Positions 1 through 34,894 of a DNA stretch of 34,894 bases are shown piece after piece; position 1 is the stretch's first letter, and each line of letters starts with the position of its first letter. This stretch comes from Actinomycetota bacterium (GTDB taxonomy: Bacteria > Actinomycetota > Acidimicrobiia > Acidimicrobiales > Acidimicrobilacustridaceae): assembly GCA_009705225.1 (NCBI GenBank), contig WLCQ01000008.1, positions 1 to 34,894 on the forward strand. The letters run 5' to 3'. The translations under genes and the position numbers were made by a program. Under the pieces are notes generated by a model. It ran no database searches and had not been told where the DNA came from. It saw only the letters and a program-made list of their open reading frames with translations.

Positions 1-111
1 CCGCCCTAGCAACCAGGATGATCACCACCCACGCCCCACAGGCGTGACCCCGAGCACACACCCCGACACCGCCATGAGCTGGGCTGGACCTCCGGCAGCC
101 CTGGGCGGGAG

Positions 112-1341
112 TTGCCGGGAGATTCATGCCTGCGCGTCGGCAAGACTCTTAGGGTGCCCACCGGAACCCCCTCCAAGAGCGCCCTGACGATCGAGCTCGC
201 CGCTCAGCAATCGGCGCGTATCGCCGAGTTGCTCAGAGACGGCTTCAACCTGCCTGCGCGGCGTGCCTCCACTTCCGCCGACATCAGGGACGACGATCGG
301 CTTCCGGCGCTGCTCCTGGCCATCGACCTTCACCGGGTGGCGAGTCCCCTGGCCCAACACCCGGAACTGTTCGAGTCCGCCCCCGGGACTTCCCGGGGAA
401 TCCGCGGCATGCACCTCGCCGCATCTCGCGATGCCCTCGGACTGGTGGCCCAAACCTCGTCCGCGTGTGCCCACCTGAGCCGCGCCGGTATCCGGAGTCT
501 GGTGATGAAGGGTGTGGGCATGGCGGCGGTACAGGGACGGACTCCCAGTGCACGAGGTAGCGGCGATCTCGATCTCTGGGTCCATGTCGACGACGTGATC
601 CAAACGGTCGAACACCTGGCGACGATCGGTTATCAGCCGGAGGATCCCGCTGCGGTGGAACTCGTCGGTTCGGCGTCGCGCCGCGGGCGGATCTACCGAT
701 GGATCACTCCCGAGATCACGCTCCTCCACAATGAGTTGAAGCCGATCGATCTGCATTTCCGACTGCTGCGGAGCACCACGCACGTGCCGATCACGTTCGA
801 CGAGGCGTGGGAGAGTTCCGTCCTCATTCCCGGCACCGACGGCCACGGCCGCACGCTGTGCGCCGAGCACGCGCTCAGACATGCGGCCGCGCACGCAACG
901 AAGGACTGCTGGGACACGCTCCGCCATGTCGTCGATATCGTGCACCTCGCGCGAATGATCGGGGACGATGCGCTCGGGAGACTTTGCGTCTCCGACCCTT
1001 CCGTCGACCTCGCAGTGGTGGTGGCGTCAAACCTCGACCCCGGACTCACTCGCCACACAACCTCCTCTCGGCGCACACACCGCCGTGCCCGCGTCGCATG
1101 GAAGATGTGCCTGTCGCTCTCCAAGCGACCCCAGTCGATCGCCCTCCAAACCGGTTGGGCGAATATCCGATCCCGCTCTGAGGTCATGGTGTGGCAGGTG
1201 CGAACCGCTCCCGATCTCGGGACGGCCCTGCACCCACTCATCGAGGCCCCAGTGTCCATGCGAGCACTCACCGACCCGGCTCCGCTACCCCTCGGCATCA
1301 TGCGCGACATCCTCAACCGAGCGAAGGAGACCCGCCGATGA
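112..1341 (+). CDS. Nucleotidyltransferase family protein (PF14907-like, NTP_transf_5)
   Basis: Motif LVMKGVGMAAVQGRTPSARGSGDLDLWV (KG...R..GDLDLWV), downstream LHNELKPIDLHFRLL and HAAAHATKDCWDTLRHVVDIVHLA, typical of this family. Start is TTG at 112 or GTG at 154. Stop overlaps the next ATG (ATGA). Confidence 0.75.
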   Translation: MPGDSCLRVGKTLRVPTGTPSKSALTIELAAQQSARIAELLRDGFNLPARRASTSADIRDDDRLPALLLAIDLHRVASPLAQHPELFESAPGTSRGIRGMHLAASRDALGLVAQTSSACAHLSRAGIRSLVMKGVGMAAVQGRTPSARGSGDLDLWVHVDDVIQTVEHLATIGYQPEDPAAVELVGSASRRGRIYRWITPEITLLHNELKPIDLHFRLLRSTTHVPITFDEAWESSVLIPGTDGHGRTLCAEHALRHAAAHATKDCWDTLRHVVDIVHLARMIGDDALGRLCVSDPSVDLAVVVASNLDPGLTRHTTSSRRTHRRARVAWKMCLSLSKRPQSIALQTGWANIRSRSEVMVWQVRTAPDLGTALHPLIEAPVSMRALTDPAPLPLGIMRDILNRAKETRR

Positions 1342-2540
1342 CTGCCGCTGACAGCGCCTCCTCGAGCGCACTGCCACCCACAACCCGCACGCTGCCCGTA
1401 CATCTGCGACGGGTGCTCGTCCTCGACGCAGGCCCGATTGCTCCGATGGAGACTGCTGGCGACCGAGCGATCGCCGATCTGCTCGATTCGCTCGTGGCGA
1501 TCGGGGCGAAGGTCCACTTCCACGGACTCGGCTCCAGAGGGCCCGACGATCTCGAACTGCTCAGGGCCATTCGCGGGCGCTCGCCGATGATCACCGCCAC
1601 CAGCGAGAACCCTTCAATTGATGACTTGCTCGCCGGTGGAGATTTCGATGTGGTCATCGCCAGCCGACCCGGCACCGCGCTCGCCGTATCCGCCGCCCTC
1701 CGGCGCCACCCCGAGTTACTGCGCATCTACTGGGGCCACGACATCCATTCGATGCGTCTCTCCGCGCAGAACGCTCTGCTCGGAGTTCCCGAGGACCACC
1801 GCACCCGGATCACTGCTCTCGCCGAGCGCACCAACTGGTCGACCTTCGACTGTTCGGTCTACCCAGCGCAATTCGAAGCCGACCATGTTCATTCGATCCT
1901 CGGCGACGATCGGGCGGTCGCATTTCCGTACTACCGCCTCACCGATCTTGATCTCCCACAGCAGGTGCCGCCACATGCCGGGCGCCGTGGTCTGCTCATG
2001 GTCGGACTCGGTGCACATGCGCCGAACGCCGATGCCGCCGTATGGATGGTTGACGAAATCCTTCCGCTCATCGAAAGCGCATCGTCATCGCTCACCATCG
2101 TCGGTCGATGGGAACCCGAACTGCGGGAGCGACTCGCACACCCGGCGGTCACCTTCACCGGCTTGGTTTCCGATGACGAACTCCGAGCGTTGCACCTCCA
2201 GCATCTATGCCTGATCGCGCCGTTGCGATTCGGCGGCGGTACCCGCAGGAAACTCGTTGGCTCCATGGGCTTCGGGCTACCGGTGGTCACAACACCGGAA
2301 GGGCTCCGCGGACTTCTCGTGCGCGACGGCATCGACGGATCCGACGGGATCAGCGTCGGAGGCGATCCCACCGAACTGGCCACTGCCGTGCACCAACTCA
2401 TGGATGATGCCTCATGGTGGAGTTCGCTCTCGCACGCCGCCCAACGAGCCGCAGGCTGGACCTACGGGTCTGACGCCTATGATCGGTCTCTGATCGACCT
2501 GCTTATGCGCAGCGATGATCGCCGCACTGCGCTTCGCTGA
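1338..2540 (+). CDS. GT4-type glycosyltransferase
   Basis: C-terminal LIAPLRFGGGTRRKLVGSMGFGLPVVTTPEGLRGL matches the GT4 donor-binding region. ATG at 1338 overlaps the upstream stop. Confidence 0.8.
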   Translation: MTAADSASSSALPPTTRTLPVHLRRVLVLDAGPIAPMETAGDRAIADLLDSLVAIGAKVHFHGLGSRGPDDLELLRAIRGRSPMITATSENPSIDDLLAGGDFDVVIASRPGTALAVSAALRRHPELLRIYWGHDIHSMRLSAQNALLGVPEDHRTRITALAERTNWSTFDCSVYPAQFEADHVHSILGDDRAVAFPYYRLTDLDLPQQVPPHAGRRGLLMVGLGAHAPNADAAVWMVDEILPLIESASSSLTIVGRWEPELRERLAHPAVTFTGLVSDDELRALHLQHLCLIAPLRFGGGTRRKLVGSMGFGLPVVTTPEGLRGLLVRDGIDGSDGISVGGDPTELATAVHQLMDDASWWSSLSHAAQRAAGWTYGSDAYDRSLIDLLMRSDDRRTALR

Positions 2541-2584
2541 ACCTGTGGTTCTCGGAGGTCGCCCCTCGGACAAGGACTACCTAC

Positions 2585-2986
2585 ATGCTCGATGAGATCT
2601 ACACACTGCGAACTCCCAATGTCGTGAGTGACGAAGTGGGTGGGGAGACCCTCGCGATCAACCTCGATACCGGCGCCTATTACGTGATTGCGCCATCGGC
2701 GCTGCCCGTTTGGCGAGCGATCAGCAATGGGATTCGACCGAGCGCACTTCTGGACGATGCTGATGACAAGCGCTCTGCTGCACTCAGCGCGTTCGTCGAA
2801 CAGGTCATCGCCGCCGGATTGGTGACGGCCAGCGACATCGAGAGCACCGTGGATAGCTCTATCGAGTGGAACGCCGACGGGTTGCTCCTTCAGGAGTTCA
2901 CCGACATGGCCGACCTTCTTGGTCTCGACCCCATCCACGATGCAGACGAAGTGGTCGGCTGGCCTTCCGCCAACCGGCCGGACTGA
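2585..2986 (+). CDS. PqqD-like / RRE-fold protein
   Basis: 133 aa; VSDEVGGETLAINLDTGAYYVIAPSALPVWRAISNG is the PqqD-family pattern (E..ET.L.NL.TG.YY.L...A..VW..I..G). Confidence 0.8.
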   Translation: MLDEIYTLRTPNVVSDEVGGETLAINLDTGAYYVIAPSALPVWRAISNGIRPSALLDDADDKRSAALSAFVEQVIAAGLVTASDIESTVDSSIEWNADGLLLQEFTDMADLLGLDPIHDADEVVGWPSANRPD

Positions 2987-3000
2987 ACCTCCGGGAAACA

Positions 3001-5457
3001 ATGACCGACGCAAATCTCTCTGCGTGGATCCGTTCAGCGCATGAGGCGCTCAAGTCGCAGTCGATCGAGTGCGCTGGCGCCGCGTGGGGTCCCGTTCGCC
3101 TGCGCCATCGGACCACGAGCCCCGGGTGGTTCTCCGGCTTCGACCGCGCCTGGGCGCGGCCTCTTGGTACGGCGACCGATGGAGCGACCGATGGAGTGAC
3201 CATCGATCTCATCACTGCTCCGATACGTGACCTTCCAGCATCAATCACTCCGCCGGCGATCACCCATGGCCGCCTCGGCGCGCGCGGTGAGGTCATCGAC
3301 GCCCCCGACGAAGGAGTGCTGCTGGTCTGGGGTCAACATTCGGGCGAAATCATCGGTTGGGACCTCGAATCTTCACTGGCGATCTGCCTCAGGATGGAGC
3401 CGCCCAACGGCTACGAGGTAGTCAGCCCCCTGCGATCGCTTGTCCATTGGTCGACGATTCGCTCCGGCGGTGTGCTCATGCATGGCGCTTCGGTGGGCAT
3501 CGCTCGCTCCGACGAGGGACCCGGTCGGGGCCTATTGCTCGTCGGCGAGGCCGGCTACGGCAAATCCACCTCGACACTCGCCTGCCTCGAGCGCGGCTGG
3601 ATCACCTGTGGCGATGACGCTGTCGCGCTCTTCGCCGATGATCGAGGTTGGCGCGCCCACGCCGTCTACGGAGCGGTCAAGACCAAGCTCGATGCCGAGG
3701 TGAACCCCGCCGATGTTCCCGACGCCGTCACCTGGGAGATCGCTGGGACGAAACGAGCACACCTGCTCACCTCTACCGACGAACAGCACCTCGTCAAAGA
3801 GATGGCACTCGACGGAATCGTGCTGCTCGATCCCGATGCTGATCCTGACGAGCCCTGGCGGGAAACCTCCCCTGCCCATATCCGTACCGCCGCTGCCCCT
3901 TCGAGCGCGCTCCCGCTGCCTTATTGCCGCACCGAGATCCTCGGGCGAATCGGCCAGGCCGCACATGACCTTCATGGTTTCGTGCTGCCCCGCCGACGCA
4001 CGCTGGCACAAACGGTCGAGGACCTCGATGCCATCCGAGTGGCATGCCATCCGCGAGTGAGCGTCATCCTGCCGGTCTACCGCGGCGCCGCATTCGTGAC
4101 CGATGCAATAAACAGCGTCCTCAACCAGCGGCGCGGCAGGTTCGAGATCATCGTGGTCGACGATGCTTCCCCCGATGATTCCGTCGAGCTCATCGAAGAA
4201 CTCCGCCCGCAGATCGAGCAAGGTGGTCACCGACTCGTCGTCGTTCACCACGCAACCAACCTCGGAGTCACCGCAGCACGCAACAGCGGTCTGCGGGCCT
4301 GCACGGAACCGTTCATTGCGTTCCTTGATCAAGATGACATCTGGAGCCCTTCACACACCGAGATCCTCACCGCTATCGCCGCACGGGACGATGCCTTGGT
4401 GGCCATAGGTGGTGTCGCCTTCGAGGACCTTGGTTCCGAACACGCAAGAACCTGGATGCGCTCCGAATGGTTCGCTGGTGACCACACCGGACATGTCCTC
4501 GGAGCGATGCTCGTGCACCGAGACGTCATCGGGGAGATCGGCGAATTCGACGAACGACTCACAGCGGCCGCTGACGACGTCGATTGGATCATGCGACTAC
4601 GCGACGCAGGAATCCCAACGACGACCTCCGCCGACGTCGTGCTCACCCGACGAATCCATGACACGAACCAGACCGCCTCACTCGGTTCCGATTCAAGTGA
4701 TCTCCTGCGAACCGTCCGAGCCCACCTAGACCGAGCGCGCCGCGCCACTGACTCCACGCCCCTCCCTGTTGTCGACGTGGTGATCCCCATCCACAACCGC
4801 GTCGAATACCTGCGTGCCGCCGTCGACTCCGCACGCTCGCAGGAACAGGTCTCGGTACGGATCTTTGTGGTCGACGACGGCAGTTCTGAAGACGTAGCCG
4901 GCGAAGTGGCGTCCTGGCACTACCCGGAGGTGAACCTCATCACCCACGCTCACCAACGAGGGATCGGGGCAGCCCGTAACTCCGGAGCCAAGGCCGGAAC
5001 CTCGCCATGGATCTCCTTCCTCGACGGCGATGACCTCTGGTTCCCGGGCCGGTCACGAGCCCTGATCGACGTAATCGAATCCTCGACCGAGGCGCGAAGT
5101 CTCGCCCACGGCCACGTCGCTCTTTTCGGCGATGAGCAGGGCCTCGCAGCAATCGAGGAGTTCTCCGTGGCCGATGCGCCGCCATCGCTGCTGCCCGGTG
5201 GGGTGCTGCTGCGCCGGTCTGTCTTCGAGCAGATCGGCCTTTTCCCCGAGGATCTGCAGATGGGCGAGTTCATCGAGTGGGCCGCTCGGGCGCGATCGCT
5301 CGGGGTCGTCGAACTGAGCATTGCGCGGATCACCCTTCTGCGCAGAGTGCACGAGCGCAGCACCACACGGGAACAATCCGTGCATACCAGCGACTACCTG
5401 AAAGTCGTGGCGCGGGCACGCGCCGCACAGAGAACGTTGCCCGGCGAGCCCAACTGA
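3001..5457 (+). CDS. HPr-kinase-like P-loop domain fused to two tandem GT2 glycosyltransferase domains
   Basis: ATG at 3001, 15 bp after the pqqD-like stop. LMHGASVGI...GRGLLLVGEAGYGKSTSTLACLERGWITCGDDAVAL parallels HprK (HG...GxxGxGKS...RG...DD.V). Then VSVILPVYRGAAFVTDAINSVLNQ...IIVVDDASPDDS and VDVVIPIHNRVEYLRAAVDSARSQ...IFVVDDGSSED, two GT2 N-termini. Confidence 0.85.
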   Translation: MTDANLSAWIRSAHEALKSQSIECAGAAWGPVRLRHRTTSPGWFSGFDRAWARPLGTATDGATDGVTIDLITAPIRDLPASITPPAITHGRLGARGEVIDAPDEGVLLVWGQHSGEIIGWDLESSLAICLRMEPPNGYEVVSPLRSLVHWSTIRSGGVLMHGASVGIARSDEGPGRGLLLVGEAGYGKSTSTLACLERGWITCGDDAVALFADDRGWRAHAVYGAVKTKLDAEVNPADVPDAVTWEIAGTKRAHLLTSTDEQHLVKEMALDGIVLLDPDADPDEPWRETSPAHIRTAAAPSSALPLPYCRTEILGRIGQAAHDLHGFVLPRRRTLAQTVEDLDAIRVACHPRVSVILPVYRGAAFVTDAINSVLNQRRGRFEIIVVDDASPDDSVELIEELRPQIEQGGHRLVVVHHATNLGVTAARNSGLRACTEPFIAFLDQDDIWSPSHTEILTAIAARDDALVAIGGVAFEDLGSEHARTWMRSEWFAGDHTGHVLGAMLVHRDVIGEIGEFDERLTAAADDVDWIMRLRDAGIPTTTSADVVLTRRIHDTNQTASLGSDSSDLLRTVRAHLDRARRATDSTPLPVVDVVIPIHNRVEYLRAAVDSARSQEQVSVRIFVVDDGSSEDVAGEVASWHYPEVNLITHAHQRGIGAARNSGAKAGTSPWISFLDGDDLWFPGRSRALIDVIESSTEARSLAHGHVALFGDEQGLAAIEEFSVADAPPSLLPGGVLLRRSVFEQIGLFPEDLQMGEFIEWAARARSLGVVELSIARITLLRRVHERSTTREQSVHTSDYLKVVARARAAQRTLPGEPN

Positions 5458-6380
5458 TGGCGACCGTCGCCGATCCGTCAGAGGAGCAGATTCTCCGCTC
5501 GGCGGTGGAATTAATTCTCGACCCATCCTTCTCGCCGGCCAACCTCGACGAACAGCTCGGACGCATCGATCCCGAGCTTGCGAGCTTCGCGACCTGGCGG
5601 GCCCTCACGACCCTCGAGCGTTTCCTTCCCGCCGATACGCCGTGGAGCGTCAGAGTCCGGAGTCTGCGACGACGCAGTTTCTACGCCCATTCAATCGCGC
5701 TCGAAGCCGCTGCTCGTGTCTCCCAGCAACTGGCGCTCACCGGGACCGAGCATGCGCTGTACGGAGACCTCGCGCTCGCCCTACGCCACCCGAATCCCGG
5801 AGATCGTCCGGTGCATGCAGTGGTGTTCACCATCGCCGAGGATGCCGACACCAGTGTGATCGGTAATGCACTCGCGTCATTCCCCAAGATCATGGTCGAC
5901 CATGTCGATGCGCATCGCATCACGGGGCGAATCGAAGGGATCGAACTACGCATCGAGAAGGGCTGGCTCCCGTGTCCGTGGTATCGGCGGGTCCCGCTCA
6001 CCAACCAGCTCATCGAGCGGCCGGAATCCAACCCCTCCACCGACCAGCCGATACCCCTTCTCGCCGACGCCGCCGAGATCATTCGACTCCTTGAATTGGG
6101 CGGATCAGGCGCAACCGATCGGACTTGGCCGCTCGACATCGCTCGACTCGAGGCAAGCGACGCTCCCCGTCTCGCTGCCGAACTCGGGCGTACGGCGTTT
6201 CTCATTGATCAATGGGAGAGCGCCACGGACCTCGGGTTATTCCAAACTGTTCCCGCACCGAAGCTCCGAGGCACTCCAGGCGAGTGGCTCAAGCGGGCCA
6301 CAACCAGTCGACATCGTTCGATCAGACGATCAGCGAGAGTCGCCGTTGGCCTGTTGGGCGAGCACCCGCGTCATCGATGA
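5457..6380 (+). CDS. Divergent nucleotidyltransferase-like protein (PF14907-like layout without the catalytic acidic motif)
   Basis: ATG overlaps the previous stop (TGATG). LTGTEHALYGDLALALRHP, IEGIELRIEKGWLPCPW and IIRLLELGG...RTWPLDIARL occupy family-like positions, but no G-x-D-x-D is present. Confidence 0.45.
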   Translation: MATVADPSEEQILRSAVELILDPSFSPANLDEQLGRIDPELASFATWRALTTLERFLPADTPWSVRVRSLRRRSFYAHSIALEAAARVSQQLALTGTEHALYGDLALALRHPNPGDRPVHAVVFTIAEDADTSVIGNALASFPKIMVDHVDAHRITGRIEGIELRIEKGWLPCPWYRRVPLTNQLIERPESNPSTDQPIPLLADAAEIIRLLELGGSGATDRTWPLDIARLEASDAPRLAAELGRTAFLIDQWESATDLGLFQTVPAPKLRGTPGEWLKRATTSRHRSIRRSARVAVGLLGEHPRHR

Positions 6381-6444
6381 AGCATGTAGCTGACCCTGAG
6401 TCCACTAACACCTGTGCCCGGGCGAAGATCGCCACCAAGACGAA

Positions 6445-7542
6445 CTAGTGGTCGGTGGGTCGCAGCGGCTTCACATTCTCGATATGCCAAAGCATCTCGA
6501 GACAGGCCTCGGCGGCCGACATCGGGACAGATGGTCGAGCCGGAGAACGGCGCGCCCGCCGGTACCAACCAGGCATGCGGCCGATCGAAGGAACCGCGAA
6601 CGCTGCCACCTCACAGGTATCAACCATCCAGTGAGGCAGAGAACTCGCATGGAGTTTGTCGGCCACCCGACACTGCTGCTCCCAGATGCGTTTCCGAACT
6701 TTCCACGTCAGCGGCAGTGCCGTCGAACGGTTCGTTGCCTCTGGATCGTCGAAGTCGAAGTCCTCGAACTCAGACTCGAAATCGGCCTCCGACGCTGTCT
6801 CATCCTCTGATCCGGCCGCCAACGAAGCCGTTTCTTTGCCCCCCATGAGGTTGCCGACGCGATAGCGATGTGCCCGAAGGCGCATATCGGCGATGGTGGT
6901 CGGATGACGATGGACCACCCGGGCGCTTCGAGTCATAGCGACTTCGTAACCCGCCTCACCCAATCGGTCGCAGAGATCGAAATCCTCGCCGCCGGCGAGC
7001 AAGAAGTTCTGGTCGAAACCGCCGACAGCCTCAAGGGCGCTGCGGCGAAATGCCGCATTGGCGGTGATAAGACGCCAACCGTGATCGCCCTTCTGATGCT
7101 CCAGATGGATCTGATCGGTCATCATCCGCGAGACCGGATTGCTGGCATGAACTGGATCGACGCGGCCGCCAACACCGCCTGCATCGGGATGCGCCATGAA
7201 CCAACGCCGAAGGTCGTCGAGCCAGTTCAACTCGACAATGACATCATCATCGAGGAATGCGATGACCTCGCCAGATGCGCGTCGCCAACCGATGTTGCGA
7301 GCAGTCGCGGGGCCGGCGCGCTCGGTGCTGATGAAAGTAACCGGACGGTCGTACACCGAATTTTCGATCATCTTCGGATGCTTGGCGCCGTCGAGAACAA
7401 CGATGACCTCGATGGTCTCACCCGGCAGCAGGTTGTCGTGAACCGACGTGATGCACTGATTGAGCCATGCCCATCGACCACCACCAGTGGGGATGACCAC
7501 ACTGAAGGTCGGAGCATCCGCTCCCTGCGTCGGGGCGGTCAT
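6445..7542 (-). CDS. GT2 family glycosyltransferase
   Basis: FSVVIPTGGGRWAWLNQCITSV...IEVIVVLDGA...ARNIGWRRASGEVIAFLDDDVIVE. Start at 7542 overlaps the stop of the upstream sulfotransferase (ATGA); 7551 is an alternative start. Confidence 0.88.
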   Translation of the reverse strand: MTAPTQGADAPTFSVVIPTGGGRWAWLNQCITSVHDNLLPGETIEVIVVLDGAKHPKMIENSVYDRPVTFISTERAGPATARNIGWRRASGEVIAFLDDDVIVELNWLDDLRRWFMAHPDAGGVGGRVDPVHASNPVSRMMTDQIHLEHQKGDHGWRLITANAAFRRSALEAVGGFDQNFLLAGGEDFDLCDRLGEAGYEVAMTRSARVVHRHPTTIADMRLRAHRYRVGNLMGGKETASLAAGSEDETASEADFESEFEDFDFDDPEATNRSTALPLTWKVRKRIWEQQCRVADKLHASSLPHWMVDTCEVAAFAVPSIGRMPGWYRRARRSPARPSVPMSAAEACLEMLWHIENVKPLRPTDH

Positions 7543-8432
7543 CGGTTCCACTCCGAGAGGTCGCGCCCCAGCAGCACTCCGAGGGCATCGTTATACGGCC
7601 GGTAGTATTCGACCAACCCCATCCGCGTGAATCGATTCATGCTCGGCGCTGGGTTCGGGCGTTGCGTGATACGTGTGATACGAGCGCCGAGGGGGTGATT
7701 CGCCTTTTTGATCCGTACCACCATTCGCCTTCCCACTGGCGGAAGAATGCTGTTCTGGTTGCTGTTGTCTTGCGGCAATTTCTTCAGCAGAGGCCTGACT
7801 CCGAGGAACTCCTGAACTGTTGCGAGTGTCTCGGCGGGTTCCCCGACAAGATCATCGAACAGCAGGACGAGCAACTGAGCGGGATCAACACCAAGATCAA
7901 AATATCGCTGCAGTTGGTTGACGTAGTGCCCGTAAACGATGTTGGCGCCGACCATCGGTTGCGCAGCACCACGGGCAGAGATCTGGCCGTCGAGGAAGGC
8001 TTCGAACGTGGGATAGACCTGACCGGCTCGCTGCGAGTGCCAATAGGAGGAATAGAGACGGTCCACTGGGTTGCGGAGTATGGCGATGAGTTTCGCGCCC
8101 GGCGCGAACTTCGCGATCTGCCTCGCGGCTGCGGGGATCAAGAGGTACTCGGGAGTAGCCTCTCCAATGAGTCGTTCGCCCGACCATCCGGAGAAGAAGT
8201 CCCGGTAGCCCTCGCCACCGATTTCTTCGTCGGGAACCTTCCCGAAATGCTGGGCCTCCTTCGCATCAGGAAGGTAGATCTCCGGATGACGCTTGAGCGC
8301 CGATGCGAGCGAACTCGTGCCGGACTTCTGAGCTCCGATGATCAGGAAATCGGGCCGGAACGGAACCGCCAGCCGATCGTCCACGGCAGTAACGGCGGAG
8401 TTCACTCCAAGGCTTTGCTTCTCGACTGACAT
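7539..8432 (-). CDS. PAPS-dependent sulfotransferase domain protein
   Basis: FLIIGAQKSGTSSLASALKRHPEIYLP (5'-PSB loop), ILRNPVDRLYSSYWHSQ (3'-PB motif). Start 8432 preferred; 8459 and 8450 are alternatives. Confidence 0.88.
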   Translation of the reverse strand: MSVEKQSLGVNSAVTAVDDRLAVPFRPDFLIIGAQKSGTSSLASALKRHPEIYLPDAKEAQHFGKVPDEEIGGEGYRDFFSGWSGERLIGEATPEYLLIPAAARQIAKFAPGAKLIAILRNPVDRLYSSYWHSQRAGQVYPTFEAFLDGQISARGAAQPMVGANIVYGHYVNQLQRYFDLGVDPAQLLVLLFDDLVGEPAETLATVQEFLGVRPLLKKLPQDNSNQNSILPPVGRRMVVRIKKANHPLGARITRITQRPNPAPSMNRFTRMGLVEYYRPYNDALGVLLGRDLSEWNR

Positions 8433-8533
8433 ACCCCCATTGTGGTGCATCCGAAGCACACAATGCGACGGCGGCTCGGAGGCTGCGGCAGCCGGAGCAT
8501 TAGGATCCGTATCCTTTCACTCCGAAGGTTCCC

Positions 8534-9394
8534 ATGACCGATTTCAACCCCGATGACGAACGACCCGACGTCCCTCCGCCCGAATTGCGCTATCGCCGAC
8601 GTGTGGGACTCAGGAGTGCTGCTTCGCAACTGTGGGCGGCCCGCGGGATGGTGGAGTCCTCAGCCCAGCGGGCCCTGCGCAGCCGGTATCAGCGAAATCT
8701 CCTCGGACCGCTCTGGGTGCTCATCAGCCCCATCGCCTACCTGCTCGTCTTCACGACGTTCCTCCGTCGAGTCGTCCAGATCGACACCGGCGGCGTGCCG
8801 TACCCGCTATTCATCTACACCGCCATGGTTCCCTGGCAGTTCTTCACGGCTGCGTTGAACAACGGATCGACATCGATCGTGTCGAATCTCGCGCTCATCC
8901 GGAAATTCAGAGCCCCCTCAGAGGTCTACCCGATCGCCATGGTGGTGGTCGCAGCGATCGATGCTGTCGTCGTCGCTCTTGTACTCCCTGTGTTCTTCAT
9001 CTTCAGCGGCAAGTGGCCGACTCTTACCATCTTGTGGATACCGCTCATTTTGCTCATCGAACTCGTTGTGATCATGGCTCCGGTCCTCCTTCTCAGCGCC
9101 CTCATGCCATATCTCCGCGATCTTCGGCAGTTCGTGCCGCTCGCGCTCCAGATCGGCTTCCTGTGCACACCGATCGCCTATAGCGTCGACTCCATCCCCA
9201 AAGGATCGAGAGTCTGGTTGAGCATTGTCAATCCAATGATTCCGGTGGTCGACAGTTTCCGTCGATGCTTGGTCTACGGAAGAAGCCCCGATTGGGGACT
9301 GCTCGGCGTGGGACTGCTTTCGGCCTCCGCGCTCTTCGTCGTCGGTTACTTCGCCTTCCGCAGGCTCGAAGTGGGATTCGCTGATGTCGCCTGA
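8534..9394 (+). CDS. ABC-2 type polysaccharide export permease (Wzm-like)
   Basis: RSRYQRNLLGPLWVLISPIAYLLVFTTFLRRV..., six-TM pattern, coupled to the downstream ATPase. Confidence 0.88.
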   Translation: MTDFNPDDERPDVPPPELRYRRRVGLRSAASQLWAARGMVESSAQRALRSRYQRNLLGPLWVLISPIAYLLVFTTFLRRVVQIDTGGVPYPLFIYTAMVPWQFFTAALNNGSTSIVSNLALIRKFRAPSEVYPIAMVVVAAIDAVVVALVLPVFFIFSGKWPTLTILWIPLILLIELVVIMAPVLLLSALMPYLRDLRQFVPLALQIGFLCTPIAYSVDSIPKGSRVWLSIVNPMIPVVDSFRRCLVYGRSPDWGLLGVGLLSASALFVVGYFAFRRLEVGFADVA

Positions 9395-10565
9395 CGCGCT
9401 CGCTCCCGGAAGCGTACGGATCGACCACCTCTGGAAGCGGTTCCGGATTGATGATCCACCCCAGCGATACGGCGTCGCAGAAATGCGGCGGCTGAAGAAG
9501 TTGCTTGCCGGCGACCACCTCAGCGGTTGGCGATGGGTATTGCGCGATATTTCCCTGCAGGTCGAACCCGGCGAGACCCTCGGATTCGTGGGCATCAACG
9601 GTTCCGGGAAATCAACGCTCCTCAAGATCGCCGCCGGCCTGGTCCACCCCTACGCCGGGTCGGCAACGAGCAGTGGACGAATCGGATCTCTCATGGATGT
9701 GCAGGCCGGTATCCAGAGCGATCTCACCGGCCGCGAGAACGTGCTGCTCTACGGCCGGATGCTTGGCTACTCGATGCGCCAGATGCGGGAGATCGCCGAC
9801 GAAATCATCGAGTTCGCTGGCATCGAGGATGCCGTCGATCGTCTGGTGAAGCACTACTCGTCCGGAATGAGCGTTCGACTTGGATTCTCGATTGCTTCGC
9901 ACCTCGAGCCCGACATCCTCATCGTCGATGAAGCACTCGCCGTCGGTGACGCCGATTTCCGACTCAAGTGCATGAAGCGAATGCGAGAGGTGGTGGATGG
10001 CGGCACCACACTGCTCTACGTCTCGCACGGTCTCGAATCCATCCAGGCCATGTGCAAGAAGGCTGTGTGGCTCGATGGCGGCGTGATTCGTTCGGCAGGT
10101 ACATCAGCCGATGTCGTTGCCGCCTACCGAGAAGCCACGATGGGGGCAATCATCGATTCCGATGAGGAGGTCGTGCTCGAAGCCGAAGCCGAGCGCGGCG
10201 TCGGCTACTCAAAAACCGGCGGTTCAAAGAACATCTCGTTGTTTGTGGCATCACGGACCGAGCGCGCAGCGGAGATCACCATCGGCTTGAGTCTCGGGGA
10301 AGTGGACCCGTTCGTCACGATGAACCACCACGTGCAACTCAAGCCCGGCCCGAACCACTTCACGCTCACGATGCACGATCTGCCGCTTGCGCAATCGCGA
10401 CTGCGCCTCTGGGCCACTGTCAACGATTCTGCAGGCATCGCGTTGTGCTCATGGCAGCCACTGCTCTGGTTCCGGGTGATGGGGGACGAACTCCCGCCAC
10501 CGCCCCGTGGAGTTTCAAGGATGGCCCCGATCTGGATCCGATCGAGCCTGGCGCCCGTTTCCTGA
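9384..10565 (+). CDS. ABC transporter ATP-binding protein with C-terminal extension (Wzt-like)
   Basis: Walker A GINGSGKSTLLK, signature YSSGMSVRLGFSIA, Walker B DILIVDEALAVGD; about 140 aa C-terminal extension. Overlaps the permease by 11 bp. Confidence 0.9.
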   Translation: MSPDALAPGSVRIDHLWKRFRIDDPPQRYGVAEMRRLKKLLAGDHLSGWRWVLRDISLQVEPGETLGFVGINGSGKSTLLKIAAGLVHPYAGSATSSGRIGSLMDVQAGIQSDLTGRENVLLYGRMLGYSMRQMREIADEIIEFAGIEDAVDRLVKHYSSGMSVRLGFSIASHLEPDILIVDEALAVGDADFRLKCMKRMREVVDGGTTLLYVSHGLESIQAMCKKAVWLDGGVIRSAGTSADVVAAYREATMGAIIDSDEEVVLEAEAERGVGYSKTGGSKNISLFVASRTERAAEITIGLSLGEVDPFVTMNHHVQLKPGPNHFTLTMHDLPLAQSRLRLWATVNDSAGIALCSWQPLLWFRVMGDELPPPPRGVSRMAPIWIRSSLAPVS

Positions 10566-10583
10566 GCGTCACGGCTGGTCGCG

Positions 10584-13142
10584 CTATTCGCCAGCCAGGT
10601 CCCGGGCAGAACAGACCACGAAGTTTTCGCTGTCCCTCCCCCCAATGATCGACGGGGTCACGATCTGTTGTTGCTCCGAACCGCATCCCGCGGGAATGTT
10701 CTCGATGGAACTCACGATGAGGACCTGCGCCCCAGTTCGCCGCTCGAGCTTGCGCGCCTGCTGGCGCACCCGATCCGAGGGCAGCACGCTCCAGTTGGGT
10801 TGACTCCACACCACATAGGTGAACGGTTCTCCTTCAGCGCGCATGTACGCCGGCACATCCAATCGAATCGCCACGGAACTGCACTGCGGAGCATCCACGA
10901 CACACAAAACGACCGCCGGCCCATGAATCTGAGTTGCGAGTAGCTCTGCTGCGCGCCGGGCCCCCGAGAATGGTTCTCTGATATCGACGGCGGTTGCCCA
11001 GAGACCTCCGCCCAGCGAACCAAGCAGCACCACCGCAATAGCGGCCTTCGCGAGTAGCGGGAATCTGCTGCGATGCTCATACGGAATGGCTCTGCGATCA
11101 CCAGAAGCGAACCAGACAGCGGCGAGCCCGGCCACCCAGAGTACGGAGATGAACCGAGGAGCAATGATCCGATCGGTCGCCAGCACGAGGAGACTGACGC
11201 CCACAAGGGACAGGACCCAGAATGTGCGGGCCGATCGTGAGCGACGCACGAAGATCAGCAGGACAACCGCTACAGCGAAGCCAATGTACGACTTGTCAGG
11301 AACGACGAAGGTGCCCCAGAACTGCCCAACCGGTCGGGGCATCGGCACCGCAGCCTTCATCGGCATGAGCAGAACGTTGCCGACTCTCGCCCGAAACGTC
11401 TGCGCGAGCGGACTCTCCAGTCCGACGTTCGATGACCAAGCGGTGTAGATGATTGCGGCCGCGCCAAGACCGGCACACACGCCGAGCGCCCCGCGAGAGC
11501 TCCGGGCCCAAAACGGCGAAGCGAACAACCGACCACCCCAGAGCGCAATCGCAAGACCGACAGCGATGGGAATGGCGAGCGCATGAGTGCCGAGCAGCAG
11601 AAGGATGAGGAGACCCAGCACCCAATTCGGCGCGTGTCGACGCTCGGCGAACCCCATGGTGAGCAACACGAGCAGGAGTACCAACCCATAACTACGGCTG
11701 ATGGCCGTGAGTTCGAAGAGCGGGAAATAGCCGAACGCCAGCAGCACACGCGCACCGAACGATACCGGGAGGTTCCGCAGGATCAGCCAAGCCGAGGAAG
11801 CACCGACCGTGAGCGAAGCAACCTTCAGCCAGACGATCGATGGCGAGATCTTGGCAAGGGGCCAGAGGATCAGGTACCAGAGTGGCGGGTGCCCCTCACC
11901 CCGAAGCCGCTCCAGGACCTGCAAAGGATTCGCCGCGGATCGAACGATCGCCCAGGCCTGTAGTTCGTCTCGCCACGGCTCGTGATTGACCACGAGGAAA
12001 ACTGCGACAACAACCCAGGTGACCCAGGCCGCGATGATCCATCGCATCCGCCGATCAGGTGCATGCCAGGTGAGCCGACGTCTGCCGTCGATCGCACTTG
12101 CGCTCACCAACGTCGAGCGATCCGGGGCTGAGTTCCCGCTCAGCGTGCGCTGGACACACGCGATAAGGAACCCAGCAATCGCCGTGAGCGAATGCACCAC
12201 GTGGAGCGGAAGAGCGACCAGGGTGAACCCAAGCCCGCGAACACGCAGGAAGAGCCGCGTCAGCCGAAGGTTCACCAACAGGAAGATGAAGGCGAAGAAA
12301 CCTGCCGCGAGCAACGGGAGGTGCGCGGCGACACGGTCGAGTGCTGCGCTGGCGAGCGCCACCATCATCAAGAGCGCCGCTGCGGCTGAGATTGCGTTCG
12401 CTCTCGAGGTGGCAAACCGGTCTGGACGAAACCCCCGATCGAGCATCATGTGCGACCAGGGCACCGCCCGATGGCGAAGATCGGTCATCACCATGGAGCG
12501 CACCGAGTACCGCTTGAGATGCTGACCCTGAATATCGGGGAACACCTCGATCTGATACCCCGCGTCGACGAGTCGATACCCGAACTCGACATCCTCGAGC
12601 TCGCGCCCGGAATGGGACTCATCGAATCCCCCGAGGCTCACGAAGACCTCGCGACGCACTGCGCCGATGCCGGTCCAGAAATGGCCGGCTTGCCGGCCGG
12701 CGTGCTGATGCGTGAAGTGATGGAGCAGATTGCGATAGTTGCTCACCACGCCGGTTGGGGTCGGCTCGGAACTGTAGGAGCCGAAAAGCGCGCTTCGATC
12801 CTGACCGACGGCGAACGCCCGGCGTATCAGCGCGAGCGCCTCGGGAGCGACCACCACATCAGCATCGATGAAAACAAGGACCTCCCGCGTTGCAGCACGC
12901 GCTCCGAGATTTCGGATTGGCCCGCGCCCGATGTTGCGAGCACTGGCGACCCGAATCACGCGGTTGTCGAGGATCGTCGTCAGTTCGTCGATGGCGCCGT
13001 CGGTGGACCCGTCGTCAGCGAGGATGATCTGATCATCCGGACCAGCTGCGACGAGAAGTGCCTCGACGCAGGAGCGAAGTGTCTGTCTGGTGTTGAAGAT
13101 CGGGACGACCACGGACAGCTTGATGCCGTCAGCGGTGGACAT
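10584..13142 (-). CDS. GT2 glycosyltransferase fused to a multi-TM GT-C/mannosyltransferase-like domain
   Basis: N-term LSVVVPIFNTRQTLRSCVEAL...IILADDGSTDG...FIDADVVV; C-term EPWRDELQAWAIVRSA...GEGHPPLWYLILWPLAK followed by many TM segments. Start set at MSTADG (13142); the longer ORF extends into sequence shared with the divergent amidohydrolase. Confidence 0.8.
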   Translation of the reverse strand: MSTADGIKLSVVVPIFNTRQTLRSCVEALLVAAGPDDQIILADDGSTDGAIDELTTILDNRVIRVASARNIGRGPIRNLGARAATREVLVFIDADVVVAPEALALIRRAFAVGQDRSALFGSYSSEPTPTGVVSNYRNLLHHFTHQHAGRQAGHFWTGIGAVRREVFVSLGGFDESHSGRELEDVEFGYRLVDAGYQIEVFPDIQGQHLKRYSVRSMVMTDLRHRAVPWSHMMLDRGFRPDRFATSRANAISAAAALLMMVALASAALDRVAAHLPLLAAGFFAFIFLLVNLRLTRLFLRVRGLGFTLVALPLHVVHSLTAIAGFLIACVQRTLSGNSAPDRSTLVSASAIDGRRRLTWHAPDRRMRWIIAAWVTWVVVAVFLVVNHEPWRDELQAWAIVRSAANPLQVLERLRGEGHPPLWYLILWPLAKISPSIVWLKVASLTVGASSAWLILRNLPVSFGARVLLAFGYFPLFELTAISRSYGLVLLLVLLTMGFAERRHAPNWVLGLLILLLLGTHALAIPIAVGLAIALWGGRLFASPFWARSSRGALGVCAGLGAAAIIYTAWSSNVGLESPLAQTFRARVGNVLLMPMKAAVPMPRPVGQFWGTFVVPDKSYIGFAVAVVLLIFVRRSRSARTFWVLSLVGVSLLVLATDRIIAPRFISVLWVAGLAAVWFASGDRRAIPYEHRSRFPLLAKAAIAVVLLGSLGGGLWATAVDIREPFSGARRAAELLATQIHGPAVVLCVVDAPQCSSVAIRLDVPAYMRAEGEPFTYVVWSQPNWSVLPSDRVRQQARKLERRTGAQVLIVSSIENIPAGCGSEQQQIVTPSIIGGRDSENFVVCSARDLAGE

Positions 13143-13283
13143 GTCCTCGATGCCGATGGCGCTCTCGCTGGTGTCGATGACCGATCTACTTTCTCGTCCA
13201 CAACCAAGCAGGATGCGTGATGTGAAACAGTAGCGGAGAGGGCTGTGGTGGTCCGAGCGACACGGAGCAAGAGAAAGCCCACT

Positions 13284-14576
13284 ATGACCAGCAACGCGCC
13301 AGTCACAACGGCGATCACCAATGCCACGATCGTCACCTCCGATGCAGCAGATCGGGTGATCCCCCGGGGCACGATCGTGCTCGCCGATGACACGATCATT
13401 GAGGTGCTCCCCGCCGGCGTCGCCCCCGGCAGCCCCATTGACACCACCGTCAACGCCCGCGGCGCGATTCTGCTTCCCGGTCTCGTCAACGCCCACACGC
13501 ACCTAGCGATGACGCTGTTCCGCGGATACGCCGATGACCTTGACCTCCAGGCGTTCCTCGACCGGCTCATCCCGAAGGAGACCGAAGTGCTCTCCGAGGC
13601 ACATGTGCGAACCGGCGCCCGTCTGGCATTCGCCGAATCATTCCGATCCGGTTGCACCACCACTCTCGACATGTACTGGTGGCCCCAAGCAAGCCTCGAC
13701 GAGGCGAAAAACGCAGGATTCGGCCTTGAATCCGGCCCCATCTTCATCGGGTTCGACGGGCCAGACCGCACCCCATGGGATGTGCGTCTCGAACGGGCGC
13801 GGGCTACGGCCCCGCACCGATGGCTGTTCGCCCACGGCACCTACACCATGGAGCCTTCGCAGCTCGCCGAGGTGGGGACGCTGGCCGCTGAACTCGGCGC
13901 CCGGTTCCACATCCACGCCGCCGAAACCGCTCGCGAGGTCGACGATGTGCGCTCACGGTTCGGTCGCTCCCCTGTCGAACTACTCGATTACCACGGCATC
14001 CTGCGACCGGGCACGGTCTTGGCCCATGCGGTGGTGCTCGACGAGGATGAGATCTCGCGCATCGCCGAGAGCGGCACCGCGGTGGCGCATTGTCCGGCGT
14101 CGAATATGAAGCTGGCGAGCGGATTCTGCAGGGTCCCTGAACTCCATGCAGCAGGCGCTGTCGTCGGGATCGGCACGGACGGACCGTCTTCCTCCAATGA
14201 TCTCGACATGTTCGCGGCCATGCGCACCGCCGCACTGATCCATAAAGGCAACCGTCTCGACCCGTTGGTACTCAGCGCCACCACGGTGCTCCGCATGGCC
14301 ACCATCGACGGCGCTCGGGCGCTCGGCCTCGACGACCGCATCGGTTCGATCGAGGTGGGCAAGCGCGCCGATCTCGTGCTTCTTGACCCCGACTCACCGT
14401 CGCTCAACCCCGTCTACGACCCAATCTCCGCCATCGTCTACGCGGCGTCGCGAGCCGATGTCACCGATGTGTGGGCGAGTGGTCGAAAGGTGGTCGCGAA
14501 CCGGGCATGCACCACCATCGACCTTGAACGCACGCTCGCCGAAGCTCGGCTCGAAGCCGAACTCATCGGCCGCTGA
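13284..14576 (+). CDS. Amidohydrolase, MTA/SAH deaminase-like (ATZ/TRZ family)
   Basis: LLPGLVNAHTHLAMTLFRGYADD (HxH), HIHAAETAREV, GTDGPSSSNDLDMFAAMR, C-terminal IGSIEVGKRADLVLLD. Confidence 0.85.
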   Translation: MTSNAPVTTAITNATIVTSDAADRVIPRGTIVLADDTIIEVLPAGVAPGSPIDTTVNARGAILLPGLVNAHTHLAMTLFRGYADDLDLQAFLDRLIPKETEVLSEAHVRTGARLAFAESFRSGCTTTLDMYWWPQASLDEAKNAGFGLESGPIFIGFDGPDRTPWDVRLERARATAPHRWLFAHGTYTMEPSQLAEVGTLAAELGARFHIHAAETAREVDDVRSRFGRSPVELLDYHGILRPGTVLAHAVVLDEDEISRIAESGTAVAHCPASNMKLASGFCRVPELHAAGAVVGIGTDGPSSSNDLDMFAAMRTAALIHKGNRLDPLVLSATTVLRMATIDGARALGLDDRIGSIEVGKRADLVLLDPDSPSLNPVYDPISAIVYAASRADVTDVWASGRKVVANRACTTIDLERTLAEARLEAELIGR

Positions 14577-14675
14577 TACCGAGCAGCACCGACAGCGCTA
14601 GGTACCCCCTAGCCACCCGCTCCGCACAACTACACTTCGAATTCCTCTACAGACCAGATCAAGGAGAACAAAGCG

Positions 14676-15953
14676 GTGAGTATCTCTGTTGGCGTGGTCG
14701 GTGCGGGGTATGTCGGACTCACACTCGCTGCATGTTTGGCCGAACTCGGCCATCAGGTGATGTGCGTGGATTCTGATGGAAGCAAGATTGATCAACTCAA
14801 CCAGGGCAACTCCACGATCGTCGAGAAGGGCCTGCCCGAACTGATCAGATCCAGTCTCGAATCCGGTCGTCTGCACTTCGTCCTGGGTTCCGCGGCAACT
14901 GTCGTCGACACCGAGATCATCTTCCTGTGCCTGCCCACACCGATGTCAGAGACCGGAGCGGCAGATACGCATCTCGTGGTCGAAGCGATACGCGAACTTG
15001 CACCCGTCGTCGCAGCCGGCACCATCATCGTGAACAAGTCCACTGTGCCGATCGGGTTCAAGGACGTCGCTGTCGCCATGATCGGCCGCAGCGACGTGCA
15101 CCTCGTCTCCAATCCGGAGTTCCTCCGTGAGGGCACCAGCGTGTCTGATTTCCTGAACCCGGACCGGATCGTCGTCGGGGCCGACTCGGCAGAGGTTGCG
15201 CAGCGGTTCCTGCGGCTCTACGAAACCATCGATGCCCCCGTGGTCATCACCGATCCCGTGAGCGCCGAGACCATCAAATACGGCGCCAACGCGATGCTCG
15301 CGGCACGACTTTCGTTCATCAATTCACTCGCCCATCTCTGCGAGGTCGTCGATGCCGACATCGACGATGTCCTGCGCGGCATCGGTTTTGACCATCGCAT
15401 CGGGTCCGAACTCATGAGTCCTGGGCCCGGATGGGGTGGCTCCTGTTTCCCCAAGGACACCGCCGCGCTGCTCCAGACCAGCCGCCAGGCTGGTTTCGAC
15501 TTTCCGCTTCTCGCCCAGGTCATCGACTCCAACCATGCCCAGATCGATCACATGGTCAACCGGATCGAGCATGCAGCAGGTGCTCCAGCCTCGGGAGCAA
15601 CAATCGCCGCGCTCGGCCTCACCTTCAAGGCCGGCACCGACGACCTCCGTGGTTCTCCATCACTCGAAGTGCTCGATCGTCTGATCGCCCGTGGGGCCTC
15701 TGTACGGGCCTACGACCCAACCCACCCGACTCTCGGAGCCAATCGCATGATCATCGGCGCCGATCCCTATGAGATCTGCGTCGACGCCGATGTGCTCGTC
15801 GTTCTCACCGAGTGGCCGGAGTTCTCGTCACTCGACTTCCGGCGTATCCACGGGTTGATGTCGTCGCCCAACATCGTGGATACGCGAAACATTCTCGAAC
15901 CGATTGCCCTTCGCGATATCGGTTTCACCTATGTGGGAACCGGGCGGAACTGA
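14676..15953 (+). CDS. ugd: UDP-glucose 6-dehydrogenase
   Basis: VGVVGAGYVGLTLAACLAELGH Rossmann motif, SNPEFLREG, catalytic PGPGWGGSCFPKD. GTG start with AAGGAGA upstream. Confidence 0.9.
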   Translation: MSISVGVVGAGYVGLTLAACLAELGHQVMCVDSDGSKIDQLNQGNSTIVEKGLPELIRSSLESGRLHFVLGSAATVVDTEIIFLCLPTPMSETGAADTHLVVEAIRELAPVVAAGTIIVNKSTVPIGFKDVAVAMIGRSDVHLVSNPEFLREGTSVSDFLNPDRIVVGADSAEVAQRFLRLYETIDAPVVITDPVSAETIKYGANAMLAARLSFINSLAHLCEVVDADIDDVLRGIGFDHRIGSELMSPGPGWGGSCFPKDTAALLQTSRQAGFDFPLLAQVIDSNHAQIDHMVNRIEHAAGAPASGATIAALGLTFKAGTDDLRGSPSLEVLDRLIARGASVRAYDPTHPTLGANRMIIGADPYEICVDADVLVVLTEWPEFSSLDFRRIHGLMSSPNIVDTRNILEPIALRDIGFTYVGTGRN

Positions 15954-16897
15954 TGGCCACAATCCTCATTGCCGGTGGTGCCGGTTTCCTTGGTCGAGCG
16001 ATGGCGACTCAGCTACTGCATCGGGGCGACCTGGTGGTGTGCGTCGACAATTTCGTCACCAGCGAGCGCGGCGAGCTCTCCGAACTGCTCGACAATTCGA
16101 TGTTCACGCTGATCGAACAGGACATCTGCGTTCCGATCGAACAGAACGAAGCCATCGATGCGGTTGTCGATCTCGCTTCGCCGGCGTCCCCCATCGACTA
16201 CCTGCGGCTTCCGATCGAAACGCTGCGGGTTGGAAGTGTCGGCGTGCTGAATCTCCTCGACCTCGCCCGAACCCAGAATGCGCGGTTCCTCCTCAGTTCC
16301 ACCAGCGAGGTCTACGGGGATCCACTGGAACATCCGCAGGTCGAGTCCTACTGGGGCAACGTGAATCCCATCGGCCCTCGCAGCGTCTACGACGAATCGA
16401 AACGATTCGCCGAAGCGGCGACGATGGCAAACCGACGCACGTTCGGCGTCGACACCAGAATCGCCAGGATCTTCAACACCTACGGCCCCGGCATGCGGCC
16501 CAATGACGGGCGAGTGGTATCAACCTTCATCCGTCAGGCACTTCTCGGCGAGGATCTCACGATCTTCGGCGACGGTTCGCAGACCCGGAGCTTCTGTTAT
16601 GTCGATGATCTGGTGCGCGGCTTGATCGCTCTGCTCGATGCCGATCCATCGGTGGTGGCAGAACCGATCAACATCGGCAATCCCGGTGAGTTCACAGTCG
16701 CTGAGCTCGCTGCGCTGGTGTTGGGTCTGATCGATACCCCCTCGAAGGTTGTCCATCTGGATCTACCTGAGAACGACCCGACAAGGCGACGACCCGACAT
16801 CACCCGCGCACAGGAACTCCTGGGTTGGTCGCCGACCGTGCCGTTGGCCGATGGAGTGGCACGAACCATCGAGCACATGGCGGCAACTCTTCTCTGA
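15953..16897 (+). CDS. NAD-dependent epimerase/decarboxylase, UDP-glucuronate decarboxylase (UDP-xylose synthase)-like
   Basis: ILIAGGAGFLGRAMA, VDLASPASPIDYLRLPIETLRVGSVGVLNLLDLA, SSTSEVYGDPLEHPQVESYWGNVNPIGPRSVYDESKR, characteristic of UXS. Coupled to ugd. Confidence 0.87.
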   Translation: MATILIAGGAGFLGRAMATQLLHRGDLVVCVDNFVTSERGELSELLDNSMFTLIEQDICVPIEQNEAIDAVVDLASPASPIDYLRLPIETLRVGSVGVLNLLDLARTQNARFLLSSTSEVYGDPLEHPQVESYWGNVNPIGPRSVYDESKRFAEAATMANRRTFGVDTRIARIFNTYGPGMRPNDGRVVSTFIRQALLGEDLTIFGDGSQTRSFCYVDDLVRGLIALLDADPSVVAEPINIGNPGEFTVAELAALVLGLIDTPSKVVHLDLPENDPTRRRPDITRAQELLGWSPTVPLADGVARTIEHMAATLL

Positions 16898-16920
16898 CGC
16901 TGAGTCAGTTCCATAACGAG

Positions 16921-16948
16921 CGATGGCCGACCCGAGGGCCGGCCATCG
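16921..16948. terminator. Putative bidirectional transcription terminator hairpin
   Basis: CGATGGCCGACCC-GA-GGGCCGGCCATCG, 13-bp stem with one mismatch, in the 75 bp gap between convergent genes. Confidence 0.6.
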
Positions 16949-16972
16949 TCGTACTGCTGGGTCAGAAAACAA

Positions 16973-18190
16973 CTACTCGATGCGCAGACCTGAGATGTTG
17001 CGGGCGATGACCAGACGCTGGATCTCAGAGGTGCCTTCGAAGATCGTGTAGATCTTCGCGTCGCGATGCCAGCGCTCCACCGGGTACTCGCGGGTGTAGC
17101 CGTAGCCACCGAGGATCTGGATGGCCTGCTCGGTGACCCACACTGCGACCTCTCCAGCCTTCAGCTTGGACATCGAACCCTCACCGGCGACGAATGGCTT
17201 CTTGTTCGATGCCATCCAAGCCGCACGATGGGTGAGAAGGCGGGCGGCGTCGATCTCCATCTTCATGTCGGCGAGCTTGAACGCGATCGACTGGTTCATG
17301 ATGATCGGACGACCGAACGCAACGCGCTCCTTGGCGTACTCGAGCGAATACTCATAGGCAGCGCGGGCGATACCGACCGCCATTGCAGCCACAGATGGGC
17401 GGGTGGCCTCGAAGGTAGCCATGGCCGGCTGCTTCTCCCCGCTGCGACCGGCCTCACGGGCACGGGCGAGCTTGGCGTCGAGCTTCTCCTTGCCGCCAAG
17501 CAGGCAGGAACCGGGAACACGGACATCGTCGAGCACGACCTCAGACGTGTGCGAAGCCTTGATGCCGTGCTTCTTGTACTTCTGACCCATCGAAAGGCCC
17601 TTGGTGCCCGGGGGCACGACGAAGCTGGCCTGACCACGGCCCTTGAGTTCGGGATCGACAGCGGCGACCACGACATGGATGTCGGCGATCCCACCGTTGG
17701 TGATCCATGCCTTGGTGCCGTTGAGCACCCATTCATCGTTGGCCTCGTCGTAGACCGCACGAGTGCGCAGCGAGGACACATCGGAACCGGCGTCGGGTTC
17801 GCTCACGCAGAAGGCACCAAGCATCACGTTGTCCGCCGTGCCGTAGCACTGCGGAACCCATTCCATAACCTGCTCGGGGGTGCCGTTGCCCATGATGCCG
17901 GCAGCCGCAAGGCCCGAACCAAAGATGGAGAGACCAATACCGGCATCGCCCCAGAAGAGTTCCTCGAGCGCGATGGGCATGGTGAGACCGGTGGGGTCGG
18001 CCATGTTGTTGGCCATGAACTCCCAGCCGTAGAGCCCGACCTTGGCGGCCTCCTGCACGATCGGCATGGGGAACTCTTCACGCTCATCCCATTCCTCGGC
18101 GGCGGGACGAACAACGTTGACAGAGAACTCGTGAACCCAGTCCTTGATGGTCTGCTGGTCCTCGTTGAGATCAAGACTGAAATCGGCCAT
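16973..18190 (-). CDS. Acyl-CoA dehydrogenase (copy 1)
   Basis: FCVSEPDAGSDVSSLRTRA, YAKERVAFGRPIIMNQSIAFKLADM, QILGGYGYTREYPVERWHRDAKIYTIFEGTSEIQRLVIAR. ATG at 18190. Confidence 0.93.
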   Translation of the reverse strand: MADFSLDLNEDQQTIKDWVHEFSVNVVRPAAEEWDEREEFPMPIVQEAAKVGLYGWEFMANNMADPTGLTMPIALEELFWGDAGIGLSIFGSGLAAAGIMGNGTPEQVMEWVPQCYGTADNVMLGAFCVSEPDAGSDVSSLRTRAVYDEANDEWVLNGTKAWITNGGIADIHVVVAAVDPELKGRGQASFVVPPGTKGLSMGQKYKKHGIKASHTSEVVLDDVRVPGSCLLGGKEKLDAKLARAREAGRSGEKQPAMATFEATRPSVAAMAVGIARAAYEYSLEYAKERVAFGRPIIMNQSIAFKLADMKMEIDAARLLTHRAAWMASNKKPFVAGEGSMSKLKAGEVAVWVTEQAIQILGGYGYTREYPVERWHRDAKIYTIFEGTSEIQRLVIARNISGLRIE

Positions 18191-18247
18191 GGGGCAACCT
18201 CTGGGATCGGCCGACGACGGCGTCGCCGGATTAGGGGATGCGCTCAA

Positions 18248-18263
18248 GTTACCCCGCGGTAAC
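18248..18263. promoter_or_regulatory. Palindromic putative operator GTTACC-CCGC-GGTAAC
   Basis: Perfect 6-bp half-sites, 58 bp upstream of ACAD copy 1 start; same motif at matching distance upstream of copy 2. Confidence 0.5.
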
Positions 18264-18351
18264 AGGCCCTGTCGCACGCAGGGAAAGGCCGCCACGGTGG
18301 CGCCTGTCCACCTAGAGTCCACCGCACGCAACCACCGCACGAGGTCCACCC

Positions 18352-19311
18352 ATGACGGCAACAACAGCCACCCGAATCAGCCCCGCTTACGACGACGTCG
18401 ATGCAGTCCTCTCCGTCGTGCGTTCCACCGGCCCATACTGGCCACTGGCCAACTATGCCGGCAACGATGCCGAAATGGCTGCGCTCGGATCACGTCCCGC
18501 GGTGTTTGTGCCACCGTGGTTCCGCCAGGACATCGGAGCTGGGGGCCTCCCACTCGTCAATGGCGCCGAAGTCATTGTCGATAACCCGCACTTCATCGCT
18601 GCGGCTCACGCGGTGTACGGCGCCGGGTGCATCGTGCGACCCACCAACGCCTATGTGAACATCATGGGACCGACCCCGTTCCCGTTCATGCCCCATCTCG
18701 ACGTGCCGGCGTTCCGCGGTTTCACCCGCGCGGACCATCCGATCTGGTTGCTCAAGGTCATGCAGAATTCGGGCATGTTCGAGCAGTGGCGCATTCATAT
18801 CGCCACTGCCGTTTCCTGGTTCTATGAGGGCGAGGGCGGCGATTTCAACTACTGGCCCGAGGGCCCAGACGGTCCGCAGATGGCTGAATCTCCACCGATG
18901 CGCAATGTGAGCATCGTGGCCGATAACGAAGCCACGTTCCACGGGGTGGCGCCAGTGGGCCCTGCGGACGCAAAGGTGCCACGCGGCATCGACAGCCACA
19001 GCCGCATGGTGCACAGCGGTGCTGGTTGGGATGTGCTCGACGCCGACGGTGGAGTCATCACCAGTTTCACCGATGCTGAGGTCCGAATCACTGTTTCGTG
19101 GAAGGCCGATGTCTTTCTCGATGCGGAAGAAGCCCGCCGTGCTGATGCCGGCGAGGACGCGCTTGATCTCGACACTGTCGTCACCATGTTCCAGACCGAT
19201 CTCCACGCTCGCGGGGTCGGCATCGACCGTCCGACCGATCCCGTTCACAACGAGGAATGGGTGGCACTGATTGCGGCCACCTACCCCGAGAACCCGCCGC
19301 ACATGTCCTGA
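18352..19311 (+). CDS. Uncharacterised protein, possibly 2OG-Fe(II) oxygenase-like fold
   Basis: HLD (in FMPHLDVPAF), distal His in TFHGVAPVG, later VRITVSWKADVF fit an HxD...H...R pattern. Fold assignment is inference. Confidence 0.5.
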   Translation: MTATTATRISPAYDDVDAVLSVVRSTGPYWPLANYAGNDAEMAALGSRPAVFVPPWFRQDIGAGGLPLVNGAEVIVDNPHFIAAAHAVYGAGCIVRPTNAYVNIMGPTPFPFMPHLDVPAFRGFTRADHPIWLLKVMQNSGMFEQWRIHIATAVSWFYEGEGGDFNYWPEGPDGPQMAESPPMRNVSIVADNEATFHGVAPVGPADAKVPRGIDSHSRMVHSGAGWDVLDADGGVITSFTDAEVRITVSWKADVFLDAEEARRADAGEDALDLDTVVTMFQTDLHARGVGIDRPTDPVHNEEWVALIAATYPENPPHMS

Positions 19312-19315
19312 CCCC

Positions 19316-20245
19316 GTGAGCATTGCCAGCCTTGCCGATCGAATACGGCCCCGGACACGCCTACGGGCCGCCCGCTCCCACTGGAGCGCGCGCCGTCATG
19401 CGCTTCCAGACTTTCTGATTCTCGGTACCCAGAAGGGCGGCACCTCGTCGCTCTTCGACTATCTCACTGCGCTTCCGGGGGTGATCACATCCGCGACCAA
19501 GGAACTGCACTTCTTCACCAAACATTCCGTATCGAATTTCTACGACAACCATGGGCTCGATTGGTACCGATCCCAGTTCCCACTCCGAAGCGAACTGCGA
19601 CAGGCAGGAGCGATAACCGGCGAGGCCACACCGCGCTACATGTACGAACCGCTGGCGATGACCCGGATCGCCCGGGACCTCCCCGACAGCCGTTGGATCG
19701 TGATCCTTCGCGAGCCCATTGAACGCGCGCAGTCACATTACGAGATGATGACCGGCTTCGGGAAGGAACAGCGATCGTTCACCGACGCTTTGCACGATGA
19801 CCTTAAAGTGTTCATCGCAAGCACCAGTACCGCGAGCGCTTCAGCGCCGACCCGTTACGACAACCTCGATTATCTGGAGCGCGGCATCTACACGCAGCAG
19901 CTTTCAGTCATCGCAGGGCTCCGGCCGGGCATCCCCACCCTCGTGCTGTTCAGCGAGCATCTCTTCGCCGGCGATCCGACGAGTTTCTCGCTGCTGCATT
20001 CCTTCCTCGGACTCCCGGAACCCGAAGCGAATCGGTTCCCACACTCACGTCGCGGGCAGGGAACGACCACAATCGATCCGATCGCCCGCGAGCGACTGGC
20101 GACCTTCTTCACCGAGAACAACGCTGGTCTGGCAGAGCTGCTGCAGTCCGATCGGTTCGTCACCGTTGATCCAACGACCTGGCCGGACTGGGTGCATCGC
20201 GGCCACCTACCCCGAGCACCCTCCGAGGATGGCCTGATCGTGTGA
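19316..20245 (+). CDS. PAPS-dependent sulfotransferase domain protein
   Basis: FLILGTQKGGTSSLFDYLTALPG and VILREPIERAQSHYEMM. GTG at 19316, 4 nt after the previous stop. Confidence 0.87.
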   Translation: MSIASLADRIRPRTRLRAARSHWSARRHALPDFLILGTQKGGTSSLFDYLTALPGVITSATKELHFFTKHSVSNFYDNHGLDWYRSQFPLRSELRQAGAITGEATPRYMYEPLAMTRIARDLPDSRWIVILREPIERAQSHYEMMTGFGKEQRSFTDALHDDLKVFIASTSTASASAPTRYDNLDYLERGIYTQQLSVIAGLRPGIPTLVLFSEHLFAGDPTSFSLLHSFLGLPEPEANRFPHSRRGQGTTTIDPIARERLATFFTENNAGLAELLQSDRFVTVDPTTWPDWVHRGHLPRAPSEDGLIV

Positions 20246-21705
20246 CCGTCGGGAAACCTGCGGGAATCGCCGGGAGTTGGTCCATTTGGATTCGACCAAG
20301 AGCATCTCTCCAGCCTCAGGCTGCTCATGAAAGACTCCCGGCTGTGACAGAGCATTCATCGGCGCCTTCGGACCCGTACATCCGCGTTCGGCGGAACTAC
20401 CTCTTCGGCCTGTTCACCGCCGACTTCGGCCAGGGGATGACGAACCTGACGAGCAGCTTCCTCATCTACCAGCAGACCGGCAAGGTCTCGTTCGTGGCAC
20501 TCATCATCGTTATGACCAATCTCCCCCAGTTGCTGCTGCCCACCGTGGCCACCCGCCTGGCGCACCGGCTCGGCGGCCCCAAGCTCTACGTGCTGACCTG
20601 GGGTGGCTCGTACACACTGCTTCTCGTACCGTTCGCGCTCGCTCTCACCGGGCATCTGACCACGCTCACGCTCCTTGGATGGTTCCTGTTGCAGGGTGTG
20701 GTCCAAGGGCTCGGCTCGCCCGCCGCAGGCATCGTGCGAACCCTCATCGCACCACCAGGTGGTTCCGCCGTGTTCAACGGCAAAGCGGTCCGGGCCATGT
20801 CCGCGGCGCTGATGTTCGGGATCCTCACCGGCGGGGCACTGCTCGCCATTGTCGGTCCGGGATGGATCTATTTCATCGCCTGTCTTGCCGGCTACCCACT
20901 GGTGCTCTCGGTGGTGCCACTGCTTCGAACGGCCCGGGTCGAGACAGCAACTGCACCGAGTCGGTTCTTCGATGTGTTCGACGTTCGGCGATCAAACCCT
21001 GAGATCCGGGCTGCCTTCCGATTCACCTTCATCATCTTCCTGCTCGGGGGCTACTACGTCACGCTCCCGGACATCGCCAGCCGCATCGGCCACCGGGCCA
21101 TGATCCTGTCCTCGCTGCAGGCGGCGGCCGTGTTCGGTGGAATGTTCGTGGTGATCGGCGTGCGGCTCATCCACCAGCGGGCCACGTGGCTGGCAGTACA
21201 ACGGGCCTGCATCGGCGTGGTGGGCGTGGCAACCCTCTATCTGGGTTGGGTTGCGTTCCGCGATCACCAGCCCATCTGGTATCTCGCCACCGCGATCGTG
21301 GCGATCATCCCACTCGGCTTCGCACTCAACCTCGACTCCGCGGTCCTCAACGCAGCGGTGCAGGTAGCTGCTCCTCCCGAATCTCGAACACCCGTGCTCA
21401 CTGCGTTCGCGTTGATCCCACTGGTCGCGCTCCCGGCCAGCGAACTCGTCGTCGGAGCGATCGCCGATCTCGCGTCGGTCTCGCTCGCGCTGATGATGCT
21501 CGGGGGTCTCACATTGGTGCTGGTACTGCTGCCCCGCCATGGCTCGATGCGCGCGGCGATGACATCGCTCGATGATGAGCATGTGTTCCCTGAATCAGAA
21601 CTCGGGTTCGCCACCACAATCGGGGCCATCAAGGACGCTGGTCAGGAGATCGCTGATCAGGTGATCGGACCGGAGATCCCGTTCATCGAGGAGCGCGAGC
21701 GCTAG
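20242..21705 (+). CDS. MFS transporter
   Basis: Multiple hydrophobic TM segments, YLFGLFTADFGQGMTNLTSSFLIYQQTG start region. GTG start overlaps the sulfotransferase stop (GTGA); GTG at 20344 is an alternative. Confidence 0.75.
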   Translation: MTVGKPAGIAGSWSIWIRPRASLQPQAAHERLPAVTEHSSAPSDPYIRVRRNYLFGLFTADFGQGMTNLTSSFLIYQQTGKVSFVALIIVMTNLPQLLLPTVATRLAHRLGGPKLYVLTWGGSYTLLLVPFALALTGHLTTLTLLGWFLLQGVVQGLGSPAAGIVRTLIAPPGGSAVFNGKAVRAMSAALMFGILTGGALLAIVGPGWIYFIACLAGYPLVLSVVPLLRTARVETATAPSRFFDVFDVRRSNPEIRAAFRFTFIIFLLGGYYVTLPDIASRIGHRAMILSSLQAAAVFGGMFVVIGVRLIHQRATWLAVQRACIGVVGVATLYLGWVAFRDHQPIWYLATAIVAIIPLGFALNLDSAVLNAAVQVAAPPESRTPVLTAFALIPLVALPASELVVGAIADLASVSLALMMLGGLTLVLVLLPRHGSMRAAMTSLDDEHVFPESELGFATTIGAIKDAGQEIADQVIGPEIPFIEERER

Positions 21706-21732
21706 CGACTGCGCCCTGACCATCGACGAGGG

Positions 21733-22950
21733 TTACTCGATGCGCAGACCCGAGATGGCGCGGGCGATGACGAGACGCTGGATCTCGGAGGTACCTTCGA
21801 AGATCGTGAAGATCTTGGAATCACGATGCCAGCGCTCCACCGGGTACTCGCGGGTGTAGCCGTAGCCACCGAGGATCTGAATGGCTTGCTCGGTGACCCA
21901 CACCGCAACCTCGCCGGCCTTCAGCTTGGACATCGAACCCTCACCGGCAACGAATTCCTTGCCAGTTGCGGCCATCCATGACGCCCGGTGCACGAGCAGA
22001 CGAGCAGCGTCGATCTCCATCTTCATGTCGGCGAGCTTGAAGGCGATCGACTGGTTCATGATGATCGGACGACCGAACGCAACACGCTCCTTGGCGTACT
22101 GCAGCGAATACTCGTAGGCCGCACGGGCAACGCCGAGAGCCTGTGCGCCGACCGATGGGCGGGTGGCCTCGAAGGTGGCCATGGCCGGCTGCTTCTCGCC
22201 GGTACGACCGGCATCGCGACCGCGGGCCAGCTTGGCGTCGAGCTTCTCCTTGCCACCGAGCAGGCAGTGCCCCGGAACACGCACATCGTCGAGCACGACC
22301 TCGGCGGTATGCGAGGCCTTGATGCCGTGCTTCTTGTACTTCTGACCCTGTGAAAGACCCTTGGTGCCGGGCGGAACGATGAAGCTGGCCTGACCACGAC
22401 CCTTGAGCTCAGGATCGACCGCAGCGACGACCACATGCACATCCGCGATGCCGCCGTTGGTGATCCAGGCCTTGGTGCCGTTGAGTACCCATTCGTCCTT
22501 CGCCTCGTCATAGACGGCACGGGTGCGCAGCGAGGACACATCGGAACCGGCGTCGGGCTCGCTCACGCAGAACGCACCGAGCTTGACGTCGTCGGCGGTG
22601 CCGTAGCACTGCGGCACCCATTCCATGACCTGCTCAGGGGTGCCATTGCCACTGATGCCCGCCGCGGCGAGGCCAGAACCCATGATGGCGAGCGCGATAC
22701 CGGCGTCGCCCCAGGACAACTCTTCGATGAACAACGGAAGGGTGAGACCGGTGGGATCAGACATGGCACTGAGGAGGAACTCCCAGCCGTACACGCCGAT
22801 GTTCGCGGCCTCTTGCACGATTGGCATGGGGAACTCTTCGCGCTCATCCCATTCCTCGGCGGCAGGACGGATCACGTTTGCAGCGAAGTCGTGGACCCAG
22901 TCCTTGATGGTCTGCTGGTCCTCATTGATGTCGAGACTGAATTCGGCCAT
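21733..22950 (-). CDS. Acyl-CoA dehydrogenase (copy 2)
   Basis: Same length (405 aa) and nearly the same sequence as copy 1, all ACAD motifs conserved. Confidence 0.93.
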   Translation of the reverse strand: MAEFSLDINEDQQTIKDWVHDFAANVIRPAAEEWDEREEFPMPIVQEAANIGVYGWEFLLSAMSDPTGLTLPLFIEELSWGDAGIALAIMGSGLAAAGISGNGTPEQVMEWVPQCYGTADDVKLGAFCVSEPDAGSDVSSLRTRAVYDEAKDEWVLNGTKAWITNGGIADVHVVVAAVDPELKGRGQASFIVPPGTKGLSQGQKYKKHGIKASHTAEVVLDDVRVPGHCLLGGKEKLDAKLARGRDAGRTGEKQPAMATFEATRPSVGAQALGVARAAYEYSLQYAKERVAFGRPIIMNQSIAFKLADMKMEIDAARLLVHRASWMAATGKEFVAGEGSMSKLKAGEVAVWVTEQAIQILGGYGYTREYPVERWHRDSKIFTIFEGTSEIQRLVIARAISGLRIE

Positions 22951-23006
22951 GGGGCAACCTCGGAGATCGGCCGGCGGTGACTCGCCGGAACGGGGGATCC
23001 CGAGAA

Positions 23007-23022
23007 GTTACCTCGCGGTAAC
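23007..23022. promoter_or_regulatory. Palindromic putative operator GTTACC-TCGC-GGTAAC
   Basis: Same half-sites as 18248-18263, 57 bp upstream of ACAD copy 2 start; overlaps the last codons and stop of the MFS gene. Confidence 0.5.
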
Positions 23023-24345
23023 CGCTTGTGCGGAACGAGTGGCCGTGGGCAGCAGCAGCAGGGCAAGTACCGCCAGGGCCGCGCCGAGGGCATAGGGCAC
23101 GCCCACCCCGGAGAACTCGAACAGCGATCCGGCGACGAGCGGGCCAAGAACCCGAGCTAACCCACCGGCGGACTGCTGCCAACCCAACCACTGCCCGCGC
23201 TGGCGTCCGGCGAGCCCGGCCACCGCCGAGGACAGCGTGGGCGTTAGCAGGCCCTGACCGACCGTGAGCAACAGCAGTGCCGGAATGAGACCTGACCAAC
23301 CGAGATCAACCGCGAGCAGACCGAGACCGATCGCGTTGGCGAGTAGCCCGAACTGCATCGTGCGGTGTTCGCCGAGACGACGGGTGACCGGACCGACGAG
23401 TCCACCCTGGACCGCGACCAAAACCACACCGATTCCGGCGAACACGCCCGCGGTCTGGGCCAACTCGAGTCCGAGCCGTTGCTTGGCCAACAAGGAGAAC
23501 GTTGCCTCGAACCCGCTGAACGCGACAACGCCGACGAAGGCCACGACGATGAGTCGCATGATGACCGCGCGGGTCGATGGCGGGAGTTCGTCGTCGTCGG
23601 GACGCACCAGATGCGCGGGTTCGACGATGCCGGGTCCGTCGAGTGCCGGAGCCGACGCGATGTTCTCCCCGTCGATCTCCGCCTCGGCGGCAGCTCGCGA
23701 ATGCTCGGCCTCACGAGCGGCGACCACCTCCGGAATGGCCAGCGGATGGCCGGCGACGCCTTTCGCGGTCTCCGGTAGTCGACGGATGGCGACGATGCCG
23801 TTGACCGCGGCGATAGCCGCGGCGATGAAGAACGGAAGCTTCGGGCTGGCGAGTGCGGCCAAGCCGCCGATGGCAGGACCAGCAACGAAGCCAACACCGA
23901 ACGCCGCACCGATGAGCCCCATGAGGCGGGCGCGGTCACGCGGAGCAGCGAGATCGCCGACCGACGCCTGGACAACCGACACCGAAGCACCAGAGATGCC
24001 GTCGATGATGCGCCCGAGGAACAGGATGCCGATGGAGCCAGCCACTCCCGTGAGCAACGAACCCGCGGCGGTGCCGAACAGCGACAGGATGATGAGCGGC
24101 TTGCGACCAATGCGATCACTGAGTCGACCCCACACCGGGGCGAACAGCAGTTGCGCAAGTGAGAACGACGCCGACAGCACGCCGATGAGTGCCGCACCGG
24201 CACCGAAGCGTTCGGCGTACTGCGGAAGGATCGGCAGCACGATGCCGAAACCGATCAGGTCAATGGCCACCGTGACCCAGAGGACACCGAACCCTCTGGG
24301 CAACGGGGTGCGTTCCGCTCCCCCACGTCGATTGGAGCGAGCCAT
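23008..24345 (-). CDS. MFS transporter (TetA/drug-efflux-like)
   Basis: FGVLWVTVAIDLIGFGIVLPILPQYAERFGA and WGRLSDRIGRKPLIILSLFG motif A, long central hydrophilic loop. Start at 24345 overlaps the cysS stop. Confidence 0.87.
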   Translation of the reverse strand: MARSNRRGGAERTPLPRGFGVLWVTVAIDLIGFGIVLPILPQYAERFGAGAALIGVLSASFSLAQLLFAPVWGRLSDRIGRKPLIILSLFGTAAGSLLTGVAGSIGILFLGRIIDGISGASVSVVQASVGDLAAPRDRARLMGLIGAAFGVGFVAGPAIGGLAALASPKLPFFIAAAIAAVNGIVAIRRLPETAKGVAGHPLAIPEVVAAREAEHSRAAAEAEIDGENIASAPALDGPGIVEPAHLVRPDDDELPPSTRAVIMRLIVVAFVGVVAFSGFEATFSLLAKQRLGLELAQTAGVFAGIGVVLVAVQGGLVGPVTRRLGEHRTMQFGLLANAIGLGLLAVDLGWSGLIPALLLLTVGQGLLTPTLSSAVAGLAGRQRGQWLGWQQSAGGLARVLGPLVAGSLFEFSGVGVPYALGAALAVLALLLLPTATRSAQAVTAR

Positions 24346-25709
24346 CAGGCGGGACGGACCTGCGTACCGGTGGCGGTGTCCTCGACGATCCAACCCTCGG
24401 CGATCAACGCATCTCGAATGGCATCGGATGCGGCGAAGTCTCGTGCGGCTCGAGCAGTGTCGCGGGCCGCAGCACGCTCCAACACCTCTGCCGGAATCTC
24501 GGAACCACCCGCATCGAGCACCAGGCCCACCGCTGCACAGATCTCGGCCACGACTGCGGCGAGCGCTGCCGCTGTTGCGGTGTCGCCGGAATCGAGCGCT
24601 GAGTTGACCTCGGTGACCAGCCCGAACAACTGAGCGACAGCGGCCGGCGTGTCGAGATCAGAATCCATCGCCCGCACGAATTCAGCGAGAGCAGTGGGGT
24701 CGGGCATCGCTGACGGCAGTTGCGCCGAAGCGACCCGACGAGCGAATGAATCAAGTCGGCGCAGGGCGGCAGCAGCATCGTCGGTGCTGGCGCGAGTGAC
24801 CTCGACCGGTGAGCGGTAATGCGATCGCAGCACGAGGAGCCGATAGGCACGCGGGTCGGTGGATTCAACGAGATCGAGCAGATTGGTGAAGTTGCCGAGG
24901 CTCTTGGCCATCTTCTCGCCACCGACCTCGACGAATCCGTTATGCATCCAATGTCGGGCGAAGGTGCGGCCCGCGGCAACAGCCTGCGCGCGCTCGTTCT
25001 CATGGTGCGGGAAGGCGAGATCCTGTCCACCGCCATGGAGATCGAAGCCGTCGCCGAGCAGGTCGAGTGACATGACCACACATTCGGTATGCCAACCGGG
25101 TCGACCCTCGCCCCACGGCGAAGGCCACGAGGGTTCTCCGGGCTTCACGAACTTCCAGAGCGCGAAGTCGATCGGTGAATGTTTGTGATCGGCCACCTCG
25201 ACGCGGGCGCCGGCCTGCATGGACTCGATGGTCTGACGGGCGAGCAGTCCGTAATCACTGACCACCGATGGCGAGAAGTACACGCCATCGTCGGAGACAT
25301 ATGCGACATCACGGGTGATGAGATCAGCGATGAGTTCGACCATCTGCTCGACGTAGTCGGTGGCATGGGGGTCGGAGGTGGGGCGCATGACACCGATGGC
25401 ATCCATGGCCCGCCACCACACCGACTCGCACTTCTCGGCGATATCGGACCAGTCGCGACCCTCAGTGTTGGCCCGATTGATGATCTTGTCGTCGATGTCA
25501 GTGATGTTCGAGACGTAGTCGACCTCGAGCCCCGACCACAGCAGATACCGGCGCAGCACATCGAACACCAACGAGAAGCGACCATGCCCGAGATGAGGTG
25601 GCCCGTAGACGGTGGGGCCGCACACGTACATGGAGACACGCCCCGGCTGGCGGGGTTCGAACGGGATGACCTTGCCCGCAGCGGTGTCGAAGAGGTGCAG
25701 CACGGCCAC
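24345..25709 (-). CDS. cysS: Cysteine--tRNA ligase
   Basis: MYVCGPTVYGPPHLGHGR (HIGH region), VSNITDIDDKI, HNGFVEVGGEKMAKSLGNF (KMSKS region). Confidence 0.95.
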   Translation of the reverse strand: MAVLHLFDTAAGKVIPFEPRQPGRVSMYVCGPTVYGPPHLGHGRFSLVFDVLRRYLLWSGLEVDYVSNITDIDDKIINRANTEGRDWSDIAEKCESVWWRAMDAIGVMRPTSDPHATDYVEQMVELIADLITRDVAYVSDDGVYFSPSVVSDYGLLARQTIESMQAGARVEVADHKHSPIDFALWKFVKPGEPSWPSPWGEGRPGWHTECVVMSLDLLGDGFDLHGGGQDLAFPHHENERAQAVAAGRTFARHWMHNGFVEVGGEKMAKSLGNFTNLLDLVESTDPRAYRLLVLRSHYRSPVEVTRASTDDAAAALRRLDSFARRVASAQLPSAMPDPTALAEFVRAMDSDLDTPAAVAQLFGLVTEVNSALDSGDTATAAALAAVVAEICAAVGLVLDAGGSEIPAEVLERAAARDTARAARDFAASDAIRDALIAEGWIVEDTATGTQVRPA

Positions 25710-25778
25710 TCACGCTACCCGCCCCACCACAGTCGGCCGCGAGCCGACCGCCGATGGCGCACTACCGTTGACGACATC

Positions 25779-28412
25779 ATGAGCACGGCTGCCCCCACCC
25801 CCCGCACCGACTGGACCGTTCCCGAGAAGCCCGGACTCGAGGACCTCGAATCGCGCTGGGACTCCCACTGGGAGGAGAAGGGCACGTACCGCTTCGATCG
25901 CACAGCCACTCGCGACGGCGTCTTCTCGATCGATACCCCGCCTCCCACTGTGAGCGGCTCGCTCCATGTGGGCCATGTGTTCAGCTACACCCACACCGAC
26001 ACCATCGCCCGATTCCAGCGGATGCGGGGCAAATCGGTGTTCTATCCGATGGGTTGGGACGACAATGGTCTACCCACCGAACGGCGGGTGCAGAACTACT
26101 ACGGCGTGCAGTGCGACCCCTCGCTCCCCTACGACCCGGCGTTCGCCGCTCCCACACCGATGAGCGATCGACCAAAAGAGGAGCAGAAGAAGCTCCCGGT
26201 CAACATCAGTCGTCGCAACTTCATCGAACTGTGCAATCTGCTCACGACCGAGGACGAGAAGGCATTCGAGCAGCTCTTCCGTACCCTCGGCCTGTCGGTC
26301 GATTGGTCGCGTACCTACGCCACCATCGACGATCACTGCCGCCGTGTTGCCCAGCGCGCGTTCCTGCGCAACCTCGAACGTGACGAGGCTTATCAGGCCG
26401 AAGCACCCGTGCTCTGGGATGTCGACTTCCGCTGTGCTGTGGCCCAGGCCGAGCTCGAAGACCGAGAAATGCCGGGCGCCTACCACCGCATCCCGTTCGT
26501 GCACACCGGCACCGGCGAGCCGATCTTCATCGAGACCACCCGCCCCGAACTCATTGCCGCCTGCGTGTCGCTCGTGGCCCATCCCGACGATGCGCGCTAT
26601 CAGCCACTGTTCGGCACCACCGTGCGATCCCCGCTGTTCGGTGTCGAGGTCGAGATCCGCGCCCATGAGCTCGCCGACCCCGAAAAGGGTTCCGGCATCG
26701 CCATGATCTGCACGTTCGGTGACATCACCGACGTCACCTGGTGGCGTGAACTGCAGCTCGACACCCGCCCGATCGTCACCGACAACGGCCGCATCGCATC
26801 CGAGGTGCCCGAGTGGATCACCGCTGGTGGCCCTGATGCCGTCGCGGCCTACGAACAGCTCGCCGGCAAGACCATCAAGCAGGCCCAGGTCCTCATTGTC
26901 GAACTACTGCGCCAGGCCGGCGCCCTCGACGGCGAACCCAAGCCCATCACCCATCCGGTGAAGTTCTATGAGAAGGGCGACCGTCCCCTCGAGATACTCA
27001 CCAGCCGCCAGTGGTATCTGCGCAACGGCGGCCGCGATCTCGAACTGCGCGGCGCTCTTCTTGAGCGAGGCACCGAGCTTCACTGGCATCCGACTCATAT
27101 GCGCGTTCGCTACGAGAACTGGGTGAACGGCCTGAACGGCGACTGGCTGGTGAGCCGCCAGCGCTTCTTCGGCGTGTCATTCCCCATCTGGTATCCGCTC
27201 GATGCGGATGGTCAGCCCCTGCACGACTCCCCCATCCGGGCCGACGAAGCTTCACTGCCGGTCGATCCGGCCACTGACACCCCAGCGGGGTACAGCGAAG
27301 CCCAGCGCGATCAGCCCGGCGGGTTCACCGGCGACCCCGATGTCATGGACACCTGGGCCACCTCCTCGCTCACTCCGCAGATCGCCACCGGTTGGGGCGA
27401 GGATCCCGATCTGTTCGAACGCACCTTCCCGATGGATCTGCGTCCGCAGGCCCACGAGATCATCCGCACCTGGCTGTTCTCCACCGCCGTGCGCTCGCAC
27501 CTCGAGCATGACTCGCTGCCCTGGCGCAATGCCGGCATCTCCGGCTGGGTGCTCGATCCCGACCGCAAGAAGATGTCGAAGTCGAAGGGCAATGTGGTCA
27601 CGCCGCTGCATCTGCTCGAGCAGTACGGCGCCGATGCGGTTCGTTACTGGGCCGCCAGCGGCCGCCCCGGCACCGACACCACCTTCGACGAAGGCCAGAT
27701 GAAGATCGGCCGCCGACTCTCCATCAAGTTGCTCAATGCCAGCCGTTTCGCGCTCGGCCTCGGAAGTGCCGATGGCACCGCTGTGGTGCACGATCCCTCG
27801 GTCATCACCGAACCGCTCGACCGCGCCATGCTCGCCGATCTCGCCCGTCTCGCCGACGAAGCCACCGCGGCGTTCGATGGGTACGACTACGCCCGGGCAC
27901 TCGAGCGCACCGAGACCTTCTTCTGGCTGTTCTGCGACCAATACCTCGAACTGGTCAAGACCCGGGCCTACGGCAGCCGCGGCGAGCACAGCGCAGCCAG
28001 TGCGCAGGCCGCGCTGCAGCTCGCCCTGTCCACCATGCTGCGGCTGTTCGCTCCCTTCCTTCCGTTCGTCACCGAAGAGATCTGGTCCTGGTGGCAGAAC
28101 GGATCGGTGCACACCGCACCATGGCCCGATGCCTCCGAACTGCGCACCCACGCTGCCGATGGCGACCCGCTAGCCTTCGCCATGGGCGCCGAGGTGCTCA
28201 GCGCCGCCCGTCGGGCCAAGACCGAGGCCAAGCGCTCACTCAAGTGGCCCGTTGACCTCATTGCCGTCGCCGACACCAGCGCCCGGGCCGCAGCGCTGCA
28301 ATCAGTGGTGGCAGATGTTCAAGAAGCGGCGAACGCGACGTCAGTCACTATCGACCTGGCCGCCGAAGGAATTGTCACTGTCAGCCTCGCCGCCGATCCC
28401 GACCGGGCCTGA
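25779..28412 (+). CDS. valS: Valine--tRNA ligase (archaeal-like/type 2 signature)
   Basis: TPPPTVSGSLHVGHVFSYTHTD, FYPMGWDDNGLPTERRVQ, KKMSKSKGNVVTP. ATG at 25779; the longer ORF from 25179 is antisense to cysS. Confidence 0.93.
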   Translation: MSTAAPTPRTDWTVPEKPGLEDLESRWDSHWEEKGTYRFDRTATRDGVFSIDTPPPTVSGSLHVGHVFSYTHTDTIARFQRMRGKSVFYPMGWDDNGLPTERRVQNYYGVQCDPSLPYDPAFAAPTPMSDRPKEEQKKLPVNISRRNFIELCNLLTTEDEKAFEQLFRTLGLSVDWSRTYATIDDHCRRVAQRAFLRNLERDEAYQAEAPVLWDVDFRCAVAQAELEDREMPGAYHRIPFVHTGTGEPIFIETTRPELIAACVSLVAHPDDARYQPLFGTTVRSPLFGVEVEIRAHELADPEKGSGIAMICTFGDITDVTWWRELQLDTRPIVTDNGRIASEVPEWITAGGPDAVAAYEQLAGKTIKQAQVLIVELLRQAGALDGEPKPITHPVKFYEKGDRPLEILTSRQWYLRNGGRDLELRGALLERGTELHWHPTHMRVRYENWVNGLNGDWLVSRQRFFGVSFPIWYPLDADGQPLHDSPIRADEASLPVDPATDTPAGYSEAQRDQPGGFTGDPDVMDTWATSSLTPQIATGWGEDPDLFERTFPMDLRPQAHEIIRTWLFSTAVRSHLEHDSLPWRNAGISGWVLDPDRKKMSKSKGNVVTPLHLLEQYGADAVRYWAASGRPGTDTTFDEGQMKIGRRLSIKLLNASRFALGLGSADGTAVVHDPSVITEPLDRAMLADLARLADEATAAFDGYDYARALERTETFFWLFCDQYLELVKTRAYGSRGEHSAASAQAALQLALSTMLRLFAPFLPFVTEEIWSWWQNGSVHTAPWPDASELRTHAADGDPLAFAMGAEVLSAARRAKTEAKRSLKWPVDLIAVADTSARAAALQSVVADVQEAANATSVTIDLAAEGIVTVSLAADPDRA

Positions 28413-29459
28413 ACCCTCGCCCCGCTGATCGGTGAGGACCACATGGGTGGGCCCACCGGCGTAGGCGAACTCGATACCGGCATCGGCAAACGCCACCTTG
28501 AGCCTCGCCCGCAGTTCGCGCAGCACAGCGAACTGGCCGGCCGGCAGGGTGCGGATGACGAGGCGCACCTCTACCCCTGCCGGTGAGAACTCCTGGATGC
28601 CCCAGACCTCGGGGGAATCGGTGATCGCCATGACGAAATCGGGGTCGGCCGCCAGCGCATCGGCGGTGGCCTTCATGACCTCGCTGGCCCGGGCCACATC
28701 AACCGAATAGGGCAACACGACATCGATGAGCGCTCGGGCCCATTCCTGAGAGCGATTCGCCACCCGGGTGATCTGTCCGTTGGGGACATGCCATACCGTG
28801 CCCTCGACATCGCGCAGATGCGTAGCTCGCAGCGAAACCCGCTCGACAACTCCCTTGGCGCCGCCACCGAGGTCGACGGTGTCGCCGACGCCCAACTGAT
28901 CCTCAGTGACGATGAAGAAGCCGGCGATGAAGTCACGCACCATCTGCTGGGTGCCGAACCCGAGAGCCACGCCGAGGATGCCCGCGGTAGCGAGGATCGG
29001 GCCGAGGCTCACACCGAGTACGTCGAAGATGGCGACCATGGCCACGAACCACACGAGCGCAGTGGCCAGCGAACGGAACACCGCCGTGAGTGTGCCCACA
29101 CGAGCGGTGTTGCGCAACGAGTCGTCGCCGGCCGAGAGCAGCACCGAGGAGGTGTGACGGCCAAGGCGGCCGGCCGAACCACCATCGGCGGCGGCCATGA
29201 GTCGGCGCATCGCCCGCGTGATGAACCAGCGAACCACGCGGGCCACGATCGAAGCCACCAAGACGATGGCCAGGATGGTGATCGGCTTGGCGAGCAACCA
29301 TTCCGCGGCGTTGGCCCACCATTTCGAACCTGTCCAGTCGTAGACGTGCTCGCAGGCCCAACCCGGATCGGCACCGCACGCGTCGACAAGATCGGCCGGC
29401 AGATTTCCAGGCAGATCAGCAGTGGGCACGGCAGCGAGTAGTGCGGCGAGAACAGTCAT
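28341..29459 (-). CDS. Small-conductance mechanosensitive channel (MscS family)
   Basis: LGPILATAGILGVALGFGTQQMVRDFIAGFFIVTEDQLGVGDTVDLGG...GTVWHVPNGQITRVANRSQEWARALID. Start MTVLAAL at 29459. Confidence 0.92.
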   Translation of the reverse strand: MTVLAALLAAVPTADLPGNLPADLVDACGADPGWACEHVYDWTGSKWWANAAEWLLAKPITILAIVLVASIVARVVRWFITRAMRRLMAAADGGSAGRLGRHTSSVLLSAGDDSLRNTARVGTLTAVFRSLATALVWFVAMVAIFDVLGVSLGPILATAGILGVALGFGTQQMVRDFIAGFFIVTEDQLGVGDTVDLGGGAKGVVERVSLRATHLRDVEGTVWHVPNGQITRVANRSQEWARALIDVVLPYSVDVARASEVMKATADALAADPDFVMAITDSPEVWGIQEFSPAGVEVRLVIRTLPAGQFAVLRELRARLKVAFADAGIEFAYAGGPTHVVLTDQRGEGSGPVGIGGEADSDNSFGGQVDSD

Positions 29460-29480
29460 GTCACACGAGACGGTACGCGA

Positions 29481-29506
29481 AACGGGACCCCGTGCGGGGT
29501 CCCGTT
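29481..29506 (-). terminator. Putative intrinsic terminator hairpin downstream of SOD
   Basis: AACGGGACCCCG-TG-CGGGGTCCCGTT, perfect 12-bp inverted repeat in the SOD-mscS gap. Confidence 0.6.
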
Positions 29507-29565
29507 CGAAGGATGCTGGCGTGTCTCGAGCGAGCGGTACTCGGTTCGATCCATCAAACCTGTTC

Positions 29566-30147
29566 TCAGGCAGCCAGATTGGCGGCCACGAAGTCCCAGT
29601 TGACGAGGTTGTCGAGCACGACCTCGATGAACTTGGCCCGGGCGTTGCGGTAATCGATGTAGTAGGCGTGCTCCCAGACATCGATGGTGAAGAGCGCCTT
29701 GGCGCTGTGCTTCATCGGGAGATCAGCATTCGGGGTCTTCATGATGGAAAGACCGCTGCCATCTTCGACCAACCATGCCCAGCCCGAACCGAACTGGGTG
29801 AGTCCGGCCTCGGTGATCTGCGCCTTGAAGTCCTCGTAGGAACCGAACGAGGAGTTGATGCGGTCGGCGAGTTCGCCGGTGGGAGCGCCGCCACCGTTGG
29901 GGGTGAGGCAGTTCCAGAAGAAGGTGTGGTTCCAGACCTGGGCGGAGTTGTTGAAGAGGCCGGCCTCGGAGCTCATGATGATCTCCTCGAGCGACTTCGA
30001 GGCGTTGTCGGTGCCGTCGACGAGCTTATTGAGGTTGTCGACGTAGGTCTTGTGATGCTTGCCGTAGTGGTACTCGAGGGTCTCGGCGCTGATATGCGGG
30101 GCGAGGGCGTCTTGGGCGTACGGCAGTGCTGGGAGTTCGAAGGCCAT
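29566..30147 (-). CDS. Superoxide dismutase, Fe/Mn family
   Basis: LPALPYAQDALAPHISAETLEYHYGKHHKTYVDNLN, FNNSAQVWNHTFFWNCLTPNGGG, DVWEHAYYIDYRNARAKFIE. Confidence 0.96.
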   Translation of the reverse strand: MAFELPALPYAQDALAPHISAETLEYHYGKHHKTYVDNLNKLVDGTDNASKSLEEIIMSSEAGLFNNSAQVWNHTFFWNCLTPNGGGAPTGELADRINSSFGSYEDFKAQITEAGLTQFGSGWAWLVEDGSGLSIMKTPNADLPMKHSAKALFTIDVWEHAYYIDYRNARAKFIEVVLDNLVNWDFVAANLAA

Positions 30148-30200
30148 GGAAAAGCTCCTGATTGAGAAGGAAGGGGAACGAAGGATGAGGCTAGCGGAAC

Positions 30201-31016
30201 CTAGCGAAGACCCATCATGGAGGTGCAGCCCGGCCAGGCACCCCAGCCCTGCGAGGCGAGCACGCGAGTGGCAATGTCGATCTGCTGCTCACGAGTGGCC
30301 AGATAGGCATCGGGGGCGTACTCGCCGCCACCCACACCAAGCCAGGTGCTGCGCACGAACTGCAGCCCTCCGGTGAACCCGTTGCCGGTGTTGATGGCCC
30401 AGTTGCCACCGCTCTCACATTGGGCGAGGCGATCCCAGACACTGCCGTCGGCGGCGGCGGGAGCGGCCCTTCCGGTATTGGCGCCCACGACGACCGCCGG
30501 GGCGGCAGCCCGCTCGGCAGCCTGCTGGGCGGCGGCCTGATCGGCGGCCTGCTGGGCGACCCCATCCAGGAACGCGTTCCGGGCGTCGAGAGTCTGCTGC
30601 TCCACGACGGCGGCGACATAGGCATTGGCGGCAGCGATGGCTTCGACGGAGGGACTCTCGACAGAGATGGCTGCCGCAGCGACCGGGGCCGGGACGCTCA
30701 CGCTGGCGGCGGCCAGCGAGCCGCCCGGAGCAGCGAAGCCGACACTGCTTGCGGCGGCGACGCCGCGGGGCTGCCCGAAGATGCTGAAGGCGAGGACGCC
30801 GGCGAGCACCGAGAAAGCACCGAGACCGATGAGCAGATCGTGACGCAGATGGGCGATGGCTGAGCGTCGACCCTTGCCTCCGACCTCGGCGGTCGGCTCG
30901 GCGACCGAGGTGCTTGAGCGCACGAGTGCCCAGCTGAGACCGGTGCGGTCGGCGACGCCGCTCTCGGTGCCGAGTGTGGTTGTGGCCGGATCGGTGAAAC
31001 GGAATGCGAGTGTCAT
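30201..31016 (-). CDS. Resuscitation-promoting-factor-like (transglycosylase-like) domain protein
   Basis: C-term [75 protein letters not shown]-terminal hydrophobic segment. RBS GGAGGAG before ATG at 31016. Confidence 0.92.
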
Positions 31017-31119
31017 GTTTTTGCTACTCCTCCAGTGCGATCCGTAACGGAACCGCAACAGTCGGAGCACAGCCTGCAGGCTTTGTCACGCAAGTGCAAC
31101 ATTTGTCGCTGGAATGTGC

Positions 31120-31135
31120 CGTGACGACCGTCACA
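31120..31135. promoter_or_regulatory. CRP/GlxR-like binding site candidate
   Basis: CGTGA-CGACCG-TCACA matches TGTGA-N6-TCACA at 9 of 10 positions; about 104 bp upstream of the Rpf-like gene. Confidence 0.5.
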
Positions 31136-31265
31136 TTCCACTTTTCCGGCAGCGGCGTCTGCTAGAACCCGCCGCGTCGACCCCTACTGGAGACGATTGG
31201 TGACTGAATTGTCCCTGGTGCCCTCGACAGTGATGGCCTCGATCCCTTGGGGTGCTTGGGATCTC

Positions 31266-32303
31266 TCAGATCAGCGAAAGCAACAGTTCGGCCGCGGCCC
31301 AACCCGAGGCCGCCGCACCGGGCACGCGGGAGCCGTCGAAAATATCGCCCGCAAGCACCGCTGGAGGTAACCCAGAAATTTTCCTGGTGAACCCCTCGAG
31401 ACCGACATCTGGACGTGCAAAGCGCCAGCGTTGGACCTGCACCCCATCAGCAACCGGAGAGGCAGCAAGACCGGGCACGGCGCCGAGAAGGGTAGCGATC
31501 ACCTCGGCATCGGGGGCGTCCCACATGGCCCGACTTGTGGCCGGGCCGGCATGAACGGTGAGCGACGGCACCGGTGAGATTCCCTTGCGCTGGTTGTCGG
31601 CCACCCAATCGAGCGGCTCTCCGCCCGGGCGAAGCGCTCCGGGTTCGGGAAGTCCCGACGGCCCGTCGAGCAGGGCCATGACCGCCAGACACGGATGGTA
31701 GGAGGCCGATTCCAGTTCCTCCCGCTCGGCCCGATCGAGCATGACCCCACCTGCAGCAAGGAGATCGAGGGTCTGCGGGATCGGCGCGGTGAGAAGCACC
31801 GCACCCGCCCGCAGTTCGGTGCCGTCGTCGACGATCGCCCGCCAGGAGTCGCCCGAGTCGTCGGTGTCGACCTGCAGTGAGGCCAATCGGGTGGAGGTGC
31901 GCACATCGAGGCCGATGGCCAGATGTTTGGCGATGGCGGTCATGCCGGTGCTGCCTCGCCAGCGGGGATGCCCATCGGGCACCACCGAACCATCGGGCTC
32001 GAGACGGGTGTCGAACCACTGCTCGACAACACCGGCAGCCTCCCAGCGGGCCACCTCGGCGGCGAAGGCCGGCTCCGAGGATGTGAAGAACTGAGCGCCA
32101 TGATCGAAGACCCCCTCTCCCATCCTTCGGGTGGCCAGCCGACCGCCGACCCCACGGCCCTTGTCGACCACGATGACGCTGTGCCCCGCATCAACGAGAC
32201 GATGAGCGGCGAGGAGTCCGGCGATACCCGCCCCCACGACGAGCACGTCAGCGATGGAGGTTCCGTTCGGATCGACGGGGGAACCCGACTGCGATGTGCT
32301 CAC
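31266..32303 (-). CDS. FAD-dependent oxidoreductase, renalase-like (COG3380-like)
   Basis: [57 protein letters not shown]. Confidence 0.87.
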
Positions 32304-32953
32304 GACTCGGCGAGGGTGATGCCCACCGGGCAGCTCACGCCGGTGCCACCGAGACCGCAGTACCCGTTTGGATTCTTGGCGAGGTACTGCTGGTGGTAGT
32401 CCTCGGCGTAATAGAAGGGTCCGGCGAGCGCCAGCTCGGTGGTGATGGTGTCGAAGCGTTGGGCCTGCAGGATCGTGTCGAAGCGATCGCGACTGCGCTC
32501 GGCTGCGGCCAGCTGCTCGGGGTCGGTGGCGTAGATGGCCGAGCGGTACTGCGTGCCGACATCGTTGCCCTGGCGGTGACCCTGGGTCGGGTCATGGTTC
32601 TCCCAGAAACAGCGGAGCACGCCATCGAGGTCAACGATGGCTGGATCGAACACCACGAGCACCACCTCGGTATGACCGGTTCGGCCCGAGCACACCTCTT
32701 CATAGGTGGGATTCGGCGTGTAGCCACCGGCATAGCCCACTGCAGTGGTGACCACACCCTGAAGCTGCCAGAACTTGCGTTCGGCTCCCCAGAAACAGCC
32801 CATAGCAACAACGATCGATTCGCTGCCCTCGGGGAACGGCGAGGTCATGGGCGTACCGAGCACCAGATGAGCGCTGGCAACGGGCATGGTGGCCTCGCGA
32901 CCGGGCAATGCCCGCTCCGGGGTGACCATCTCTGGGGTTCTGAATCCGAACAT
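32300..32953 (-). CDS. msrA: Peptide-methionine (S)-S-oxide reductase
   Basis: [62 protein letters not shown]. Confidence 0.96.
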
Positions 32954-32980
32954 GGGGCCGAGGCTACCGACCGCTCTGCG

Positions 32981-34342
32981 TCAGCGCCCCAGCAGGGCAG
33001 CGACGGCCGAGGCGAAGGACTTCGTGTGCCGGTCAACATCCTCAGCGGTGGTGGCCGGGGCCATGAGGGCCATGTTGTGGAACGGAGCCAGAAGGACCCC
33101 GCGATTCATGCACCACAGATGCATGAAAGCGTCGAGTTCGTGGTCCACCGCGGCTGCGGCCTCTCCCCCGTTGCGCGGCGGCGGGCAGAACCAGTACTCG
33201 GCACGACATCCGAGCTGCTGCACATGCCAGGGAAGAGCGGCGTCGGCGATCACCCGTGCGACTCCCTCGGTCCAACGGGTGGCGAGAGCAATCGTGTGCT
33301 CGTAGTCGGCTGCCGTGAGGGTGGTGGCGAGGGTCGCCTGTGCGGCAGCAAGCGAAAGGGCATTGCCGGCGAGCGTTCCCCCCACGCCGCTCACATCGGT
33401 GTCGTCACTGAGGAACATCGCCGTGGCTCGTTCGGCCAACTCCGCCGAAAGCCCCCACGCCGCCATCGGGACCCCACCGGCGATTGGCTTGCCGATGGTG
33501 AGGATGTCCGGTTCGAGCCCGAATGCTGCCGTGTACCCACCGGGGCCGGCGCAGATCGTGTGGGTCTCATCGATGATGAGCAGAGCACCCGCCGCTCGTG
33601 TGCGTGCGGCAAGCGCCTCGAGATACCCCGGGTCCGGCAGCACGATGCCGATATTGGTGAGCGCGGGTTCGGTGAGCACGCAGGCGACATCGCCATGAGC
33701 GAGCGCGGCGTCGAGGGCATCGAGGTCGTTGAACTCGACCACGCGAGTGGTGAGGGCCGGATCAACCGCCGCTCCAGTGCTTCCCGGGCGGGGCACGACT
33801 GCACCATCGGCGTCGAGTACCGCGAAGGTCTCGTCGACAGTGCCGTGGTAGCACCAGTTCATCACGATGACCTTCGACCGGCCGGTGAGTGAACGAGCCA
33901 GTCTCAGCGCGAACCGATTGGCATCGGTGGCGGTGAGAGCGAACTGCCAGGCGGGAAGTCCGAATCGATCAGCCAGCATGGATGCGACATTGCCCGCCGA
34001 AGCACCCGGCAGCATCGTGGTGATGCCACGCGGCGCCTGCTGGGCGAGTGCTTCCACCACCGCGGGCAACCCATGACCCGCCATGGCTCCCGTGTCACCG
34101 AGACAGAGATCCACATACTCGTTGCCGTCGACGTCGACGAAGCGAGCACCGGAGGCCGATTCGACGAACACCGGGAAGGATCCGGGCCAACGACGCATCC
34201 AGTTCATGGGCACGCCGGCCACCAGATGCTTCTGGGCTTCAGCGGCCAGTTGCTGCGAACGCGGATGCAGGTCCACAAATCGCCGCTCCTCGGCGGCGCG
34301 GAGACTGGCGAGCCGATCACGATCAATACCGTTCATGCCCAC
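32981..34342 (-). CDS. Class-III aminotransferase (HemL-like/aspartate aminotransferase family)
   Basis: GARFVDVDGNEYVDLCLGDTGAMAGHG, LLIIDETHTICAGPGGYTAAFGLEPDILTIGKPIAGGVPMAAWG (PLP lysine). Start 34342 or 34336. Confidence 0.87.
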   Translation of the reverse strand: MGMNGIDRDRLASLRAAEERRFVDLHPRSQQLAAEAQKHLVAGVPMNWMRRWPGSFPVFVESASGARFVDVDGNEYVDLCLGDTGAMAGHGLPAVVEALAQQAPRGITTMLPGASAGNVASMLADRFGLPAWQFALTATDANRFALRLARSLTGRSKVIVMNWCYHGTVDETFAVLDADGAVVPRPGSTGAAVDPALTTRVVEFNDLDALDAALAHGDVACVLTEPALTNIGIVLPDPGYLEALAARTRAAGALLIIDETHTICAGPGGYTAAFGLEPDILTIGKPIAGGVPMAAWGLSAELAERATAMFLSDDTDVSGVGGTLAGNALSLAAAQATLATTLTAADYEHTIALATRWTEGVARVIADAALPWHVQQLGCRAEYWFCPPPRNGGEAAAAVDHELDAFMHLWCMNRGVLLAPFHNMALMAPATTAEDVDRHTKSFASAVAALLGR

Positions 34343-34442
34343 ACGGTAGAACGACAGAGCTCGCGATCACGTCCTTCGGAACTCAAGTCGGCGCTGTCCC
34401 ATGTCGTGCGCCCGAGCGAGTCGTAGGCTGCTCCCCGTGCGC

Positions 34443-34894
34443 ATGAGCCCGGGGATCGCGACGGTGGAACTGCGCATTGTTGCGCTGCCGCTGATCGAAC
34501 CATTCGTGGCATCACATGGCACCGTGACCACCAGAACAGCGGTAATCGTTCGCGTGATCGGCGACGACTTCGAGGGCTGGGGCGAATGCGCCGCACTGCC
34601 GGAACCGACGTATACGTCCGAGTATGTCGACGGAGCATTTGCCGTGCTACGCGACGAACTGGTGCCCGGGCTTCTGCGAGCTGCGTCCGAGGCGCCCATC
34701 GAAGCAAAAGACGTTCGTCGACTGTTCGCCTTCTACGCCAACCATCCGATGGCCCGAGCGGCGATCGAACTCGCCCTGCTCGATGCCGAATGTGCAGCTG
34801 GAGGTCGATCACTCGCCCGACGATTCACCTCCGTCGACCCCGGGCCGGCGCCGACCGTTCCTGCAGGTGTCGCTATCGGACTCATGGACACCGC
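34443..34894 (+). CDS. Enolase-superfamily protein, o-succinylbenzoate synthase/N-acylamino acid racemase-like (truncated by window end)
   Basis: Manual translation: MSPGIATVELRIVALPLIEPFVASHGTVTTRTAVIVRVIGDDFEGWGECAALPEPTYTSEYVDGAF..., open to the window end. Not in the ORF track. GTG at 34437 is an alternative start. Confidence 0.75.
   Translation, partial: MSPGIATVELRIVALPLIEPFVASHGTVTTRTAVIVRVIGDDFEGWGECAALPEPTYTSEYVDGAFAVLRDELVPGLLRAASEAPIEAKDVRRLFAFYANHPMARAAIELALLDAECAAGGRSLARRFTSVDPGPAPTVPAGVAIGLMDT

Follow-up and report, generated by a model that had tools for sequence, protein, structure and literature searches.

A PqqD-Like/HprK-Like Kinase/Glycosyltransferase Operon of Acidimicrobiia as One Copy of a Bacteria-Wide Cassette, with a Possible Role in Building a Phosphate-Linked Glycoconjugate

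Introduction

What is made by an operon in which a PqqD-like protein and an HprK-like kinase are encoded together with glycosyltransferases? Such an operon lies at the start of a 34,894-nucleotide stretch of an Acidimicrobiia genome (contig WLCQ01000008.1; the whole stretch is called the window here). Many peptide-modification pathways share RiPP-recognition elements (RREs) as their point of entry, and, to our knowledge, tailoring by HprK-like and PF14907 proteins has been described so far for lasso peptides and linear polyphosphorylated peptides (LPPs). In pseudomycoidin, PsmK phosphorylates the C-terminal Ser and PsmN is required for the hexoses on the phosphate (PMC9266682). The lpp clusters of Bacillota combine an RRE, an HprK-like kinase, an NTP transferase and an MsbA-like exporter inside capsule loci, and their precursor has the leader YxxPxVLxHQxIxFET (PMC13381572, 2026). 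No description of the present cassette was found in the literature searched, which left out the majority of subscription journals and every bioRxiv preprint.

Results and Discussion

Organization of the Operon

The ORF coordinates bore out the five co-oriented, tightly packed genes of a first-pass annotation, and also their junctions. Genes 1 and 2 share an ATGA overlap (1338/1341), a 44-bp gap (2541–2584) separates gene 2 from the PqqD-like gene, a 14-bp gap precedes the kinase-GT2-GT2 gene at 3001, and the latter overlaps gene 5 by one base (5457). For gene 1 the TTG at 112 marks only the longest possible ORF, and the GTG at 154 is the more likely start. Position 1 of the window is the end of the contig (G000:C201), so that the sequence upstream is missing from the assembly. 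The features are the following.

154–1341, + strand: gene 1, NTP_transf_5 (PF14907) nucleotidyltransferase-like protein (Pfam 95.2 bits, cut-off 31.2; alignment)
1338–2540, + strand: gene 2, GT4-family glycosyltransferase (PF13692, 67 bits, cut-off 27)
2585–2986, + strand: PqqD-like RRE protein with a C-terminal tail (AlphaFold, Foldseek, alignments)
2867–2890, + strand: leader-like segment in cis, residues 95–102, WNADGLLL (motif and column counts)
2897–2965, + strand: conserved tail FTDMADLLGLDPIHDADEVVGWP, residues 105–127 (alignments, tail-only profile)
3001–5457, + strand: HprK-like kinase domain fused to two GT2 domains (Pfam, alignments, fold)
3001–4035, + strand: HprK-like kinase domain (alignments, PDB profile match 1jb1, fold)
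4051–4755, + strand: first GT2 domain, LDQDDIW (PF00535, 186.8 bits for the whole protein)
4768–5400, + strand: second GT2 domain, LDGDDLW (second PF00535 stretch; GT2 match in the census)
5457–6380, + strand: gene 5, degenerate PF14907 paralogue (hhalign, alignment)

Beyond the operon, the window contains GT2, sulfotransferase, UDP-sugar dehydrogenase and epimerase genes and a Wzm/Wzt pair at 8534–10565.

The family assignments proposed initially held in HMM searches for gene 1, the GT4 and the GT2 domains; the kinase stayed under threshold, and the PqqD-like protein and gene 5 had no Pfam match on their own. Alignment, profile comparison and fold nevertheless placed both the kinase and the PqqD domain. 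In the kinase domain the catalytic set was found complete, with His161 (3481–3483), the Walker A motif GEAGYGKS (3544–3567) and the Asp-Asp pair (3613–3618); its PF07475 score was 20–22 bits against a cut-off of 33, its profile matched that of a solved HprK (PDB 1jb1), and its predicted fold was HprK/PEPCK with a probability of 1.00. The catalytic pattern of gene 1 is also intact and accompanies the PF14907 score, with DLD at 565–573 and the third Asp (DLHF) at 748–750. Gene 5 could be aligned with gene 1-type PF14907 proteins by hhalign (probability 90%, E 1.7e-6), and its DxD is replaced (GDRPVHAVVFT versus RPLHDVDVLV in an active copy). As judged from these alignments, gene 5, although paralogous to PF14907 proteins, lacks the catalytic DxD, and a reading of it as a second active nucleotidyltransferase was ruled out despite the homology.

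The PqqD-Like Protein and Its Tail

The assignment of the PqqD-like protein rests on an alignment with genuine PF05402 paralogues and on its predicted fold. In the AlphaFold model (pLDDT 87) the protein has an RRE fold, with TbiB1 lasso RRE-leader complexes as the best Foldseek matches (probability 1.00) and FusB1 also matched. At its C-terminus the family carries a nearly invariant tail, overlooked in the first-pass annotation, with the consensus F/Y/W-xxPxLEKYTDMQDLLLLDPIHEVDExGWP. Its F/Y/WxxPxL portion resembles the motif in leader peptides to which lasso and LPP RREs bind, fused here to the RRE itself. The motif [F/Y/W]xxPx[L/V/F] was present in 56 of 76 proteins, as compared with a mean of 3.8 in shuffles, and its columns, at a fixed spacing ahead of the tail, hold an aromatic residue in 56/57 and Pro in 55/57 sequences. 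The window copy of this segment (WNADGLLL) is degenerate and without Pro.

Conservation reaches 3.3 bits per column in the tail versus 2.2 in the RRE domain, the values for columns 110–119 being partly imposed by the search pattern. A strand was predicted by AlphaFold at residues 102–105, and the family retains the groove residues F70, L74 and L79 (Val at the L74 position in the window copy). No alignment column of the tail showed an invariant Ser, Thr or Tyr; position 106, Thr in the window, is T or S in 48/57 sequences and acidic or other in the rest. Among 32 whole genomes no stand-alone tail peptide was detected, and the tail was always joined to a PqqD-sized ORF (142–297 aa).

Distribution of the Cassette

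A search with the tail pattern across bacteria yielded 367 relatives, and 80 of these tail loci were retrieved for a neighbourhood census. The cassette was found in more than 20 bacterial phyla. Kinase, GT2 and PF14907 were all present in 50 of the 80 loci, across most phyla sampled; in the 59 loci with 6 kb or more available downstream, the HprK-like kinase was found in 51, GT2 in 51 and PF14907 in 46. Between the PqqD stop and the start of the HprK-like gene there are commonly no more than tens of bases. In some tail-PqqD loci, such as L097 and L160 (Chloroflexota), none of kinase, GT2 and PF14907 lies nearby.

Locus L067 has exactly this five-gene order, HprK-GT2-GT2 fusion included, with the same GT4 gene in the position of gene 2, and so does L066 once its frames are re-read; the gene preceding the cassette in L067 belongs to a neighbour block in common with L066. 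A fusion of HprK and GT2 was present in 13 loci, the window and 12 others; the 13 include Bacteroidota, Nitrospirota, Lentisphaerota, Myxococcota and the class of the window, Acidimicrobiia. An MsbA-like ABC exporter stands beside the cassette in many relatives, and cultured carriers include Crinalium epipsammum PCC 9333, with the cassette on plasmid pCRI9333.04, and Chamaesiphon polymorphus CCALA 037. Given this recurrence across the class and across bacteria, the operon arrangement is far from chance, and the conserved PqqD/HprK-like/PF14907/glycosyltransferase system that had been suspected from the window is found in related genomes and well beyond them, a spread that had not been foreseen.

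Within Acidimicrobiia, GT2 was found at 20/22 tail loci versus 0/40 tail-less PqqD loci, another relation that had escaped the first reading. Tail-less loci of the class also carry kinase and PF14907, and among loci having both, GT2 was present in 17/17 tailed and 0/16 tail-less ones. As GT2 follows the tail and is absent from tail-less loci of the class, the tail marks a GT2-bearing branch; according to the tree, the association has largely one evolutionary origin and does not represent many independent trials. Loci L082 and L083 are tail-less; L083 is labelled as tailed in the tree, whose conclusion is independent of that row.

Comparison with Known Systems

The window operon has together the RRE, HprK-like kinase and NTP transferase by which LPP clusters are recognized. 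The cassette further resembles these in its discrete RRE, in the MsbA-like exporter of many relatives, in the polysaccharide-locus setting and in the likeness of the LPP leader motif [Y/W]xxPx[V/L] to its own cis motif; it differs in that the RRE bears the leader-like tail in cis and that GT2 enzymes belong to the core. The kinship with paeninodin- and pseudomycoidin-type tailoring enzymes, noted at the outset, stands: PadeK/PsmK and PsmN are likewise an HprK-like kinase and a nucleotidyltransferase-like enzyme, and act sequentially on a peptide (PMC9266682). The RRE fold, a leader-binding fold, is nearest to lasso B1 proteins (TbiB1, FusB1), whereas neither lasso cyclase nor B2 peptidase nor precursor was found with the cassette. 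Lasso PqqD models gave 13.8–53 bits against cut-offs of 70–80 (NF033536 with the window protein: 13.8 bits, cut-off 80), and lasso membership was rejected on these scores and on the absence of cyclase and B2 peptidase from the 29 window ORFs scanned.

The proposed link to HPr-rel-A, a system which also pairs an HprK-related kinase (TIGR04352) with a PqqD-like protein (TIGR04353), did not hold, and membership was rejected since both proteins are under the cut-offs. With TIGR04352 (cut-off 200 bits) the window kinase scored 12.5 bits and its relatives 26–37 bits; with TIGR04353 (cut-off 35 bits) the window PqqD had no match and that of L031 scored 19 bits. Locus L230, which is of this class but has no tail, is nearer to HPr-rel-A, at 89 bits, still below 200, and in the cassette tail and GT2 are extra. 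Mycofactocin likewise combines an RRE (MftB) and a GT2 (MftF) in one pathway, and among NCBIfam models the GT2 region matches MftF best (128 bits, cut-off 280); unlike mycofactocin, the cassette has neither a radical SAM enzyme (MftC) nor an MftA-like peptide, and this membership was discarded on the MftF score and the absence of a radical SAM match in the window.

It is very unlikely that the cassette simply belongs to one of the described families, HPr-rel-A, lasso or LPP. The RRE, the HprK-like kinase and PF14907 are common to them and the exporter often accompanies the cassette elsewhere, but curated cut-offs are missed, cyclase, B2 peptidase and signal-peptidase-like gene are absent from the window, and the sister loci without tail are also without GT2.

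Search for an Acceptor

A comparison of all small ORFs around 104 loci gave no credible conserved family of separate precursors; the clusters obtained were rejected, as they resemble out-of-frame or antisense readings and repeats. No leader peptidase was found with the cassette loci examined. In agreement with the initial reading, a Pfam scan of 29 ORFs of the window, which begins at the contig end, detected neither an asparagine-synthetase-like lasso cyclase nor a B2 transglutaminase-like peptidase, and no radical SAM enzyme was matched in the window. A signal-peptidase-like SpI gene had no Pfam match in the window and was not among recurrent neighbours elsewhere. A Tat-exported protein was dismissed as substrate: it stands beside several tail-less loci, but at only 1/22 tail loci of the class.

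The tail may be a docking arm that sits in the RRE groove in cis and recruits GT2 or PF14907, the acceptor being encoded elsewhere and displacing it. This is possible, if tentative: GT2 follows the tail among loci with kinase and PF14907, the tail is always on a PqqD-sized ORF and the groove residues are conserved, whereas the partner of the tail is only putative and the acceptor must be unlinked in every locus examined. The tail could instead be the acceptor itself, with RRE, leader and core in cis, modified by the kinase, PF14907 and the GT2 enzymes; it would then act as a glycan carrier, since no peptidase releases it. The leader-type motif at its fixed spacing, the high tail conservation and the lack of both a separate precursor and a peptidase agree with this, as does the strand at 102–105, the site at which leader peptides lengthen the sheet of the RRE in PbaB1 and LppB. 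The HprK-like kinases studied to date, as far as we know, phosphorylate Ser, and the tail has no invariant hydroxyl residue: the best candidate, Thr106, varies as a helix cap would. Together with the window copy lacking the motif Pro and the conservation of columns 110–119 being in part due to the search pattern, this makes the tail an unlikely acceptor. Still more doubtful is the particular form in which RRE, leader and conserved core are genetically fused in the PqqD-like protein, making it a reusable protein carrier with a tail that undergoes phosphorylation and glycosylation in situ.

It is also improbable that no peptide is involved, the kinase acting on a sugar or lipid, PF14907 and the GT2 enzymes building a surface polysaccharide on it and the PqqD fold being reused as a structural subunit. 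Glycan genes are abundant at the loci, the window operon adjoins Wzm/Wzt, UDP-sugar and sulfotransferase genes, HprK/PEPCK-fold enzymes have substrates that are not restricted to peptides, and the small ORFs at 104 loci disclosed no precursor. A purely structural role would, however, have no need of the conserved groove residues and leader-type motif, and the core of kinase and PF14907 seen in the LPP RiPPs is also that of the sister loci lacking the tail.

Proposed Function

We give a probability of about 0.5 to the reading that this operon represents a cassette, spread across bacteria, which uses an RRE adaptor as the centre for building a phosphate-linked glycoconjugate. From the established gene content, conservation, folds, intact and lost catalytic motifs and tail-GT2 tie, we infer every reaction step of the following scheme and the step order. 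The leader-binding groove of the PqqD-like protein would hold its own leader-like segment, or an external peptide displacing that segment, and the conserved tail would gather the enzymes. The HprK-like domain would phosphorylate a hydroxyl of the acceptor, for which the tail could be a candidate, and the gene 1 enzyme would place an initial sugar, or else a nucleotidyl group, on the phosphate, as PsmN does in pseudomycoidin. Since activity of LppN was not seen in the heterologous LPP system (PMC13381572), the PF14907 reaction is uncertain. The two kinase-fused GT2 domains and the GT4 would lengthen the glycan, gene 5 may be a non-catalytic partner of gene 1, and an ABC transporter would export the product, MsbA-like in many relatives and possibly the Wzm/Wzt pair in the window. 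The product is probably a phosphate-linked sugar-peptide or a surface sugar; phosphorylation and glycosylation of a PqqD-bound peptide or carrier, as first suggested for this operon, is plausible but unproven.

Conclusions

The cassette predicts a modified tail or peptide, a GT2 recruitment that needs the tail and a glycan that needs the kinase. Of PF05402 proteins, 21% exceed the bare RRE and are without other annotation (PMC12710340), and the cassette would give a role to part of them. Were the fused-carrier form true, the PqqD-like protein would amount to a glycan carrier used across bacteria, in a RiPP-like system with a conserved core and the leader kept on. A branch of the RRE and HprK-like/PF14907 machinery in more than 20 phyla, permanently coupled with GT2 and a leader-like RRE tail, would link RiPP-type recognition to surface-glycan assembly.

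Genetic Organization of the Cassette

The five co-oriented genes recognized in the first-pass annotation were confirmed as a tight operon on the + strand, at about 154–6380 of the window, adjoined by an island of glycan genes:

Gene 1, + strand: NTP_transf_5 protein (PF14907, 95 bits)
Gene 2, + strand: GT4
Gene 3, + strand: PqqD-like protein, no Pfam match of its own
Gene 4, + strand: HprK-like domain fused to two GT2 domains
Gene 5, + strand: no Pfam match
6445–10565 and 14676–20242: glycan island with GT2, sulfotransferases, Wzm/Wzt exporter, UDP-glucose dehydrogenase and epimerase
17066–18259 and 18352–19308: two glycan-island ORFs without Pfam match

The Pfam search proposed in that annotation placed PF14907, GT4 and GT2, but left the PqqD-like protein and gene 5 without a match and the kinase domain at 20–22 bits against PF07475. 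Alignment with paralogues showed that this domain keeps the HG-motif His, the Walker A loop and the Asp-Asp pair; the top match of its profile was the solved HprK 1jb1, and its AlphaFold model (pLDDT 76) matched PEPCK and HprK with a probability of 1.00. By hhalign, the gene 5 product is homologous to PF14907 (probability 90%, E 1.7e-6), with the DxD lost in the alignment. Altered PF14907 copies without a normal DxD were also observed beside the cassette in locus L070, as a second copy, and in L075; the pairing of an active copy with an inactive one may recur among cassettes.

The contig (G000:C201) ends at window position 1. The same architecture was found in two relatives, L067 and, once re-read, L066, and since the PF14907 gene comes first in both, the cassette is probably complete in the window.

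The PqqD-Like Protein and Its C-Terminal Extension

True PF05402 paralogues align with the window PqqD-like protein along its length. Its AlphaFold model (pLDDT 87) gave lasso RRE-leader complexes as first Foldseek matches (TbiB1, probability 1.00); the E-values, only about 0.005, are in keeping with the small size of the domain.

A C-terminal extension (tail) is common to all cassette-type PqqD proteins and consists of aromatic-x-x-P-x-hydrophobic followed by ...YTDMQDLLLLDPIHEVDExGWP. Of 76 proteins, 56 had the motif aromatic-x-x-P-x-[LVIFA] at constant spacing (shuffles: mean 3.8, maximum 9), and in a 57-row alignment the aromatic residue was present in 56 rows and the Pro in 55. It has the form of the leader motif bound by the RREs of lasso peptides and linear polyphosphorylated peptides (LPP); the window copy is a variant without Pro, W95-N-A-D-G-L. 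In PbaB1, the three residues that follow the motif lengthen the RRE sheet (PMC13381572), and the window model has an additional predicted strand, 102–105, in the corresponding place. Mean conservation was 3.3 bits in tail columns versus 2.2 bits in the domain. The search pattern itself selects in part for columns 110–119, but not for D107, M108, G125, W126 and P127, which were invariant in the same alignment.

Distribution of the Cassette

The tail-derived pattern, run on 85,462 species genomes, gave 403 places, 367 of them encoding a relative of the PqqD protein; the best 80 of these 367, retrieved as loci, span over 20 phyla, with Chloroflexota the commonest. Among the loci, 59 had 6 kb or more of downstream sequence; these were searched within 7 kb with home-made HMMs applied to their six-frame translations. 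The HprK-like kinase and GT2 were each found in 51, PF14907 in 46, an MsbA-like ABC protein in 25 and GT4 in 13. The kinase-GT2 fusion was present in 13 of 104 loci tested.

Two further tail loci were observed in the window genome, L028 (C180), where a divergent PF14907 gene accompanies kinase, GT2 and GT4, and L029 (C33), interrupted at a contig end, together with a tail-less PqqD near a weak kinase match (L233, C148). In the Chloroflexota loci L097, L105 and L160 the tail-bearing PqqD lacks kinase and PF14907 and adjoins ABC ATPase matches and large AMP-binding-type proteins (AMP-binding, carrier and acyltransferase domains in L105); L160 also has an NMT1-like protein.

PF05402 matches sampled in Acidimicrobiia were compared within ±5 kb as 22 tail and 40 tail-less loci. 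GT2 was found in 20/22 versus 0/40, the kinase in 20/22 versus 26/40 and PF14907 in 19/22 versus 20/40; the HMMs were built from tail loci, which could lower the kinase and PF14907 counts among tail-less loci, GT2 being easily detected. Where kinase and PF14907 were both present, GT2 accompanied them in 17/17 tail and 0/16 tail-less loci. The tail-less loci often adjoin a gene for a Tat-signal protein, which may be a substrate of this sister system:

L198: 6204–6536
L210: 4088–4447
L204: 5507–6208
L224: 2086–2859
L226: 5414–5914
L231: 4486–5265
L228: 3466–4836

In the kinase tree the tail loci form nearly a single clade (54 rows, SH-aLRT 94), so that the tail-GT2 association, as read from these sequences, reflects few origins, long maintained, rather than many independent events. 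Intermingling of phyla within the clade suggests horizontal transfer. The window kinase sits on a long branch, joined there only by those of L066 and L067. An Acidimicrobiia kinase clusters with a Chlamydiota one (L077 and L100, SH-aLRT 98), suggestive of transfer between phyla. The full cassette also lies on a mobilizable plasmid of the cultured Crinalium epipsammum PCC 9333 (L264, NC_019735.1), which suggests horizontal spread.

Relation to Known Systems and Possible Product

The cassette has its core in common with LPP, paeninodin-type tailoring and HPr-rel-A, from which it differs by the tail and the GT2s. It did not reach any curated NCBIfam cut-off among those tested. No description of the cassette was found in the papers searched, most subscription literature and bioRxiv preprints being outside that search.

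In pseudomycoidin, PsmK phosphorylates a C-terminal Ser and hexoses on it require PsmN (PMC9266682); in LPP, LppK phosphorylates Ser3 of LppA, and LppN showed no activity in the system studied (PMC13381572). By analogy with PsmK, PsmN and LppK, the kinase would make a phospho-acceptor; gene 1 would attach a sugar or nucleotidyl group to it, with extension by the GT2 and GT4 enzymes. Candidate acceptors are the tail, a peptide or protein from an unlinked gene, and a sugar or lipid. The small-ORF screen of the loci gave no credible family of separate precursors, the genome search no stand-alone tail, and no conserved peptidase was found. The window surroundings (GT2, sulfotransferases, Wzm/Wzt and UDP-sugar enzymes) and the neighbours at other loci (sulfotransferase, FkbM and O-FucT-like) favour a product that is glycan-bearing and exported.
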